Assembly (NCBI RefSeq): GCF_002831645.1
Contig: NZ_CP025117.1
Location: 1,433,514 to 1,497,513 of the forward strand
Length of the DNA: 64,000 bases
Direction of reading: 5' to 3'
From: Olleya sp. Bg11-27
GTDB lineage: Bacteria > Bacteroidota > Bacteroidia > Flavobacteriales > Flavobacteriaceae
In this document: positions 1 through 64,000 of the stretch, one piece after another
Layout: every line of letters begins with the position of its first letter
How positions within the stretch are numbered: the stretch's first letter is position 1
Translations under genes and position numbers: made by a program
Notes under the pieces: model-generated
The model's input: the letters and a program-made list of their open reading frames with translations, nothing else
Database searches by the model: none
Told to the model about the DNA's origin: nothing

Positions 1-81
1 ACAGGGGATGTTATATCCGTAAATACACCACCGACGACAACTATCACAGAGCTGTTTGATGGACGTGTTATTTTTGAGTAA
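1..81 (+). CDS. 3' end of an unidentified gene
   Basis: An open frame enters at base 1 and ends at TAA 79-81, giving 26 C-terminal residues that finish with ELFDGRVIFE. The tail is too short to assign to a family and I do not recognise it. Its stop codon abuts the stop codon of the convergent gldA (82-84) with no base between them, so there is no room for a terminator between the two genes. The sequence left of the window would be needed to name it. Confidence 0.55.
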   Translation, partial: TGDVISVNTPPTTTITELFDGRVIFE

Positions 82-975
82 TTAACTAGTCAACTCTCTA
101 AATAAGCTTTCTAAACTTGCGTTTTTTTGATTAAGCTGAAGAATCTTAAGTGCGTTATCATGTGCAAAATCAAACACGTGGCTGCGCATATCTTCGGAGG
201 TTGCAAATGTGATTTCATATATAAAATCATGCGTGTTTTTTACAGTCTTAGCGTTGGGAAGCTTTAGTAAAAAAGCATCTTCCACTCTATAGTCAAATTC
301 AACAATTACAATTTGCTCTTGTCCATCACGCAAATCTTTTAGCTTTTTGTTAGCTACAATTTCGCCTTTATTTATAATAATAACGCGATCACACATGGCT
401 TCAACCTCTTGCATGATGTGAGTGGATAAAAAGACGGTTTTGTCTTTTCCTAAGTTTTTTATTAGGTTTCTGATATCAATTAATTGATTTGGGTCAAGAC
501 CAGTTGTGGGTTCATCTAAGATTAAAACCTCTGGGTTGTGCAGTAATGCATTAGCTAAGCCAACACGTTGTCTATATCCTTTAGAGAGTTGACCAATAGT
601 TTTATGTGATTCAGGTGCTAATCCTGTTAGTGTAATAACCTCCTCAATACGTGTTTTATCAACATTATAGACATGGGCATTAAAGCTTAGGTATTCCCGC
701 ACATATTGTTCTAAATATAAAGGGTTGTGTTCAGGCAGATAACCCACACTTTTCTGGACGTTTTTTGTGTCAGTTAAAATATTGTGGCCATTAACAGCAG
801 CGTCACCTTCAGTTGGACTGATATAGGTAGTTAAAATCTTCATCATAGTTGATTTTCCGGCACCATTTGGGCCTAGAAAACCAACAATTTCTGGTCTGTT
901 AATTTCAAAAGAAATATTGTTTAAAGCTTTTTGTGAGCCGTAAACTTTAGTGATGTTTTCTACTTTAATTGACAT
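82..975 (-). CDS. gldA: Gliding motility ABC transporter ATP-binding protein GldA
   Basis: This is a 297-residue ABC ATPase. Seen: Walker A GPNGAGKST at residues 35-43, signature LSKGYRQR near 129, Walker B LILDEP near 150 followed by TTGLDPNQ, and the switch His in STHIMQEVE. Length and sequence fit GldA, which in Flavobacteria acts with the GldF and GldG membrane proteins in an ABC exporter linked to gliding. gldF and gldG are not in this window. The ATG at 973-975 is preceded on the minus strand by a TATTTTTG element (complement of 992-999), matching the Bacteroidota -7 box. An ATPase of a related ABC-2 export system is the main alternative. Confidence 0.85.
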   Translation of the reverse strand: MSIKVENITKVYGSQKALNNISFEINRPEIVGFLGPNGAGKSTMMKILTTYISPTEGDAAVNGHNILTDTKNVQKSVGYLPEHNPLYLEQYVREYLSFNAHVYNVDKTRIEEVITLTGLAPESHKTIGQLSKGYRQRVGLANALLHNPEVLILDEPTTGLDPNQLIDIRNLIKNLGKDKTVFLSTHIMQEVEAMCDRVIIINKGEIVANKKLKDLRDGQEQIVIVEFDYRVEDAFLLKLPNAKTVKNTHDFIYEITFATSEDMRSHVFDFAHDNALKILQLNQKNASLESLFRELTS

Positions 976-1080
976 ACTTGTAATGTTTACTCAAAAATAG
1001 ACATTCTGTAATTTAAACCATAGATTATTAATAAATCTTTAAAACTTTACTAAAAAGCGGAAAAATAGAGCTTTAGTATA

Positions 1081-1109
1081 TTGTTATATCATTTTATTAT
1101 TTACTTTAG
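1081..1109 (+). promoter_or_regulatory. Predicted promoter of the aromatic amino acid operon
   Basis: TTG at 1081-1083 is followed after 18 nt by TACTTTAG at 1102-1109. This fits the Bacteroidota primary-sigma consensus TTG-N17-23-TAnnTTTG with one mismatch. Transcription would begin near 1115, only about ten bases before the leader-peptide ATG at 1126, which is the arrangement expected for a ribosome-mediated attenuator. Confidence 0.5.
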
Positions 1110-1125
1110 CAGTATTATTACAAAC

Positions 1126-1203
1126 ATGAGCACAATAAACACTACATATTTCAGCTGGTATTATTTCTTTTTTAGCAAAAGGAACGAGACACTGTATATG
1201 TAA
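1126..1203 (+). CDS. Aromatic-rich leader peptide of the phe/tyr biosynthesis operon
   Basis: This is a 25-codon reading frame (ATG 1126, TAA 1201). Residues 8-16 read YFSWYYFFF and Tyr recurs at 24, so it holds four Phe, four Tyr and one Trp. The control-codon run lies at 1147-1173. Just after it, CGAGAC (1185-1190) is complementary to GTCTCG (1229-1234), the 5' arm of the following terminator. This is the classical attenuation layout: a ribosome starved at the aromatic codons would leave 1185-1190 free to form an antiterminator, while a ribosome at the stop would cover it and let the terminator fold. It lies directly upstream of genes for Phe and Tyr synthesis. Translation and regulation are inferred. 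Confidence 0.8.
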   Translation: MSTINTTYFSWYYFFFSKRNETLYM

Positions 1204-1223
1204 TTTTACAACATATATTTTTT

Positions 1224-1256
1224 AAAAAGTCTCGATATATATCGAGACTTTTTTTT
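1224..1256 (+). terminator. Attenuator hairpin upstream of pheA
   Basis: A perfect 20-bp palindrome at 1229-1248 (arms GTCTCGATAT and ATATCGAGAC) is flanked by A5 and T8, giving a strong intrinsic terminator before any biosynthetic gene. The competing antiterminator pairs 1185-1190 with 1229-1234 (6 bp) and would disrupt this stem. Readthrough would lead into pheA about 85 nt downstream. Confidence 0.8.
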
Positions 1257-1341
1257 GTTTAAAGAAGTCCTATTAAAATTAAAACGAGTGATTTAAAACG
1301 CTTCAACATAAGTTGAAAAGGAATAAAAATAAATAGAAATT

Positions 1342-2169
1342 TTGATAAAATCAGTAGCCATACAAGGAATAAAAGGATCGTTTCATCACATTGTGTCTCA
1401 AAATTATTTTAAGACTAATGTTAGTATTGTGCCATTTATGTCTTTTGATCAAACGGTAGATAGTGTGCTTAAAAAGGAAACAGATGCAGCTATAATGGCT
1501 ATTGAGAATTCCATTGCAGGCTCTATTATTCCTAATTATGCCTTAATAGATACTAATAATTTGCATATTGTTGGCGAGTATTATTTAGATATTCAGCACA
1601 ATTTAATGGCGCTTCCCAATCAAAAGATTGAAGATATCACAGAAGTGTATTCTCATCCTATGGCGTTGTTACAATGTAAAGCCTTTTTTAAACAATATCC
1701 TCATATTAAACTTATAGAAGATAAGGATACTGCTGAGGTTGCGGAGCGTATTCATAAAAAACAATTAAAAAATACGGGTGCTATTGCTAGTGCTTTAGCT
1801 GCAGAGATATTTGAGTTAGATATTTTAGCAAAAAGTATCCAGACTATTAAACATAATGAAACGCGTTTTGTTATTGTAAAAGAAGATAATTCTGAAATCG
1901 CTGAAGCCGAAATAAATAAAGCATCTATCAAATTTGAATTAGACCATAAAAGAGGAAGTTTAGCAACTATTTTGAATGTGATGAGTGATTGCAAATTAAA
2001 CTTAACAAAAATACAGTCCTTACCAATAATTGAAACCCCTTGGAAATATGCTTTTTTTGTAGATGTTACATTTCATGATTACCAAGATTTCAAAAAAGCC
2101 AAATCAATAATGGATATTATGGCCACTCATTTTAAGGTTATTGGTCAATATAAAAATGCGAAAATATAA
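1342..2169 (+). CDS. pheA: Prephenate dehydratase
   Basis: A monofunctional 275-residue prephenate dehydratase, which converts prephenate to phenylpyruvate in Phe synthesis. Seen: ENSIAGS near residue 55, YSHPMALLQC near 104, DTAEVAE, and the catalytic NETRF near 172. A C-terminal ACT domain follows (GSLATIL and IQSLPI near 203-227), the usual site of feedback binding of Phe. The start is TTG at 1342: the frame has a stop at 1330-1332 and no ATG between. It is the first gene of a pheA, aminotransferase, tyrA and aroF-type cluster, under the attenuator upstream, and its stop overlaps the next start by one base. Confidence 0.93.
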   Translation: MIKSVAIQGIKGSFHHIVSQNYFKTNVSIVPFMSFDQTVDSVLKKETDAAIMAIENSIAGSIIPNYALIDTNNLHIVGEYYLDIQHNLMALPNQKIEDITEVYSHPMALLQCKAFFKQYPHIKLIEDKDTAEVAERIHKKQLKNTGAIASALAAEIFELDILAKSIQTIKHNETRFVIVKEDNSEIAEAEINKASIKFELDHKRGSLATILNVMSDCKLNLTKIQSLPIIETPWKYAFFVDVTFHDYQDFKKAKSIMDIMATHFKVIGQYKNAKI

Positions 2170-3308
2170 TGGAAGTAGCTAAGAGATTACATAGTGTAGA
2201 GGAATACTACTTTTCTAAAAAGTTAAAGGAGGTCAATGCTTTAAAAGCAGCAGGAAAACCTATCATTAATTTAGGAATTGGAAGTCCAGATTTACAACCG
2301 TCAAAGCAAGTTGTTGCAGCGTTAACAGCAGGTTTATTAGATGCTAATGCACATAAATATCAAAGTTATCAGGGCTTACCAGAGTTTAGGCAGGCTATTG
2401 CTGATTTTTATAAAAAACAGTATCAAACGCAGATTAATCCGGATACTGAGGTGTTACCTTTAATGGGAAGTAAGGAAGGTATTATGCATGTTTCTTTAGC
2501 TTTTTTAAATGAAGGTGATGGTGTGTTAATTCCTAATCCTGGATACCCAACGTATGCAGCTGTGACAAAATTAGTGCAAGCTAATCCTATCGCTTATAAT
2601 TTAGATGAAAGCAATAATTGGTTGCCTAATCTAGAAGAGATTGAAAAACTAGATTTAAGTAAAGTTAAAATAATGTGGACCAGTTATCCGCATATGCCAA
2701 CAGGTGCTAAAGCGTCTAAAACGGATTTGAAAAAGTTAGTAAATTTTGCCAAAAAACATGATATTTTACTAGTAAATGATAATCCTTATAGTTTTATTTT
2801 AAACGATAAGCCGTTAAGTATTTTAAACGTTGAAGGTGCAAAGGACGTTTGTTTGGAGTTAAACTCTCTAAGTAAAACTTTTAATATGGCTGGCTGGAGA
2901 GTGGGGGTGGTTTTAGGAAGTCCAAAACATATTAATGCCGTTTTAAAAGTGAAAAGTAATATGGACTCTGGGATGTTTTACGGGATACAGAAAGGAGCAA
3001 TAGCAGCATTAAATAGTCCGCAAGAGTGGTTTGACCATTTAAATACGGTGTATACAATACGTCGCAAATTAATTTGGCAGTTAGCAGATAAATTAAACTG
3101 TACGTATGATAAAGAAGCTTCAGGTTTATTTGTTTGGGCAAAAGCACCAAAAGGTTATAAATCAGAAACATTTATAGATACATTGTTACATGATAAGAGC
3201 CTGTTTATAACACCAGGGACAGTTTTTGGAACACAAGGGGAAGGGTATGTAAGATTTTCGTTATGTGCAACGACTGAACAAATAGAAGACGCAATAGCAA
3301 GAGTATGA
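2169..3308 (+). CDS. Class I/II PLP aminotransferase, probably aromatic
   Basis: A 379-residue fold-type I aminotransferase. Seen: the N-terminal GIGSPDL, the NPGYPTY segment, the DNPY active-site segment, and the PLP lysine in SLSKTFNMAGWRVG. Sequence type resembles LL-diaminopimelate/aspartate aminotransferases, but its place between pheA and tyrA, overlapping both (1 bp and 4 bp), argues that it transaminates phenylpyruvate, 4-hydroxyphenylpyruvate or prephenate in the last step of Phe/Tyr synthesis. Substrate preference is inferred from context only. Confidence 0.85.
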   Translation: MEVAKRLHSVEEYYFSKKLKEVNALKAAGKPIINLGIGSPDLQPSKQVVAALTAGLLDANAHKYQSYQGLPEFRQAIADFYKKQYQTQINPDTEVLPLMGSKEGIMHVSLAFLNEGDGVLIPNPGYPTYAAVTKLVQANPIAYNLDESNNWLPNLEEIEKLDLSKVKIMWTSYPHMPTGAKASKTDLKKLVNFAKKHDILLVNDNPYSFILNDKPLSILNVEGAKDVCLELNSLSKTFNMAGWRVGVVLGSPKHINAVLKVKSNMDSGMFYGIQKGAIAALNSPQEWFDHLNTVYTIRRKLIWQLADKLNCTYDKEASGLFVWAKAPKGYKSETFIDTLLHDKSLFITPGTVFGTQGEGYVRFSLCATTEQIEDAIARV

Positions 3309-4159
3309 TACAAAATATATACATAATTGGTGTAGGATTAATTGGCGGTAGCTTAGCTTTAGATATAAAAAATAAACGTCCTGAAGTAACGGTTTATGGT
3401 GTTGATAAATCCGAAGATCATATAAATCAAGCTTTGGAGCTTGGTGTTATTGATCATAAAGCCACTTTTGAAGATTTAGATAAAGCAGATTTAGTCATAT
3501 TAGCTATTCCTGTGGATGCTTCCGTTAGTGTTTTACCAGATGTGCTTGATAAAATATCAGATTTCACGTTAGTTGCTGATGTTGGTTCGACTAAGTCTGA
3601 TATCTGTAAAGTGGTAGAGAACCATCGAAGACGACGTAATTTTTTAGCAATGCATCCTATTGCAGGAACTGAATTTTCTGGGCCAAAAGCAGCCATCAGA
3701 GATTTGTTTAATCAAAAGACAAATATCATTTGCGAAGTAGAAAAAACAGCCTTTAAGCTACAGGAAAAAGCAGTCGGTTTGTTTACAGAGATAGGCATGC
3801 GTATGCGTTATATGAATCCTGAATCACATGATAAACATATTGCTTACGTGTCGCATTTATCACATATTAGTGCCTTTATGCTAGGGAAAACAGTCATTGA
3901 GAAAGAAAAGAACGAACGCGATATTTTTGATATGGCAGGTTCTGGCTTTGAAAGTACAGTGCGATTAGCAAAAAGTAGCCCAGCGATGTGGACGCCAATT
4001 TTTAAACAAAATAAAAGTAATGTAATCGAAACTTTAAATGATTATATCGCCAATTTAACGCAGTTTAAAAACCTTATTGAAAAGGACGATTTTGATGGTG
4101 TTTATAAAGAAATGAAAGACACCAATTATATAAAACAAATATTAAACGGAATACAATAA
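3305..4159 (+). CDS. tyrA: Prephenate dehydrogenase
   Basis: A 284-residue NAD(P)-dependent dehydrogenase that oxidises and decarboxylates prephenate to 4-hydroxyphenylpyruvate. Seen: the Rossmann loop GVGLIGG at residues 8-14, the VGSTKSD segment, HPIAGTE with the catalytic His near 118, and SHDKHIAYVSHLSH near 176-190. There is no chorismate mutase fusion and no obvious C-terminal ACT domain. The ATG at 3305 overlaps the end of the aminotransferase gene by 4 bp, indicating translational coupling. Confidence 0.92.
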   Translation: MIQNIYIIGVGLIGGSLALDIKNKRPEVTVYGVDKSEDHINQALELGVIDHKATFEDLDKADLVILAIPVDASVSVLPDVLDKISDFTLVADVGSTKSDICKVVENHRRRRNFLAMHPIAGTEFSGPKAAIRDLFNQKTNIICEVEKTAFKLQEKAVGLFTEIGMRMRYMNPESHDKHIAYVSHLSHISAFMLGKTVIEKEKNERDIFDMAGSGFESTVRLAKSSPAMWTPIFKQNKSNVIETLNDYIANLTQFKNLIEKDDFDGVYKEMKDTNYIKQILNGIQ

Positions 4160-4212
4160 ATAGTAATACCTCCAAGATTTTAAATAGTTTTGAGGCTTTA
4201 GATTAGAAGATT

Positions 4213-5295
4213 ATGGAAAATAAAAAAGAAATGAGAAACTGGTTGGATGACATGAAGTTAGATCATCCATTAGTAATCGCTGGACCATGTAGTGCAGAGA
4301 CAGAAGAGCAAGTATTAAAAATAGCGCACGAGCTAAAAGATACTGATGTTAGCTATTTTAGAGCAGGTATATGGAAACCACGTACTAGACCAGGAATGTT
4401 TGAAGGTGTTGGTGCTTTAGGTTTAAACTGGCTTAAAAAAGTAAAAGAAGAAACAGGTATGAAAACCTGTACAGAAGTTGCTAATGCAGCACACGTAAAA
4501 TTAGCTATCGAGAATGATGTTGATTTACTTTGGATTGGAGCACGATCTACAGTTAGTCCATTTATCATGCAAGAATTGGCAGATGCATTGGCAGGTACAG
4601 ATAAAATTGTATTGGTTAAAAATCCAGTAAATCCAGATTTAGCGTTGTGGTTAGGTGGGATTGAAAGATTATATACTGCAGGTATTAAAAACTTAGGAGC
4701 AATCCATAGAGGGTTTTCTACTTACGAGAAAACTAAATATAGAAACATTCCAGAATGGCAAATCGCTATTGAGTTTCAAAACAGATTTCCAGATTTACCA
4801 TTAATAAACGATCCGTCGCATATTACTGGAAAACGTGATATGGTTTTTGATGTCTCTCAAACAGCATTAGATTTAAATTTTGATGGGTTAATGATTGAAA
4901 CGCATACCGATCCTGATAATGCATGGAGTGATGCTGCGCAGCAAGTAACGCCTGCGTCTTTAATTCAAATGATGATAGATCTAAAGATTAGAAAAGAATC
5001 TGATCCAGAAGCAGAGTACAACCAAGAGTTAACTAATCTTAGAGCGCAAATAGATGTTGTAGATAATCAGATTATTGAGTCTTTAGGTAAGCGTATGAAA
5101 ATTGCTGACGGAATTGGAGGTCTTAAAAAACAGAAAAACGTTGCGGTTTTACAAAGCAAACGTTGGAATGAGATTTTAGGAAAAATGGTTTTAGAAGGAG
5201 AATCTAAAGGATTAAGTGAAGAGTTTATCTTAAAAATGTTTAAGGCTATTCATCAAGAATCTATTAATCATCAAGAAAAAATTATAAAAGGATAA
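4213..5295 (+). CDS. aroF: Bifunctional DAHP synthase / chorismate mutase
   Basis: A 360-residue fusion. Residues 1-255 are a type I-beta DAHP synthase (AGPCSAET near 19, FRAGIWKPRTRPG near 50, KNPVNPD near 137, NDPSHITGKR near 199), catalysing the first step of the shikimate pathway. Residues 270-360 are an AroQ-type chorismate mutase with LRAQIDVVDNQIIESLGKRM and a downstream KxxxVxxxxR-like helix. The fusion couples entry to the shikimate pathway with the branch to prephenate. Such fusions are known in Bacteroidota and Bacillus. It is last in the aromatic cluster, 53 bp after tyrA and before a strong terminator. The symbol aroF is a convention; aroG or aroA is also used. Confidence 0.92.
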   Translation: MENKKEMRNWLDDMKLDHPLVIAGPCSAETEEQVLKIAHELKDTDVSYFRAGIWKPRTRPGMFEGVGALGLNWLKKVKEETGMKTCTEVANAAHVKLAIENDVDLLWIGARSTVSPFIMQELADALAGTDKIVLVKNPVNPDLALWLGGIERLYTAGIKNLGAIHRGFSTYEKTKYRNIPEWQIAIEFQNRFPDLPLINDPSHITGKRDMVFDVSQTALDLNFDGLMIETHTDPDNAWSDAAQQVTPASLIQMMIDLKIRKESDPEAEYNQELTNLRAQIDVVDNQIIESLGKRMKIADGIGGLKKQKNVAVLQSKRWNEILGKMVLEGESKGLSEEFILKMFKAIHQESINHQEKIIKG

Positions 5296-5304
5296 TTTTA
5301 TCAT

Positions 5305-5339
5305 TAAAAAAAGCCTCTTAAATTTAAGAGGCTTTTTTA
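5305..5339 (+). terminator. Terminator of the aromatic operon
   Basis: The near-perfect hairpin AAGCCTCTTAAA / TTTAAGAGGCTT at 5311-5334 is flanked by an A-run and T6. It lies 10-20 bp after the DAHP synthase stop and is a standard intrinsic terminator. Confidence 0.85.
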
Positions 5340-5455
5340 ATAATTACAGGTTTGAATCAAAGTAATGCGTTAATATGTCAGTTAAAGCGTAAGCACTTGC
5401 TATTTGGTGTTCTTTTTTGTTGGAAGACATCATAATAATTTTCATATTTGTAGTA

Positions 5456-6406
5456 ATGACAGGACGCGTATACAAATCTACAGGTAGTTGGTACACAGTA
5501 AAGACCGAATTAGGTCAAAGCTACGAGTGTAGAATAAAAGGTAAGTTTAGACTTAAGGATATAAAAAGTACAAATCCCATTGCTGTTGGTGATTTTGTAG
5601 ACTTTGAATTAGATACTAAATCTGATCAAGAAACAGGTGTGATTGATAAAATTCACGATAGACAAAATTATATTGTCCGTAAATCGGTGAATCTATCTAA
5701 GCAAACACATATCATAGCATCTAATATTGATTTAGTATTCTTACTGGTAACTATAGATAATCCGCCAACATTTACAAGTTTTATTGATCGTTTTTTAGTT
5801 ACAGCAGAAGCTTATGATATAAAAGCGGTTTTATTATTTAATAAAATAGACACCTATGATCAAGATACTTTAGACGAAGTGAGGTATTTGGCTCATGTGT
5901 ATCGGCAAATAGGATATGAATGTATCGGTATTTCGGCTAAGACCGGAAAAAATCTAGACCAAGTTAAAAACTTAATGGAAGGTAAGGTTAGTATGTTTAC
6001 AGGACATTCTGGTGTGGGTAAGTCTACGTTAGTTAATACTATCGAGCCAGCTTTGGATCTTAAAACTAAAGCCATATCTATGCAACACATGCAAGGTCAG
6101 CATACCACAACATTTGCTGAGATGTTTGATTTAAGTTTTGATGCTAAGATTATTGATACGCCTGGAATTAAAGGATTTGGGATTGTGGATATGGAAAAAG
6201 ACGAAATAGGAGATTATTTTCCGGAATTTTTCGCTTTAAAACAAGATTGTAAATTTAATAATTGCTTACACATCGAAGAACCTAAATGTGCAGTAAAAGA
6301 AGCGTTAGAAAAGGATGAAATTGCAGCATCTAGATACAGAAGCTATGTGCAACTTATTGAAGGGGACGATGAGCATTATAGAACCGATATTTGGGATAAA
6401 GAATAA
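5456..6406 (+). CDS. rsgA: Ribosome small-subunit GTPase RsgA
   Basis: A circularly permuted GTPase that matures the 30S subunit. In order: an OB-fold, G4 (FNKIDT), G5 (SAKTGKN), G1/P-loop GHSGVGKST, G3 (DTPGI), then the zinc site with Cys-x5-Cys-x-His and a later Cys (CKFNNCLH ... CAV). I chose ATG 5456 (316 residues, MTGRVYKSTGSWY) because this matches usual RsgA N-termini. The frame is open to a TTG at 5417, but that adds a hydrophobic stretch not usual for the family. The stop is directly followed by the dtd start. Confidence 0.93.
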   Translation: MTGRVYKSTGSWYTVKTELGQSYECRIKGKFRLKDIKSTNPIAVGDFVDFELDTKSDQETGVIDKIHDRQNYIVRKSVNLSKQTHIIASNIDLVFLLVTIDNPPTFTSFIDRFLVTAEAYDIKAVLLFNKIDTYDQDTLDEVRYLAHVYRQIGYECIGISAKTGKNLDQVKNLMEGKVSMFTGHSGVGKSTLVNTIEPALDLKTKAISMQHMQGQHTTTFAEMFDLSFDAKIIDTPGIKGFGIVDMEKDEIGDYFPEFFALKQDCKFNNCLHIEEPKCAVKEALEKDEIAASRYRSYVQLIEGDDEHYRTDIWDKE

Positions 6407-6859
6407 ATGAAAGCAGTCATCCAACGCGTTAGTAGTGCTAGTGTTACCATTGCAAATAAAAAGGTCGCCAATATTGATAATGGATTACTAATTTTACTTG
6501 GTATTGTTGAAGACGATAAAGATGAGGATATTAAATGGTTAGTCAATAAAATTACTAATTGTCGTATTTTTAATGATGACAATCAAGTCATGAATTTATC
6601 TTTAATTGATATAAATGGAGAAGCAATAGTAGTTAGTCAATTTACGCTTCAAGCAAGCACAAAAAAAGGAAATAGACCAAGTTATATCAATGCAGCAAAG
6701 CCAGAAGTTGCTATTCCTTTATATCAAGATTTTATTAAAAAAATGCAATCCATTCTAATTAAGTCAGTTCAAACTGGACAATTTGGAGCAGACATGAAAG
6801 TGGAGTTGTTAAATGATGGTCCAGTAACTATAATAATGGACTCAAAAAACAAACAATAA
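6407..6859 (+). CDS. dtd: D-aminoacyl-tRNA deacylase
   Basis: A 150-residue DTD homodimeric proofreading enzyme that hydrolyses D-aminoacyl-tRNA (and Gly-tRNA-Ala). Seen: the N-terminal MKAVIQRVSSASV, the SQFTL active-site motif near residue 78, and NDGPVT near 137, which carries the cross-subunit Gly-Pro motif. It begins on the base after the rsgA stop, so the two form a transcriptional pair. Length is normal for the family. Confidence 0.95.
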   Translation: MKAVIQRVSSASVTIANKKVANIDNGLLILLGIVEDDKDEDIKWLVNKITNCRIFNDDNQVMNLSLIDINGEAIVVSQFTLQASTKKGNRPSYINAAKPEVAIPLYQDFIKKMQSILIKSVQTGQFGADMKVELLNDGPVTIIMDSKNKQ

Positions 6860-6916
6860 AATAGTTTTATTTTACTTTTACTACATTTTTTGTACCTTAG
6901 AATTTAATTAAAATTA

Positions 6917-8821
6917 ATGTCTACAAACACACTTTTGAAAAGTATACTTTTGATACTTTTTGTTTCTATAAACACATATGCTCAGGATAAGTATCAAGCA
7001 TTATTAATTAATTCAGATTTAAAAGAAAATGCTAACGCAATTATTAGATCAAGCGATACGGAAATAACGATTGAGGCAAGGGATAAAATTGTAACAATAG
7101 AAAAAAGAGTGGTAACTGTTTTAAATAAAGCAGGACAAAGACATGTTGACGCTATTGTTTATTATGATACGTCTAAAAGCATAAAAGTTTTAGAAGCTGT
7201 TATTTATAATGAATTAGGTTCGGAAATTAAAAAATATAAAAAGCGAGATTTTCTTGATGTAAGCGTAGCTGACGGAGTGTCAATTTTTAATGATAATAGA
7301 GCAAAATATATAGATTACACTCCAAATTCTTATCCGTATACAGTTGTTTTTAATTTAGAAACAGTTTCTACAAATACAGCCTTTTTGCCACAATGGTATC
7401 CTATAGGAAATTATTATGTAAGCACGGAAAATTCGTCATTTTCAATTACTAATAATTCTGGAATAGAATTAACCTTTAAAGAAAACAATTTTGATGGTTT
7501 TAATATTGAGAAAACCGGTAATTTTAATTACAAATCAGAAAAGATATTAGCCTTAAAAAAAGAAGCATACAGTCCATCTTTTTCTAATTATGCACCTTCA
7601 GTGAAATTTGCGTTAAAACAATTTAGTATGCTTGGCATAGAAGGAGAAAACACCAGTTGGAATGACTTTGGTAAGTGGATGAATGATAAGTTAATTTTAG
7701 GCACACAGGATTTACCTGATGCAATTAAAATAGAAATAAAAGCCTTAACAGCAGATGCACAAACACCTCTAGAAAAAGCAAAAATTGTTTACAAATACAT
7801 GCAAGATAAAACACGATATATAAGTGTGCAAGTTGGTGTTGGAGGCTGGAAACCTATGTTGGCAAGTGATGTGGATCGTTTAGGGTATGGAGACTGTAAA
7901 GGCTTATCTAATTATACAAAAGCGTTACTGGATGAGGTTGGAGTTACTTCTTTTTACACCATAGTTTATGGAGGATTAGATATAAAAAATATAGATAGTA
8001 CTTTTTCGTCTTTACAGGGTAATCATGCTATTTTATCTATTCCAAATAATGGTAATTATATAACTCTAGAATGTACCAATCAGACCACACCTTTTGGTTA
8101 TAATGCTAATTTTACAGATGATAGAGATGTTTTAATCGTGACTCCAAAAGGAGGGGAAATAGTACATACAAAAATATATACTAAAGAAGATAATACTCAA
8201 ATTAGTAGTGCAGAAATAGTGTTAGATAATTTTGGAGGCTTTACTGCTAAATTAAATATTAAATCTAAAGGCACACAGTACGATAAATACCAAAGAATAG
8301 AATCACAAACAGAAAAAGAAAACAAATTATATTACAAAAAATATTTTTCAGATTTAAATAATCTTAAAATTAATACGATACTATTTAGTAACGATAAAGA
8401 CGCTATTGTTTTTACAGAAAACCTTGAAGTGAAAGTCCCTAAATATGCAACAAAAGCAGGTAAAAGACTATTGTTTCAACCTAATGTGTTTAATAAGTTT
8501 ATAACGGCACCTCCAAGATATGTTAACAGAAAATCGCCTTTTGAAATAGATAGAGGTTTTACAGATATAGACGAATATAGAATAAGCGTACCTAATAATA
8601 TAGAAGTAGAGGCTTTGCAAGAAGAAGTTAATATTAAAAATAAGTTTGGTCAGTATCATTTTTCAATAACCAAAACAGATGATAATACACTGCTTTTTAA
8701 AAGGAAAATAATAATTAATAAAGGGAAATTTTTAAAAGAAGATTATAAAGATTTCAGAAAATTTAGACTTGACATCGTTAAACATGATAAATCAAAAATT
8801 GTATTACAAATAAAAGATTGA
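6917..8821 (+). CDS. DUF3857/transglutaminase-like secreted protein
   Basis: A 634-residue protein with a signal peptide (residues 1-23, ending TYAQ), an N-terminal DUF3857 beta domain (about 40-220) and a transglutaminase-like core. The catalytic Cys327 is in GYGDCKGLSN and His370 in GNHAILS, so the thiol site appears intact; the acid position reads ECTNQ. Flavobacteria carry many such periplasmic or outer-envelope proteins of unknown substrate. It is followed without a gap by a paralogue whose catalytic residues are replaced. Confidence 0.8.
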   Translation: MSTNTLLKSILLILFVSINTYAQDKYQALLINSDLKENANAIIRSSDTEITIEARDKIVTIEKRVVTVLNKAGQRHVDAIVYYDTSKSIKVLEAVIYNELGSEIKKYKKRDFLDVSVADGVSIFNDNRAKYIDYTPNSYPYTVVFNLETVSTNTAFLPQWYPIGNYYVSTENSSFSITNNSGIELTFKENNFDGFNIEKTGNFNYKSEKILALKKEAYSPSFSNYAPSVKFALKQFSMLGIEGENTSWNDFGKWMNDKLILGTQDLPDAIKIEIKALTADAQTPLEKAKIVYKYMQDKTRYISVQVGVGGWKPMLASDVDRLGYGDCKGLSNYTKALLDEVGVTSFYTIVYGGLDIKNIDSTFSSLQGNHAILSIPNNGNYITLECTNQTTPFGYNANFTDDRDVLIVTPKGGEIVHTKIYTKEDNTQISSAEIVLDNFGGFTAKLNIKSKGTQYDKYQRIESQTEKENKLYYKKYFSDLNNLKINTILFSNDKDAIVFTENLEVKVPKYATKAGKRLLFQPNVFNKFITAPPRYVNRKSPFEIDRGFTDIDEYRISVPNNIEVEALQEEVNIKNKFGQYHFSITKTDDNTLLFKRKIIINKGKFLKEDYKDFRKFRLDIVKHDKSKIVLQIKD

Positions 8822-8823
8822 AT

Positions 8824-10842
8824 ATGAAAAAAACGCTACTATTACTAACCTTATCGCTAACAATTACGCTGTCAAACGCTCAAGATTTTGAATTTGGAAA
8901 AGTTAGTAAAGAAGAATTACAAGAAACAAGTCATCCAATAGAAAAAGATGCAAATGCAGCTGTTTTATATAGAAGCCAAGATGTGAAATTTGTTTATAGC
9001 CAAGAAGATGGTTTTTTACAAGAAAACACTATCTATCAACGTGTTAAAATTTATAATAAAGAGGGGTATGATTGGGCAACTCAAAAAGTTAGGCTATATA
9101 ATGAAACCTCTTCTTCAAGCGAAACATTAGTAGGTTTAAAAGGGTATACTTATACGCTAGAAAACGGAAAAATAAAAAAAGCGAAACTTAAAAATGAAAA
9201 TATTTTTGAGGAAGAAACTAATAAATACTGGAGAAAAAAAATCTTTACAATGCCAAATATTAAAGAAGGTTGCGTTATAGAGTTTGAATACAAAATTAAG
9301 TCTTCATTTTATAAAATTGATGATGTGATGATTCAATTTGGTATACCAGTAAATAAAATTGAAGTAGAAATAGCAACACCAGAGTACTATAATTATAAAA
9401 AAATTATTAATCCAAGAGCAGTTATTTATCCTAAATTAAAAGAAATTAAACGTAATAGGAAAGAGCTTATAAGGTCGTCTAATAGAATTGGAAATGGTGT
9501 AATGCCATCTAAAAGAACTGTAAGTACTAGCGCTTTAGAGTTTTTAGAAAATGTAATATCTATCGACATGGATAACATCCCAGCTTTAAAAGAAGAACCT
9601 TTTGTTGATAATTTAAATAATTATAGAGGTAAACTAACATTAGAATTTGCATTTTATCAAGGACCAAGTGGAAAGATTCAAAGTTTTGCGACAACTTGGG
9701 ATAAAATAACAGATAATATTTATAAGAATGAAGACTTTGGAGGTCAATTGCAAATCAATAATTATTTTGAAGATGATGTAAATGCTCTAATTGCAAATGC
9801 AACTACTGATTCTGAAAAAATTCAATTAATTTTTGATCATGTAAAAAGTAAAGTTAAATGGAACGACTTTTTAGGGTACACTTCAGAAAGTGGTGTTAAA
9901 AAAGCTTACAAAAATGGGGCAGGTAATGTGGCAGACATAAATTTAATGCTAACAGCCATGTTAAGACATGCAGGTCTAAAAGCTAATCCAGTTTTAGTAA
10001 GTACACGATCTAATGGTGTTCCATTATTTCCGACACGCTCTGGATTTAATTATGTAATCTGCGCAGTTGAAGATAAGGGTGAAATGTTGCTTTTAGATGC
10101 TACAAAACAATATACAAATCCTAATATTTTATCGACTAATACTATTAATTGGCAAGGACGTTTAATTAGGGAAGATGGAAGTTCTACGTGGGTATCTTTA
10201 TTGCCAAATGTAGCATCTAAAGAGATTGTTTTAGTAAATGTAAATATAAACGAAGACCTTACTGCAAAAGGGAAAGTTAGAAGAGTATTAACCAATTATC
10301 AAGCTTTTAATTACAGAAATAGAAGTGCCAATAAAGTCAACGAAAATTTAATTTTAGATATAGAAAAAAATAACCCGGGACTTGTAGTATCTAAGCTAGA
10401 GGTTAAAAATGCTAAATTAGCGCCAAAACCAATATCAGAATCCTACGAATTTGATCTTGAAACAGCAACAGAAAAAATTGGAAGTAATATCTATTTTTCT
10501 CCACTGTTGTATTTTAGTCAAGAAGAAAATCCATTTACACAAGATACTAGACTATATCCAATAGACTTTGTATATCCAATTGCGGACAAACATACTTTTG
10601 GAATCACAATTCCAGATGGTTATCAAGTAGAGTCAATTCCAGAAAATATTGCAATAGAATTTAATGGTGGAGCAGCAAGTTTCTCATATTTAATAAAGCA
10701 AACAAGTAATATTATACAATTAGTAGTAAGTTTAAACATTAATAAAACGTTAGTAATGCCTGTTGATTATCAAGCATTTAAAAGCTTTTATCAATTAATG
10801 GTAGAAAAAAATTCAGAAAAAATAGTGCTTAAAAAACAATAA
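8824..10842 (+). CDS. DUF3857/transglutaminase-like protein, probably inactive
   Basis: A 672-residue paralogue of the preceding gene, with a signal peptide MKKTLLLLTLSLT...SNAQ. The transglutaminase core is recognisable (GNVADINLMLTAMLRHAG and FNYVICAV), but the Cys position reads Val369 and the His position Tyr410, so I predict no thiol catalysis; the following Asp in LLDATKQ is kept. I chose ATG 8824; a TTG two codons upstream is also in frame. It starts 2 bp after the upstream stop, and the MazG-like gene follows 2 bp later. It may bind rather than process the target of its active partner (inference). Confidence 0.8.
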   Translation: MKKTLLLLTLSLTITLSNAQDFEFGKVSKEELQETSHPIEKDANAAVLYRSQDVKFVYSQEDGFLQENTIYQRVKIYNKEGYDWATQKVRLYNETSSSSETLVGLKGYTYTLENGKIKKAKLKNENIFEEETNKYWRKKIFTMPNIKEGCVIEFEYKIKSSFYKIDDVMIQFGIPVNKIEVEIATPEYYNYKKIINPRAVIYPKLKEIKRNRKELIRSSNRIGNGVMPSKRTVSTSALEFLENVISIDMDNIPALKEEPFVDNLNNYRGKLTLEFAFYQGPSGKIQSFATTWDKITDNIYKNEDFGGQLQINNYFEDDVNALIANATTDSEKIQLIFDHVKSKVKWNDFLGYTSESGVKKAYKNGAGNVADINLMLTAMLRHAGLKANPVLVSTRSNGVPLFPTRSGFNYVICAVEDKGEMLLLDATKQYTNPNILSTNTINWQGRLIREDGSSTWVSLLPNVASKEIVLVNVNINEDLTAKGKVRRVLTNYQAFNYRNRSANKVNENLILDIEKNNPGLVVSKLEVKNAKLAPKPISESYEFDLETATEKIGSNIYFSPLLYFSQEENPFTQDTRLYPIDFVYPIADKHTFGITIPDGYQVESIPENIAIEFNGGAASFSYLIKQTSNIIQLVVSLNINKTLVMPVDYQAFKSFYQLMVEKNSEKIVLKKQ

Positions 10843-10844
10843 AT

Positions 10845-11171
10845 ATGGACATCAAAAACGCACAATTAGAAGTAGATAACTGGATTAATGCTCATGGCGT
10901 ACGTTATTTTAACGAGCTAACCAATATGGCGCAACTTACAGAGGAAGTTGGAGAGGTTGCACGTATTATAGCTAGGCGTTATGGAGAACAAAGTGAAAAA
11001 GAATCTGATAAAAATAAAGATTTAGGAGAAGAACTTGCTGATGTTATGTTTGTAGTATTATGTTTAGCAAATCAAACGGGTATAGACTTGCAAGAAGCGT
11101 TTGATAAAAAGTTAGATGTAAAAACAAAACGAGATCACGACAGACATCACAACAATCAAAAATTGAAATAA
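10845..11171 (+). CDS. MazG-like nucleotide pyrophosphohydrolase
   Basis: A 108-residue all-alpha NTP pyrophosphohydrolase of the MazG/dUTPase-zeta superfamily. The metal-binding pattern EEVGE (near residue 33) and EELADV (near 63) is present. Single-domain members hydrolyse non-canonical or excess NTPs to NMP and PPi; the substrate here is unknown. It starts 2 bp after the DUF3857 gene, suggesting cotranscription, and lies 35 bp before aroA. Confidence 0.85.
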   Translation: MDIKNAQLEVDNWINAHGVRYFNELTNMAQLTEEVGEVARIIARRYGEQSEKESDKNKDLGEELADVMFVVLCLANQTGIDLQEAFDKKLDVKTKRDHDRHHNNQKLK

Positions 11172-11206
11172 ATTTAGTTACATCAGAGCAAGGAATCCAT
11201 TAGAAT

Positions 11207-12439
11207 ATGAATCTACATTTAAATAAATCAACAATACATAAAACGTCGTCAATCCCAATCACAGGATCAAAAAGCGAATCTAATCGACTTTTGTTATTAC
11301 AAGCTTTATATCCAGAGATTAAGATTGGTAATGTATCAAACAGTGACGATTCTGTATTAATGTCTAAGGCATTATCGTCTAAAGATACTGTCATAGATAT
11401 ACATCATGCAGGAACAGCAATGCGTTTTTTAACAGCTTATTTTTCGACTCAGGATGGGCGAGATATAGAGTTAACGGGATCTAAACGGATGAAGGAGCGT
11501 CCAATCGCTATTTTAGTTGATGCTTTAAATCAATTGGGAGCGGAGATAACATATAAAGAAAATGAAGGCTTTCCACCATTACTGATTAAAGGTGAAAAGC
11601 TAACTAAAAATAAAGTGACTTTAAAAGCTAATGTTAGTAGTCAGTATATCTCGGCATTATTATTAATAGCATCAACTTTAGAAAACGGATTAGAGCTTAC
11701 CTTAGATGGCGAAATTACATCTGTACCGTATATTAAAATGACATTAAGTCTTTTGGAAGAAATTGGTATTGAAACTCAATTTGATGGTCAATTAATTACA
11801 GTCCAGCCTAAAAAGCAGTCTGAAGTAAAAAAGAAGCAACTAACCGTAGAGAGTGATTGGTCTTCAGCATCCTATTTTTATAGCATTGCGGCAATGTCAA
11901 CTATTGGAACAAGTATTACCTTGTCTTCATACAAACAAAATAGCCTGCAAGGCGATTCCGCTTTAGCGACAATTTATAAGTCCTTTGGTGTGACAACAAC
12001 ATTTAAAGATAACAGTGTTACGCTTCAAAAGGAAGTAGAGGTTACTTTGGATGCTCAAATTAATTTCGATCTAAAAAATGCGCCAGATATTGCACAAACT
12101 ATTTCGGTAACAGCATTCGGTTTAGGTTTAGAGTGTCATTTAACAGGACTACATACTTTAAAAATTAAAGAAACAGACCGTTTGGTAGCTTTAAAGACTG
12201 AAATTGAAAAATTAGGGGGAGAAGTTATCATAACAGACAATAGTTTAACATTAAAAAAAGCGACCAATAGACGACAAAACATTGCTGTTGCAACTTATAA
12301 TGACCACCGGATGGCTATGGCATTTGCGCCTTTAGCATTAAAAACGCCTATAATTATTGAAGATTATAAAGTGGTTTCAAAATCTTACCCAACATTTTGG
12401 GATGATTTAGCTGCTTTAGGCTTCATTTTTAGCGTTTAA
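11207..12439 (+). CDS. aroA: EPSP synthase (3-phosphoshikimate 1-carboxyvinyltransferase)
   Basis: A 410-residue enzyme of the shikimate pathway, joining PEP to shikimate-3-phosphate. Seen: GSKSESNRLLLLQAL near residue 21, AGTAMRFL near 67, a KERPI segment near 95, and the conserved KETDRL near 323. It is somewhat shorter than the about 430-residue proteobacterial enzymes, as usual in Bacteroidota. It completes another step of the pathway that feeds the aromatic operon 6 kb upstream, but is separated from it by unrelated genes. Confidence 0.95.
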   Translation: MNLHLNKSTIHKTSSIPITGSKSESNRLLLLQALYPEIKIGNVSNSDDSVLMSKALSSKDTVIDIHHAGTAMRFLTAYFSTQDGRDIELTGSKRMKERPIAILVDALNQLGAEITYKENEGFPPLLIKGEKLTKNKVTLKANVSSQYISALLLIASTLENGLELTLDGEITSVPYIKMTLSLLEEIGIETQFDGQLITVQPKKQSEVKKKQLTVESDWSSASYFYSIAAMSTIGTSITLSSYKQNSLQGDSALATIYKSFGVTTTFKDNSVTLQKEVEVTLDAQINFDLKNAPDIAQTISVTAFGLGLECHLTGLHTLKIKETDRLVALKTEIEKLGGEVIITDNSLTLKKATNRRQNIAVATYNDHRMAMAFAPLALKTPIIIEDYKVVSKSYPTFWDDLAALGFIFSV

Positions 12440-12461
12440 TAAATAATAATTGCTCATTTAC

Positions 12462-12493
12462 TTGACAAGGCCTATCTCCAGATTGTATATTTG
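12462..12493 (+). promoter_or_regulatory. Predicted promoter of queA
   Basis: TTGAC at 12462-12466 and TATATTTG at 12486-12493 give a perfect TAnnTTTG -7 box with 21 nt from TTG to the box. Transcription would start near 12500, 25 nt before the queA ATG. Confidence 0.6.
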
Positions 12494-12524
12494 CAATCTT
12501 GTTAACTTAACAACTATTTAATAA

Positions 12525-13574
12525 ATGAAATTATCACACTTCCATTTTGACTTACCAGATGAATTATTAGCAGAATATCCTGCTGAAAACAGAGACGAGT
12601 CTCGTTTGATGGTATTAAATCGAAAAGAACAAACTATTGAGCATAGAATGTTCAAAGACATAATCGAATATTTTGATGAGAAGGATGTGATGATTCTTAA
12701 CAACACCAAAGTATTTCCAGCGCGTTTATTTGGTAACAAAGAAAAAACAGGCGCTAGAATCGAAGTGTTTTTATTAAGAGAATTAAATAAAGAACAACGT
12801 CTTTGGGATGTTTTAGTAGATCCAGCTCGTAAAATACGTATTGGTAACAAATTATATTTCGGCGACGACGAAACATTAGTAGCAGAAGTTATTGATAATA
12901 CAACGTCTAGAGGACGTACTTTACGTTTCTTATATGACGGGTCTTACGAAGAGTTTAGAAAAAAATTACAATTATTAGGAGAAACACCTTTACCAAAATA
13001 TATTAAAAGAGACGTAGAGCCGGAAGATGAAGAGCGTTACCAGACAATTTATGCAAAAGAAGAAGGGGCTGTAGCAGCACCAACAGCAGGGATGCACTTT
13101 TCTAAGCATTTATTAAAACGTTTAGAAATTAAAGGAGTCGATTTTGCAGAAGTAACATTGCATGTTGGATTAGGAACATTTAATCCAGTAGAGGTTGAAG
13201 ATCTATCTAAGCATAAAATGGATAGTGAAGAGCTTAAAATTGAAGCAGCAGCAGTAGAGATTATCAATAATGCTAAAAAAGAAAAGCGTCGTATTTGTGC
13301 AGTGGGTACAACAGCAATGCGTGCTATAGAAAGCTCAGTATCTTCAAGCGGAACATTAAACGAAATAGAAGGATGGACAAATAAATTTATTTTTCCTCCA
13401 TACGATTTTAGTATTGCTAACGCTATGATTACTAATTTTCATACACCAAAATCAACATTAATGATGATGGTATCTGCATTTGCTGGTCATGATTTTATGA
13501 AAAAAGCATACGATGAAGCAGTAAAAGAAAAGTACAAATTTTACAGTTATGGAGACGCGATGTTAATCATCTAA
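12525..13574 (+). CDS. queA: S-adenosylmethionine:tRNA ribosyltransferase-isomerase
   Basis: A 349-residue QueA, which transfers the ribosyl group of SAM to preQ1 in tRNA to make epoxyqueuosine. Seen: the N-terminal [26 protein letters not shown] near residue 64, APTAGMHFS near 186, [10 protein letters not shown] near 216 and [10 protein letters not shown] near 303. Full length, with its own promoter and a terminator behind it. Confidence 0.96.
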
Positions 13575-13595
13575 TCCTTCTACTATAGATAATTA

Positions 13596-13633
13596 AAACC
13601 TCTTTTCGCTGTAATCAGTAAAAGAGGTTTTTT
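13596..13633 (+). terminator. Terminator downstream of queA
   Basis: Arms AACCTCTTTT (about 13597-13606) and AAAAGAGGTT (about 13620-13629) enclose a 13-nt loop and are followed by a T-run. The hairpin lies about 20 bp after the queA stop. Confidence 0.8.
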
Positions 13634-13637
13634 TATG

Positions 13638-13741
13638 GCATTACCCAAGGGTCGCGCTCTCGACAGTCGCTTTGCATTTGCTTAAATGGCAAAAGCAAGA
13701 GCTTCAACAAATGTCTCCATCGCTAATGCGTTAGCTTAACG
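13638..13741. repeat. Candidate dispersed intergenic repeat
   Basis: About 100 bp between queA and rlmN looks compositionally different from neighbouring intergenic DNA: richer in G and C, beginning AAGGGTCGCGCTCTCGAC, containing the imperfect hairpin TTTGCATTTGC / GCAAAAGCAAG and ending with the palindromic CGTTAGCTTAACG. The order of short motifs resembles families of interspersed repeats seen between genes in Flavobacteriaceae (from memory, not searched). There is no open frame of note and only this copy was noticed in the window. Confidence 0.4.
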
Positions 13742-13813
13742 TTGGTTATAAATTTAAGTAAAGTAAATGATCAGTCGTCATTAATCATTCAAAATCACTA
13801 TTTTTGCAATCCA

Positions 13814-14857
13814 ATGGACATTAAGAAAAAAGACATACGCGCATTAACTAAAGACCAACTTAGAGAATTCTTTGAAAAAGAAGGAGATAAAGCCTTTAGA
13901 GGGAATCAAGTTTACGAGTGGTTATGGAGCAAAGGTGCTCATACATTTGAGGATATGACAAACCTCTCTAAAGAGACGCGTCAAATGCTAGAAGACAACT
14001 TTGTTATAAATCATATCAAAGTAGATGTGATGCAACGTAGTAGTGATGGTACTGTAAAAAATGCAGTACGATTACATGATGATTTGATAGTGGAGTCTGT
14101 TTTAATACCTACAAAAACTAGAACCACAGCCTGCGTGTCTAGTCAAGTAGGGTGTAGTTTAGACTGTAAATTCTGCGCAACATCACGTTTAAAACGTATG
14201 CGTAATCTTAATCCTGACGAAATTTATGATCAAGTAGTCGCTATAGATAGAGAAAGTAGGTTGTATTTTGATAGACCTTTAAGTAATATTGTGTTTATGG
14301 GGATGGGAGAACCATTAATGAATTACAATAACGTCCTTAAGGCTATTGAGAAAATAACGTCTCCAGAAGGATTAGCAATGTCGCCAAAACGTATTGTAGT
14401 CTCTACGTCAGGAGTGCCAAAAATGATTAAAAAAATGGCAGATGATAATGTTAAGTTTAAATTGGCGGTGTCATTACACTCTGCAATTGACGAAGTCAGA
14501 ACATCAATAATGCCATTTAATGCAACATTTCCGTTAGCAGATCTTAGAGAAGCACTGGTGTACTGGTACGAAAAAACCAAAAACCGTATTACTTATGAGT
14601 ATGTTGTTTGGGAAGGTATAAATGATAAACGTAAAGATGTAGATGCTTTAGTTCAGTTTTGTAAGTTTGCGCCAAGCAAGGTTAATATTATAGAATATAA
14701 CCCGATTGATGATGGTCAGTTTCAACAAGCTAGATCAGAAGCTATTGATATGTATAAAAACGTATTAGAGGATAATAATATTACTGTTACTGTAAGACGC
14801 AGTAGAGGTAAGGATATTGATGCGGCTTGCGGACAATTAGCTAATAAAGAAAATTAA
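13814..14857 (+). CDS. rlmN: Dual-specificity 23S rRNA/tRNA adenine C2 methyltransferase RlmN
   Basis: A radical-SAM methylase of A2503 in 23S rRNA and A37 in some tRNAs. Seen: the cluster motif with three cysteines in GCSLDCKFCATSR, FMGMGEPLMNYNNV, and the methyl-carrying Cys in DAACGQL near the C-terminus. I chose ATG 13814 (347 residues, MDIKKKDIRALT); the frame is open 24 codons further upstream, but that extension is unlike RlmN. An intrinsic terminator shared with the convergent gene follows. Confidence 0.95.
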   Translation: MDIKKKDIRALTKDQLREFFEKEGDKAFRGNQVYEWLWSKGAHTFEDMTNLSKETRQMLEDNFVINHIKVDVMQRSSDGTVKNAVRLHDDLIVESVLIPTKTRTTACVSSQVGCSLDCKFCATSRLKRMRNLNPDEIYDQVVAIDRESRLYFDRPLSNIVFMGMGEPLMNYNNVLKAIEKITSPEGLAMSPKRIVVSTSGVPKMIKKMADDNVKFKLAVSLHSAIDEVRTSIMPFNATFPLADLREALVYWYEKTKNRITYEYVVWEGINDKRKDVDALVQFCKFAPSKVNIIEYNPIDDGQFQQARSEAIDMYKNVLEDNNITVTVRRSRGKDIDAACGQLANKEN

Positions 14858-14878
14858 ATTAAAATATTTTATATAAAA

Positions 14879-14913
14879 AAAGTGCCTTTCAAATATTTGA
14901 AAGGCACTTTTTT
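14879..14913. terminator. Bidirectional terminator between rlmN and the T9SS protein gene
   Basis: The hairpin AAAGTGCCTTTCAAAT / ATTTGAAAGGCACTTT (14879-14910) has an A-run on the left and a T-run on the right. It can serve both rlmN and the convergent gene at 14932-16056. Confidence 0.85.
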
Positions 14914-14931
14914 TTTTGACAAGTAAACCAA

Positions 14932-16056
14932 TTACTCTTTTATAAATTTTGTTGTTTGTTGTTTTCCTTCGACAAAAATTTTCATGAAGTACACACCATT
15001 ATTTAAGTTGCTAATCGCAATGGAATTGTCAACTAAATCAGCGGTACTAACTTGCATAACACGTTGACCTAGTTGGTTGAATATTTCAACTGTGTCAAAA
15101 AATGTATTTGATTTTATATTAATACTGTTTTTAGCAGGATTTGGAAAGACGCTAAATGTAGAGGCATTAAACGTTGCTGTTGATAAGGAAGGATCTGCTT
15201 CAGTAGTAAAGCTCCAAACGGAAGATCCAATCGCTTCTCCTCCGATATTTTCTGCGACTACAGACCAATAATATACTGTATTGTAGTCCATACCTGTAAT
15301 ATTAACAGATGTGTTACTAATATTACCTAAATAGTTTAATGTTGATGGAGAATCTCCTATGTAAAAGTTATAAATAGTTGCGGGGTCTCCCGTTGTTGCC
15401 TCTGTCCAAGAAAAAGAAACTGCATTGTCAGGTTCTGTATCTAAATCAGCATCAGTTGGATCAATAGGAATAGCAATTGCTGCGTCAGATGGAGTAGGTG
15501 TGGTAACCGCATTTGGAGCGCTAGCATATTGGTTTACTAAATTAACATTATCTATAAACCAATAATCACCATCATTTTGTGCTAACACAAAAGCAATGTA
15601 AATTGTAGTTCCTTCGTAAGCGGATAAATCGACGGTATACGAAGAAAATGTACCCTCGGCTCCTGCTGTTACAGACGTTTCGGTTTGCGTATCTATAATA
15701 GTGAAATCTGCATGTGTTGTTTGTGATGATCCAGTAGAGACTCTTATGGTATATTCAGAGCCATAATCGGGTAGGAATGCATCCGTTTGGTCAAATTGTA
15801 ATAATGAATTATTGGTAGTAATAGCGATAGATGGGGTAACTAACCAATCTTCAGATAGGGTTGGTACGGCTTCATAACTAACCCACATGTATCCTCCAAT
15901 ATTTTCCCAGTTTTTAACTGTACCTTCTCCATTAGTTCCAATAAACGTGGCCCAGGTTGCAGGTATGGTTGTGCCATTAAAGCTTTCAGGAAATTGTGCA
16001 TGACTAAAAGTTGTCATTGTTAAATAAAATAATAATAGCAATGTAATTTTTTTCAT
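14932..16056 (-). CDS. T9SS type A sorting domain protein with choice-of-anchor J-like domain
   Basis: A 374-residue secreted protein: signal peptide (residues 1-20, ending SHAQ), an N-terminal beta-sandwich typical of choice-of-anchor J/cleaved-adhesin domains (about 22-175, with SEDWLVTPSI and DGDYWFIDNV), a fibronectin type III-like domain (about 185-285, with YNTVYYWSV and SSVWSFTTEA), then a type A C-terminal sorting domain (about 300-374, FSVFPNPAKNSINIKS ... GVYFMKI). The sorting domain sends it through the type IX system to the cell surface or medium. The specific ligand is unknown. Monocistronic by layout. Confidence 0.85.
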   Translation of the reverse strand: MKKITLLLLFYLTMTTFSHAQFPESFNGTTIPATWATFIGTNGEGTVKNWENIGGYMWVSYEAVPTLSEDWLVTPSIAITTNNSLLQFDQTDAFLPDYGSEYTIRVSTGSSQTTHADFTIIDTQTETSVTAGAEGTFSSYTVDLSAYEGTTIYIAFVLAQNDGDYWFIDNVNLVNQYASAPNAVTTPTPSDAAIAIPIDPTDADLDTEPDNAVSFSWTEATTGDPATIYNFYIGDSPSTLNYLGNISNTSVNITGMDYNTVYYWSVVAENIGGEAIGSSVWSFTTEADPSLSTATFNASTFSVFPNPAKNSINIKSNTFFDTVEIFNQLGQRVMQVSTADLVDNSIAISNLNNGVYFMKIFVEGKQQTTKFIKE

Positions 16057-16200
16057 GAGTTAAAGTTTAGATAATTAGGGTATTAAAGGTAATGAAAAAA
16101 TAATTATTCTTTTTTTTTTAGATTAAAAATGCGAATTATTAATATTAAGGTCTATTAGTTTATTCGTATTTTTGAAATCATTAATAATTAGACCTTTCTT

Positions 16201-17178
16201 TTGAAAATAACAGAACAGATAAAACAACCAATTGCTTTTGAAATGGAACTTTTTGAAAAAAAGTTTCGACTAGCTATGTCATCTAAAGTTGCTTTACTTA
16301 ATAGGATAACTTATTATATTGTTAATAGAAAAGGGAAACAAATGCGACCGATGTTTGTTTTTCTAGTAGCTAAAATGGTGTCAAATGGAGAGGTTAGTGA
16401 GCGTACCTATCGTGGCGCTTCTGTTATTGAGTTAATTCATACAGCGACTTTGGTACATGACGATGTGGTTGATGATAGTAATAAACGACGTGGCTTTTTC
16501 TCTATAAATGCACTATGGAAAAATAAAATAGCAGTTTTAATTGGTGATTTTTTATTATCAAAAGGGTTGCTACTATCTATCGATAATAATGATTTTGATT
16601 TATTGAAAATTATCTCTATCGCCGTTAGAGAGATGAGTGAAGGTGAATTACTTCAAATTGAAAAAGCTAGAAAGTTAGACATTACGGAGGACGTTTATTA
16701 TGAGATTATCAGACAAAAAACAGCGACACTTATAGCGGCGTGTTGTAGTCTTGGAGCAGCATCGGTTAAACCAAATTCAGTTGAGGTCGAGACTATGCGT
16801 AAATTTGGAGAGCTTATTGGGATGGCCTTTCAAATTAAAGATGATTTGTTTGATTACGGTACCCAAAGTATTGGAAAACCCACAGGTATAGATATTAAAG
16901 AACAAAAAATGACATTACCTTTAATTTATGTGCTTAATAATTGCTCTAAAAAAGATAAGAAGTGGTTAATCAATTCGGTTAAAAATCATAATAAAGACAG
17001 AAAAAGGGTTAATCAAATTATCGATTTTGTAAAGCAAAATGGAGGCCTGGATTATGCGGTTTCGAAAATGAAAACCTTTCAGGAAGAAGCTTTGCTACTA
17101 TTAAAAGGATTTCCTAAATCAGAATACAAAGACTCGCTAGAATTGATGGTTAATTACGTTATCGAAAGAAAAAAGTAA
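16201..17178 (+). CDS. ispB: Polyprenyl diphosphate synthase
   Basis: A 325-residue trans-prenyltransferase that builds the long prenyl chain of menaquinone. Seen: the first Asp-rich motif VHDDVVDDSNKRRG (near residue 83), GKQMRP near 44, and the second motif KDDLFDYG near 215. The start is TTG at 16201; the N-terminus MKITEQIKQPIAFEM is typical of flavobacterial homologues, which supports TTG over the later ATG at 16243. A TATTTTTG box lies at 16167-16174, inside an AAGGTCTA / TAGACCTT inverted repeat (16147-16154 and 16189-16196). Chain length cannot be read from sequence. Confidence 0.88.
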   Translation: MKITEQIKQPIAFEMELFEKKFRLAMSSKVALLNRITYYIVNRKGKQMRPMFVFLVAKMVSNGEVSERTYRGASVIELIHTATLVHDDVVDDSNKRRGFFSINALWKNKIAVLIGDFLLSKGLLLSIDNNDFDLLKIISIAVREMSEGELLQIEKARKLDITEDVYYEIIRQKTATLIAACCSLGAASVKPNSVEVETMRKFGELIGMAFQIKDDLFDYGTQSIGKPTGIDIKEQKMTLPLIYVLNNCSKKDKKWLINSVKNHNKDRKRVNQIIDFVKQNGGLDYAVSKMKTFQEEALLLLKGFPKSEYKDSLELMVNYVIERKK

Positions 17179-17284
17179 GTCTTAAGCGTCTCATATGTTT
17201 GCTTTTACATCAATTAATTAGCTGTTTTCTTGTGTTTTATAATTTGTATTATTTAACTTGCACCAAATTTAAATTTAAAGCGTA

Positions 17285-20023
17285 TTGAAAAATATTACTT
17301 ACCTCGTTTTAGTAATTCTAATGTGTTATACTTCAAAAGTAAACGCGCAATGTAACGAACAGGAGACTGTTGTTATTTGTGATATGACAACTATTGATAA
17401 TAATAATGATGGGATTCCAGATGGAATAATCAATTTGTATGATCAGTACAATAGTACTACTGGAGGGACTATTTCAGTTGCTACAGGGACTTGGTTTGAT
17501 CCTGATTTCAACTTTGCCTTAGATGAAGCTACTGGTGATCTGTTCTTATGGGATTTAGATGATTCTTCGGTAGCAATAACAGATTATCAGTTTCAATTAA
17601 TTGATACTAATTCTGCCTGTCCAGATGGTATTATAGCTACTGTTAATTTAGTTTTAGGGCCTTTTGAAGGTAATCCTTTACCTCCGCAAGGAGTTAATGA
17701 CGCTAATATCACAATTTGTGAGAGTATATTATCAACTTTTGATTTATTTCAGGTCTTTGAATCACAACCTTCCCCTCATAAAAATGGTATTTGGGAATTT
17801 GTAGGTAATTTAGGAGATCCTTCAAATTTTTTAGGATTTGGACCAACACCAAGTAGTTTTAATGCTACTATACCCTACGTGCCTTTTGGTAATTTGATAG
17901 AATTTGATGTTTTTGAGTTTACTTATACAGTACCAGGTATTTCGCCATGCAGTCCAACTTCCGTTTCAAATATTAAAGTAGAAGTTATTAGAGATGTTTT
18001 TTCGGGTAGTGCAACTAACTATTCTATTTGTGAAGATGATATATTAGCGGGACTTTGGGATAATGATATTAATTTAACGGATGACCAGTATTTGAGTGGA
18101 GAAGATGTTGAAGGGCTTTGGTCTGCAAATAATGATCCAAGTGGTCAAATTTCCAATCCTTTAGATGCTATAATCAATATAAGAGAAATTTATGATTTTT
18201 TAAAGGCCTCAAACCCTATGTTCTCTTGCGAGACTTTTACTTTTAGTTATACGGTTGAAGCACGATCTTCGTTAACTAATTGTTCTGATAAGACAACAAG
18301 TATATCTTTTACATTTTTCGAAACAATACGGTTTTTCGAACAGGAAGATCCTCCTTTGGAAATCTGTACTGACGATTTTCGGCCATATTCTATAAGTTTA
18401 TATGATGAATTACTTTTTACAACAGAAAATGGAATAGTGTATGAATATCCTAATTCTATTTATACAAATTGGACATTGATTTCAGGTCCTTCAGATTTAA
18501 ATATTCAAGAAAATGGAGAAATAATTTTATATGACCATCAGGTTTTAACAACAGAAGGGCTTATAGATATTGAAGGAATTACTAATGACGATGTAGGAAC
18601 TTATGTGTTTAGCTATAACGTTTCTTCGGATGCGACATGTCTAGGTAGTCCATGCGCAAATCGTAGTGCAGAAGTGACACTTGTTATTCATCCAACCTTA
18701 TATGCTGGGGAAGATACTATTGATTTAGAATTTTGTGAAACAGATACTAGCATAGCTTCTCCATTAGATTTATTTACGTTATTAACAACTAATGGTGTTG
18801 ACGATCCTATATATCAAGGCACTGAAGGGCAGTGGTTGGATAATACAGGGACAGTAGTAATAAACCCTATTACTTTGCCAGATATTGAGGGTAGTCAAAC
18901 CTTTAATTATGTGTATTCTACGCTTACAGCGGAGGGGTGTTTGGATAGAGCAAATTTATCGTTTACTATTTTTGAAGCCTATAATCCTGGTGAAGATGGA
19001 GTTGTTGAGGTCTGTGATACCGATGTGATGTTTGATTTGTTTGATAGTTTAGGAGGTAGCCCAAGTACAATAGGGACTTGGACTGGGCCTAATGGGTATG
19101 CAACGACTGGTCACGAAGCGATTTTTGATCCATTACTATCTGAAGGAGGTGTGTATACTTATAGTTTACCTGATAATACAAATACAGGTAATGTTGTATT
19201 ATGCCCAGGTAGTGAGTCTATGGTTACAGTCACTTTATTTCAAAGCCCAATACTGGGAGAAGGCGGATTGTATGCTGTATGTCAAACTGAATTACAAATT
19301 GATTTATTTGATTATTTAGATGCTACAGCGGATACTAGTGGGAGTTTTATCGATATTGGTGCGACAGGAGTCCTGACAGGGAGTGTTCTTGATGTATCTC
19401 AATTAAGTGAAGGCGTATATGATTTTAGATATCAAATACAAGGTAACCCTCCATGTGACTTATCAAGTATAATTATTTCTATTTCGGTAATTGAAGTGGA
19501 AACACCTATTATTGAAAATCAAACATTTTGCGCAACAGATGGAGCGTCTATAAGTAATTTAGTAGCCAATAACGGACAAGATTTTAATTGGTATGATAAT
19601 GCAACAGATACGGTTCCATTAGATGCGGATACAATATTGGTGGATGGCGCTGATTATTTTGTTACAGCAACGGATGTTAATGGTTGCGAATCTTTTCGAG
19701 TAGCTATGACAGTCACGTTATTGCCTTACGGGAATCCAGAGTGTGAGGATTGTATCAGTGATGGTGTATCTGCAAACGGAGACGGTCAAAATGATCAATT
19801 TGATTTGTGTAGTCTACCACTGACCTTTCCTAATTTCGAAATTGATATTTTTAATAGGTACGGTACAATTGTTTATAAAGGAAATCAAAACACCCCTTTG
19901 TTTGATGGAGAATCAAATGTCGGTATTGGAAAAACACTACCTTCAGGTGTGTATTTTTATGTTTTTGATCCAAAAGATGGTATGACAGATCCTTTTCAAG
20001 GTAACTTTTATTTAAGCAGATAA
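17285..20023 (+). CDS. T9SS type B sorting domain (gliding-associated C-terminal) protein
   Basis: A 912-residue secreted surface protein. A signal peptide (MKNITYLVLVILMCY...VNAQ) is followed by several Cys-containing beta-sandwich repeats, with recurring CETDTS, CDTDVMFDLFD and CQTELQIDLFDYL segments, and a C-terminal type B sorting domain (SANGDGQNDQF ... FNRYGTIVYKG ... LPSGVYFYVF). Type B domains are found on SprB-like gliding adhesins, and their secretion needs a partner PorP/SprF protein, encoded 8 bp downstream. The start is TTG at 17285; the signal peptide begins there. Ligand unknown. Confidence 0.88.
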   Translation: MKNITYLVLVILMCYTSKVNAQCNEQETVVICDMTTIDNNNDGIPDGIINLYDQYNSTTGGTISVATGTWFDPDFNFALDEATGDLFLWDLDDSSVAITDYQFQLIDTNSACPDGIIATVNLVLGPFEGNPLPPQGVNDANITICESILSTFDLFQVFESQPSPHKNGIWEFVGNLGDPSNFLGFGPTPSSFNATIPYVPFGNLIEFDVFEFTYTVPGISPCSPTSVSNIKVEVIRDVFSGSATNYSICEDDILAGLWDNDINLTDDQYLSGEDVEGLWSANNDPSGQISNPLDAIINIREIYDFLKASNPMFSCETFTFSYTVEARSSLTNCSDKTTSISFTFFETIRFFEQEDPPLEICTDDFRPYSISLYDELLFTTENGIVYEYPNSIYTNWTLISGPSDLNIQENGEIILYDHQVLTTEGLIDIEGITNDDVGTYVFSYNVSSDATCLGSPCANRSAEVTLVIHPTLYAGEDTIDLEFCETDTSIASPLDLFTLLTTNGVDDPIYQGTEGQWLDNTGTVVINPITLPDIEGSQTFNYVYSTLTAEGCLDRANLSFTIFEAYNPGEDGVVEVCDTDVMFDLFDSLGGSPSTIGTWTGPNGYATTGHEAIFDPLLSEGGVYTYSLPDNTNTGNVVLCPGSESMVTVTLFQSPILGEGGLYAVCQTELQIDLFDYLDATADTSGSFIDIGATGVLTGSVLDVSQLSEGVYDFRYQIQGNPPCDLSSIIISISVIEVETPIIENQTFCATDGASISNLVANNGQDFNWYDNATDTVPLDADTILVDGADYFVTATDVNGCESFRVAMTVTLLPYGNPECEDCISDGVSANGDGQNDQFDLCSLPLTFPNFEIDIFNRYGTIVYKGNQNTPLFDGESNVGIGKTLPSGVYFYVFDPKDGMTDPFQGNFYLSR

Positions 20024-20030
20024 TTTTAGA

Positions 20031-20942
20031 ATGAGACAAAAATTACTAATACTATTGATTCTATGTAGTTGGTCTGCATACGCACAGCAAGAGCCTCAGT
20101 ATACACAATATATGTATAATATGAGTATTGTTAATCCAGCTTATATGCTAAACGAACCTGGTATTATTCAGGTTGGTAGTTTATATAGAACCCAATGGGT
20201 GGGGATTGATGGCGCACCAAGAACAGTTAATGCTTTTGCAAACATACCTTTAAACGATAGAATAGAGTTAAGTGTAAATTATTTAAATGATAACATTGGC
20301 GATAATGTTAATTTAAGTGAAAACCTATTTAATATTGATGCGGCTTATAAGGTTAGTCTTAATGATGGATTAAACCTTTCTTTTGGTTTAAAAGCAGGAT
20401 TTGAGCATATTAATATTAGTGCCATCGGAAGTAACGTTGCTGGGGATGCTGCCTTTGGTAATAACAATAAAACGGTATTGAATATTGGAGCTGGTGTGTT
20501 TTTGTTTAATGATGCGTATTACGCAGGGGTTTCTTCGCCAAATTTAATTCCAGCGAGTTTAGATATTGAAGATGAGACGACGTATACTAACAAGCCTCAT
20601 GTTTTTTTAATTGGAGGTTATGTTTTTGATGTCGCCGATAATTTAAAATTGAAGCCGTCAACCGTGGTGAAATACACGGGAGGAGCGCCACTAACTTTTG
20701 ATTTGTCTGTTAACGCGTTATATGATGAGAAATTTGAACTTGGGGTGTCTTACAGGTATCAAGATGCTATTGCCGGATTAGCAGGGTTTAATATTTCTTC
20801 CAATTTAAAAATAGGATATGCCTATGATTTCAATACAAGTAAGCTTAATGATTTTAATAGTGGAAGTCATGAGTTTCTTTTGTTGTACAGATTTGATTTA
20901 CTAGGATTAAGTAAAAAGTATTCATCTCCAAGATTTTACTAA
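20031..20942 (+). CDS. PorP/SprF family type IX secretion membrane protein
   Basis: A 303-residue outer-membrane barrel-type protein with a signal peptide (ending AYAQ), the conserved QEPQYTQYMYNMSIVNPAY opening and the QWVGIDGAPRT motif near residue 50. PorP/SprF proteins work with individual type B CTD substrates for secretion and attachment. It directly follows such a substrate gene and precedes an OmpA-family protein by 1 bp: the usual three-gene module. Confidence 0.93.
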   Translation: MRQKLLILLILCSWSAYAQQEPQYTQYMYNMSIVNPAYMLNEPGIIQVGSLYRTQWVGIDGAPRTVNAFANIPLNDRIELSVNYLNDNIGDNVNLSENLFNIDAAYKVSLNDGLNLSFGLKAGFEHINISAIGSNVAGDAAFGNNNKTVLNIGAGVFLFNDAYYAGVSSPNLIPASLDIEDETTYTNKPHVFLIGGYVFDVADNLKLKPSTVVKYTGGAPLTFDLSVNALYDEKFELGVSYRYQDAIAGLAGFNISSNLKIGYAYDFNTSKLNDFNSGSHEFLLLYRFDLLGLSKKYSSPRFY

Positions 20943-20943
20943 A

Positions 20944-22995
20944 ATGATAAAAAGATTAAGTGTTATTATAGCTCTATTGGTTTTTCAAGTGGGTTTAGCT
21001 CAAAAAACAAGAGCTGATCGGTTTTTTGAAAAAGGAGATTATTTAAATGCTGCAAAATATTACGAAGCAGAATTAGGTAAAGAACGTCATAAAAATGCAT
21101 TACAGAATGTAGCTACTTCATACTACAATACCTTTCAGTATAAAAAAGCGTCTATTTATTTAAAACAACTTGTAAAAGGACAGTTTGGAGAGAAAGATAA
21201 AAGTTACGATAATCAGTTTAATTTTAAATTATATCAAGTCTTATCTGCTTTAGGAGATTATGAAACAGCATTATATTATTTAAGATTATATAAAGAAAAT
21301 GAGTCTGTAAGTATTGATAAAGTAGAGTTAATAGATACTATCGAGGCCTTTAAATTAAAGACACCGGATTATACGGTTAAGAAGACACAGTTTAACTCTG
21401 AGGCTTCAGATTTTGGAGCAGTACGATTAAGAGATAGTGTTTATTTTGTTTCAGATAGATCGACTAAGCAACTGTTATCAAAAACTTATAAATGGACTCA
21501 TAAGCCATTTTTAGATATTTACGCCACTAAAGTAAATGATAAAAATGATACGTTAGGATTGGCGAATGCAATAACAAAAACTATAAATTCTAAATTACAC
21601 GAAGGTAATTTTTGCTTTAGTAACGATGGTAATACTTTATATGTGTCAAGAAGTAATACTGCAGATGGTAAAAAAGAATTTAGCGAAGATAATAACAACA
21701 ATATCCATATTTATAAAACGATAAAAGTGGATGGTAAATGGCAAAAATTAGAGAAGTTACCATTTAATATAAACGGTTTTTCATTTCAACATCCTGCTTT
21801 AAGCCCAGACGGTAAACGTCTTTATTTTTCTTCCGATATTGAAGGTGGTTTTGGTAGCTTTGATTTGTACTATGTTACTTTAAACGTTGATGACACAACT
21901 AGTGACCCGATAAATTTGGGTAATGTTATTAATACTCAGAATAGAGAACATTTTCCATTTATTTCTCAAAAAGGGAATTTATTTTTTGCATCAAATGGAC
22001 ATGTTGGTTTAGGATTTCTAGATAATTTTGTTTCTGAAAATAGGGATGGTGAATTTACAGTGCCTGTTAATTTAGGAGCGCCTATTAATTCGCAATATGA
22101 TGACTTCAATCTTAACTATTACAATGAAAGTGAAGGTTTTTTTGCCTCTAATCGTAATAAATTAGATGATAATATTTTTCAGTTTAAACAAATTGGAGAA
22201 ATTTTTATTAGAGAGTATATCAACACTTTTGAAGTTAGGGATTTTGAAACTAAAGCATATATACCTAATGCTAATGTTGTGTTGTTAGATAAAAAAGAAA
22301 ATCAAATTTATTCAAACACTTTAGGCGATTCAGCCGTCTTTAATAGTAATTTATTAGTTGGTAAGTATCAGTTTCAAGCAGATAGTGAAGGGTATTACTC
22401 AGGAAGTATTCTAGTGATTACAAAAGAACAAGAAGATCAAAAGCATGTCCTGTATTTAAAACAAATACCACCACCAGAACCTATCGTTGTAGTTCCTGTG
22501 GTTGTACAGCCAATAGATCCTATTGAAGCTGTTATTATAGAAAAGAAAATTGATAAAAAACTTAAAAGTGAAGACCCTAAGCGTTTTGAAATGCTAACCG
22601 ATCTAGAAGGGCCACCAATTGTTGAAAAAGATGGTAAATTATTCTTTCAGTTAGAACCAATATATTTTGATTTTGGTATGTGGAGTATCACTTCTGATTC
22701 AAAATTGGTTTTAGATGAATTAGCTTCTAAATTAGAACGTTATCCAAATATTCATTTGAAAATAAGTGCCCATACAGATAGTCGTGGAACTGTAAGATAT
22801 AATCAGATTTTGTCAGAGAGACGTGCGGAATCTACCCGTAATTATTTAGCATTAGAGAGTTATATAAATGCACGACGCTTACTGTTTGAAGGTTTTGGAG
22901 AATTGTCACCAATAGTACCATGCCCAATGCTAGATTGTACGGAAGACGAACATCAATTGAATAGACGAAGTGAGTTTGAAATTGTCAAGTATTAA
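20944..22995 (+). CDS. OmpA-family protein with TPR, PD40 and carboxypeptidase-regulatory domains
   Basis: A 683-residue PorE-like envelope protein: signal peptide (ending GLAQ), TPR-like helices (about 22-115), PD40/beta-propeller repeats (about 150-420, with HPALSPDGKRLYFSSD near 283), a CarboxypepD-regulatory-like domain (about 428-507), a Pro-rich linker (PPPEPIVVVPVVVQP), then an OmpA peptidoglycan-binding domain (about 560-683, YFDFGMWSI ... HTDSRGTVRYN). Proteins of this order sit in T9SS loci and are thought to tie the outer-membrane machinery to peptidoglycan. Last gene of the module. Confidence 0.9.
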   Translation: MIKRLSVIIALLVFQVGLAQKTRADRFFEKGDYLNAAKYYEAELGKERHKNALQNVATSYYNTFQYKKASIYLKQLVKGQFGEKDKSYDNQFNFKLYQVLSALGDYETALYYLRLYKENESVSIDKVELIDTIEAFKLKTPDYTVKKTQFNSEASDFGAVRLRDSVYFVSDRSTKQLLSKTYKWTHKPFLDIYATKVNDKNDTLGLANAITKTINSKLHEGNFCFSNDGNTLYVSRSNTADGKKEFSEDNNNNIHIYKTIKVDGKWQKLEKLPFNINGFSFQHPALSPDGKRLYFSSDIEGGFGSFDLYYVTLNVDDTTSDPINLGNVINTQNREHFPFISQKGNLFFASNGHVGLGFLDNFVSENRDGEFTVPVNLGAPINSQYDDFNLNYYNESEGFFASNRNKLDDNIFQFKQIGEIFIREYINTFEVRDFETKAYIPNANVVLLDKKENQIYSNTLGDSAVFNSNLLVGKYQFQADSEGYYSGSILVITKEQEDQKHVLYLKQIPPPEPIVVVPVVVQPIDPIEAVIIEKKIDKKLKSEDPKRFEMLTDLEGPPIVEKDGKLFFQLEPIYFDFGMWSITSDSKLVLDELASKLERYPNIHLKISAHTDSRGTVRYNQILSERRAESTRNYLALESYINARRLLFEGFGELSPIVPCPMLDCTEDEHQLNRRSEFEIVKY

Positions 22996-23420
22996 ATAGA
23001 ATAGACTTATAGGGGCCTTGAGTTAGTTATTCATTTAATTAATACAAGGACCATATTATATTAGTTTTAAAGGCCTACTGATTTTGTTGTTACTCATCTT
23101 ATTGCTGTTGTTTTAATTTCTAATATTGAATAATTAGGTTCATTTTGTGTGGTGAGATTAATACTTTATTCGAAGTGTTTGGCCCGTTTTAGTACAGTTG
23201 ATACTTTTATTTACGCATAGTTCCGTTAATTTTTTTAATAAATTCCTTTAGACTAAGGTAAGCCGTATATTCCCCTTATTTGCTGGTGCTACAAAGTGTT
23301 CTAATCAGATTGTTAAAAGTATTATTAGCTCTATTTTCTTTCTTTATTTTTTATTGAGGCAACCTTTTGTATAACTTTTGCGTCTTTATAAATAGAAGCG
23401 CTAACTAAATAACACTTTTT
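22996..23420. other. Gene-free interval before the sigma factor gene
   Basis: A 425-bp AT-rich interval with no convincing reading frame or RNA. A weak stem (CCTTG / CAAGG near 23006-23045) without a T-run may end the T9SS operon. Close to the sigma gene, TTGAGGCAACC followed by TATAACTTTTG (near 23354-23380) is a loose match to the TTG/TAnnTTTG promoter and could drive the next operon. Confidence 0.4.
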
Positions 23421-23981
23421 GTGAAAGTCGTAACCTTATTTAATAACGAAACCAAGCTTATAAAAAAAGCAGCTAAAAATAATCGTGAAGCCCAACACGT
23501 ATTGTTTGAAATGCATGCGCCTAAAATGTTAAGTGTCTGTCGTTATTATGTGAAAGATTTACAACATGCTGAAGAGGTCATGCTTAATGGATTTTTTAAA
23601 GTTTTTACTAATTTAAAATCTTTTAAGGGGGAAGGTAGTTTTGAAGGTTGGATTAGGCGTATCATGGTTAGGGAGTCTATTTCATTTTTACGTCAGAAAA
23701 AAACAATTCAATTTGTAGAGGACGATTATCAACATGTCGAAATTCAAGACGAAAGCTCTCAGCAATACGATGCCGCACAATTGCAAGAGTTGATAGATAA
23801 TTTACCAGAAGGTTACAAAATGGTTTTTGTAATGTATGCCATAGAAGGTTATAAGCATGCGGAGATAGCTAAGCTTTTAAATATAAGTGAAGGGACATCA
23901 AAATCTCAATTATTTAAAGCACGAAAACTATTACAAAATAATATTAAGATACTTAATACCAAGGAATATGCCACCAAATAA
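23421..23981 (+). CDS. ECF-type RNA polymerase sigma factor
   Basis: A 186-residue sigma-70 family ECF factor. Region 2 (about 20-90) contains YVKDLQHAEEVMLNGFFKVF and FEGWIRRIMVRESISFLR; region 4 (about 120-175) contains LPEGYKMVFVMYAIEGYKHAEIAKLL and the recognition helix SEGTSKSQLFKARKLL. The start is GTG at 23421. The downstream gene overlaps its end by 14 bp and encodes a single-pass membrane protein with an anti-sigma layout, so it probably answers an envelope signal. The target promoters are unknown. Confidence 0.92.
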   Translation: MKVVTLFNNETKLIKKAAKNNREAQHVLFEMHAPKMLSVCRYYVKDLQHAEEVMLNGFFKVFTNLKSFKGEGSFEGWIRRIMVRESISFLRQKKTIQFVEDDYQHVEIQDESSQQYDAAQLQELIDNLPEGYKMVFVMYAIEGYKHAEIAKLLNISEGTSKSQLFKARKLLQNNIKILNTKEYATK

Positions 23982-24711
23982 ATTTGAAAAGCAATTAAAA
24001 GACACTTTGAAGCGTCGTACAATTGCACCAAGTAAAACAACTTGGAGTCAATTAGACACGCTATTAGATCAACGTCAAGATAAACGAAAAGTCTCATTTT
24101 GGTGGTTGAGTATTGCTGCAACAGTTGTAGGCGTTTGTTTGACGGTTTTTGTTTTTAGAAATCAATCAAACACTGTTAATGGCCTTGTTGAAGACGTGAA
24201 AAATGAAATACATATACCAAGAAAAACACAACCAGTACAACCAGATGTAATTGTAAATAAAGAGGACGCTAAAAGTGATGTAATAAATGAGGAGAAAGAG
24301 CAGTATCAAGTAAAAAAGAACAGCGTTGTTATTACGACACCTACAAAAAAAGCAACCAGAATTAATTTAGCTTCAGGGAATTTAAAAACTGTTGTTAAAG
24401 AGGATGAGGTTAGTACTTTAAATACCGCTTCTAACAATGCGTCTAGTACTGTTGTTGCACAATCTCAGTCAGTAGATACCGTAATAGTTAATAATAAAAT
24501 TTTAACTAATGAGGCAGACCTGCTTTTAGATAAAGCTTATGTCAAAGTTAAGAGAACAAATTCAGGGTATAAATCCGAGAAAATAGACGCGAACTCGTTA
24601 CTAGAGGAGATAGAGATGACGTCAGAAAAGTCTCTAAAAAACAGATTGTTTCATGCCGTAAAATCAGGCTATGAGACTTTAAGAACAACAGTAGTAGAGC
24701 GCGATAATTAA
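23968..24711 (+). CDS. Putative membrane anti-sigma factor
   Basis: A 247-residue protein with a basic cytoplasmic N-terminus (residues 1-45, with WSQLDTLLDQRQDKRK), one membrane helix (WWLSIAATVVGVCLTVFVF, about 47-66) and a low-complexity Lys/Val/Ser/Thr-rich periplasmic part. It has no recognised domain. The ATG at 23968 overlaps the sigma gene end by 14 bp, which is the common arrangement of ECF sigma and anti-sigma pairs. Anti-sigma function is inferred from topology and position. Confidence 0.65.
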   Translation: MPPNKFEKQLKDTLKRRTIAPSKTTWSQLDTLLDQRQDKRKVSFWWLSIAATVVGVCLTVFVFRNQSNTVNGLVEDVKNEIHIPRKTQPVQPDVIVNKEDAKSDVINEEKEQYQVKKNSVVITTPTKKATRINLASGNLKTVVKEDEVSTLNTASNNASSTVVAQSQSVDTVIVNNKILTNEADLLLDKAYVKVKRTNSGYKSEKIDANSLLEEIEMTSEKSLKNRLFHAVKSGYETLRTTVVERDN

Positions 24712-24742
24712 ATCAATTAATCATTAAAAAAAACGAACAGTT

Positions 24743-25792
24743 ATGCAAAACATTACAAAACATTTAGTGTACTTGTTTTTATTGTTGGCAGTAAGTCAGC
24801 TTAAAGCACAAGTAATGGATTCAATACCAAGAATAGAATCCATAAAAGAAACAATTACTATCGAAGAGCGTGACGCCTTAAAATTAGAAATTGAAACAAT
24901 CAATGATCAATTAGAGGAAGATGAGATTACTTTTGAAGAAGCAGAACAATTAAAAAAAGAAGCTGCGGAAAAAAGAGCATTAAATATCGAAAATAGAATC
25001 GCTATTGCGGTAAATAGATTAGAATTTTTAAATCGAAATAATCAAGATTCTGAGGATGACATTCAAAAAACAATAGTGTCTATTAAAATCGGGGACAGTG
25101 ATAGGGAGATTCTTGGGGTACGAGCAAATAGAAAACCTCCCAAAAAAGATATCCGTACAGGTAACCAAATGCTTTTTGCAATGGGGTTTAATAATACACT
25201 AATTGATGGTGTTAGTTTAAGTGATACACCCTATAAATTAGGTGGTTCTGGATTTGTGGAACTAGGGTGGTTATGGAATACTCGAGTGTTAAAAGAGTCT
25301 AACTTTTTACGTTTTAAATATGGGCTTTCTGTTCAATGGAATAAATTGGATATAAAAAATGGGTTGTTTTTTGTTCAAGACGGCAACCAAACAAAATTAC
25401 AGTCGTTTGATGGCGATTTAAATCGTGCCAAGTTTAGAACGACTAGCTTAGTTATTCCGATGCATCTTGAATTTGGCCCATGGAGTAAAAAGGATTATGA
25501 AGATGGTCGTGTGCGTTATTTTAATCATAATAAGTTTAAAGTAGGATTGGGAGGTTATTTTGGTGTAAATGGTAATGCAGTACAAAAATTAACTTATAAA
25601 GAAAACGGAGATCGTGTAAAGGAAAAAATTAAAAGAAACTTTAATACCAACACATTCACGTATGGTCTTAGTGGGTATATTGGAGTGGGAGATTTAAGTT
25701 TATATGCTAAATACGATATAGCACCATTATTTAAAAATCAAGCATTTGATCAAAATAATATTTCTTTAGGTATTAGAGTGGATTTAGATTAG
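24743..25792 (+). CDS. Putative outer-membrane beta-barrel protein with coiled-coil N-terminus
   Basis: A 349-residue exported protein: signal peptide (ending LKAQ), an acidic heptad-rich segment (about 28-100, rich in EEAEQLKKEAAEKRAL-like repeats), then beta-strand-rich sequence resembling PorT-like barrels (GFVELGWLWNTRVL, FRTTSLVIPMHLEFGPW, YGLSGYIGVGDLSLYAKYD, ending in an NNISLGIRVDLD strand). It follows the sigma/anti-sigma pair by 31 bp and probably belongs to the same operon. Exact function unknown. Confidence 0.7.
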   Translation: MQNITKHLVYLFLLLAVSQLKAQVMDSIPRIESIKETITIEERDALKLEIETINDQLEEDEITFEEAEQLKKEAAEKRALNIENRIAIAVNRLEFLNRNNQDSEDDIQKTIVSIKIGDSDREILGVRANRKPPKKDIRTGNQMLFAMGFNNTLIDGVSLSDTPYKLGGSGFVELGWLWNTRVLKESNFLRFKYGLSVQWNKLDIKNGLFFVQDGNQTKLQSFDGDLNRAKFRTTSLVIPMHLEFGPWSKKDYEDGRVRYFNHNKFKVGLGGYFGVNGNAVQKLTYKENGDRVKEKIKRNFNTNTFTYGLSGYIGVGDLSLYAKYDIAPLFKNQAFDQNNISLGIRVDLD

Positions 25793-25811
25793 TTTTTACA
25801 GTAATTTATAT

Positions 25812-25856
25812 AAAAGCGCTTCTTTTAATTTAATAAAAGAAGTGCTTTTGTTTTTT
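25812..25856 (+). terminator. Terminator of the sigma factor operon
   Basis: Arms AAAAGCGCTTCTTTTA (from 25812) and TAAAAGAAGTGCTTTT (to 25849), with one G-T wobble, are followed by a T-run (GTTTTTTAT). It lies 20 bp after the upstream stop. Confidence 0.8.
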
Positions 25857-25950
25857 ATAGCGGTGTAAGTGGTCATGTTATCAGTAGATTAAATAAATTT
25901 TATTTTTTTAATAAAAAAGTTTTTAATTCAAAAAAAAGTATTTCATTTGC

Positions 25951-26176
25951 AGTATAATAGCTGAACACTTTGAACTCTGTTTCTATGTTCGGGCTTTTGA
26001 AAATTAGGAAGTCATATTCAAAAGCAGCTTACAGATTAAGCGACCGAATTCTAAAGCTAACTTCCGCTTTAACCTCTATATATGCTAGCCAGCATCAGTT
26101 TGGCTTTGTGCCTACTTACGACCTTAGAATTCAAATTTGATAGTCACTTTGTTATATTTTTTTAACAAGGATTTTT
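25951..26176 (+). ncRNA. Candidate structured cis-regulatory leader RNA of the polyamine operon
   Basis: The roughly 250-nt leader between a TATAAT-like box (25953-25958) and the arginine decarboxylase ATG carries several pairings. P1 is GCTTTTGAA 25993-26001 with TTCAAAAGC 26017-26025. P2 is GCTTA 26027-26031 with TAAGC 26037-26041. P3 is GAATTCTAA 26046-26054 with TTAGAATTC 26124-26132. P4 is AGCCA 26087-26091 with TGGCT 26101-26105. The loop of P1 (GGAAGT 26007-26012) can pair with ACTTCC 26060-26065 inside P3, a pseudoknot. A terminator-like stem (CTTTGTTA 26147-26154 with TAACAAGG 26163-26170, then ATTTTT) precedes the gene. The architecture resembles a riboswitch or attenuator, but I do not recognise a known class. 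The structure is read by eye only. Confidence 0.55.
25985..26140 (+). CDS. Possible upstream short ORF in the polyamine leader
   Basis: An ATG at 25985 opens 51 codons to TGA 26138-26140, all inside the structured leader. The product would be basic at the N-terminus and end FVPTYDLRIQI. The stop lies 7 nt before the terminator-like stem, so a ribosome held there would block that stem, as in known arrest-peptide systems. Against translation: there is no clear ribosome binding site, several codons are rare for this genome (CGA, AGG, GGG, CTA), and it overlaps the RNA helices. It may be incidental. Confidence 0.3.
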   Translation: MFGLLKIRKSYSKAAYRLSDRILKLTSALTSIYASQHQFGFVPTYDLRIQI

Positions 26177-26214
26177 AAACTATTTATATTTCAATTTTAA
26201 CGTTTTAAACAAAA

Positions 26215-27612
26215 ATGAACACAAAGTACATAGACTTAATCAGTCAAACTTTTGATTTTCCTCAACCAGAATTTAAGTTAGAGGACAAGACATTACAATT
26301 TCATGATATCGATTTAATGGAGTTAGTCGAAGAGTATGGAGCACCTTTAAAATTTACATACTTACCACAAATTTCTAACAATATACAACGTGCTAAAACA
26401 TGGTTTAGAGATGCTATAAAAAAGCACGATTACAAAGGGAACTACAACTACTGTTATTGCACAAAAAGCTCGCATTTTAAACATGTTTTGAATGAAGCTT
26501 TAAAAAATGATATTCATATTGAGACATCATCAGCTTTTGATATTGATATTGTTGAAAATCTTAAAAAAGAGGGTAAGATAACTGACGAAACATTTATAAT
26601 CAGTAATGGATTTAAACGTGATCAATATGTTTCAAACATTGCTAGATTAATTAATAACGGACAAAAAAACTGTATTCCAATTATTGATAACTACGAAGAA
26701 ATAGATTTACTTTCTGAGCAAATTGAAGGTAACTTTAAAGTAGGTATTAGAATTGCATCAGAGGAAGAGCCTAAGTTTGAGTTTTATACTTCAAGACTAG
26801 GGATTGGGTATAAGAACATCATTCCGTTTTATAAAAATCAAATAAAGTCTAATCCTAAAGTAGAGCTTAAAATGCTTCACTTTTTTATCAATACAGGAAT
26901 TAGAGACAATGCCTATTACTGGAATGAGCTTTTAAAATGTTTAAAAGTATACACAAGTCTAAAAAAGGTTTGTCCTAGCTTAGATAGTTTAAATATTGGA
27001 GGTGGATTTCCTATTAAAAACTCGTTAGCATTTGATTTTGATTACGAATACATGATTGACGAAATCATCAATCAAATCAAACAAACGTGTGAAGAGGAAG
27101 AAGTCGATGTGCCAAACATTTTTACAGAATTTGGAAGTTTTACAGTAGGGGAAAGTGGCGGCGCTATTTACGAAGTGTTGTATCAAAAACAACAAAATGA
27201 TCGTGAAAAGTGGAACATGATAAACTCTTCTTTTATTACAACATTACCAGATACTTGGGCGATTAATAAACGTTTTGTAATGTTAGCAATTAACCGTTGG
27301 CATGACTCTTATGAGCGTGTTTTACTGGGAGGGTTAACCTGTGATAGTGACGATTATTATAACAGTGAGCAGCACATGAACGCTATTTATTTACCAAAAT
27401 ACAACAAAGACAAACCATTGTATATAGGCTTTTTTAATACAGGAGCATATCAAGAAACAATAGGTGGTTTTGGAGGATTACAACACTGTTTAATACCGTC
27501 TCCAAAACATATTTTAATAGATAGAGATGAAGATGGAAACATCACAAAAACATTATTTTCCGAACAACAAAAAAGTGAAGACTTACTTAAAATTTTAGGC
27601 TATGCAAACTAA
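26215..27612 (+). CDS. speA: Arginine decarboxylase (PLP, alanine-racemase fold)
   Basis: A 465-residue fold-type III PLP decarboxylase of the type annotated as arginine decarboxylase in Bacteroidota. Seen: YCTKSSHF near residue 84 with the PLP lysine, LNIGGGFPIKNS near 261, and TEFGSFTVGESGGAIYEVL near 303. It makes agmatine from arginine, the first step of the route completed by the next two genes. Its end overlaps agmatinase by 11 bp. Diaminopimelate decarboxylase is the related alternative, but the operon context argues for arginine. Confidence 0.87.
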   Translation: MNTKYIDLISQTFDFPQPEFKLEDKTLQFHDIDLMELVEEYGAPLKFTYLPQISNNIQRAKTWFRDAIKKHDYKGNYNYCYCTKSSHFKHVLNEALKNDIHIETSSAFDIDIVENLKKEGKITDETFIISNGFKRDQYVSNIARLINNGQKNCIPIIDNYEEIDLLSEQIEGNFKVGIRIASEEEPKFEFYTSRLGIGYKNIIPFYKNQIKSNPKVELKMLHFFINTGIRDNAYYWNELLKCLKVYTSLKKVCPSLDSLNIGGGFPIKNSLAFDFDYEYMIDEIINQIKQTCEEEEVDVPNIFTEFGSFTVGESGGAIYEVLYQKQQNDREKWNMINSSFITTLPDTWAINKRFVMLAINRWHDSYERVLLGGLTCDSDDYYNSEQHMNAIYLPKYNKDKPLYIGFFNTGAYQETIGGFGGLQHCLIPSPKHILIDRDEDGNITKTLFSEQQKSEDLLKILGYAN

Positions 27613-28540
27613 AACTTATGCTGGAATTCCAGAAGAATTGGCAAAATTAGAAAAAGCAAAAATCGTGTTAATTCCAGTGCCGTATGATGGTACTAGTACA
27701 TGGCAAAAAGGGGCAGATAAAGGTCCTGAGGCTTTTTTAGATGCATCAGAAAACATGGAACTTTATGATATCGAAACCGGTACAGAAGTTTATAATCAAG
27801 GGGTGTATTTAGCGGATGCTGTGACTGAGAATAGCTCACCAGAAGCTATGGTGGATGCAGTACATCAGGCGACTAAAAAATATATTAAAAAAAATAAGTT
27901 TGTTACTATTTTTGGAGGAGAACATTCTATATCTATTGGTACAATACGTGCCTTTAACGAGATGTTTCCAAGCTTAACAGTATTGCAATTAGATGCACAT
28001 GCGGATTTGCGTAAAGAGTATGAAGGTACGACCTGTAACCATGCCTGTGCATTATATGAAGCAAGTCAAACGACTAACTTGATTCAAGTTGGAATACGCT
28101 CTATGGATGCTATTGAAACGACGGTAATGGACAAGGAAAAAACATACTTTGCTCATGAGATGGCGCTAGATGATACATGGGTGGATAGTGCAATTGATCA
28201 GATGACGGATAATGTATTTATCACAATAGATTTAGATGCCTTTGATCCTTCAATTATGCCAAGCACTGGTACGCCAGAGCCGGGTGGTTTATTATGGTAC
28301 GAAACTTTAGAGTTTTTAAAGCAAGTATTTGAAGAAAAAAACGTAGTTGGATTTGATATTGTTGAATTATGTCCAAATAAAGTGGATAAATCTTCAGACT
28401 TTTTAGCGGCTAAATTGTATTATAAAATGTTAAGCTATAAGTTTTTAAATCAAGGCACAGAGGACGATTACGACAACACATACGAGAAAGATACACAAAA
28501 AAATAACACTTCTAAATTCAACGAAGACGATGAGTACTAA
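27602..28540 (+). CDS. speB: Agmatinase
   Basis: A 312-residue ureohydrolase converting agmatine to putrescine and urea. The binuclear Mn site is intact: GGEHSIS near residue 104, DAHADLR near 127, and DLDAFDPS near 206. Residues 285-312 form a polar tail rich in Asp/Asn/Lys. It overlaps speA by 11 bp and the next gene by 11 bp, so all three are translationally coupled. Confidence 0.94.
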   Translation: MQTKTYAGIPEELAKLEKAKIVLIPVPYDGTSTWQKGADKGPEAFLDASENMELYDIETGTEVYNQGVYLADAVTENSSPEAMVDAVHQATKKYIKKNKFVTIFGGEHSISIGTIRAFNEMFPSLTVLQLDAHADLRKEYEGTTCNHACALYEASQTTNLIQVGIRSMDAIETTVMDKEKTYFAHEMALDDTWVDSAIDQMTDNVFITIDLDAFDPSIMPSTGTPEPGGLLWYETLEFLKQVFEEKNVVGFDIVELCPNKVDKSSDFLAAKLYYKMLSYKFLNQGTEDDYDNTYEKDTQKNNTSKFNEDDEY

Positions 28541-29504
28541 AGGACCAGTTTCACAATTTATAGAACACCATTACTTACATTTTAACGCAGCAGCTTTAGT
28601 AGATGCAGCAAAAGGATACGAAACACAATTAGACAATGGTGCTAAAATGTTAGTCTCTCTTGCTGGTGCTATGAGTACAGCAGAGCTTGGTAAAAGTTTT
28701 GCGGAAATGATTCGTCAAGATAAAGTGCATATTATTTCATGTACTGGAGCAAACTTGGAAGAGGATATCATGAATTTGGTAGCGCATTCACACTACAAGC
28801 GTGTGCCTAACTATCGTGATTTAACACCTCAAGAAGAATGGGATTTATTAGAAAAAGGACTTAACCGTGTAACAGATACTTGTATTCCTGAGCACGAAGC
28901 GTTTAGACGTTTACAACACCATATTGAAAAAATATGGAAAGACGCTGAGGCTAATGGAGAACGTTTTTTACCACATGAATACATGTACAAAATGTTATTG
29001 TCAGGGGTTTTAGAAGAGTATTATGAAATTGATTTAAAAGACTCTTGGATGTATGCTGCAGCAGAAAAAAACTTGCCAATAGTTTGCCCAGGTTGGGAAG
29101 ACAGTACTATGGGGAATATTTTTGCAAGTTATGTTTTAAAAGGAGAGCTTAAGGCTAGTACCATGAAATCGGGTATCGAGTACATGACGTTTTTAGCAGA
29201 TTGGTATACTGAAAACTCTCAAAACGGAATCGGGTTTTTTCAAATTGGAGGAGGTATCGCAGGAGATTTTCCAATATGTGTAGTGCCAATGTTATATCAA
29301 GATATGGAGCGTACAGACACACCATTTTGGAGCTATTTTTGTCAAATAAGTGACTCTACAACTAGTTATGGATCATATTCTGGAGCTGTACCTAACGAGA
29401 AAATTACTTGGGGAAAACTCGATATTGATACACCAAAATTTATTGTGGAGAGTGATGCGACCATAGTTGCTCCACTTATATTTGCATATATATTAGGATT
29501 ATAA
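28530..29504 (+). CDS. speY: Deoxyhypusine synthase-like protein, predicted homospermidine synthase
   Basis: A 324-residue DHS-family enzyme with the NAD-binding GAMSTAELGKS segment near 46, CTGANLEED near 71, and WGKLDID near 292, which holds the Lys corresponding to the catalytic lysine of eukaryotic DHS. Bacteria lack eIF5A. In cyanobacteria a DHS homologue (SpeY) joins two putrescine-derived units into homospermidine, and homospermidine is a major polyamine of many Flavobacteria. The tight speA-speB-speY order supports the same route here: arginine to agmatine to putrescine to homospermidine. The reaction is inferred from context. Confidence 0.8.
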   Translation: MSTKGPVSQFIEHHYLHFNAAALVDAAKGYETQLDNGAKMLVSLAGAMSTAELGKSFAEMIRQDKVHIISCTGANLEEDIMNLVAHSHYKRVPNYRDLTPQEEWDLLEKGLNRVTDTCIPEHEAFRRLQHHIEKIWKDAEANGERFLPHEYMYKMLLSGVLEEYYEIDLKDSWMYAAAEKNLPIVCPGWEDSTMGNIFASYVLKGELKASTMKSGIEYMTFLADWYTENSQNGIGFFQIGGGIAGDFPICVVPMLYQDMERTDTPFWSYFCQISDSTTSYGSYSGAVPNEKITWGKLDIDTPKFIVESDATIVAPLIFAYILGL

Positions 29505-29517
29505 TTGCTTTCGTAAA

Positions 29518-29844
29518 ATGAAAAAACCAGACAATTTAAAACGTGTCATAGTAGACTTTAAAAAACTAACACCTGAAATATTAAAGTTGTTAGTAGAGAG
29601 GTATCCTGATGGCTACGACGAAGACCATATTATCGAGTTTAGAAATGCTAAAAACGAGTTGATAGAAGCTGTAGAAGTGACTACGGAAGACACTAAGTAT
29701 TTAGTCAAGGTTAGTACCAAGTTGGTGAAAACTATGGAGAACTATGATGAAGATGATTACGAAGACTTTGAAGATGATGACGCAGAAGCAGTTCAGGATC
29801 CAGAGTCAGAACCAAGCGAAGAGCAAGATCACGACGATTTCTAA
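29518..29844 (+). CDS. Conserved acidic hypothetical protein
   Basis: A 108-residue protein without a signal peptide. The N-terminal 70 residues look globular (RVIVDFKKLTPEILKLLVERYPDGYDEDH), and the last 35 residues are a very acidic Asp/Glu tail. Similar small proteins occur in Bacteroidota next to polyamine genes (from memory). Function unknown. It sits 13 bp after speY and 2 bp before the DUF155 gene, so it is probably part of the same transcript. Confidence 0.75.
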   Translation: MKKPDNLKRVIVDFKKLTPEILKLLVERYPDGYDEDHIIEFRNAKNELIEAVEVTTEDTKYLVKVSTKLVKTMENYDEDDYEDFEDDDAEAVQDPESEPSEEQDHDDF

Positions 29845-29846
29845 GC

Positions 29847-30623
29847 ATGTATACTGTAGTTGCCTATCAGGTAGCTAGTACTATCAACATAAAACAATGT
29901 AAACAACAACTGTCTTGGCAGTTGTTGTTTAATGATAGTGACGAGCTGTATTACAAATGCGACGATAATGCGTTTGTGTACATTTTTCAATATGGAATAG
30001 TAAGCTTTTTTAATATGACCACTCAGTCTATTAATGAAGTACTGACTAGTATGGAGCCATTCTCCAATAATTATTTATCAGAAAAACTATCTGAAGAGGT
30101 TAAGGTGCTTATCCAACCTAATAGTTTAAAAGTAGATTTCAATCATATCGAGTTACCCGAATTAAACGATGACATGGTTCGTTTGGTCATGCTTAACGTA
30201 TCACAGAGTGTGGCTTTAGATCGTTACTCTGAGATCACGTATGATCTTTTGGAACAAACTAATAAGCATACGTTGTATTTAGAACAAAAAGGGAAACTAG
30301 ATATTTCTGGAAATAAGCTAAAACGATTTATAGGTCGAACTTTGAATATTAAAAACCGAATTTCAGAAAATCTATACATCTTTGATTCGCCTGATAGTAC
30401 ATGGGAAAACGAACAATTAAATCAGCTTAATCAAGATTTAAAACAGACGTTTGACTTAAAAGATAGATACCGATTAATACACGATAGAATAGAAATTATA
30501 AAAGAAAACCTTGAGCTTTTTAAAGATATAATGGACCATAAGGAAAGCAGTAGGCTGGAGTGGATCATTATTATTTTAATTGTAATTGAGGTTTTTGATA
30601 TGTTTCTTACCAAGCTAATGTAG
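29847..30623 (+). CDS. RMND1/Sif2-like (DUF155) protein
   Basis: A 258-residue DUF155 family protein: an N-terminal alpha/beta domain with the FVYIFQYGIVSFFN core (about 45-58), helical middle (LDRYSEITYDLLEQ, RFIGRTLNIKNRISENLYIFDSPD), and one C-terminal membrane helix (WIIIILIVIEVFDMFL, about 239-254). This is the topology of Sif2 and of mitochondrial RMND1, which tethers mitoribosomes. The bacterial role is unknown. It follows the acidic protein by 2 bp at the end of the polyamine operon. Confidence 0.82.
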   Translation: MYTVVAYQVASTINIKQCKQQLSWQLLFNDSDELYYKCDDNAFVYIFQYGIVSFFNMTTQSINEVLTSMEPFSNNYLSEKLSEEVKVLIQPNSLKVDFNHIELPELNDDMVRLVMLNVSQSVALDRYSEITYDLLEQTNKHTLYLEQKGKLDISGNKLKRFIGRTLNIKNRISENLYIFDSPDSTWENEQLNQLNQDLKQTFDLKDRYRLIHDRIEIIKENLELFKDIMDHKESSRLEWIIIILIVIEVFDMFLTKLM

Positions 30624-30761
30624 TCTAGATAAGAGTTTTATACGTATAAGCTATATACCACGCGTATTGCAATAGGAAACAATACTAAAAGCAGTTTTGG
30701 ACTTGAGGTGGCAAACTTCCGAAAACACACATAATACAATAACTTTATAAAATTTTTTAAA

Positions 30762-31091
30762 ATGAAAGCAAAATTAATTATTATCGCAATTGCATTTTTA
30801 AGCTTAACATCATTTACAGCAACAGAAACTTTAGTAGTTTCAGGTGTTTACAAAGGAGTAGTAGAGTATGATTACGTATTTGCAGTTACAGAAAAAGGTG
30901 CTAAACAAAACATGTTATTTCAATATGTGTCTGAAGAAGCTTTAGAGTCTTTTGATTTAGAATCGGATGATTATGTTGGAAGTCAATTTACCGTGACTTA
31001 CGAGAAAACGACAGAAATGAGTGAAGATGAGGAAGGAAACGAAATTGAAATTCAAGTATTAACCATAACAGGGTTAGAGCTTAACGATTAA
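30762..31091 (+). CDS. Small secreted protein of unknown function
   Basis: A 109-residue protein with a signal-like N-terminus (MKAKLIIIAIAFLSLTSFTATE), then a small beta-rich domain (VVSGVYKGVVEYDYVFAV ... GSQFTVTYEKTTEMSEDEEG). I do not recognise the family. It is monocistronic, with an A/T-rich upstream region and an intrinsic terminator 25 bp after the stop. Confidence 0.65.
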   Translation: MKAKLIIIAIAFLSLTSFTATETLVVSGVYKGVVEYDYVFAVTEKGAKQNMLFQYVSEEALESFDLESDDYVGSQFTVTYEKTTEMSEDEEGNEIEIQVLTITGLELND

Positions 31092-31115
31092 AAAAAAGTT
31101 TAATTATTTAAATAA

Positions 31116-31143
31116 AAAACCGGAATGTATTCCGGTTTTTTTT
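31116..31143 (+). terminator. Intrinsic terminator
   Basis: Arms AAAACCGGAA and TTCCGGTTTT around a TGTA loop, followed by T8. It serves the small secreted protein gene. Confidence 0.88.
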
Positions 31144-31232
31144 GTGCTCAAATTAGTTGTAATGTATTGTTTTGAATTATGTTTTAGAAGTAGCGAATGT
31201 TTAGTAAAGGACGGGAGCTATTAGCTGGAATT

Positions 31233-31394
31233 TTATTGTTTTTCATAATTTTGACCATTCCATTTTAAGATGTCATTACATTCAAGCACTAAATCATTTA
31301 CATTATTTGTTGTTGATTTTAAAACACCTCTTCTTTTTGGAGTGCCAATAAAGTCAGTGTTTAATATTAATTTATTATTAATGCTGTTGTTATG
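31233..31394 (-). pseudogene. Possible gene remnant without a start codon
   Basis: On the minus strand, a frame with no ATG, GTG or TTG start runs 53 codons and ends at TAA (31233-31235). Its product contains FIGTPKRRGVLKSTTNN and VLECNDILKWNG, which read like real protein rather than random AT-rich translation. It overlaps the last 28 bp of the lipoprotein gene in another frame. It may be the truncated end of a neighbouring gene or a frameshifted tail. Family unknown. Confidence 0.35.
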
Positions 31395-32248
31395 TTAATC
31401 TCCTTAGACGAATTCTTGTCTTTTAATTTTGCAATTAATTGACACGGATTATTTATTTTTCCATCCGGAAAGGTGATTTTTGCTATCAGTTGTTTTAAAT
31501 CAGTTGTATTAACACCCTCATTTTTAAATTTGCTTAATAGATTGGCTTCGGAAAGGATTTTTTCGCCTTTGTTATCTATTATGTCAAGTGAAAAGGTTGG
31601 AAAAAGCTTATCGTTTATCAATTCTAGACCTTCTATGTTTTCAAGGATTAGTATTAATAAATGGTCAGCATTTATAGTGCTTTCAAAAACAGGTTGTTTT
31701 AGGGTTTCGTCCCATAAGTATATATTTGAATATACAATTCCGTTGTTTTCTATTGTTAGTAAGTCATTTTGCTTTACTGTGAAGGGTAATTCGTAAGTAA
31801 ATGTACCATCACCTTTTTTATCCCATATTTGAACATAAGATTTGTATTTCTCGTTGTTTTTATAAGGCAATGCCGTTCGGAAAGAGGAGCGCAGTTGAAT
31901 AGGAGTAATATCAGTTCCGTTGTCTGAGTTGCCTAATAAATTAGGTTCAGAATACACGGTGTCTTTATCGTTTTTAATAATGTGCATGGTTAATCCAGGA
32001 TAGGATCTGCTGTCAGATTTAATTAATCCATTAATATTATTGAAAACAAGGGTTACGTTTTCGCCATAAACAAATTCATTTCGTTTCTCTTCTTTGCCAT
32101 TAATTTCTATAGTGACAGCATCACAGCCAATACCATTACCTCTAGAGTAGGCTCCAGTTGTTAAATCAGTACTGACGGATTGATTAAATTGACAAGAGCT
32201 AAAGGTTGTAATTGCTATTATCAGACTTACTGTTTTTGTTTTTAACAT
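31367..32248 (-). CDS. Putative lipoprotein of unknown function
   Basis: A 293-residue protein with a lipoprotein signal: hydrophobic stretch then FSSC, giving lipid-bearing Cys19. The mature part consists of two similar beta-rich halves (VTLVFNNINGL...LTMHIIKNDKDTVYSEPNLL, and LLILILENIEGL...FSLDIIDNKGEKILSEANLL), so it looks like an internal duplication. There is no catalytic motif that I recognise. It is monocistronic. A possible coding remnant follows its stop in another frame. Confidence 0.65.
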   Translation of the reverse strand: MLKTKTVSLIIAITTFSSCQFNQSVSTDLTTGAYSRGNGIGCDAVTIEINGKEEKRNEFVYGENVTLVFNNINGLIKSDSRSYPGLTMHIIKNDKDTVYSEPNLLGNSDNGTDITPIQLRSSFRTALPYKNNEKYKSYVQIWDKKGDGTFTYELPFTVKQNDLLTIENNGIVYSNIYLWDETLKQPVFESTINADHLLILILENIEGLELINDKLFPTFSLDIIDNKGEKILSEANLLSKFKNEGVNTTDLKQLIAKITFPDGKINNPCQLIAKLKDKNSSKEINITTALIIN

Positions 32249-32507
32249 TTTTTTTATAATTAAGATCTATGGTGATAGGATTGTTTGATAGCGTTTGAGA
32301 ACTAAATTTAGTTCAGGCCAAAGGTATTAAAATAATCTAATTTCATTCTTTTTGATCGTAGTAATCGGATCTTTTAAACCGCTTATCGGTTTTGTTTTAT
32401 GTGGTTAAAATAGGTTTTAAAATTATACTTTAAAAAGGGTGTCAACTTGTTAAAAAATTAACGACTAACAGCTATAATGCGTATTTTTGCGTATCTTAAA
32501 GAATACA

Positions 32508-34889
32508 ATGATCGATTTAAACGACAATATAAATTTACCTTTTTCGCTACAGATTAGTTTTAATAAATTAATTGAGCGCTATGAGGAGTTAGCTAAAAAT
32601 GAAGATCCATTTATTTCGGCTAAGGCTAATCGTATATTAAAAATACAGGCGGCCAATCCTATTTTAAAAGAAGGGTTTAGTAAAGTGTCTGTTTTAAAAG
32701 AACATGAGAAAGATATTGAGATTTTATTACAGGATTCCTTTAGTGAAATTTTAAGTTTAAACGAGATAAAAACGGCAAGTGTACCTTATCATAATTTTAT
32801 TTTTAATGCCTCTAAACGGTTTGAAAGTATTATTGAAAGTGCAGGTCCCGATTTTGAATTGGTTATAAAAAATATGCCTGAAAATGACTGGTATATTTTG
32901 GGATGTACTATCATCATGAGTTTTTGTTATAATTATAACACCAATTTTAAAAGACCTTTATATTATGAGATTCCAGATGCTAATGGAATTTTAAGAATCT
33001 ATAAAATCACGTATAATGCAGATTTTATGGAAATCGTAGCCACAGATAAAGCGCCTAAATTAACTCAGGACGATTTCGATCAGTTATTAGATAATTTTGA
33101 TAACATAGACTTATGGAAAGAAAAATTTCCGCCAAATAGTTATATCTCTAAAGGATTTGTAATTTCTAATATTTTTGATGTTACGGAGGATCAAGCCATA
33201 TCTAATATTAAAACAACTTTAATAGGAAATAACAAGCGTAAAGACGAAAGCTTTATGGTTGATTTTAAAAAGGTATTTAGATCGTTGTTAAGTATTACTG
33301 ATTTGGACGTTGGTTTTTCAATATATAACAAAGAAGAGAATACCTTAATGAAGGTACACGATTCTAGTATTAGTAGTTATTTACTAAAAGCTCAGGAAGC
33401 GTTTAAATGTGAGAATTTGTTTTGTCATTACAGTTATGAGAAAATTTTAAAGGAGAAAACTAATTTTGCAATATCTGATGTTGATAAAAGTTTTAATTTA
33501 TCCGAAGGTGCATCACCTCAGGTCTCTGTTTTAAAAGAACAAGGCATTAAGAGTGCTATTTTTGCACCAATAGCAGAAAACGGAGAGTTGTTAGCTGTTT
33601 TAGAGTTAGTTTCTAGAACACCAAAAGCTTTAAATAGTATAAATTCTAATAAATTGGCAGACGTGATGCCTTTTATTTTATCTGCAGTAAAGCGTTCTAA
33701 AAGAGATGAAGAAAACCTAATTCAAGCTATTATCCAAAGGGAGTGTACCTCGATTCATCCAAGTGTAAAATGGAAGTTTGAGCGTGCGGCTAGACAGTTT
33801 ATGCAAGAGGAATTTGATGGTGTGTCAAATCCAACGTTTAATAAAATAAGCTTTGAGAAAGTATATCCTTTATTTGGTCAAATAGATGTCAAAGGGTCTT
33901 CGGATGCCAGAAATAATGCTACTCAGAAGGATTTGTCTCTGCAACTAAAAATGGTTGAGCGTATTATAAAAACGGTTTATAAAACGGAGAAACTACCTAT
34001 TTTTGAACAATTATTGTTTCAAATAGGGGCTTATAAAAAAGCGTTAAAATTAGATTTTAAAGTTGATAGTGAACAAAGGGTAACGCAGTTTTTTAAAAAT
34101 GAAATAGAGCCTCTTTTTAAATTTCAATTAAAATCAAAGACTTATATCAAAGAAGATATTGAAGACTATTTTAGTAAGATCGATGGGGACTTAAATGTTA
34201 TTTATTACTATCGCAAAAATTATGATGACACTATAAGTTTGATTAATAAAAATATGTCATCATTATTGGATAAAAAACAAATAGAAGCACAAGCGATGTA
34301 TCCTCACTTTTTTGAGCGGTACAAAACGGATGGGGTGGAGCACAACATGTACATCGGAGAATCCATAACTAAAGAGGATTCTTTTAGTGCTATTTACTTA
34401 TACAATTTGCGTTTATGGCAATTACAAGTCATGTGTAAAATGGAAAATGTGTTTTATAACAAACAACATGAATATCCTATTGCACTAGACGTGGCATCTA
34501 TGGTTTTGGTATTTAACCAGCCTTTATCGATAAGGTTTAGAACAGACGAGAAACATTTTGATGTAGACGGAACGTATAATGCCAGATATGAAGTGGTTAA
34601 AAAACGTGTGGACAAAGCTAATATAAAAGGCACATCAGAGCGTATAACGGCTAAAGGTAAATTAACAATTGTCTATTCTCAAAAGGAAGACGAAATTGAG
34701 TATTTACAATACATTCATTTCTTACAATCTAAGCACCAATTAGGTGATGAAGTTGAGATTTTAGAACTAGAAGACTTACAGGGTGTAACGGGTTTAAAAG
34801 CGTTACGTGTAAATATACTGTACCAAAATGATTCTAATAAAAAGGAGTTTTATACGTATGATGATCTAATGCAGGCTATTAAAGCGTAA
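32508..34889 (+). CDS. GAF domain-containing protein
   Basis: A 793-residue cytoplasmic protein with a GAF-like ligand domain (about 250-400, with GIKSAIFAPIAENGELLAVLELVSR). The flanking N- and C-terminal regions are conserved-looking but unfamiliar. There is no kinase, cyclase or DNA-binding motif. I chose ATG 32508; the frame extends only to a TTG seven codons upstream. A TATTTTTG box at 32482-32489 is the likely -7 element. The stop lies 4 bp from that of the convergent HD/Pycsar-like gene. Confidence 0.7.
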   Translation: MIDLNDNINLPFSLQISFNKLIERYEELAKNEDPFISAKANRILKIQAANPILKEGFSKVSVLKEHEKDIEILLQDSFSEILSLNEIKTASVPYHNFIFNASKRFESIIESAGPDFELVIKNMPENDWYILGCTIIMSFCYNYNTNFKRPLYYEIPDANGILRIYKITYNADFMEIVATDKAPKLTQDDFDQLLDNFDNIDLWKEKFPPNSYISKGFVISNIFDVTEDQAISNIKTTLIGNNKRKDESFMVDFKKVFRSLLSITDLDVGFSIYNKEENTLMKVHDSSISSYLLKAQEAFKCENLFCHYSYEKILKEKTNFAISDVDKSFNLSEGASPQVSVLKEQGIKSAIFAPIAENGELLAVLELVSRTPKALNSINSNKLADVMPFILSAVKRSKRDEENLIQAIIQRECTSIHPSVKWKFERAARQFMQEEFDGVSNPTFNKISFEKVYPLFGQIDVKGSSDARNNATQKDLSLQLKMVERIIKTVYKTEKLPIFEQLLFQIGAYKKALKLDFKVDSEQRVTQFFKNEIEPLFKFQLKSKTYIKEDIEDYFSKIDGDLNVIYYYRKNYDDTISLINKNMSSLLDKKQIEAQAMYPHFFERYKTDGVEHNMYIGESITKEDSFSAIYLYNLRLWQLQVMCKMENVFYNKQHEYPIALDVASMVLVFNQPLSIRFRTDEKHFDVDGTYNARYEVVKKRVDKANIKGTSERITAKGKLTIVYSQKEDEIEYLQYIHFLQSKHQLGDEVEILELEDLQGVTGLKALRVNILYQNDSNKKEFYTYDDLMQAIKA

Positions 34890-34893
34890 TAAC

Positions 34894-36150
34894 CTAAGCT
34901 GCACTAAGTGTTTTAGGTAAAATAGATTGTATGTACGTTGTGGTGTCTAATACATCTTGGATATTAACGCCAGGATTATTTTTAACAGCAATTCCAAAAG
35001 CAAGTAGCGAGACTATAATTCCTATCATAAATACGGTATAGGTTATTCGTAATAACCTGTATTTACGTTCTAAAACAATTCCTAGAAAGTATAAATCTTT
35101 AGTTAAGGATTTGTAGATGTATTCTTTATCACTAATCATTTCGTTAATAGCCCATTCAAATTCTTTAAGTCCCATTTTGTGGAAGTTTCCAAAAAAGGTC
35201 AGGTTTACTTCCTTGTTTTTTACATCCTCCTTAGTAAATTGCCCGCTGGTTACATTGGGACGTGTTGCTATTATGGACATAACCATAGAGATAACACTAA
35301 ATAAGGTAAAGATTACCGTAGGCCAGGTTAAATAAGGATTGGTGTCTAATTTAGAAATTAAATTAGCCAGTACTACAGAGATAATAATCGCATTTACAGA
35401 TAATAATATGTTGGCTTTAGTGTCAGCAATATCACTTAGTTTTATATGGTTTTTTAAAGCAGTCCTGTAAAACGATTGGATTGCACGTTCTGGACTTTCG
35501 TTTTTGTATTGTGCTTTATATTTTGCTTTTAGTTCTTCTGTTTTAATTTTTGTCTTTTGTTTTCTTTTAGTTTTTATAAGCTTGGCCAAGTTTTTTTCTT
35601 TTCTTGATTGCCAATTTTTTAAAGCATAGTCCGTATAGTAACTGTGTTTTTTTGATAGTACTTTAATGTTTTCGTCTAACCATTCTGTAGGTGTATAAGT
35701 TGCTTGTCCAGCTATTTCTAATTCTTTTCTTAAAAACTCGCTAGCTTCAGGGAAGTATTTTTTTCCAAAATGAGAGCAATCAGCATCACGTAATATTTTT
35801 TCTAATTCATTTTTTGGTTTGGCATCAAATTGAGTAGCTAATATGCAATCTTCTACAGTTTTAATTACATGCTCACTTGCGTTTTGAGAGGTTAAAAAAT
35901 CTCTAGCTATTTTTGCGCTAACAATTTCATGACCATTTCTAGTTTGTGTATATCCTACATCGTGCAATAAGGCGGCTAATTCTAGTATTTCGGCATCATT
36001 AACATCAATTTTAGAATTTTCTATAATTTCTTTTGTACTTTTAAATACTCGTAAGGTATGCGTATGATTGTGATAAACTATGGTGTTTGGTAGCTCGTTC
36101 TTAAGGAGTTCAAATACAAAAGCTTCGGTTTTTTCAACTAGTTTAGACAT
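34894..36150 (-). CDS. HD phosphohydrolase fused to a Pycsar-effector-like membrane domain
   Basis: 418 residues from ATG 36150 (a TTG eight codons upstream is also open). The N-terminal HD hydrolase domain (about 5-190) has YHNHTHT, the metal-binding pair ALLHDVGY and LRDADCSHF. After a Lys-rich linker (about 195-225), the C-terminus (about 240-418) matches the DUF5706/PycTM type: ADTKANILLSVNAIIISVVL and a second membrane pair, with a final helix TYTVFMIGIIVSLLAFGIAV. PycTM proteins are membrane effectors of cyclic-pyrimidine anti-phage signalling. No uridylate or cytidylate cyclase gene is visible nearby. Role here unknown. Confidence 0.78.
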   Translation of the reverse strand: MSKLVEKTEAFVFELLKNELPNTIVYHNHTHTLRVFKSTKEIIENSKIDVNDAEILELAALLHDVGYTQTRNGHEIVSAKIARDFLTSQNASEHVIKTVEDCILATQFDAKPKNELEKILRDADCSHFGKKYFPEASEFLRKELEIAGQATYTPTEWLDENIKVLSKKHSYYTDYALKNWQSRKEKNLAKLIKTKRKQKTKIKTEELKAKYKAQYKNESPERAIQSFYRTALKNHIKLSDIADTKANILLSVNAIIISVVLANLISKLDTNPYLTWPTVIFTLFSVISMVMSIIATRPNVTSGQFTKEDVKNKEVNLTFFGNFHKMGLKEFEWAINEMISDKEYIYKSLTKDLYFLGIVLERKYRLLRITYTVFMIGIIVSLLAFGIAVKNNPGVNIQDVLDTTTYIQSILPKTLSAA

Positions 36151-36205
36151 AGGTGTGTAATTATTCTTATCCAAAGTACTAAAAAAATAAAACTCTCAAC
36201 CTTTA

Positions 36206-39200
36206 ATGACAAAAAATAACATATTTCTAACGTTTGCTTTCGCTTTTCTACTAAGTAATTGCGCTTCTTTTGAAGCGCAGTATAAAGATGAAATTTCGAC
36301 TCAAGTCGAATTACCTAATAAAAAAGTTCATAAAACATTTTATTTGGTTGGGGATGCTGGTATTTCTCCTGAAAATGGCTTTTCGAAAGGGTTAACGGCT
36401 TATAAAAATTTCATAAAAAATAAAGAAACAAAGGATGATTACACCATCTTTTTAGGAGATAATATTTATCCTGCAGGTTTGCCAAAAAAAGAGCACGAAT
36501 CTTATGATGAGGCTGAAAATAACATCCAAGCACAAGTTAATTCGGTTAAAGACTTTGAAGGTCAGGTCTTATTTATTCCAGGTAATCATGATTGGTATGC
36601 CAATGGTTTACATGGTTTAAAAGATGAAGAACAATTTATCGAAGATGCTCTAGGGGAAAATACGTTTCAGCCAGAAAATGGTTGTCCTCTAGAAGTTGTA
36701 GAAGTTAGTGATGCTATCGAATTAATTATTATTGATACCCAATGGTATTTAGAAAACTGGAATAAACATCCAACAATTAACGATGATTGCGAAATTAAAA
36801 CAAGAGAGCGTTTTCTTTTAGAGTTAGAGGGCGAATTTAAAAAGGCTCAAAATAAAACAGTAATAGTAGCGATGCATCACCCGATGTATACCAATGGCTC
36901 GCACGGTGGGTTTTATTCTAAAGACAAGCACCTTTTTCCGTTTCAAAGTAACTTACCACTACCAGGTATAGCCTCTCTTTTAACTCAAGTAAGAACACAA
37001 GGTGGCGTGTCTATTCAAGATCGTTTTAACGAGCGTTATAATAATATGATGAATCGTATTAAGACGCTTGCGTTAGAGTATCAAAATATTGTGTTTGCTT
37101 CTGGTCATGAGCACACGTTACAATACATCGAGGATAATGGAATTAAACAAATTGTGTCAGGTTCTGGAGCAAAAGGGTCAGGCGCATCTTTAAGTAATAA
37201 CGGTTTATTTGCTTATGGTAAACAAGGTTTCGCAACATTAACGGTTTATGAAGATGGAAGTAGTTATGTTAGTTTTTATGGCGAAGACAATCAACAAGCT
37301 AAGCTATTATTTACTAAACAAGTTTTAGATCAAAAAGCGGCAGAATACGATATCTCACAATTACCAGATAGTTTTCCAATAACAACACAAGCGTCTATTT
37401 ATACAAAAGAGGAAACAGACAAAACGGGGATTTATCAAGCCTTGTTTGGAGAGAAGTATAGAGATTTATATAGTCAAAAAGTTGAAGTGCCTGTAGCGAC
37501 TTTGGATACGCTTTATGGTGGATTAGAAATAGTAAGAGAAGGTGGAGGGCATCAAACCAGGTCTTTAAGGCTGCAAACTAAAGATGGACGTCAGTTAAAT
37601 ATGAGAGCCTTGCGTAAAAGTGCGACTCAATATTTGCAGACGGTATTGTTTAAAGAAACCTATTTAAGTGATGATTTTGACAAAACAAAAGTTGAAGATT
37701 TAATTTTAGATTTTTATACAGCAGCGCATCCTTATGCGTTTTCTGTGGTTCCTGATTTATCTCATGCAGCAGATGTCTATCATACCAATCCAAAATTGTA
37801 TTACATTCCAAAACATAAATATTTAAAGGATTATAATTACAATTATGGAGGCGAATTATATTTAATTGAAGAGCGTCCTGAAGATAATTATTCTGATGAG
37901 AAAAACTTTGGTTATGCTGATGATATCGAAAGCACACATGATATTATTAAGAAGATACGTAAAGACGAAAAATATAAAATAGACGAAAACGCATTTGTAA
38001 GAGCGCGCTTGTTTGATATGCTTTTAGGAGATTGGGATAGACATCAAGACCAATGGCGATGGGCGCAATTTAATCAAGAGAATGGAGATAAGTTGTATAA
38101 GCCAATACCAAGAGATAGAGATCAAGTATTTTCTAATTTTGATGGTGCTATCTTAGATATTATGCGTTTTATTTCTGGGTCTACTAAGCAATTACAAGTG
38201 TATGATGCGGAGTTGAAAGATATTAAATGGATGAACAGCGCTGGAATAAAGCTTGATAAGTTGTTAATACAAAAATCAGATAAATCGGTTTGGTTAAAGC
38301 AAGCGCAATATTTGAAGGAGCATATTACAGATGCTGTGATAGATGAGGCGTTTAGTAAAGTGCCAAAAGAAGCTCAAGACGAATCATTACAAGAAATTAA
38401 AACCTTTTTAAAAGGTAGACGTTCTAATTTATTAGATATAGCAGAACGATATTCTGATTACTTAAATGAATTAGTGATACTTACCGGAACGGATAAAGAT
38501 GATTATATAGAAGTTAAAAGAATTGGAGACAATGAAACTCAAGTCATTATTTCTAGAATTAAAAAAGGAGAAAAAGCAGATGTAATTGTTGATCGTACTT
38601 TTAATAAGGATATCACTAAAGAGTTATGGATTTATGCATTGGATGATGACGATGTAATTGAAGTCACAGGAAAAGCTAATAATTTAATATTCACAAGGAT
38701 TATTGGAGGTCAAAACAATGACGAATACATTATTAATAATGGAAGACGTGTGCGTATATATGATCATAAATCTAAACCCAATACGATTACTAAAAATAAT
38801 GGAGCAAAAATAAATTTCACAGATATTTATAATAATAACTTGTTCGATTTTCAAAAAAATATAGTTAGAACAAGTGTTATAACACCAAGTTTGGGATATA
38901 ATCCAGATGATGGTTTTAAAGTTGGAGTTGGTTTTAATTATACCGTTAAAGGGTTTTCTCGTAATCCATACTCGCAGCAACACCGTTTTAAAAGTGGTTA
39001 CTTTTTCGCGACTAGTGGATTTAGTTTAAATTATGATGGAGAGTTTGCTAATCTTTTTGGCGATTTTAATTTGCATATCTCTGGACAACTAACCAGTGAG
39101 AATTTTACTAATAACTTTTTTGGATATGGTAATCAAACGGCTAATAATGACGATGTTTTAGATTTAGATTACAATCGAATAAAAACAAGTATTTACGCGG

Positions 39201-39916
39201 CAAGTGTAGGGGTTTTGAAAAAAGGAGATTTTGGATCGGATTACGGCGTTAAGGCTTTAGTAGAGGCTATTGAAATTGGAGAAACGCCCGATCGTTTTAT
39301 CGAAACGTTAGAACCGTCTTCGGTAAATACAGATTTTTATGGAAGACGCTTGTTTGTTGGAGTAGAAGGGAATTTTAATTATCAAAGTTTTGATAATGCT
39401 TCTAATCCTTCTAGAGGGATGACATTAGGTATTGATGTTGGTGCGAAGACAGAACCAGAAGATACAAAATACACGTATGGTTATATAAACTCGGAATTAG
39501 GGTTTTATAACGCTTTATCAACAAATAGAAAACTAGTATTAAAAACAGATTTGCGTTCGCAATTGCGTTTTGGTGATGATTTAATTTTTTATCAAGCAGC
39601 AAATATTGGCGGTAATAATGGATTAAGAGGGTTTCGATTACAACGTTTTACTGGGCAAAATAGCTTGACCGGTAGTGCAGATATTCGTTATAGTTTTAAT
39701 CAATTTAAAACACGAACATTACCATTGCAATTAGGGGTGTTTGCTGGAGGTGATGTAGGACGTGTCTGGACCAAAAATGGAGATTCTAAAGTCTGGCACA
39801 ATGATTTTGGTGTTGGTTTTTGGGTCACTGCAGCAGATAGTGTTTCTGGAACATTTAACTTTTTTAATAGTGAAGAAGGGTTGCGTTTTTCTTTTGGATT
39901 TGGGTTAAATTTTTAA
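36206..39916 (+). CDS. Lipidated calcineurin-like phosphoesterase fused to an Omp85-type barrel
   Basis: 1236 residues. The lipoprotein signal ends in LLSNC, with Cys19. The metallophosphoesterase domain (about 45-340) has GDAG, LGDNIYP, GNHDWY, AMHHPMY and SGHEHT, so all metal ligands seem present. A long middle part (about 345-860) has no recognised domain but includes LLGDWDRHQDQWRWAQF. The C-terminus (about 870-1236) is a surface-antigen/D15 barrel with SNPSRGMTLGIDVG, GLRGFRLQRFTG and a terminal strand ending FGFGLNF. The enzyme would be tied to the outer membrane by both lipid and barrel. The side of the membrane and the substrate are unknown. A DUF2254 gene follows after 11 bp. Confidence 0.82.
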   Translation: MTKNNIFLTFAFAFLLSNCASFEAQYKDEISTQVELPNKKVHKTFYLVGDAGISPENGFSKGLTAYKNFIKNKETKDDYTIFLGDNIYPAGLPKKEHESYDEAENNIQAQVNSVKDFEGQVLFIPGNHDWYANGLHGLKDEEQFIEDALGENTFQPENGCPLEVVEVSDAIELIIIDTQWYLENWNKHPTINDDCEIKTRERFLLELEGEFKKAQNKTVIVAMHHPMYTNGSHGGFYSKDKHLFPFQSNLPLPGIASLLTQVRTQGGVSIQDRFNERYNNMMNRIKTLALEYQNIVFASGHEHTLQYIEDNGIKQIVSGSGAKGSGASLSNNGLFAYGKQGFATLTVYEDGSSYVSFYGEDNQQAKLLFTKQVLDQKAAEYDISQLPDSFPITTQASIYTKEETDKTGIYQALFGEKYRDLYSQKVEVPVATLDTLYGGLEIVREGGGHQTRSLRLQTKDGRQLNMRALRKSATQYLQTVLFKETYLSDDFDKTKVEDLILDFYTAAHPYAFSVVPDLSHAADVYHTNPKLYYIPKHKYLKDYNYNYGGELYLIEERPEDNYSDEKNFGYADDIESTHDIIKKIRKDEKYKIDENAFVRARLFDMLLGDWDRHQDQWRWAQFNQENGDKLYKPIPRDRDQVFSNFDGAILDIMRFISGSTKQLQVYDAELKDIKWMNSAGIKLDKLLIQKSDKSVWLKQAQYLKEHITDAVIDEAFSKVPKEAQDESLQEIKTFLKGRRSNLLDIAERYSDYLNELVILTGTDKDDYIEVKRIGDNETQVIISRIKKGEKADVIVDRTFNKDITKELWIYALDDDDVIEVTGKANNLIFTRIIGGQNNDEYIINNGRRVRIYDHKSKPNTITKNNGAKINFTDIYNNNLFDFQKNIVRTSVITPSLGYNPDDGFKVGVGFNYTVKGFSRNPYSQQHRFKSGYFFATSGFSLNYDGEFANLFGDFNLHISGQLTSENFTNNFFGYGNQTANNDDVLDLDYNRIKTSIYAASVGVLKKGDFGSDYGVKALVEAIEIGETPDRFIETLEPSSVNTDFYGRRLFVGVEGNFNYQSFDNASNPSRGMTLGIDVGAKTEPEDTKYTYGYINSELGFYNALSTNRKLVLKTDLRSQLRFGDDLIFYQAANIGGNNGLRGFRLQRFTGQNSLTGSADIRYSFNQFKTRTLPLQLGVFAGGDVGRVWTKNGDSKVWHNDFGVGFWVTAADSVSGTFNFFNSEEGLRFSFGFGLNF

Positions 39917-39927
39917 CTAACCAATAC

Positions 39928-41214
39928 ATGAAAAATATAATAGTCAATGGATTTGAATATTTAAAAAAACTAGAAAGCAAAATAGCGTTTTATCCAACGG
40001 TGTATAGTCTGGTTGGTGTGAGCTTTGCATTTTTTATGTATTACATAGAAAATAAAGGGGTTTCGGGGTATTTAATGGATCATGTTCCTTTGCTGGTTAT
40101 TAATAACACAGAAACTGCTTTTAGTATTTTAACCACGTTTATAGCGGGATTAATCTCAATCATGGTCTTTAGTTTTTCCATGGTTATGGTTTTACTTAAT
40201 CAAGCGTCAAGTAATTTTTCGCCAAGAGTATTGCCAAGTTTAATTTCTAATAAACGCCATCAAAAAATATTAGGGATTTATAATGCAACGTTGCTGTATT
40301 GTATATTCACAATGGTGTCAATAGAACCAGACGGTGATAAATATCAATTACCTGGGTTTTCAGTACTGTTGGCTATTGTTTTAATGGTCGTGTGTTTGGG
40401 TGCTTTTATTTATTTTATTCATTCTATTTCTCAAGAAATTCAAGTGCATAATATAATGCAGCGTATTTTTTCTGAAGCCAAAAATAGATTAGATAAACTT
40501 ATTACGTCAGAAAAGGATAATAGTAATGCGTTTCCCGAAACTGATAATTGGACAACTTTCTCATCGGTGTCAACGGGCTTTTTACAAGATATAATATTGG
40601 ATCCTGTGTTAGAGTTTGCTAAAAATAATGACTGTAAATTCCATGTAGTAGCAATCAAAGGGCAATATGTGTATAAGGATAGCCCCTTATTTAAATGTAA
40701 TACAGAAATAGAGGATGAGGCTTTGGAAGATTTATTAAGCTTTTTTCAGTTTTCTAGAGACGAAGTCATTGAAGATAACTACATATTAGGGTTTAAACAA
40801 ATCACAGAAATTGCAGTAAAAGCGATGTCGCCAGGAATAAATGATCCCGGAACTGCAGAAATTGCAATAGATTATTTAACAGAGTTGTTTGAAAAAAGAA
40901 TGCAGAAACAAGATGTTAGTGTTCTTCAATATAATAATGAAGGTTTGGTTAAAATTAGCGCTTTAAGTTTTAAAGATTTATTGTTTTCTGTTTTAGCACC
41001 AATCAGGACTTATTCTAAACACGATGTTATGGTTGTGGTTAAATTAATACACATGCTTAATCATTTAGCTTTCACGGTTAGTTGTAATAATAAAAGCTAT
41101 ATTAATGCTGTTTATGAGGAGGCTAGTAAGCTGTTTGAAGATGCTAAAAAGACAATTGTTAATCCAGAGGACGTAAAGTTAATCACGCAGCAGTTAAAGC
41201 CTTTTAATTTATAG
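39928..41214 (+). CDS. DUF2254 membrane protein
   Basis: A 428-residue inner-membrane protein with hydrophobic helices near 17-37, 62-88, 112-132 and 144-166, then a soluble C-terminal domain containing AVKAMSPGINDPGTAEIAIDYL, the characteristic DUF2254 motif. Function unknown. It starts 11 bp after the phosphoesterase-barrel gene and its stop abuts that of the convergent lipoprotein gene (6 bp overlap). Confidence 0.88.
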   Translation: MKNIIVNGFEYLKKLESKIAFYPTVYSLVGVSFAFFMYYIENKGVSGYLMDHVPLLVINNTETAFSILTTFIAGLISIMVFSFSMVMVLLNQASSNFSPRVLPSLISNKRHQKILGIYNATLLYCIFTMVSIEPDGDKYQLPGFSVLLAIVLMVVCLGAFIYFIHSISQEIQVHNIMQRIFSEAKNRLDKLITSEKDNSNAFPETDNWTTFSSVSTGFLQDIILDPVLEFAKNNDCKFHVVAIKGQYVYKDSPLFKCNTEIEDEALEDLLSFFQFSRDEVIEDNYILGFKQITEIAVKAMSPGINDPGTAEIAIDYLTELFEKRMQKQDVSVLQYNNEGLVKISALSFKDLLFSVLAPIRTYSKHDVMVVVKLIHMLNHLAFTVSCNNKSYINAVYEEASKLFEDAKKTIVNPEDVKLITQQLKPFNL

Positions 41215-42015
41215 TTTTAAGCTATAGATATTGTTACCTTCTTTTCCTGAATCCTCATCAGTGATATAAACAGTTGTATTGTCTTTAAAACAAATGCCTT
41301 CTTTTTGACTGTCATGTTTTAAATCTATCTTAGTGACAATACCTTCAAAAAAATTATCCGTATTAAATGCTGTTAAGGTCCAAATACGGTCGTGATTTAA
41401 TAGTACAACAGTTTTTCCGTTGGGACTAATATCTGCAGAGGTTACACGTGTGTCTTTTCCTTTTAATTCATATTCTGTAACATAAGTAGCAACATGTTCT
41501 CCTACTTGGTTAGGAACTTTAAGAAGCATCGTCTTTTTATTTTCTTTGCTAAAAATATAAAAGTGGTCTTTCCATAAAAAGAACGATTCAAAATCTTCTG
41601 ATTTTACATCTTTTGGTAATGTAAAACTAATCGTTAATGCTTCGGTTTTATGATCCACATTTGTTAAGTTTTCGATTTTATAAATAAAGAATTTTTTTCG
41701 CTTTTTCGAGTTGTTTCCAAAATCACCAATATATAGACTGCCCTTGCTATCGCTCGTTAGGTCTTCCCAATCTTGGTTTTTTATATTGCTAACATCAATA
41801 TCTCTAATTATATCTCCTTTTAGGTCTAAACCGTAAACATTGTTTTTATTTCCTGCATCTTCAATAGTCCAAACTAAATCAGAATTACTAATTAATTGTG
41901 CTGCCGAAGTTTCTTCTAAATCACTATCTATGGACCCCATTACAGTTAGTTTTCCTGTATTGCAAGACATAAAAAGTAATACTGAAACTAGTATTGGTTT
42001 TAATTGAAATGTCAT
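41209..42015 (-). CDS. Putative lipoprotein, beta-propeller-like
   Basis: 268 residues from ATG 42015; a TTG eight codons upstream is less likely, because the lipoprotein signal (PILVSVLLFMSC, Cys17) begins here. The mature part has propeller-like blades (LVWTIEDAGNKNNVYGLD, SLYIGDFGNNSKKR, TSADISPNGKTVVLLNHD, and a closing GICFKDNTTVYITDEDSG), resembling surface proteins that follow extracellular phytase- or SdiA-regulated-like folds. I cannot name the substrate. Convergent overlap with DUF2254. Confidence 0.65.
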   Translation of the reverse strand: MTFQLKPILVSVLLFMSCNTGKLTVMGSIDSDLEETSAAQLISNSDLVWTIEDAGNKNNVYGLDLKGDIIRDIDVSNIKNQDWEDLTSDSKGSLYIGDFGNNSKKRKKFFIYKIENLTNVDHKTEALTISFTLPKDVKSEDFESFFLWKDHFYIFSKENKKTMLLKVPNQVGEHVATYVTEYELKGKDTRVTSADISPNGKTVVLLNHDRIWTLTAFNTDNFFEGIVTKIDLKHDSQKEGICFKDNTTVYITDEDSGKEGNNIYSLKL

Positions 42016-42101
42016 AAATTGTGATGCTTTTAAATTCAATTAAATATAAACATATATCAATCCAAATCTAGCTTTGGAATCTTAAAATATTGATAAAATT
42101 A

Positions 42102-42788
42102 ATGAATAAAATTCTTAAAATTGGTCACAGAGGCGCTAAAGGTTATGTTGCAGAAAACACGCTAGACTCTATAAAAAAGGCTATGGCTCTTGGTGTTGAT
42201 GGCGTGGAGATTGATGTGCATTTATGTAAAAGCGGAGAGGTCGTTGTTTTTCATGATTTCACATTGGATAGAACAACAAATGGAACAGGTAATATTGGAG
42301 ATTTTTCTTTAAGTGAATTAAAAAAACTTAAAATTGATAATCAATATGAAATACCGACTTTACTAGAAGTGCTAGATTTGATAGGTGATTCTATTATCAT
42401 TAATATTGAATTGAAAGGTGATAAAACGGCACAGCCAACTAGTGATATCATCAATTATTATATAGCTAATAAGAAATGGTCGATGGATCATGTGTTAGTG
42501 AGTAGTTTTAAAGCATCCGAATTAATGGATGTGTTTAATTATAATTCAAACATTCCATTGGGCGTGTTAACAGAAGGAGATTGGGCAGAGGCTTTAGTAT
42601 TTGCAAAAAGTATAAGAGCAAAAGCCATACATCCTGATTTTAAGATGTTAACTCAGGATAATGTTAGACAAGCACAACAACTTGGGTTCCAGATTAACAC
42701 CTGGACCGTAAATAAAAAACAGGACATAGAAAAAGTAATAAGCTATCAAGTAGATGCTATAATTAGTGATTTTCCAGACAGAATATGA
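42102..42788 (+). CDS. Glycerophosphodiester phosphodiesterase
   Basis: A 228-residue GDPD-family enzyme hydrolysing glycerophosphodiesters to glycerol-3-phosphate and an alcohol. Seen: GHRGAKGYVAENTLDSI (metal and catalytic His) at residues 8-24, then EIDVH, HDFTLDRTTNGTG and a C-terminal NTWTVN motif. I chose ATG 42102; TTG 42090 is in frame. There is no signal peptide, so it is cytoplasmic. Its stop overlaps the following oxidoreductase by 4 bp. Confidence 0.93.
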   Translation: MNKILKIGHRGAKGYVAENTLDSIKKAMALGVDGVEIDVHLCKSGEVVVFHDFTLDRTTNGTGNIGDFSLSELKKLKIDNQYEIPTLLEVLDLIGDSIIINIELKGDKTAQPTSDIINYYIANKKWSMDHVLVSSFKASELMDVFNYNSNIPLGVLTEGDWAEALVFAKSIRAKAIHPDFKMLTQDNVRQAQQLGFQINTWTVNKKQDIEKVISYQVDAIISDFPDRI

Positions 42789-43996
42789 AACAATACGATG
42801 TAATAATTATTGGAGGCGGTGCGGCAGGTTTTTTTGCTGCAATTAATATAGGCGAGTTATATCCAAGCTTAAAAGTAGCCATTTTAGAACGAGGTAAAGA
42901 TGTTCTCGGTAAGGTAAAAGTGTCTGGAGGAGGGCGCTGTAATGTGACACATGCCGAGTTTGTGCCTCAAGAGTTAACAACATATTACCCAAGAGGTGAA
43001 AAAGAATTGTTAGGTCCCTTTCATACGTTTATGACAGGTGATACGATGGGTTGGTTTGAAGATAGGGGCGTGGCGTTAAAAATTGAAGAGGATGGTCGTA
43101 TTTTTCCTGTTAGTAATAACTCTCAAACGATTATCGATTGTTTTTTAAGTGAGGCGAATAAGCATAACGTTGAGGTGTTAACTAATCAATCAGTATTGAG
43201 TTTTAAAAAAACAAATGAGGATTGGGAGATTGAGACAAAAACAGATCACTTTTTGGCTAACAAAGTAATAGTAGCGACTGGAAGTAATCCTAAAATATGG
43301 TCTTTTTTACAACAACTAAATCATACTATAATTAAACCCGTCCCCTCTTTATTTACGTTTAATATTAAAGATGATAGAATTAAAGATATACCGGGTGTTG
43401 TTGCGCAATATGTTACTGTAAAAGTAGTTGGTTCCAATTTGGAATCTTCAGGGCCATTATTAATTACGCATTGGGGGATGAGTGCGCCTTCTATTTTAAA
43501 ACTGTCTGCATTTGGAGCTTTGGAGTTGGCCAAAAGGGATTATAAATTTAATATTGAAGTTAATTTTATAAACCAAGATAACGACGTTGTGCTTTCTAGT
43601 TTAAAAGATATTAAACAGGAGTTGTCTAAAAAAACGGTGTTAAAAGCAACGCAATTTGATTTGCCAAAGCGTTTATGGAGAACACTAGTTATGGCTTCAG
43701 ATATTACAGAAGAAACAAGGTGGGCTGATCTTAATAAAGCGCAATTAGAAGCTTTAAGTAATCAATTAACTAAAGCTGTTTTTAACGTGGATGGTAAAAG
43801 TACTTTTAAAGAAGAGTTTGTTACGGCAGGAGGAGTAGATCTTAAAGAGGTTAATTTTAAAAATTACAAAAGTAAGTTGCATGATAACTTATATTTTGCT
43901 GGCGAAATTATTAATGTTGACGCTGTGACTGGTGGTTTTAATTTTCAGAATGCATGGACAAGTGCTTATATTGTCGCTAAAAATTTGGTCAGTTAA
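42785..43996 (+). CDS. HI0933-family NAD(P)/FAD-dependent oxidoreductase
   Basis: A 403-residue flavoprotein with the FAD dinucleotide loop IIGGGAAGFFAAI at 7-19, the family motif SGGGRCNVTH near 46-56, a second nucleotide segment KVIVATGSNP and a C-terminal FAD motif GEIINVDAVTGGFNFQNAWTSAY. The family is BaiN/RdsA-like; substrate unknown. Overlaps the GDPD gene by 4 bp, and the DUF1697 gene follows 1 bp after. Confidence 0.9.
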   Translation: MKQYDVIIIGGGAAGFFAAINIGELYPSLKVAILERGKDVLGKVKVSGGGRCNVTHAEFVPQELTTYYPRGEKELLGPFHTFMTGDTMGWFEDRGVALKIEEDGRIFPVSNNSQTIIDCFLSEANKHNVEVLTNQSVLSFKKTNEDWEIETKTDHFLANKVIVATGSNPKIWSFLQQLNHTIIKPVPSLFTFNIKDDRIKDIPGVVAQYVTVKVVGSNLESSGPLLITHWGMSAPSILKLSAFGALELAKRDYKFNIEVNFINQDNDVVLSSLKDIKQELSKKTVLKATQFDLPKRLWRTLVMASDITEETRWADLNKAQLEALSNQLTKAVFNVDGKSTFKEEFVTAGGVDLKEVNFKNYKSKLHDNLYFAGEIINVDAVTGGFNFQNAWTSAYIVAKNLVS

Positions 43997-43997
43997 A

Positions 43998-44528
43998 ATG
44001 ATAACTTATTTCGCTTTTTTGAGAGGTATTAATGTTGGTGGGCATAACAAAATACCAATGCAAAATTTACGTCGTTTATTAGAAGATTTAGGTTTTAAGG
44101 AAGTTCAGAGCTATATTCAAACAGGGAATGTCATTTTTAAAAGTTTAGAAACAAGCCTGCAGGTTCTGACCTTAAAAATTGAACAGTCAATTTTGGAACA
44201 TTTTGGGTTTGAAATTCCTGTACTATTAAAAACAGAACGCCAACTAAAGGAAATATTGGAGAGGTGTCCTTTTAATAATGAGGAGAAACAGTCTAGCTAT
44301 TTTGCGTTATTGTATTCTAAAATTAATGAAACACAAAAAGCATCCGTGTTAGGTTATGATTTTCCGAACGAAAAATTTAACCTAACTAACGATTGCGTGT
44401 ATTTGTATTCCAGTATAGGATATGGTAAATCTAAGGCTAATAATAATTTTTTTGAGAAAAAATTAAAAGTCGTAGCAACCACCAGGAATTTTAAAACATT
44501 AAATAAGCTTTTAGCGCTTACTAGTTAG
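43998..44528 (+). CDS. DUF1697 family protein
   Basis: 176 residues from ATG 43998, one base after the preceding stop. Seen: the family opening FLRGINVGGHNKIPM and QTGNVIF, and the terminal LYSSIGYGKSKANNNFFEKKL ... TRNFKTL. The frame is open further upstream inside the previous gene, but that part is not family-like. Function unknown. Its end overlaps the convergent TetR gene by 8 bp. Confidence 0.9.
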   Translation: MITYFAFLRGINVGGHNKIPMQNLRRLLEDLGFKEVQSYIQTGNVIFKSLETSLQVLTLKIEQSILEHFGFEIPVLLKTERQLKEILERCPFNNEEKQSSYFALLYSKINETQKASVLGYDFPNEKFNLTNDCVYLYSSIGYGKSKANNNFFEKKLKVVATTRNFKTLNKLLALTS

Positions 44529-45087
44529 TTTTGTATTTAACCGAGTCCCAAGACATTTCTAAAGCAAAATCTATTTCCTGTTTAGTCATTTCTAAATCTT
44601 CGGTAATCTTCAGGCGCATTGCAGATACAACATCTCCAAAAATCATCTGTAAGATTAATCTAAGTGGTACGTTTCTTAATTCTTTTTCTAGGATACCTTG
44701 CAAAAAGAAATCTCTGATATTACTTATATAAGGGATTCCTTTTTTTACAATCTCTTTGGATATAATAGGGGGGACGGCGACATATTCAATAAATTGAAAG
44801 GCCAATGGATTACCAACAAAATAGTTGAATAAATTTAGCCACATGGCGTCATGTTTATCTTTGAAACTTCCGTTTTCAGGGAGGTTGGCCATTAAAACAA
44901 TACCGTAATCTTTTACAATCATTAAGTAAATTTCCTCAATAATCTGATTTTTGTTTTCGAAATAGTGATAGATCGTACCCACAGCAACATTTGCTTCTCT
45001 AGCAACTTGAGACATGGGGGTAGCGTGTACACCTTGTTTTACCACTAGCTCTAGCATAGTGATAATAATACGTTGTTTTTTGTCCAT
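44521..45087 (-). CDS. TetR/AcrR family regulator
   Basis: A 188-residue regulator with an N-terminal helix-turn-helix (MSQVAREANVAVGTIYHYFENKNQII, about 24-49; residues 34-43 are the recognition turn) and an all-alpha ligand domain. It is divergent from the mevalonate genes with a 201-bp spacer between starts. I see no convincing operator there. The target and ligand are unknown. Confidence 0.92.
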   Translation of the reverse strand: MDKKQRIIITMLELVVKQGVHATPMSQVAREANVAVGTIYHYFENKNQIIEEIYLMIVKDYGIVLMANLPENGSFKDKHDAMWLNLFNYFVGNPLAFQFIEYVAVPPIISKEIVKKGIPYISNIRDFFLQGILEKELRNVPLRLILQMIFGDVVSAMRLKITEDLEMTKQEIDFALEMSWDSVKYKTN

Positions 45088-45244
45088 AAGGAATAGACTT
45101 TTTTTTTAAAGGTAAAAAGCAGTGAAGCGAAGTTTAAGGGAACTTTTTTTACCTATCAGTTAACTTGTTAAATCGTTTGAATGTATGATAATCACGTTTA
45201 AAAACACTGTGATAGACATCTATTCGGTTACAAAATTACTAAAA

Positions 45245-45270
45245 TTGTTTAAATATTAAGGTTATCTTTG
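45245..45270 (+). promoter_or_regulatory. Predicted promoter of the mevalonate genes
   Basis: TATCTTTG at 45263-45270 is a perfect TAnnTTTG box, 19 bp before the ATG. TTG at 45245-45247 lies 15 nt upstream of the box, slightly short of the usual spacing. Confidence 0.45.
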
Positions 45271-45288
45271 CATAAATTTAGCTTTTAG

Positions 45289-46371
45289 ATGGATTTATCA
45301 CGTTTTTCAGTACATAATTATCAAAATTCACTTGTAAATGGGAGTGTTTCTTGGTCGTCACCTAGTAATATTGCTTTAGTTAAATATTGGGGTAAAAAGG
45401 AACATCAGATACCAGAAAACCCGTCAATAAGTTTCACTTTAGAGGCGTGCAAAACAATAACAGAGCTCACATTTGAAAAACGAGAACAGGAAATGGGTGT
45501 ATTTTCATTCGACGTTTTTTTAGAGGATGAACCTAAACCAGATTTTCATCCTAAAATTGAGACGTTTTTCAAACGTATAGAAAATTATTTACCTTTCTTA
45601 AAAGACTTTCATTTTACAATAAAAACAAAAAATACGTTTCCACATAGTTCAGGAATAGCATCTTCTGCTTCAGGTATGAGTGCGTTAGCATTGTGTTTAA
45701 TGAGTATAGAGAAACAAATGGATCCAACGATTTCCGATTCAGATTTTATTCAAAAAGCTTCATTTTTGGCAAGGTTAGGATCGGGAAGTGCCTGTAGAAG
45801 CCTTGAAGGTGATTTAGTAGTTTGGGGAAAGCATCCAGAAATACAAGGAACTAATGATTTATTTGGAATAAAATACCCATATAAAGTACACGATAATTTT
45901 AAAAATTATCAAGACACTATTTTATTAGTTGATAAAGGAGAGAAGCAGGTTAGTAGTACGGTTGGACATGATTTAATGTATGGGCATCCATTTGCTAAAC
46001 AACGGTTTACTCAGGCAGTAGATCATATTTCTAGTATCAAGGTCATTTTAGAGTCGGGAGATTTAGATGCTTTTATTGCTTTAATAGAAAGTGAAGCACT
46101 CACATTGCATGCTATGATGATGACTAGCATGCCTTATTTTATTTTAATGAAACCCAATACATTGGAAATTATAAATAAGATTTGGAGTTTTAGACAAGAT
46201 ACGGGGTTACCTATAAGTTTTACTTTAGATGCTGGGGCGAATGTACATGTGCTATATCCTGAAAAAGATGCAGATAAAATTTTAGAATTCATTAAATCAC
46301 AGTTGGCTGCATATTGTCAAAACGGTCACTATATTTGTGATAAAATTGGTTTTGGCGCAAAACAGTTGTAA
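45289..46371 (+). CDS. mvaD: Diphosphomevalonate decarboxylase
   Basis: A 360-residue GHMP-fold enzyme making isopentenyl diphosphate from mevalonate-5-diphosphate. Seen: the N-terminal SPSNIALVKYWGK near 24, the ATP-binding PHSSGIASSASGMSAL near 115-130, GSGSACRSLEGD near 165, and SFTLDAGANVH near 308. It heads a cluster with a mevalonate-kinase-like enzyme and a prenyltransferase, consistent with use of the mevalonate pathway. Confidence 0.93.
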   Translation: MDLSRFSVHNYQNSLVNGSVSWSSPSNIALVKYWGKKEHQIPENPSISFTLEACKTITELTFEKREQEMGVFSFDVFLEDEPKPDFHPKIETFFKRIENYLPFLKDFHFTIKTKNTFPHSSGIASSASGMSALALCLMSIEKQMDPTISDSDFIQKASFLARLGSGSACRSLEGDLVVWGKHPEIQGTNDLFGIKYPYKVHDNFKNYQDTILLVDKGEKQVSSTVGHDLMYGHPFAKQRFTQAVDHISSIKVILESGDLDAFIALIESEALTLHAMMMTSMPYFILMKPNTLEIINKIWSFRQDTGLPISFTLDAGANVHVLYPEKDADKILEFIKSQLAAYCQNGHYICDKIGFGAKQL

Positions 46372-46400
46372 CTTTATAAAATCAATGATTTAGATAGCAT

Positions 46401-47330
46401 ATGAAAGGCCCTTTATTTTATTCAAAAATATTATTGTTCGGAGAGTACGGAATTATTAAAGATTCTAAAGGTCTCTCGATACCTTATAACTTTTATAATG
46501 GCGCACTTAAAACAGAAGGAAATCCTTCTGAAGAGGCACAAAAATCAAATGAAAGTTTACAGCGTTTTACTGAATATCTATCTAAAATAGATGAGGATTT
46601 GGTTGTTTTTGATATTGCACTATTAAAAAACGACGTTAATGCTGGTATGTATTTTGATTCATCTATACCTCAGGGTTATGGAGTTGGTAGTAGTGGTGCA
46701 TTAGTGGCTGCTATTTATGATAAATATGCACAAAACAAAATAACAGTTTTAGAAAATTTAACTAGAGAAAAATTATTATCTCTTAAAACTGTTTTTGCTG
46801 AAATGGAATCTTTTTTTCATGGAAAATCTTCTGGTTTAGATCCCTTGAATAGCTATTTAAGTTTACCAATTTTAATAAATTCTAAAGAAAATATTGAAGC
46901 GACAGGTATTCCAACACAAAGCAGTGATGGACAAGGTGCTGTGTTTTTATTGGATTCTGGTATTATTGGAGAAACAGCACCAATGGTAAGTCTCTTTATG
47001 GAAAACATGAAGCAAGAAGGCTTTAGGAAAATGCTTAAAAATCAGTTTATAAAGCATACGGATGCTTGTGTTGATGATTTTTTAAAAGGCGATATAAAAT
47101 CCTTATTTAAAAATACAAAACAATTATCTAAAGTGGTATTTAATCATTTTAAGCCAATGATCCCAGCACAGTTTCATGAGTTATGGAAAAATGGAATTGA
47201 AACTAACGACTACTATTTAAAATTATGTGGTTCTGGTGGTGGAGGTTATATTTTAGGCTTTACACCAGATATTAAGAAGGCAGAGAAAGTTTTAAAAGAT
47301 TATAAATTAGAAGTGGTTTATAATTTTTAA
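46401..47330 (+). CDS. GHMP kinase, probably mevalonate kinase
   Basis: A 309-residue GHMP kinase. Seen: KILLFGEYGIIKDSKGLSIPY near 8, the ATP loop PQGYGVGSSGALVAAIYDKY near 90-109, HGKSSGLDPLNSYL near 138-151 and the C-terminal KLCGSGGGGYILGF near 272. It follows mvaD by 29 bp. Mevalonate kinase is favoured by sequence and position, with phosphomevalonate kinase the alternative. Confidence 0.87.
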   Translation: MKGPLFYSKILLFGEYGIIKDSKGLSIPYNFYNGALKTEGNPSEEAQKSNESLQRFTEYLSKIDEDLVVFDIALLKNDVNAGMYFDSSIPQGYGVGSSGALVAAIYDKYAQNKITVLENLTREKLLSLKTVFAEMESFFHGKSSGLDPLNSYLSLPILINSKENIEATGIPTQSSDGQGAVFLLDSGIIGETAPMVSLFMENMKQEGFRKMLKNQFIKHTDACVDDFLKGDIKSLFKNTKQLSKVVFNHFKPMIPAQFHELWKNGIETNDYYLKLCGSGGGGYILGFTPDIKKAEKVLKDYKLEVVYNF

Positions 47331-47404
47331 ATAGAAATGTAATTAAGCTCTTAAACGATCTTTGTTTTATACTAATGGTTTAAGAGGTTAATAATAAAAT
47401 ACTA

Positions 47405-48310
47405 ATGTTAACCAGAAAACAAAAACACATTTTTCTTAAGTTTTTTAGTATGTTTTCTGTAGTTAGAGGCTATAATATTCTAGTTATAATTAGTGCTCAA
47501 TATTTAGCATCCATTTATATTTTTGCTTCAGATAAGCCGTTAAAACAAGTCTTATTTGATCTTAATTTATTAATGCTAGTTTTGGCAACAGCTGCTGTTA
47601 TAGCAGGAGGATATATAATCAATAATTTTTACGATTCCGAAAAGGATCTAATTAATAGGCCTAATAAAACACTATTAGATAAGCTAGTTAGTCAAAACAC
47701 AAAATTGTCTTTCTATTTTGTGCTTAATTTTTCTGCTGTAGTAATGGCTAGTTATGTCTCTTTTAAACCTGTTTTATTCTTTTCATTTTACATATTTTCG
47801 ATTTGGTTTTATTCGCATAAATTAAAAAAGATACCTATTGTGGGTAATGTGGTTTCTGCAGTGTTAACTTTAACGCCATTTTTTGTCATTTTTGTGTATT
47901 ATTATAATTTTAAATCGGTCATTTTTGTGCATGCGACATTCTTGTTTTTAATAATTTTAATTCGTGAGTTGACTAAAGATTTAGAGAATATAAAAGGAGA
48001 TTTAACCCTTAATTATAGAACAATACCTATTGTTTATGGCGAGAATATGTCAAAGAAAATAATTACATGTTTAGTGGTATTAACACTATTTCCTGTTTAT
48101 TTTTTGATTACAAAATTTGATGTTGGCGATATGTATTTCTATTTTTATATGTGCGAAATTTTATTGATAACATATCTTTTGCTACTATGGAGATCCACAA
48201 CTAAAACACAATATTTATGGTTGCATAATATTTTGAAATTTATTATCGTGGCTGGTGTTTTTAGTATCTTATTAATTGATATAGATTTAGTTTTAAACCG
48301 AATACTTTAA
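47405..48310 (+). CDS. UbiA-family prenyltransferase
   Basis: A 301-residue polytopic membrane protein with about eight helices. The first Asp-rich motif NNFYDSEKDLINRPNKT (near 78-94) and the second ELTKDLENIKGD (near 188-199) bind the prenyl diphosphate. Bacteroidota members of this type are commonly annotated as geranylgeranylglycerol-phosphate geranylgeranyltransferase, the archaeal-type ether-lipid enzyme; that is family knowledge, and the real acceptor is not shown by sequence. It follows the mevalonate-kinase-like gene and precedes a nitrilase by 4 bp. Confidence 0.75.
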   Translation: MLTRKQKHIFLKFFSMFSVVRGYNILVIISAQYLASIYIFASDKPLKQVLFDLNLLMLVLATAAVIAGGYIINNFYDSEKDLINRPNKTLLDKLVSQNTKLSFYFVLNFSAVVMASYVSFKPVLFFSFYIFSIWFYSHKLKKIPIVGNVVSAVLTLTPFFVIFVYYYNFKSVIFVHATFLFLIILIRELTKDLENIKGDLTLNYRTIPIVYGENMSKKIITCLVVLTLFPVYFLITKFDVGDMYFYFYMCEILLITYLLLLWRSTTKTQYLWLHNILKFIIVAGVFSILLIDIDLVLNRIL

Positions 48311-48314
48311 ACAT

Positions 48315-49265
48315 ATGGAACACACTTTAAAAGTTGCTATTGCGCAAATAACACCTGTACTTTTAAATAAAGTAGAAACACTTAAAAAGGTTGAGCAGTC
48401 TATAATTGATGCCGCTAAAATTGGATCAGAATTAGTCGTGTTTGGAGAAGCATTGGTGCCAGGGTACCCGTTTTGGGTCGCTTTAACTGGTGGAGCAGAA
48501 TGGGATACTAAAGTGAATAAAGAGTTACATGCGACTTACGTTAAAAATTCAATTCAAATTGAGGCGGGTGAGTTAGATACCATTTGTGCTTTGGCAAAAC
48601 AGAATACTATAGCTGTGTATTTAGGTATTATGGAACGCGCTAAAAATAGAGGAGGACATAGTATATATGCATCTCTAGTGTATATTGATGCTGCAGGAAT
48701 TATTAAGTCTGTGCATAGAAAATTGCAACCAACTTATGACGAACGCCTAACTTGGGCACCTGGAGATGGTAACGGTTTACAAGTTCACCCTTTAAAACAG
48801 TTTACAGTAGGTGGATTAAATTGTTGGGAAAATTGGATGCCACTTCCTAGAACAGCTTTATATGGTTTGGGTGAAAACCTCCATATTGCAGTATGGCCAG
48901 GAAGCGACCATAATACTAAAGATATTACAAGGTTTATAGCTAGAGAGTCTAGAAGTTATGTGATTTCGGCCTCCAGTTTAATGACTAAAAAAGATTTTCC
49001 CGAAGACATACCGCATTTAGATAGAATATTAAGTAGTGCTCCAGACGTGTTGGCAAATGGTGGTAGTTGTATTGCTGGACCTGATGGCGAGTGGATTATT
49101 GCGCCGGTATTACATAAGGAAGGATTAATTAGTGCAACATTAGATTTTAATCGCGTGTTGGAAGAACGTCAAAATTTTGATGTTGTAGGGCACTATTCTA
49201 GACCAGATGTAACCAAGCTTATAGTTAATAGAGAGAGACAATCTACAGTAGAGTTTAACGATTAA
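48315..49265 (+). CDS. Nitrilase-family carbon-nitrogen hydrolase
   Basis: A 316-residue nitrilase superfamily enzyme. The catalytic triad is visible: Glu in VFGEALVPGYPFW (near 42-54), Lys in HRKLQPTYDERLTWAPGDG (near 134-152) and Cys in GGLNCWENWMP (near 168-178). The CWEN context points to true nitrilases (nitrile to acid and ammonia) rather than amidases. The substrate is unknown. It begins 4 bp after the UbiA gene, so may be cotranscribed, but I see no metabolic link. Confidence 0.87.
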   Translation: MEHTLKVAIAQITPVLLNKVETLKKVEQSIIDAAKIGSELVVFGEALVPGYPFWVALTGGAEWDTKVNKELHATYVKNSIQIEAGELDTICALAKQNTIAVYLGIMERAKNRGGHSIYASLVYIDAAGIIKSVHRKLQPTYDERLTWAPGDGNGLQVHPLKQFTVGGLNCWENWMPLPRTALYGLGENLHIAVWPGSDHNTKDITRFIARESRSYVISASSLMTKKDFPEDIPHLDRILSSAPDVLANGGSCIAGPDGEWIIAPVLHKEGLISATLDFNRVLEERQNFDVVGHYSRPDVTKLIVNRERQSTVEFND

Positions 49266-49320
49266 TAATGTTTTTAATTTATTATCAAAAAAACATTGTA
49301 AATTTGCAAAAAATTATATC

Positions 49321-50175
49321 ATGAGTAAAGCACGCGAAGGAAAGGATAAAGGAAAAGGAAAGGCGAAGCCAAAAGCACCTTTTAGACCTAAAAAAAGAGT
49401 GAAAGATGATGCTGAAGTGTCTGCTAAGCCTGCTTTTGATAAAAAACCTAGTCAGAAAAAACAGTCTAATCCGGGTGAAATACGTTTAAATAAGTACGTA
49501 GCCAATTCTGGAATGTGTTCTCGTAGAGAAGCAGATCAGCATATTGCAATGGGATTAGTCGCTGTAAACGGTAAAATTGTTGTAGAAATGGGGTATAAAG
49601 TCAAGTTGGAAGACGAAGTACGTTATGATGGCGCAAGAATAAATCCAGAAAAAAAGGCTTATGTATTATTAAACAAGCCTAAAGGATTTGCAACAACAAC
49701 AAGTGATCAAAAAGGAAAAACGGTTATGGATTTGGTTGGAAATGCAACGAGCTCTAGAATAAAACCTATTGGACGTTTAGGTCGTAATTCTACAGGTTTA
49801 TTATTATTTACTAATGACGAGAAAATTGTGGAACGTTTTACAAATTCCAATAAAGGAGTCGAGCGTTTATTTCATTTAGAGTTAGATAAAAACTTAAAAA
49901 TGGAAGACATGAAAAAGATCAGAGAAGGTTTTAAGGTTGAAGGGAAGTCTGTAAAAGTGGAAGAGATAGATTACGTTAATAATATTAAGAACGAAATTGG
50001 AGTAAAAATCAAAAACACTGGAAATACTATTTTGCATACTATTTTTGAACACTTAAAATATGAGTTAGTAAGAATTGATTGTGTACAAATTGCACATTTA
50101 ACTAAAAAAGATATTCCTAGAGGAAACTGGAAAATTTTAACTGAGCAAGAATTAAATACGCTTAAAATGTTATAA
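49321..50175 (+). CDS. RluB/RsuA-family pseudouridine synthase homologue lacking the usual catalytic Asp
   Basis: 284 residues. A very basic Lys/Pro-rich extension (1-50), then an S4 RNA-binding domain (RLNKYVANSGMCSRREADQHI, about 57-77), then the synthase core. The core motif reads IGRLGRNSTGLLLFTND; the family normally has GRLD, so catalytic Asp is replaced by Gly154 (codon GGT 49780-49782). It may be an RNA-binding protein without activity, or a subfamily with a different catalytic position. A TAAATTTG box at 49299-49306 is the likely promoter and a strong terminator follows. Confidence 0.87.
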   Translation: MSKAREGKDKGKGKAKPKAPFRPKKRVKDDAEVSAKPAFDKKPSQKKQSNPGEIRLNKYVANSGMCSRREADQHIAMGLVAVNGKIVVEMGYKVKLEDEVRYDGARINPEKKAYVLLNKPKGFATTTSDQKGKTVMDLVGNATSSRIKPIGRLGRNSTGLLLFTNDEKIVERFTNSNKGVERLFHLELDKNLKMEDMKKIREGFKVEGKSVKVEEIDYVNNIKNEIGVKIKNTGNTILHTIFEHLKYELVRIDCVQIAHLTKKDIPRGNWKILTEQELNTLKML

Positions 50176-50209
50176 TTAGAAGGTCTTTGATGTAATGTCA
50201 AAAGATTAC

Positions 50210-50251
50210 AAAAAAAAAGCAAAATCCTATTTTAGGATTTTGCTTTTTTTT
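50210..50251. terminator. Bidirectional terminator
   Basis: The arms AAAGCAAAATCCTA and TAGGATTTTGCTTT (about 50217-50248) are flanked by A8 and T8, so it can end the pseudouridine synthase gene on + and the SDR operon on -. Confidence 0.88.
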
Positions 50252-50269
50252 GTTTAATTTAATAAGTCT

Positions 50270-51004
50270 TTAAACCAACGCACCATTGGCGCCAATAACT
50301 TGGCCAGAAATCCATTTAGAATCGTCGCTTGCTAAAAATAGCACCACTTTTGCAATGTCTATTGGTTTGGCTAGTCTGTTAAAAGCATTCATACCACTTA
50401 GTTTGTCTATAAACTCTTGAGATTTTCCTTTTAAAAATAATTCAGTTTCGGTAGCTCCAGGAGCAATAGCATTTACGGACACCCCTCTGCCTATCTCTTT
50501 GGAAAATACTCTTGTCATTTGCTCTACAGCAGCTTTTGATGCAGAATAAAGCGCATAGGTTGGAAACATTAATTTAACGGTGCTAGAGGATACGTTTATT
50601 ATATTACCATTATTAGCTAGTTTGCTTTCCGCTTCCTGTAACGTATTAAAAACACCTCTGACGTTAATATCAAACTGTTTTGTAAAGTCGTCTTGAGTAT
50701 TGTCTTTAATTTCTTTTGAAATCATTACGCCAGCATTGTTTATTAGAACGTCAATTTTGCCAAAATGGGCAATGGCTTGATCAAAGAGTTTAGTGACATC
50801 CTCTTTTTTACTCACATCTGCTTTTATTGCAATAGCAGCACCTCCGTTTTGTGTAATACTGTCCACAGTCGCCTTTGCTTCTAATGGACTGTTGGAATGA
50901 TTGACAATAACTTTTGCTCCATTTTTTGCTAAAAGGAGTGCTATTTCTTTTCCTATTCCTCTAGAGGATCCTGTTACTAGTATTACTTTATTGTCTAGTG
51001 TCAT
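50270..51004 (-). CDS. Short-chain dehydrogenase/reductase
   Basis: A 244-residue classical SDR, related to FabG. Seen: the cofactor loop TGSSRGIG at 11-18, NNAGV near 89, catalytic Ser in NVSSST and YALYSASKAAV (Tyr-x3-Lys) near 151. The product and substrate are unknown. It is last in the TetR-HAD-DoxX(pseudo)-SDR unit, and its start overlaps the decayed DoxX frame. Confidence 0.92.
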   Translation of the reverse strand: MTLDNKVILVTGSSRGIGKEIALLLAKNGAKVIVNHSNSPLEAKATVDSITQNGGAAIAIKADVSKKEDVTKLFDQAIAHFGKIDVLINNAGVMISKEIKDNTQDDFTKQFDINVRGVFNTLQEAESKLANNGNIINVSSSTVKLMFPTYALYSASKAAVEQMTRVFSKEIGRGVSVNAIAPGATETELFLKGKSQEFIDKLSGMNAFNRLAKPIDIAKVVLFLASDDSKWISGQVIGANGALV

Positions 51005-51386
51005 GTTGTTTTGTTTTTGGATTAATTAATTGGTTTAATCTGTATAGTGATACTAAAGTTAAAACGATGGCTATAAGCACCAGTACTTTTTAGGGTTCAG
51101 GTCTTTTCAAAAACTCAAATAGTAGCGCTTAAATCATGGTTACTAGTAGAAAAGCAAAGGCTATTTTTTCTAAAATTTAATTACCTTTTATAGTAAAAAG
51201 CAATAATAGGGCTAAAGCGACTTTTTAAACTCCTGTGAAAATTCTAAAAATATCAACTTTCAAATGGATTGTATTTTCAAACTGTTTGAAGCCTTCAATA
51301 CTTTGAGGTTTTGCTAATAATTTAGGAATAGAATAAAAGACCATGGCCAGTATAATAACGATATTTATGATTTGTTTTTTATGAAT
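50988..51386 (-). pseudogene. DoxX-family pseudogene with four in-frame TAA codons
   Basis: Directly after the HAD stop and in the same frame, the minus strand encodes a DoxX-like membrane protein: LAMVFYSIPKLLAKPQSIEG, then FRIFTGV, a helix KVALALLLLFTIKGN, IAFAFLLVTMI, ALLFEFLKRPEP and a last helix VLVLIAIVLTLVSLYRL. It is broken by TAA at 51225-51227, 51177-51179, 51129-51131 and 51090-51092, with no frameshift. No proper start codon remains. The four membrane segments and the family-like motifs are otherwise intact, suggesting fairly recent loss by nonsense substitution. Confidence 0.75.
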
Positions 51387-52190
51387 TTAATTACCTAAAG
51401 CTATTAATTTATCGGTAATTATTGCTAAATCAGACGCTATTATTTCTGGTTTTTCAGCTAAAGGATATAATTGTGCGCCAGGTCTACTGATAAACGCACC
51501 ACGCCAATTGGCCCAAAGTGCTCCTGCAATGTCCCAACCATGAGCAGCTATTAATAAACATTCTTCTGGTTTAATGTTCATTTTCCTAGAAGCCCATATA
51601 TAGGCATCAGCATGCGGTTTAAATTTCCCAATATCTTCTACACTTAGGCGCTCATCAAAATAATCTAATAATCCAGAATTTTTAAATTGAGTCTCTACAC
51701 CTTTATTGGAAGAGTTTGTGAATGATACTAATTTATAACCTGCATCTTTTAATTTTTGTAGAGAAGCTTTAACTTCTGGGTGTGCAGGTAAAGATCTAAT
51801 TGGACCTAAAATAGAATCTTTAGCTTCTGTTTCTGTAAGTGTAATGCCATTGTTAGAAGCGACCATTTGTAATGCGGCTGCACCTATAATTCCAAAATCA
51901 TTGTATTGATTTCCTACTGTACTTACCAATGAATATTGTAACATAGTTGTAAACCACAATGGTAATAAATCACTGCGACCGCCCAATGCTTTTCCAACGC
52001 TGTCCTTCATTACTGTAAGATCTAATAAGGTTTCGTTAACGTCAAAAAATAAGACCTTTGGACGTATGGTCATTTCTGGGACCTCTTTGATATTCTCTGT
52101 TGTACTCGAAAAAGCTAAATGAGGGGCTACTAAACTGGCTAATGCGGCTTTTTTTATAAAGTCTCTTCTTTTGTTTACTTGTTTTTTCAT
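51387..52190 (-). CDS. Haloacid dehalogenase type II-like protein with Tat signal
   Basis: 267 residues. The N-terminus has a twin-arginine signal (NKRRDFIKKAALASL, with the hydrophobic segment following, about 6-30). The mature enzyme is a HAD hydrolase with nucleophile Asp in FFDVNETLLDL (near 49), SFTNSSNKG (Thr/Ser motif II near 155) and motif III-IV KFKPHADAYIWA and AHGWDIAGALWA. It resembles L-2-haloacid dehalogenases, which are usually cytoplasmic. An operator-like palindrome lies 14 bp upstream of its ATG, and the tetR gene is just beyond. Confidence 0.85.
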   Translation of the reverse strand: MKKQVNKRRDFIKKAALASLVAPHLAFSSTTENIKEVPEMTIRPKVLFFDVNETLLDLTVMKDSVGKALGGRSDLLPLWFTTMLQYSLVSTVGNQYNDFGIIGAAALQMVASNNGITLTETEAKDSILGPIRSLPAHPEVKASLQKLKDAGYKLVSFTNSSNKGVETQFKNSGLLDYFDERLSVEDIGKFKPHADAYIWASRKMNIKPEECLLIAAHGWDIAGALWANWRGAFISRPGAQLYPLAEKPEIIASDLAIITDKLIALGN

Positions 52191-52203
52191 AGATGTTGTT
52201 TTT

Positions 52204-52227
52204 AAAACATACTAATAGGTATGTTTT
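52204..52227. promoter_or_regulatory. TetR operator candidate upstream of the HAD gene
   Basis: AAAACATAC and GTATGTTTT, a perfect 9-bp inverted repeat around the six-base spacer TAATAG. The same repeat, with one mismatch, lies upstream of tetR (52861-52884). Location between tetR and the HAD gene, 14 bp from the HAD start, fits repression of the HAD operon by this TetR. Confidence 0.6.
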
Positions 52228-52240
52228 TATTCAAAAAAAT

Positions 52241-52843
52241 TTATACTTTTATTTGTTTTAAATAGAGGGACAGGCCTAAAATGTATTCGTCAAGAATATC
52301 ATCGTTGTCATACAGCTTTCTAATGCCTCGAATGCCTTCAAAAGCACTAATTAAATAGACTGCTACGGAATTACTGGATACGGTCTTGTTGATCGTTTTT
52401 TCTTCTTGACCTCTATTGATGAGTTGAATTAATGCTGCTTTCCAATCCTCTATTATACGTCTTAGTGCAATCTGGTAGGCGATTTCAAGATCTCCAACCT
52501 CATTAATAAAATTGTTCATAGGACATCCATGTTGTTTGTCGTATAATGGGAATGATTTTAAGCGATCCAAAAAGGTGGTTTCTAAAATGTGTATTGCATT
52601 TCCTGGTTTGTATAGAGGTGCAATCATCCCGTCATGAACCCTTTTTTGAACTTTTAGACCTATTACAGCAAGACCGAGTTCTTTTTTGTTTTTATAATGA
52701 TGATAAAAAGCGCCTTTAGTAAGTTTAGTAGCTTTCATTATGGTGTCCACACTTGTTGTTTTAAAACCATTTTCATAGAATAATTTAAACGACTCATTTA
52801 AAATGACTTGTTTGGTAAGTTCTGATTTTTGGTTTTGTAACAT
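52241..52843 (-). CDS. TetR/AcrR family regulator
   Basis: A 200-residue TetR protein with the HTH SVDTIMKATKLTKGAFYHHYKNKKELGLAV (about 27-56) and a C-terminal ligand domain with a single notable HGCPMNNFINE segment, similar to regulators that use a Cys near 107 (inference). Palindromes of near-identical sequence lie upstream of this gene and upstream of the HAD gene, so it probably controls itself and the HAD-DoxX(pseudo)-SDR unit. Confidence 0.93.
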   Translation of the reverse strand: MLQNQKSELTKQVILNESFKLFYENGFKTTSVDTIMKATKLTKGAFYHHYKNKKELGLAVIGLKVQKRVHDGMIAPLYKPGNAIHILETTFLDRLKSFPLYDKQHGCPMNNFINEVGDLEIAYQIALRRIIEDWKAALIQLINRGQEEKTINKTVSSNSVAVYLISAFEGIRGIRKLYDNDDILDEYILGLSLYLKQIKV

Positions 52844-52860
52844 GGTACAAATGTATACTT

Positions 52861-52884
52861 AAAAGATACTAGTTAGTATGTTTT
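52861..52884. promoter_or_regulatory. TetR operator candidate upstream of tetR
   Basis: AAAAGATAC-TAGTTA-GTATGTTTT, an inverted repeat with one mismatch, 18 bp before the tetR start on the minus strand. Its arms, spacing and overall length match the operator at 52204-52227, consistent with autoregulation. Confidence 0.6.
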
Positions 52885-53027
52885 AAATGTTAAACTTAAA
52901 TTAAAGTGAAATTTAGTCGTTTACGATGGTAAGACGTTTATTTTTTGATTTCGTGAATTAGAGGGGAGTGCGTAAAAGTTTAAAGTAGAATATTTTCTGA
53001 TTTTAGAAAAAGAAACAGAATGTTTAT

Positions 53028-53381
53028 TTAATTAAATAGTAGTGTGGTAAGGATTCCAATAAAGCTTCCAAAAATAAACATAGTAAATACCATTTTAAGA
53101 GATATGTTTAAGTCTACTCCTTCGATTTTCGGGATATTAGCATTTAGTTTTTTTGATATTAACAAGCCTACTGTACCATCAAAAACACCTACTACACCAG
53201 ATGATAAGATTCCGGTTACTGCGACACTTGATTCTGCCGTATAATAAGCAACTAGACCATAAATTAAGATAGAACCGAAGGTTAATAAGGCATAATTAAA
53301 TTTTAATACTCTTGAAAGTATCGCTCCAATAGCATCGAATATAGACACTGCCAAAAAACCTAATAATAGTATTGCTATCAT
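53028..53381 (-). CDS. Small membrane protein of unknown function
   Basis: A 117-residue, strongly hydrophobic protein with about four helices (residues 1-20, 28-47, 55-77 and 95-116) and a short polar loop (KKLNANIPKIEGVDLN). It has no recognised domain. It begins 8 bp after the 2TM-DHFR gene on the same strand, so the two are probably cotranscribed. Confidence 0.7.
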   Translation of the reverse strand: MIAILLLGFLAVSIFDAIGAILSRVLKFNYALLTFGSILIYGLVAYYTAESSVAVTGILSSGVVGVFDGTVGLLISKKLNANIPKIEGVDLNISLKMVFTMFIFGSFIGILTTLLFN

Positions 53382-53389
53382 ATGCGTTA

Positions 53390-54301
53390 TTATTTCCTCT
53401 CATAAGTTAAAAAGGAAAATTCAAATTCATGAGTCTCATCTTTCTTATGAAAAGTGTTTGCGGTTTCTTTCCATAGAGATGAGTCTATTTCTGGGAAAAA
53501 GGTATCTGCATCAAAATTGGAGTGCACACGTGTTAGTTCTATTTTAGAAGCATAGGACATGGCAAGTTTGTATATTTCTCCACCGCCAACAATAAATGGT
53601 TGTGTGTCTTTTTTACTAATAGCAATGGCATCTTCTAGACTACTGACAACAATAACTCCTTCTGGGGCTGTATAATTTGCTTGTCTAGTAATAACAATAT
53701 GTGTACGATTAGGTAATGGTTTTGGAAAACTTTCAAAAGTCTTGCGCCCCATAATAATGTGATGACCAGAGGTTAATGCTTTAAAGCGCTTTAAGTCATC
53801 ACGTAAGTGCCAAATCAGATCATTATTTTTACCAATTTCGTTATTTTCTCCAGCTGCGACAATCATAGTAAGGTTATTAACTATCTTACTATGATTGTTT
53901 TTAAAAACAGTGCTTTCTGCAATATGAAGATCTTCTTTTTCGACTTGAAGTTTAAGTTTTTCAATTCTAATTTTTTGCTTATTGACTAGTTTTGCTAATT
54001 GTTTGTCTTCCCAATCTTTCCCCATAAATTTAGAAGTAACAAATACACTAAAGAAATGATATAAAAAGAAAAATAGCCATGCCATTATAGCAAAGACAAA
54101 CCAATTAATTCCGAAAAATTTAGTCTCTTTTCCTATGCCTAAAACCGTGTTAGCTACTATTAATAATACGGCACCAATTAGGAATATTACAAAATGAGCA
54201 TATAATCGTTTTTTTTGCTTTATTCTACGTTGTGCATTTTTTATTAACTCTAATTGCTCTTTATCTATTTGAGGGGTCTCTTTTTTCTTTAATCCAAACA
54301 T
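53390..54301 (-). CDS. 2TM domain-dihydrofolate reductase fusion
   Basis: 303 residues. Residues 1-100 form a 2TM domain (NAQRRIKQKKRLYAHF, then two helices about 35-53 and 65-88, then the WEDKQ segment). A Lys/Glu linker follows. From Met146 the sequence is a full DHFR (MIVAAGENNEIGKNNDLIWHLRDDLKRF, MGRKTFESF, FIVGGGEIYKL, TRVHSNFDADTFFP), which makes tetrahydrofolate and works with thyA 1.3 kb away. The frame is continuous across the junction, which also carries a 13-bp inverted repeat. DHFR could also be started separately at Met146. Confidence 0.85.
   Translation of the reverse strand: MFGLKKKETPQIDKEQLELIKNAQRRIKQKKRLYAHFVIFLIGAVLLIVANTVLGIGKETKFFGINWFVFAIMAWLFFFLYHFFSVFVTSKFMGKDWEDKQLAKLVNKQKIRIEKLKLQVEKEDLHIAESTVFKNNHSKIVNNLTMIVAAGENNEIGKNNDLIWHLRDDLKRFKALTSGHHIIMGRKTFESFPKPLPNRTHIVITRQANYTAPEGVIVVSSLEDAIAISKKDTQPFIVGGGEIYKLAMSYASKIELTRVHSNFDADTFFPEIDSSLWKETANTFHKKDETHEFEFSFLTYERK
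53860..53897. repeat. Perfect inverted repeat at the 2TM-DHFR junction
   Basis: CAATCATAGTAAG (53860-53872) and CTTACTATGATTG (53885-53897) are perfectly complementary with a 12-bp spacer, inside the coding frame. On the transcript the stem covers the internal ATG (53864-53866) that begins the DHFR domain. It may be a relic of a former intergenic hairpin. Confidence 0.8.
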
Positions 54302-54562
54302 AAGTTGCGTTTATAGTGTAAAGTTAATGTTTTTATAAGTGTTCTATTTAAAATTTAATGTAAAAACGGTGTGGTCTGATTTTAAGCGGTTTACAGAGTG
54401 GTTGCTGTAGCTATTATTAACAATTTAATAGAGTTAAATTAATAAAAAGCAATTTTTTAGTCCTTAAATTTAATAATCCCATAAAAGTTTAAAATTAGTT
54501 ATTTTTTATTTTGAAATTTTACTAAATCTTATCTAATTTAGAATCTTTAAAACACTTATATT

Positions 54563-54859
54563 ATGGCTATTAAGAAACAATTTTTGAAAAGTAAACCAGT
54601 TTGTAAAGTCACTTTTACTATTCCGGCAGCGGAAGCAAAACAAGTTACTGTTGCAGGTAATTGGAATGAATGGAATACCGAAGCAGAACCATTGAAAAAG
54701 TTGAAAAACGGAACATTTAAAGGTACTGTAAATCTAGAAGCTGGTCAGGCTTACGAGTTTAAATATGTTGTTGATGGGCAATGGCAGAATGACGTGGAAG
54801 CAGATGCTTATGCTTGGAATGATTATGCTGCGGCAGATAATAGTGTCATAAAGTTGTAA
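54563..54859 (+). CDS. Isoamylase early-set (CBM48-like) domain protein
   Basis: A 98-residue cytoplasmic protein that is almost entirely one glycogen-binding-type early-set domain: VTFTIPAAEAKQVTVAGNWNEWN near 17-39, GTFKGTVNLEAGQAYEFKYVVDGQW near 47-71. No catalytic domain is attached. Such free-standing modules may bind glucans or regulate other enzymes. It stands alone between two minus-strand gene groups. Confidence 0.85.
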   Translation: MAIKKQFLKSKPVCKVTFTIPAAEAKQVTVAGNWNEWNTEAEPLKKLKNGTFKGTVNLEAGQAYEFKYVVDGQWQNDVEADAYAWNDYAAADNSVIKL

Positions 54860-54993
54860 GTTTTTTATAATTCACGTGTGGACAATAAGTTGTTTACGTT
54901 TTAGCTTGTTTGCAGATACTTAAGTAAATTACACTTTATTTTAAGCAGATATTTTTGTAACGAAGGTTGCATTTACTAATGTTATTGGCGCTT

Positions 54994-55521
54994 TTATTTT
55001 TCTTTTTTAATGATTGGTTTTTTATTGGCTATAGTATCTGTAGGCGTCATTGTCCCAACCACATTAAAAACAATAGGAAAACTATAGTTGGTTGCTACAG
55101 GTCGGCCTCTGTGCATTGCTGGAGCATACATTTTTGGAATTAATTGTATAACGCGTATTGCTTCTTCTTCCAGTTTAGGATGAGGGGCTCTGGCTCTTAC
55201 ATCTGCAATTTCTCCTTTTTTATTAACCTTAAACATCGTGTTTATTTTAATACGTCCTGATGGCAATCCAAGGGAGTCGCTAATGTTAATGTTAAATTTT
55301 TTAGAAACATGTTTGGCTATTAACTTTGAAAAACAATTTTTCTTTGCAATGTTACCGTTCAGCTCTTGACAACCTTCATATATAGGAGGGTTTTCTACTA
55401 CCGCAAATGGAATATCTACGTTTTCTTCAGTCCTAGGCAATTCAGAATTTATCTCTTCAATGTCTTGAGCAAATGCTATTGTTGTTAATAGCATAAAATA
55501 TAATAGAATTATTTTGTTCAT
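54994..55521 (-). CDS. TonB C-terminal domain-like secreted protein
   Basis: 175 residues with a signal peptide (ending AFAQ). The mature part has a TonB-C-like domain (about 60-155) with YEGCQELNGNIAKKNCF, GRIKINTMFKVNKKGEIADVRARAPHPKLEEEAIRVIQLIPKM in pieces, and a basic tail. It lacks a membrane anchor other than the signal peptide, so it is not a normal TonB. Similar small proteins are common in Flavobacteria; role unknown. Confidence 0.8.
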   Translation of the reverse strand: MNKIILLYFMLLTTIAFAQDIEEINSELPRTEENVDIPFAVVENPPIYEGCQELNGNIAKKNCFSKLIAKHVSKKFNINISDSLGLPSGRIKINTMFKVNKKGEIADVRARAPHPKLEEEAIRVIQLIPKMYAPAMHRGRPVATNYSFPIVFNVVGTMTPTDTIANKKPIIKKEK

Positions 55522-55583
55522 TTTAAATATTTTAAGATGGGTAATAGATCTGATGTTAAATGTAATAGTACTTGTTAAACTAT

Positions 55584-56408
55584 TTAAACAGCAACAGCCC
55601 CTTTAATATGTGGATGTGGATTGTAGTTTTTTAAAGTGAAATCTTCAAATTTAAAATCTAAAATATTTGTTATGTCAGGATTAATTGTCATGGTTGGTAA
55701 TGGTCTCAGTTCTCTAGACAATTGTAATTCTAATTGTTCAAAATGATTACTGTAAATATGAGCATCTCCAAACGTGTGAATAAAATCACCCGCTTCATAA
55801 CCACAGACTTGAGCCATCATCATAGTGAATAAGGCATAAGAAGCAATATTGAAAGGAACTCCTAAAAAAGTATCAGCACTACGTTGGTATAATTGACAGG
55901 ATAGTTTTCCATCTGCTACGTAAAATTGAAAAAAGGCATGACATGGTGGTAAAGCCGCTTTTCCATTCGCAACATTTTCTGAAAAAGTTTTGGAGTTATC
56001 TGGTAATACAGAAGGATTCCAAGCAGAAACCAACATACGTCTACTATCTGGGTTGTTTTTTAAAGTATGTATTACGTCCTTTATTTGATCAATCTCGTCA
56101 CTATTCCAGTTTCTCCATTGGTGCCCGTAAACAGGTCCTAAATCGCCATTATCGTCCGCCCAAGAATTCCAAATTTTAACACCATTTTCAGTTAAGTAGT
56201 TAATATTGGTATCCCCTTTTAAAAACCATAGTAATTCATAAATAATAGATTTTAGATGTAGTTTTTTTGTGGTAACCATCGGGAAACCTTTGCTTAAATC
56301 AAAACGCATTTGGTAGCCAAAAACACTTTTAGTGCCTGTTCCTGTGCGATCTCCTTTTTCATTTCCGTGTTCTAATATGTGTTTGACTAAGTCGTGGTAT
56401 TGTTTCAT
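55584..56408 (-). CDS. thyA: Thymidylate synthase
   Basis: A 274-residue ThyA, converting dUMP to dTMP with methylene-tetrahydrofolate. Seen: the N-terminal [17 protein letters not shown], the catalytic Cys in [12 protein letters not shown] near 152, [23 protein letters not shown] and a C-terminal [13 protein letters not shown]. The enzyme oxidises folate and thus needs the DHFR encoded in the fusion gene nearby. Length is normal. Confidence 0.97.
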
Positions 56409-56549
56409 AGTGTGCAGTCCTGGATAGCAGGAGTCTATTATTTAAGGATTCGTTACTATAATTTTGTGCTACAAATTATTTAGCAAAATTAATAAAAAAC
56501 TACTTTAGTTCATGATATATTAAACGGAGTCTTTTTGTATTGAAAATTT

Positions 56550-56583
56550 AAAAGCTCATATTATTTGATTAATATGAGCTTTT
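56550..56583 (-). terminator. Terminator downstream of the nucleoside transporter gene
   Basis: Perfect 14-bp arms AAAAGCTCATATTA and TAATATGAGCTTTT around a six-base loop, 36 bp after the stop of the minus-strand nupC-type gene. Confidence 0.75.
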
Positions 56584-56618
56584 AGATATTTTTATTTTTA
56601 AAAGATGTGTTAGTCGTA

Positions 56619-58442
56619 TTATCCGATAATCATACCTGCAATAGTAGCCGAAATTAGAGAAGCAATTGTACCACCAAGTAAAGCTTTCATTCCAAATTTA
56701 GAAAGTGTTTTACGTTGTCCAGGTGCTAAAGATCCAATACCCCCAATTTGAATACCTATAGAGGCAAAATTTGCAAAACCACAAAGCATATAAGTCGCCA
56801 TGATTATTGATTTCTCATACATTAAATGCGTAGCATTTGCTGCATTTTTTAAATCTGCTAATTGAATGTATCCAATAAATTCACTAGCTGCTATTTTAAT
56901 ACCTAATAATTGTCCCATTAATGCCATATCTTCATGAGCAACACCAATTAACCACATTAAAGGAGCAAAGATATACCCAAGAATTAACTCTAAGGATAAT
57001 GCGCTATATGCTGTGTTGGCAGCGATCCAAACGTTTAATGACGTGACATCTCCAACCCAACCTAAAATACCGTTAAACATGGCTATAAATGCAACAAATA
57101 CTAATAGCATGGCACCAACATTTACGGCTAACTTTAGACCTTCAGTGGTTCCGTTGGCTATAGCATCTAAAATGTTTGATCCAATTTTATCTTGTGATAC
57201 AGTAACATCGGTATTAACGTCTTCTGTTTGAGGAAATAATATTTTTGAAATAACAATGGCACCAGGAGCAGCCATAACTGACGCTGCTAATAAATGTTTG
57301 GCGTAAAATAATCTTAAAGCTTCATCATCACCTCCTAAAAAGCCAATGTAAGCGGCTAATACAGCACCAGCAACAGTCGCCATACCTCCAATCATGACTA
57401 AAAGCATTTCTGACTTATTCATTTTCTCTAAATAAGCTTTTATCAAAAGAGGCGCTTCTGTTTGTCCTAAAAAGATATTTCCAGCAACACTTAAACTTTC
57501 TGCTCCAGAAATTTTCAATGCTTTGGATAGTAACCAAGCCATTGCTTTAACCACTTTTTGTATAACGCCTAAATAGAATAATAGAGAGGTTAAAGCGGAG
57601 AAAAACAATATGGTTGGTAGTACTTGAAAGGCGAAAATAAATCCATAAGAGTTAATATCAATGACTCCTCCAAATAAAAACTCGCTACCAGCTCTTGTAA
57701 AGTCTAAGATATTAATGAATACTTTTCCAATGCCTTCAAAAATGCCTTTCACAAAGCTGATTTTTAAAACACAAACGGCTATTAATAATTGAAATGTTAA
57801 ACCAATACCTACAACTCTCCAGTTAATACCTTTACGATTACTGCTAAATAAAAAGGCTACAGCTATTAAAGAAAACATTCCTAGCAAACCTTTCCAGATA
57901 CTAGTAAATGTATATCCTGTACTTTTTATTATTTTATCTTGACTGGTCACTTGTTGTAAAAAATCAGGATGATTTTTGGAGACAAATGTTAAGACTTCAT
58001 TATCTCCTTTTTTTAATTTTAAAATGTTTTCAGAAACCTCTAAAATCGTATAATATACGTCAACTGTGGTAGGAAGTTTTTGTTTAAAAACGAGAAGTTT
58101 GTTGTTTTGTAAATAATAGCCTTTATTAAAGCTATTATTAAGGATTGAAACGTAGGCTCCGCTATCAAAAAATTCAATAAATTCTTTACCTTTTGTGAAA
58201 GTAATATTCGATTGTACTTTATCTGGAAATTTATTTAAGTTTTCATAAATAACATGACTAGATAATTGCCAAGCTTGTAGTTTATGATCTTTTTTTTCTA
58301 TTTGAAGTTTTTTTGTTGGGATAATTGATGCGCTGTTAAGAGTCAACGAATCTAAAGCTATTATTTCTTCTCCTGATTCTTGAGCCGAAATAGAGTTCAA
58401 ACCAAAAAAGACAGCAATAAGTGCTATAAAAAAATATTTCAT
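56619..58442 (-). CDS. nupC: Concentrative nucleoside transporter with N-terminal periplasmic extension
   Basis: 607 residues from ATG 58442; the frame is open 23 codons further into the upstream gene. The start gives a signal peptide (MKYFFIALIAVFFGLNSISAQ) followed by about 155 residues with no recognised domain. From about residue 180 it is a CNT/NupC transporter: helices with FGGVIDINSYGFIFAFQVLPTILFFSAL, LGQTEAPLLIK near 355, and the C-terminal NFASIGIQIGGIGSLAPGQR. Imports nucleosides with Na+ or H+. The extension is far longer than in proteobacterial NupC. Ten bp after the bifunctional nuclease gene. Confidence 0.87.
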   Translation of the reverse strand: MKYFFIALIAVFFGLNSISAQESGEEIIALDSLTLNSASIIPTKKLQIEKKDHKLQAWQLSSHVIYENLNKFPDKVQSNITFTKGKEFIEFFDSGAYVSILNNSFNKGYYLQNNKLLVFKQKLPTTVDVYYTILEVSENILKLKKGDNEVLTFVSKNHPDFLQQVTSQDKIIKSTGYTFTSIWKGLLGMFSLIAVAFLFSSNRKGINWRVVGIGLTFQLLIAVCVLKISFVKGIFEGIGKVFINILDFTRAGSEFLFGGVIDINSYGFIFAFQVLPTILFFSALTSLLFYLGVIQKVVKAMAWLLSKALKISGAESLSVAGNIFLGQTEAPLLIKAYLEKMNKSEMLLVMIGGMATVAGAVLAAYIGFLGGDDEALRLFYAKHLLAASVMAAPGAIVISKILFPQTEDVNTDVTVSQDKIGSNILDAIANGTTEGLKLAVNVGAMLLVFVAFIAMFNGILGWVGDVTSLNVWIAANTAYSALSLELILGYIFAPLMWLIGVAHEDMALMGQLLGIKIAASEFIGYIQLADLKNAANATHLMYEKSIIMATYMLCGFANFASIGIQIGGIGSLAPGQRKTLSKFGMKALLGGTIASLISATIAGMIIG

Positions 58443-58452
58443 TATAAAGGGA

Positions 58453-59061
58453 TTAACGTTTAGAGATTTCGTCTCTGATCTTTGCTGCTTTTTCGTAATC
58501 TTCATTAGCAACAGCGTCGTCTAATAGGTTGTGTAATTCTTCTATAGTTTTGGCGCTATAGCTGTCGTCCGTTATTTCTAATTCAAACTCATCTTGTAGT
58601 AAGTCGTCAATTAAAATATTATCTGGATCGTGTTCTTGAGTCGGATCAACTTTAAGGAATATTCCTGCTTTGTCTAATATGTTTTTGTAAGTAAAAATTG
58701 GAGCTTTAAATCGTAAGGCTAAAGCGATAGCGTCACTAGTTCTGGCATCAATGATTTCTTCAATCTTATCGCGTTCGCAAATTAAAGAGGAGTAAAATAC
58801 ACCATCTACTAATTTATGAATGATCACTTGTTTGACTACAATATCAAAACGATCTGCAAAGTTTTTAAATAAATCGTGAGTGAGTGGTCTAGGTGGTCTA
58901 ATTTCTTTTTCTAATGCGATGGCAATAGACTGCGCCTCAAATGCACCAATGACTATTGGTAGTTTGCGGTCGCCATCAACTTCGTTTAAAATTAGTGCAT
59001 ACGCACCATTTTGTGTTTGGCTGTAAGAAATACCTTTAATATTTAATCGGACTAAACTCAT
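58453..59061 (-). CDS. Bifunctional nuclease (DUF151) with UVR motif
   Basis: 202 residues. The N-terminal DUF151/BFN domain (about 1-140) has LPIVIGAFEAQSIAIALE and RTSDAIALALRFKAPI; BFN proteins are reported as DNase/RNase in plants and mycobacteria. A C-terminal UvrB/UvrC-like motif (LHNLLDDAVANEDYEKAAKIRDEI, about 174-197) is a protein-interaction helix pair. The frame runs directly into the nucleoside transporter gene region, and a large inverted repeat lies upstream, after etfA. Confidence 0.9.
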   Translation of the reverse strand: MSLVRLNIKGISYSQTQNGAYALILNEVDGDRKLPIVIGAFEAQSIAIALEKEIRPPRPLTHDLFKNFADRFDIVVKQVIIHKLVDGVFYSSLICERDKIEEIIDARTSDAIALALRFKAPIFTYKNILDKAGIFLKVDPTQEHDPDNILIDDLLQDEFELEITDDSYSAKTIEELHNLLDDAVANEDYEKAAKIRDEISKR

Positions 59062-59068
59062 AGTGTAT

Positions 59069-59151
59069 AAAAAACAAAGAACCGTTTAAATTAGGACTTT
59101 ACCAAACTACGCTAAGTAGTTTTTTGTACATAATTTAAACAGTCCTTTGTT
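59069..59151 (-). terminator. Large inverted repeat between etfA and the nuclease gene, probable terminator
   Basis: AACAAAG (59073-59079) pairs with CTTTGTT (59145-59151), and GTTTAAATTA (59084-59093) with TAATTTAAAC (59131-59140). An inner stem is AAACTAC / GTAGTTT (59104-59110 and 59116-59122). Reading on the minus strand, the stem is followed by T6. An alternative helix AGGACT (59093-59098) with AGTCCT (59141-59146) would compete or form a pseudoknot. Confidence 0.55.
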
Positions 59152-59176
59152 AATAAGAACTTAATTTTATAAAAAC

Positions 59177-60139
59177 TTATGCGTTTGCTGCTTTAAACGC
59201 TTTTAATTTCTCTATTAATTGTGGAACAACTTCAAAAGCATCTCCAACAACTCCATAATCTGCTGCTTTAAAGAAAGGCGCTTCTGGATCTGTGTTAATG
59301 ACTACTTTTACTTTAGAGGCATTAATACCTGCTAAATGTTGTATTGCTCCAGAGATTCCGATAGCAATATATAAGTTAGAAGCTACAGGTTTTCCTGTTT
59401 GTCCCACGTGTTCGCTATGAGGTCTCCATCCTAAATCTGATACTGGTTTAGAACATGCTGTTGCTGCTCCTAAAACATCTGCTAACTCTTCAATCATTCC
59501 CCAGTTTTCTGGTCCTTTCATTCCACGACCTGCAGATACTACTATTTCCGCGTCAGCGATTGTAACTTTGTCTGATGCTTTATCAACCGACTCTACAGTT
59601 ACTCCTGTAGCAGGTAAGCTTGGTGCAAAATCTTCAGCTGTAGCACTTCCTGTTTTTTCTACTAACCCAAAAGAGTTGTTAGAGACCCCAACAAGTTTTA
59701 CATCTGTATCAATAGTGGTTAAATTGAATGCTTTGTTTGTAAACGCCGTACGTTTTACCGTAAAAGGAGAGGTAGAAGTAGGAGCTTCCATAACATTGGA
59801 GGCGTAACCAGCTTCTAAGGCAACTGATAAGATTGGTGCTAAATATTTGCTATCTGCACTTTGGCTAACGATTACAACCTTAGCGCCTTCATTTTTTACC
59901 GCTTGTGCGATTGCTGCAGCATAAGATTTGGCGTTAAAATTATTTAAAGACGCATCAGATACTTTTAAGACTTTATCGACTCCGTATTGTCCTAATTCTG
60001 AAACATCATTTGCGTTTACTGTTACAGCTGTTACAGTTGTTCCCATTTGGTCGGCAACTGCTTTTGCGTAAGAGGCAACTTCAAAAGCTGTTTTTTTGAA
60101 GGCTCCGTTTTCTGATTCTGTATATACTAAAACTGACAT
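59177..60139 (-). CDS. etfA: Electron transfer flavoprotein alpha subunit
   Basis: 320 residues from ATG 60139 (MSVLVYTESENGAFKK); an upstream extension of 24 codons in frame is not family-like. Seen: the C-terminal FAD domain with SAGRGMKGPENW, PVSDLGWRPHSEHVGQTG and ISGAIQHLAGI near 265. With EtfB it carries electrons from acyl-CoA dehydrogenases to the quinone pool. It lies 99 bp behind etfB. Confidence 0.96.
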   Translation of the reverse strand: MSVLVYTESENGAFKKTAFEVASYAKAVADQMGTTVTAVTVNANDVSELGQYGVDKVLKVSDASLNNFNAKSYAAAIAQAVKNEGAKVVIVSQSADSKYLAPILSVALEAGYASNVMEAPTSTSPFTVKRTAFTNKAFNLTTIDTDVKLVGVSNNSFGLVEKTGSATAEDFAPSLPATGVTVESVDKASDKVTIADAEIVVSAGRGMKGPENWGMIEELADVLGAATACSKPVSDLGWRPHSEHVGQTGKPVASNLYIAIGISGAIQHLAGINASKVKVVINTDPEAPFFKAADYGVVGDAFEVVPQLIEKLKAFKAANA

Positions 60140-60238
60140 ATTTTTTTGTTTTTTAACCTGAGCTAACGTCAGGTTCTTGTTAATGATTTTGTAAACTATA
60201 AAAGGTCCCAAAACAAGTTTCAGGGTTCAAGTTTACAA

Positions 60239-60985
60239 CTAAATCACTTTAGCTTCGTTATGAAGTAATTGAACTAACTCGTCTAAGTTATCTGGAGCAA
60301 CCAAAGTTACTGCACCTTTTGGCGCTGGCTTTTCAAATTTTACTGAAGACGTTTCAACAGAAGCACCAACCGGCTCAACAATAGTTAAAGGCTTTTTACG
60401 TGCCATCATAATTCCTCTCATGTTTGGGATACGTAAATCACTTTCTTCAACTAATCCTTTTTGACCTCCAATAACTAACGGTAATGATGTCGCAACAGTT
60501 TCTTTACCACCATCAATTTCTCTCATAGCTTTAGCAGCACTACCATCTACTTCTAAACTAATACAGTTAGTTACAAAATTAGCGTCAACCATTTCTGCAA
60601 TCATACCAGGTACCATTCCACCATTGTAATCGATAGATTCACGACCTGCAATAACTAAGTCATAACCACCGTCTTTGACTACGTTAGCAATTTCTTTAGC
60701 GACTTGGTAACCATCTTTAGCTTCAGTATTAACTCTAATGGCAGTATCTGCACCAATAGCTAAAGCTTTACGTAAAGTAGGTTCTGTTTCAGGACCTCCA
60801 ACATTTATAACATCTACAGAAGCGCCCTGTTTTTCTTTAAACCACATAGCACGTGTTAAACCAAATTCGTCATTTGGATTAATTACAAATTGTACTCCAG
60901 TTGTGTCAAATTTTGAATCTCCATCGGTAAAATTAATTTTTGATGTCGTATCTGGTACATGACTAATACACACTAAAATTTTCAT
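60239..60985 (-). CDS. etfB: Electron transfer flavoprotein beta subunit
   Basis: A 248-residue AMP-binding beta subunit: MKILVCISHVPDTTSKI, the AIGADTAIRV segment near 77, and AGRESIDYNGGMVPGMIAE near 113, with the conserved C-terminal RIPNMRGIMMARKKP. It is the first gene of etfBA. A strong palindrome pair lies just upstream (61006-61052), which may be an operator. Such regulation would suit control by a fatty-acid or branched-chain-acid regulator (inference). Confidence 0.96.
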   Translation of the reverse strand: MKILVCISHVPDTTSKINFTDGDSKFDTTGVQFVINPNDEFGLTRAMWFKEKQGASVDVINVGGPETEPTLRKALAIGADTAIRVNTEAKDGYQVAKEIANVVKDGGYDLVIAGRESIDYNGGMVPGMIAEMVDANFVTNCISLEVDGSAAKAMREIDGGKETVATSLPLVIGGQKGLVEESDLRIPNMRGIMMARKKPLTIVEPVGASVETSSVKFEKPAPKGAVTLVAPDNLDELVQLLHNEAKVI

Positions 60986-61005
60986 ATTATTTTGTTTTTA
61001 TGAGT

Positions 61006-61052
61006 TCTATAACGTTAGATTTTGACAACTATAACGTTATAGTTAATCTAAC
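61006..61052. promoter_or_regulatory. Palindrome pair upstream of etfB, candidate operator
   Basis: AACTATAACGTTATAGTT at 61027-61044 is a perfect 18-bp palindrome. TCTATAACGTTAGA (61006-61019) repeats its core CTATAACGTTA. GTTAGATT (61014-61021) and AATCTAAC (61045-61052) form a second inverted repeat around the first. On the minus strand, TATAGTTG near 61033-61026 resembles the -7 box, so a bound regulator could block transcription of etfBA. Confidence 0.55.
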
Positions 61053-61197
61053 TTTTATTTAAATTTTGATAAAATTAAGGTTTTAAAACAGCGCTTAAAT
61101 CTTACGGTTACGAAGATAATTATTTATTTTGAAAAAATACTATGCATGCATAGTAAATTTTAAATAATTCTTTAGTCTAAAGTTTTTGATTTATTGT

Positions 61198-61205
61198 TAT
61201 TTTTG
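61198..61205 (+). promoter_or_regulatory. Predicted -7 element of pdhB
   Basis: TATTTTTG matches TAnnTTTG perfectly, 21 bp before the pdhB ATG. No well-spaced TTG is seen upstream. Confidence 0.45.
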
Positions 61206-61225
61206 CTTTTCAAATTATTATTTAG

Positions 61226-62203
61226 ATGAAGACAATTCAATTTAGAGAAGCTATATGTGAAGCCATGAGCGAAGAGATGCGCAGAGATGAAAGCATTTTT
61301 TTAATGGGTGAAGAAGTAGCAGAATATAATGGTGCGTATAAAGCATCAAAAGGGATGTTAGATGAGTTTGGAGCAAAGCGTGTTATTGATACGCCAATTG
61401 CAGAACTTGGATTTGCAGGTATTGCTATTGGTTCTACCATGACAGGTAACAGACCAATTGTAGAATACATGACGTTTAACTTTTCGTTAGTTGGTATTGA
61501 TCAAATTATAAATAACGCAGCTAAAATTAGACAAATGTCTGGTGGACAATTTAATTGTCCAATAGTTTTTAGAGGTCCTACAGGGTCTGCTGGGCAATTA
61601 GGTGCAACGCACTCTCAAGCGTTTGAAAACTGGTTTGCAAACACGCCTGGTTTAAAAGTGGTTATACCTTCAAATGTGTATGATGCTAAAGGGCTATTGA
61701 AATCTGCTATACGTGATAACGATCCAGTAATCTTTATGGAGAGTGAGCAAATGTATGGTGATAAAGGAGAAGTGCCAGAAGGAGAATATACAATTCCATT
61801 AGGGGTTGCTGAAATTAAAAGAGAAGGTACAGATGTAACCATCGTATCTTTTGGTAAGATAATTAAGGAAGCTTATATCGCAGCTGACCAATTAGCTAAA
61901 GATGGTATCTCTTGTGAGATTATCGATTTACGTACAGTGCGTCCAATGGATAGAGAAGCCATTGTTAAGTCTGTAAAGAAAACAAATCGCTTAATTATTT
62001 TGGAAGAAGCGTGGCCATTTGGTAACGTTGCGACTGAAATCACGTATTTAGTACAAAGCGAAGCATTTGATTACTTAGATGCACCAATTATAAAAATAAA
62101 CACAGCAGACACACCTGCACCTTACTCACCAGTATTATTAGCCGAATGGTTACCAGACCATACCGATGTTATTACTGCTGTTAAAAAAGTAATGTATAAA
62201 TAA
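61226..62203 (+). CDS. pdhB: Pyruvate dehydrogenase E1 component beta subunit
   Basis: 325 residues of the thiamine-dependent E1 beta chain: MKTIQFREAICEAMSEEMRRDESI, LMGEEVAEYNGAYKASKG near 26, GAKRVIDTPIAELGFAGIAIG near 49, and the C-terminal EEAWPFGNVATEI. With E1 alpha (not in this window) it converts pyruvate to acetyl-CoA in the PDH complex. A branched-chain 2-oxoacid dehydrogenase E1 beta is the close alternative. Monocistronic here, with a terminator before the next gene. Confidence 0.9.
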   Translation: MKTIQFREAICEAMSEEMRRDESIFLMGEEVAEYNGAYKASKGMLDEFGAKRVIDTPIAELGFAGIAIGSTMTGNRPIVEYMTFNFSLVGIDQIINNAAKIRQMSGGQFNCPIVFRGPTGSAGQLGATHSQAFENWFANTPGLKVVIPSNVYDAKGLLKSAIRDNDPVIFMESEQMYGDKGEVPEGEYTIPLGVAEIKREGTDVTIVSFGKIIKEAYIAADQLAKDGISCEIIDLRTVRPMDREAIVKSVKKTNRLIILEEAWPFGNVATEITYLVQSEAFDYLDAPIIKINTADTPAPYSPVLLAEWLPDHTDVITAVKKVMYK

Positions 62204-62226
62204 AAAAATAGTATTTTCTATTTATT

Positions 62227-62264
62227 AAAAGCTTCATTAGCACGATTGTTGATGAAGCTTTTTG
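62227..62264 (+). terminator. Terminator downstream of pdhB
   Basis: Arms AAAAGCTTCAT (62227-62237) and ATGAAGCTTTT (62252-62262) with a 14-nt loop and a short T-run. It lies 24 bp after the pdhB stop. Confidence 0.7.
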
Positions 62265-62280
62265 TATTAAATGCCTAAAT

Positions 62281-64000
62281 ATGAACAGTAAACTTTTTTG
62301 TCTTTTTTTTGTCTTCGGAAGTCTTTTTGCAATAGCACAAACTAAGGTTAGTGGTGTTGTTTATGACGAGTATAACCAGCCGATATCTTTTGCTAATGTC
62401 GTTTTTAAGAACTCTTCTGTTGGGGTAATAACCAATGAGGAAGGTCGTTTTTATCTGGAAGATGATAATACATGGGAGACACTTGTAGTGTCATTTGTTA
62501 GTTTTCAAACACAAGAAATTAAGCTTGATAAAAAAGTAAACTACGATTTGAAATTTGTTTTAAAAGAAGAAATAGCGGCACTTGATGAAGTGCTTATTAT
62601 TTCGGGAAAACAATCTAAAAAAAATAACCCAGCAATTGATATTCTGAGAAAAATATGGGCTAATAAACGTCTTAACGGTCTAAAAAAATATAAGCAGTAT
62701 CAATATGATAAGTACGAAAAAGTAGAGTTTGATCTTAACACGGTCGACAGTTCTTTAATGCAAAGTAAGCTGTTTAGAGGTATGGAGTTTGTGTTTGAGC
62801 AAGTAGATACCTCCAATGTTACAGGTAAGACATACTTACCGATGTTTATTAATGAGTCTTCTAGCCAGGTATATGGTGATAATGAAATTAATGCTAAACG
62901 TGATGTCTTAAAAGGAAACAAAAACTCAGGGTTTAGTAATAATCAAATTATAATTGATTTTGTAGACGATTTGTACTCTGATTATGACGTGTATGATAAC
63001 TATCTTAAATTTTTTGATAAAAGTTTTACAAGTCCAATTTCAAGAACAGGGATTCAGACTTATAATTATGTCTTAGCGGACAGTAGTTTTATCGATAATA
63101 AATGGTGTTATAATATTATTTATTACCCGAGACGTAAAAATGAATTAACCTTTAAAGGTGATTTTTGGGTGGCAGATTCAACCTTTGCTATAAAGGAAAT
63201 TAATATGCAAGCCTCTAAAAGTGCAAACATAAATTGGGTAAAAGAGATTTATATCGAGCAAGAATTTGAAGTGCTTAATGATTCTGTATTCTTAATAAAA
63301 AGAGATTACTTTATGAGTGATTTTGCTTTTAATAAAAAAGAAAAATCACAAGGGATTTATGGTAAACGTACCACGTTGTACGATAACTATAAGTTTAATG
63401 AGAAAAAAGACCCGAAATTTTATAAAGAAAAAGTTTATAGTTTTGATCAAGACCTCTATAATCAAGATGATAGTTTTTGGGATAAAAACCGCATGGAAAC
63501 CTTAAGTAAGGACGAAAAAGGGGTATATGTCATGTTGGATTCTTTAAAAAATACACAAAAGTTCAAACGACTTTACAATTTAGGGAGCATATTAGCTTCT
63601 GGTTATGTCGAATTTCCTGAACTTAATTTAGATTACGGACCAATTTTTTCCACTTTTGGGTATAATGCGGTTGAAGGCGTTAGGTTAAGAGCGGGAGGTC
63701 GTACTTATTTTGGTCAAAATGATTTATGGCGTATTGAAGGATTTACAGCTTACGGTTTTAAAGATGATAAATTTAAATATGGTTTATCAGGTAAATGGTT
63801 AATAGATAAGAAAAGTCGATTAATTATTTCAGGAGGAAACCGAAGAGATGTAGAGCAAATTGGAGCTAGTTTAACTACAAGTACGGATGTTTTAGGTCGA
63901 AGTTTAGCGAGTAGTTCTGTCGTGGGTACAGGAACAAATGATAAGTTGACAAATTTAAACTTAAGTACGTTGGCTATTGAAGCGGAACCCTTTAGGAACT
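62281..64000 (+). CDS. DUF5686/carboxypeptidase-regulatory outer-membrane protein, 5' part
   Basis: 573 codons from ATG 62281, open to the end of the window. A signal peptide (ending FAIAQ) is followed by a CarboxypepD-regulatory-like domain (about 20-100, VSGVVYDEYNQPISFANVVF and GVITNEEGRFYL), then DUF5686 sequence (about 110-573, NPAIDILRKIWANK, and IIYYPRRKNELTFKGDFWVAD). In this family the missing C-terminus is usually a beta barrel. Function unknown; members are common in Flavobacteria as TonB-independent outer-membrane proteins. The 3' end lies beyond the window. Confidence 0.85.
   Translation, partial: MNSKLFCLFFVFGSLFAIAQTKVSGVVYDEYNQPISFANVVFKNSSVGVITNEEGRFYLEDDNTWETLVVSFVSFQTQEIKLDKKVNYDLKFVLKEEIAALDEVLIISGKQSKKNNPAIDILRKIWANKRLNGLKKYKQYQYDKYEKVEFDLNTVDSSLMQSKLFRGMEFVFEQVDTSNVTGKTYLPMFINESSSQVYGDNEINAKRDVLKGNKNSGFSNNQIIIDFVDDLYSDYDVYDNYLKFFDKSFTSPISRTGIQTYNYVLADSSFIDNKWCYNIIYYPRRKNELTFKGDFWVADSTFAIKEINMQASKSANINWVKEIYIEQEFEVLNDSVFLIKRDYFMSDFAFNKKEKSQGIYGKRTTLYDNYKFNEKKDPKFYKEKVYSFDQDLYNQDDSFWDKNRMETLSKDEKGVYVMLDSLKNTQKFKRLYNLGSILASGYVEFPELNLDYGPIFSTFGYNAVEGVRLRAGGRTYFGQNDLWRIEGFTAYGFKDDKFKYGLSGKWLIDKKSRLIISGGNRRDVEQIGASLTTSTDVLGRSLASSSVVGTGTNDKLTNLNLSTLAIEAEPFRN

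Follow-up and report, generated by a model that had tools for sequence, protein, structure and literature searches.

A covarying leader RNA and an overlapping small reading frame before a flavobacterial polyamine operon: a candidate two-part control switch

What controls the polyamine operon of Olleya sp. Bg11-27, and which part does the leader in front of its first gene take in this control? The window analysed here is a stretch of 64,000 nucleotides of Olleya DNA, and its SpeA is 99 % identical to that of Olleya namhaensis. In the open-licence part of PubMed Central, searched at the level of titles and abstract openings, neither a description of speA control in the Flavobacteriaceae nor one of the leader RNA or peptide reported here was found. 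In the transcriptome of F. psychrophilum, 64 of the 5' regions are described as structured and amino-acid operons as subject to leader-peptide attenuation; neither speA nor arginine decarboxylase occurs in the main text of that paper (PMC9723704). Among polyamine-linked RNAs, a spermidine riboswitch class dates only from 2023, earlier claims having been judged unconvincing (PMC10853860).

A first-pass annotation of the window had proposed a pseudoknotted leader RNA of no recognised class ahead of the polyamine operon, a proposal that is borne out by the covariation described below and by the lack of a matching Rfam family. What had been called non-coding is, however, also a conserved open reading frame, and this frame, together with the helices P0 and P-1, was absent from that annotation. 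Taken as a whole, the leader has the appearance of a two-part switch, so far undescribed, that controls polyamine synthesis in marine flavobacteria.

The polyamine operon and its surroundings

The operon comprises, in this order, genes for a speA-type decarboxylase, an agmatinase and a deoxyhypusine-synthase-family enzyme (Table 1). NCBIfam speA models match the product of the first gene with scores below their cut-offs. In Thermus, homospermidine is made from agmatine via a coupling enzyme and a ureohydrolase (PMC10981699); by analogy, labelling the speA-speB-dhs cluster of the window a homospermidine operon is a fair inference. Directly 3' of dhs follows a gene for a 108-aa protein with an acidic tail (29518-29844), and a gene for a DUF155 (RMND1/Sif2-Sif3) protein (29847-30623) adjoins the polyamine genes as well. 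A tRNA-like element was sought in 24000-32000 and none was detected.

The promoter motif read from the sequence just 5' of the leader would place the transcript start at about 25955. Motifs of this -7-like type were counted up to 75 nt from the start codon of 77 leaders, giving TAnnTTTG in 30 and TnnnTTTG in 43 as raw counts, while two leaders have TTTG only and two none. Upstream of the promoter, a strong inverted repeat with a U-run at 25812-25855, which draws chance Rfam matches, is probably the terminator of the preceding gene (24743-25792). Five related loci (L033, L035, L038, L042 and L044) show by eye an additional inverted repeat, placed after the promoter-like motif and before the AGCU strand, that may be a hairpin at the 5' end of the transcript, and in L116 a Flavo-1 RNA (RF01705, 58.7 bits) occupies positions 1339-1417, just 5' of the leader RNA.

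Table 1. Positions of the promoter motif, leader elements and genes discussed in the text, numbered from the first letter of the window.
Feature	Position	Strand	Remarks
Promoter -7-like motif TnnnTTTG (TTCATTTG)	25942-25949	+	just 5' of the leader; read from sequence
P-1, 5' strand (UAGCU)	25958-25962	+	in the leader 5' UTR; pairs with 26055-26059; 95.6 % of cells paired (A1)
Leader ORF	25970-26140	+	56 codons; begins with TTG and stops at UGA; found in the same frame at 77 of 89 loci
P0, 5' strand (UUCGG)	25988-25992	+	closes the three-way junction; 99.7 % of cells paired; C-G to U-A change
P1, 5' strand	25993-26001	+	9 pairs, two-sided changes at 9 of 9 (A3)
Pseudoknot, strand in the P1 loop (GGAAGU)	26007-26012	+	paired cells 99.0 % (A1), 94.6 % (A3)
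P1, 3' strand	26017-26025	+	A3
P2, 5' strand	26027-26031	+	two-sided changes at 5 of 5 pairs (A1/A3)
P2, 3' strand	26037-26041	+	A1, A3
P0, 3' strand (CCGAA)	26044-26048	+	A1; also recovered by RNAalifold
P-1, 3' strand (AGCUA)	26055-26059	+	A1, A3
Pseudoknot, 3' strand (ACUUCC)	26060-26065	+	A1, A3
3' half of the leader ORF, under codon constraint	26069-26137	+	last 11 codons FVPTYDLRIQI; differences 0.314/0.240/0.499
Leader UGA stop	26138-26140	+	TGA preferred among the leaders of relatives
speA-type decarboxylase	26215-27612	+	first operon gene; PF02784, 54.4 bits (cut-off 23.4)
Agmatinase-type ureohydrolase (speB)	27602-28540	+	TIGR01230, 230.6 bits (cut-off 174.3)
Deoxyhypusine-synthase-family enzyme (dhs)	28530-29504	+	likely homospermidine route; PF01916, 148.7 bits (cut-off 27)
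Acidic, exported-looking protein, about 100 aa	30762-31091	+	31 % identity to the G187 protein; distant relative

Covariation in the leader RNA

An alignment of 66 leaders, 64 of them distinct (A1), was scored against a structure consisting of P-1, P0, P1, P2 and the pseudoknot. In A1, 95.4 % of the cells are paired and 75 cells carry two-sided changes compared to 14.8 in shuffles, none of 500 shuffles being as high, although the rows are related, so that these shuffle counts are not probabilities. Sliding the partners by 1-3 columns as a control left a pairing of only 25-54 %. The wider alignment A3 of 71 matches, which was fitted to the structure of the model and is thus biased towards it, showed two-sided changes at 22 of 28 pairs and 131 such cells versus 35.9 in shuffles (0 of 500), with the slid controls at 23-58. 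Run unaided on A1, RNAalifold found P0, P2 and the outer part of P1; on a wider alignment of 74 sequences without the 5' UTR it found P0 only.

The sequence of P2 turns over almost wholly while its pairing is retained, as illustrated by CUUA/UAAG, GUUUGC/GCAAAC, UUCCGC/GCGGAA and CCUCA/UGAGG, and in L132 the helices are retained by eye in a largely different sequence. The pseudoknot has two-sided changes at two pairs. P-1, which joins the 5' UTR to the strand immediately before the pseudoknot and thereby encloses the start codon of the reading frame in its loop, exchanges one U-A pair for C-G in 10 of the 64 rows of A1 and shows the double change GAC/GUC in L173.

These data allow the pairings proposed earlier to be sorted. 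All those that had been given with coordinates are present letter for letter, and the leader folds better than its dinucleotide shuffles (z -2.60, 2 of 200 as good). P1 and the pseudoknot, both suggested for a covariation check, turned out to be conserved and covarying. Two 5-bp helices had been mentioned without coordinates; a conserved 5-bp hairpin exists in the form of P2. The second 9-bp helix (26046-26054 with 26124-26132) does not hold up among relatives, as six of its nine pairs form in only 24-55 of 74-75 sequences; the counts for the remaining pairs are 57, 59 and 70. Nor is the terminator-like stem at 26147-26170 conserved: searching for a conserved intrinsic terminator 5' of speA, we found terminator-like hairpins in 12 of 69 leader-speA gaps versus 19 of 207 composition shuffles, an enrichment that is at most weak.

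Rfam 15 gave no match at or above the gathering score anywhere in the window, a lax scan of the 550 bases from 25801 to 26350 gave matches only outside the RNA, and no family was found over the leader RNA in 11 related loci, in line with the first-pass annotation, which had recognised no known riboswitch class. Judged by its alignments, the leader RNA is a conserved, covarying and aptamer-like fold 5' of a metabolic gene, as would be expected of a riboswitch. The sensor might accordingly be sought in the RNA alone, with the pseudoknotted fold as a candidate metabolite aptamer, the reading frame serving only to couple it to speA and the peptide tail being of minor importance. The riboswitch-like junction and pseudoknot and the conserved joining sequence speak for such an arrangement, which we nevertheless consider unlikely in view of the conserved tail and the preference for UGA described in the following.

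A reading frame within and beyond the RNA

An initial list of open reading frames with a floor of 60 aa had omitted the 56-codon leader ORF, which was recovered by an iterative profile search of stop-to-stop frames 5' of speA; a leader ORF can thus hide inside a covarying RNA and escape ORF lists with a length floor. The search covered 89 loci, namely 80 relatives, 8 congeners and the window. Among the 12 loci without a leader match, L063 and L088 end at a contig edge, while L075 and L083 contain by eye an ORF that ends similarly (LLPLIV and LPIRI). The start position, six codons 5' of a conserved FG, is occupied by TTG in 59, ATG in 16 and GTG in 2 of the 77 leaders and by no other codon, the start of L072 having been placed manually. 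The methionine that precedes FG in Olleya is not conserved.

The stop codons of these leaders comprise 67 TGA, 6 TAG and 4 TAA. Among the leaders of L015-L094, 58 of 68 end in TGA; six-frame ORFs with a minimum length of 250 aa from the same loci do so in 20 of 329 cases (6 %). In a second, partly overlapping set of fetched genome loci, 71 of 73 places match the leader profile and 63 have TGA; of the two unmatched places, one (L117) borders a contig end and the other is the second G117 copy. Six Arenibacter leaders stop at TAG or TAA. In the Arenibacter loci L072, L074, L076, L087 and L094, the N- and C-termini of the peptide are kept while the RNA half is reshaped or gone; the RNA model R1 scores 24-43 bits there and none of the five has a UGA stop.

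Differences per site at the three codon positions were computed from sequence pairs that are 5-35 % different. In the RNA half (25988-26068) they amount to 0.198/0.176/0.203 without periodicity, whereas the 3' half is strongly codon-periodic (Table 1), as are the last 12 codons (0.221/0.138/0.415). The five N-terminal codons at 25973-25987 carry no coding signal (0.192/0.356/0.190). An amino-acid exchange score agrees with this division, reaching 27.9 versus 0.5 for random placement in frame 0 of the tail and being mildly raised, 11.0 versus 4.5, in frame 0 of the RNA half; in the other two frames it stays below random placement for both parts. A purely coding account of the 5' half was rejected for its lack of codon periodicity and for helices that are retained where the frame is truncated, and a purely RNA-based account of the 3' half for the strong periodicity of the tail. 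Simple protein-coding sequence with synonymous variation, which had been named as the observation that would speak against a regulatory RNA, is therefore found in the 3' half and not in the 5' half. Start, stop and codon pattern support translation of the leader frame, which would make it a short translated ORF of the SpeFL type.

In 74 distinct leader peptides, the residue at -11 is F in 66, that at -9 is P in 63, and 72 peptides end in I or V and two in L, so that the tail ends hydrophobic and, in most leaders, meets UGA. Its forms vary (FVPTT..IQI, NPIRI, VFEFRI, KVWALLPIIV), and a single arrest motif would be at most putative, the common pattern being partly read by eye. The peptides are basic, with a mean of 8.1 K+R versus 1.9 D+E, and match neither Pfam nor NCBIfam. 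Fusion to speA by readthrough or frameshifting was considered and dismissed: the lengths of the gaps between leader and speA are spread over the three frames (28/26/23 of 77), and 70 of the 77 leaders have a next in-frame stop at a median of 3 codons on. Since there is neither a conserved intrinsic terminator nor a fusion to speA, regulation probably proceeds via translation of the leader.

Separate occurrence of the two modules and a possible mechanism

In 249 sampled genomes of the family, the leader RNA was found in 120, SpeA (E <= 1e-60) in 167 and both in 117. The leader is easily tested in cultivable strains. Searches at the order and phylum level with strict filters found the RNA in 4 of 196 and 4 of 247 genomes, all of the same family; the genomes listed in these samples all came from that family, and absence outside it is weakly tested by these figures. 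The RNA occurs without SpeA in G028, G256 and G179, the last of which has it at a contig end. G028 and G256 form the genus g20, where no SpeA was found at the same threshold and the tail is lost in both genomes. The RNA there stands directly 5' of a gene homologous to the 108-aa gene found after dhs in the window, and 30 of 30 RNA pairs hold between the two species with 2 two-sided and 3 one-sided changes.

A second RNA copy in G117 likewise lacks the tail. ATA takes the place of the usual start codon and a TAG lies inside P2, so that no tail is possible, while P-1 is retained by the double change of GCU/AGC to GAC/GUC. A short tail-less peptide might still be initiated at an in-frame TTG further upstream, and we regard the frame as truncated, not surely dead. 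The only other genome of this genus gave no RNA match. That the RNA persists without a tail in G117 and without speA in G028 and G256 speaks for a sensor residing in the RNA alone.

The peptide is found without the RNA, too. With strict filters, model R1 has no match in 50 of the 167 SpeA genomes, and among 14 of these that were sampled, six (L205, L207, L214, L215, L216 and L217) have by eye an upstream ORF with a tail-like end; in four of the six, the right strand gives a weak RNA score (19-32 bits). In the large sister genus g128, matches to the G136 leader were found in 47 of 101 genomes; in the G136 leader, model R2 finds nothing even with filters off. Thirty g128 loci were fetched, of which 29 gave an ORF and one was dropped. 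All 29 leaders stop at TGA; they measure 59 aa in 28 cases and 58 aa in one and end in NIRV (28) or NFRV (one). Codon periodicity extends along the entire ORF in the 28 that share one length. The g128 ORFs have a weak consensus fold of another shape (-3.5 versus -0.6, sd 0.9, for shuffled columns). In L219-L248 of this genus the leader ATG lies within a few bases 3' of a TACATTTG promoter-like motif, and the transcript may be almost leaderless.

These distributions support the view that the RNA and peptide modules each occur without the other, and such natural RNA-only and peptide-only forms make the contribution of each module directly testable. The retention of the leader peptide in g128 without an R2 match is at odds with sensing by the RNA alone and would instead suit a nascent chain that, like SpeFL or TnaC, detects a metabolite when the ribosome has reached the stop codon; the fold would only pace ribosomes, protect the 5' end or set leader initiation. 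Tail and stop being more widely shared than the RNA, with UGA in every g128 leader and similar ORF ends in the six R1-negative genomes, argue for this explanation. It leaves the RNA copies retained without a tail unexplained and meets with second-copy leaders that do not use UGA, and we rate it as rather improbable. The constant length of the g128 leaders and the basic composition could also point to a small protein acting in trans, with the RNA as a separate stability element. We hold this to be very unlikely, as the peptide has no Pfam or NCBIfam match, the middle of the ORF follows the RNA constraint and not a protein constraint, and all copies with inspected downstream genes precede operon genes or the gene of an acidic protein.

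We favour a cis-acting leader of two modules, RNA fold and leader peptide, that controls polyamine synthesis, and assign this reading a probability of somewhat less than one half (about 0.46). The first module would be the fold made of P-1, P0, P1, P2 and the pseudoknot, spanning the 5' UTR, the TTG start and the first 33 or so codons, and the second the peptide with its conserved C-terminal tail, which in most leaders is followed by a UGA stop. In the folded RNA, probably stabilised by a metabolite of the polyamine pathway, the start codon would lie in the P-1 loop and the leader would stay untranslated. If the leader is translated, the nascent tail would slow or block release at the stop, as for TnaC and SpeFL. 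Either event would alter the continuation of transcription or translation into speA, most likely by Rho-type polarity, which is favoured because a conserved intrinsic terminator is lacking. A more far-reaching form of the two-module reading, tentative and on balance doubtful, regards the roughly 170 nt as an aptamer for the polyamine pathway and an arrest-peptide gene at once, that is, as a double-encoded bipartite sensor. Here, a ribosome reading the peptide would have to destroy the aptamer, and lineages would have lost either half separately.

Several known systems resemble parts of this scheme. The enterobacterial SpeFL/orf34 leader of speF is likewise a short translated leader before a polyamine gene, and orf34 of Salmonella also ends in UGA; Rho termination is prevented when orf34 is translated, and the fate of the mRNA is influenced by where the stop codon of orf34 lies (PMC6386406). 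Compared by description, SpeFL has 34 aa and an Arg-Arg pair, whereas the Olleya leader has 56 aa and a pseudoknotted RNA inside the ORF. RR occurs in 4 of the 77 leader peptides, and the run of Arg codons typical of an arginine-codon attenuator was not found. TnaC of the tna operon is described to stall at UGA against RF2, and SpeFL against RF1; arrest of TnaC at termination on UGA is RF2-dependent (PMC8429421). The Olleya-type leader also prefers this codon. Arrest at the stop may also take place in the Olleya-type leader, which is compared to TnaC by description here. We know of no aptamer described within the ORF of TnaC. Eukaryotic polyamine-sensing termination peptides such as the AMD1 MAGDIS uORF are also encoded by a short ORF before a polyamine gene and act at termination, differing from the flavobacterial leader in their eukaryotic release factor and in having no RNA fold. 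The spermidine riboswitch, a SAM-I variant, is an RNA leader linked to polyamines (PMC10853860), yet it has the SAM-I fold, while the Olleya leader RNA matches no Rfam family.

Second copies of the RNA were found in G117, G187, G221, G664 and Kordia (L068), with those of G187 and L068 looking closely related. All five sit 5' of members of the same family of acidic small proteins. Four of them keep the leader ORF, with the ends VRA, IRA, VRI and VRV and the stops TAA, TAA, TAG and TAG; none of the four ends in UGA, which weighs against a role of this codon. An RNA common to the speA operon and the acidic-protein gene would also be expected if it were a protein-binding site for autoregulation and no metabolite sensor, an explanation for which no regulator was identified and to which we attach hardly any probability.

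The window itself encodes a distant relative of these acidic proteins (Table 1), whose product matches no Pfam family above the cut-off. A search for an RNA copy 5' of its gene with filters off gave 7.8 bits (E 0.78) as the best result on the plus strand, which is within noise, and among 30 loci of acidic-protein relatives that were searched, an RNA was nearby only in G117 and G028. Relatives of the acidic protein occur in 34 of 149 genomes of the family, and 19 of these 34 genomes have one on the strand of the leader RNA and 4-8 kb downstream of it.
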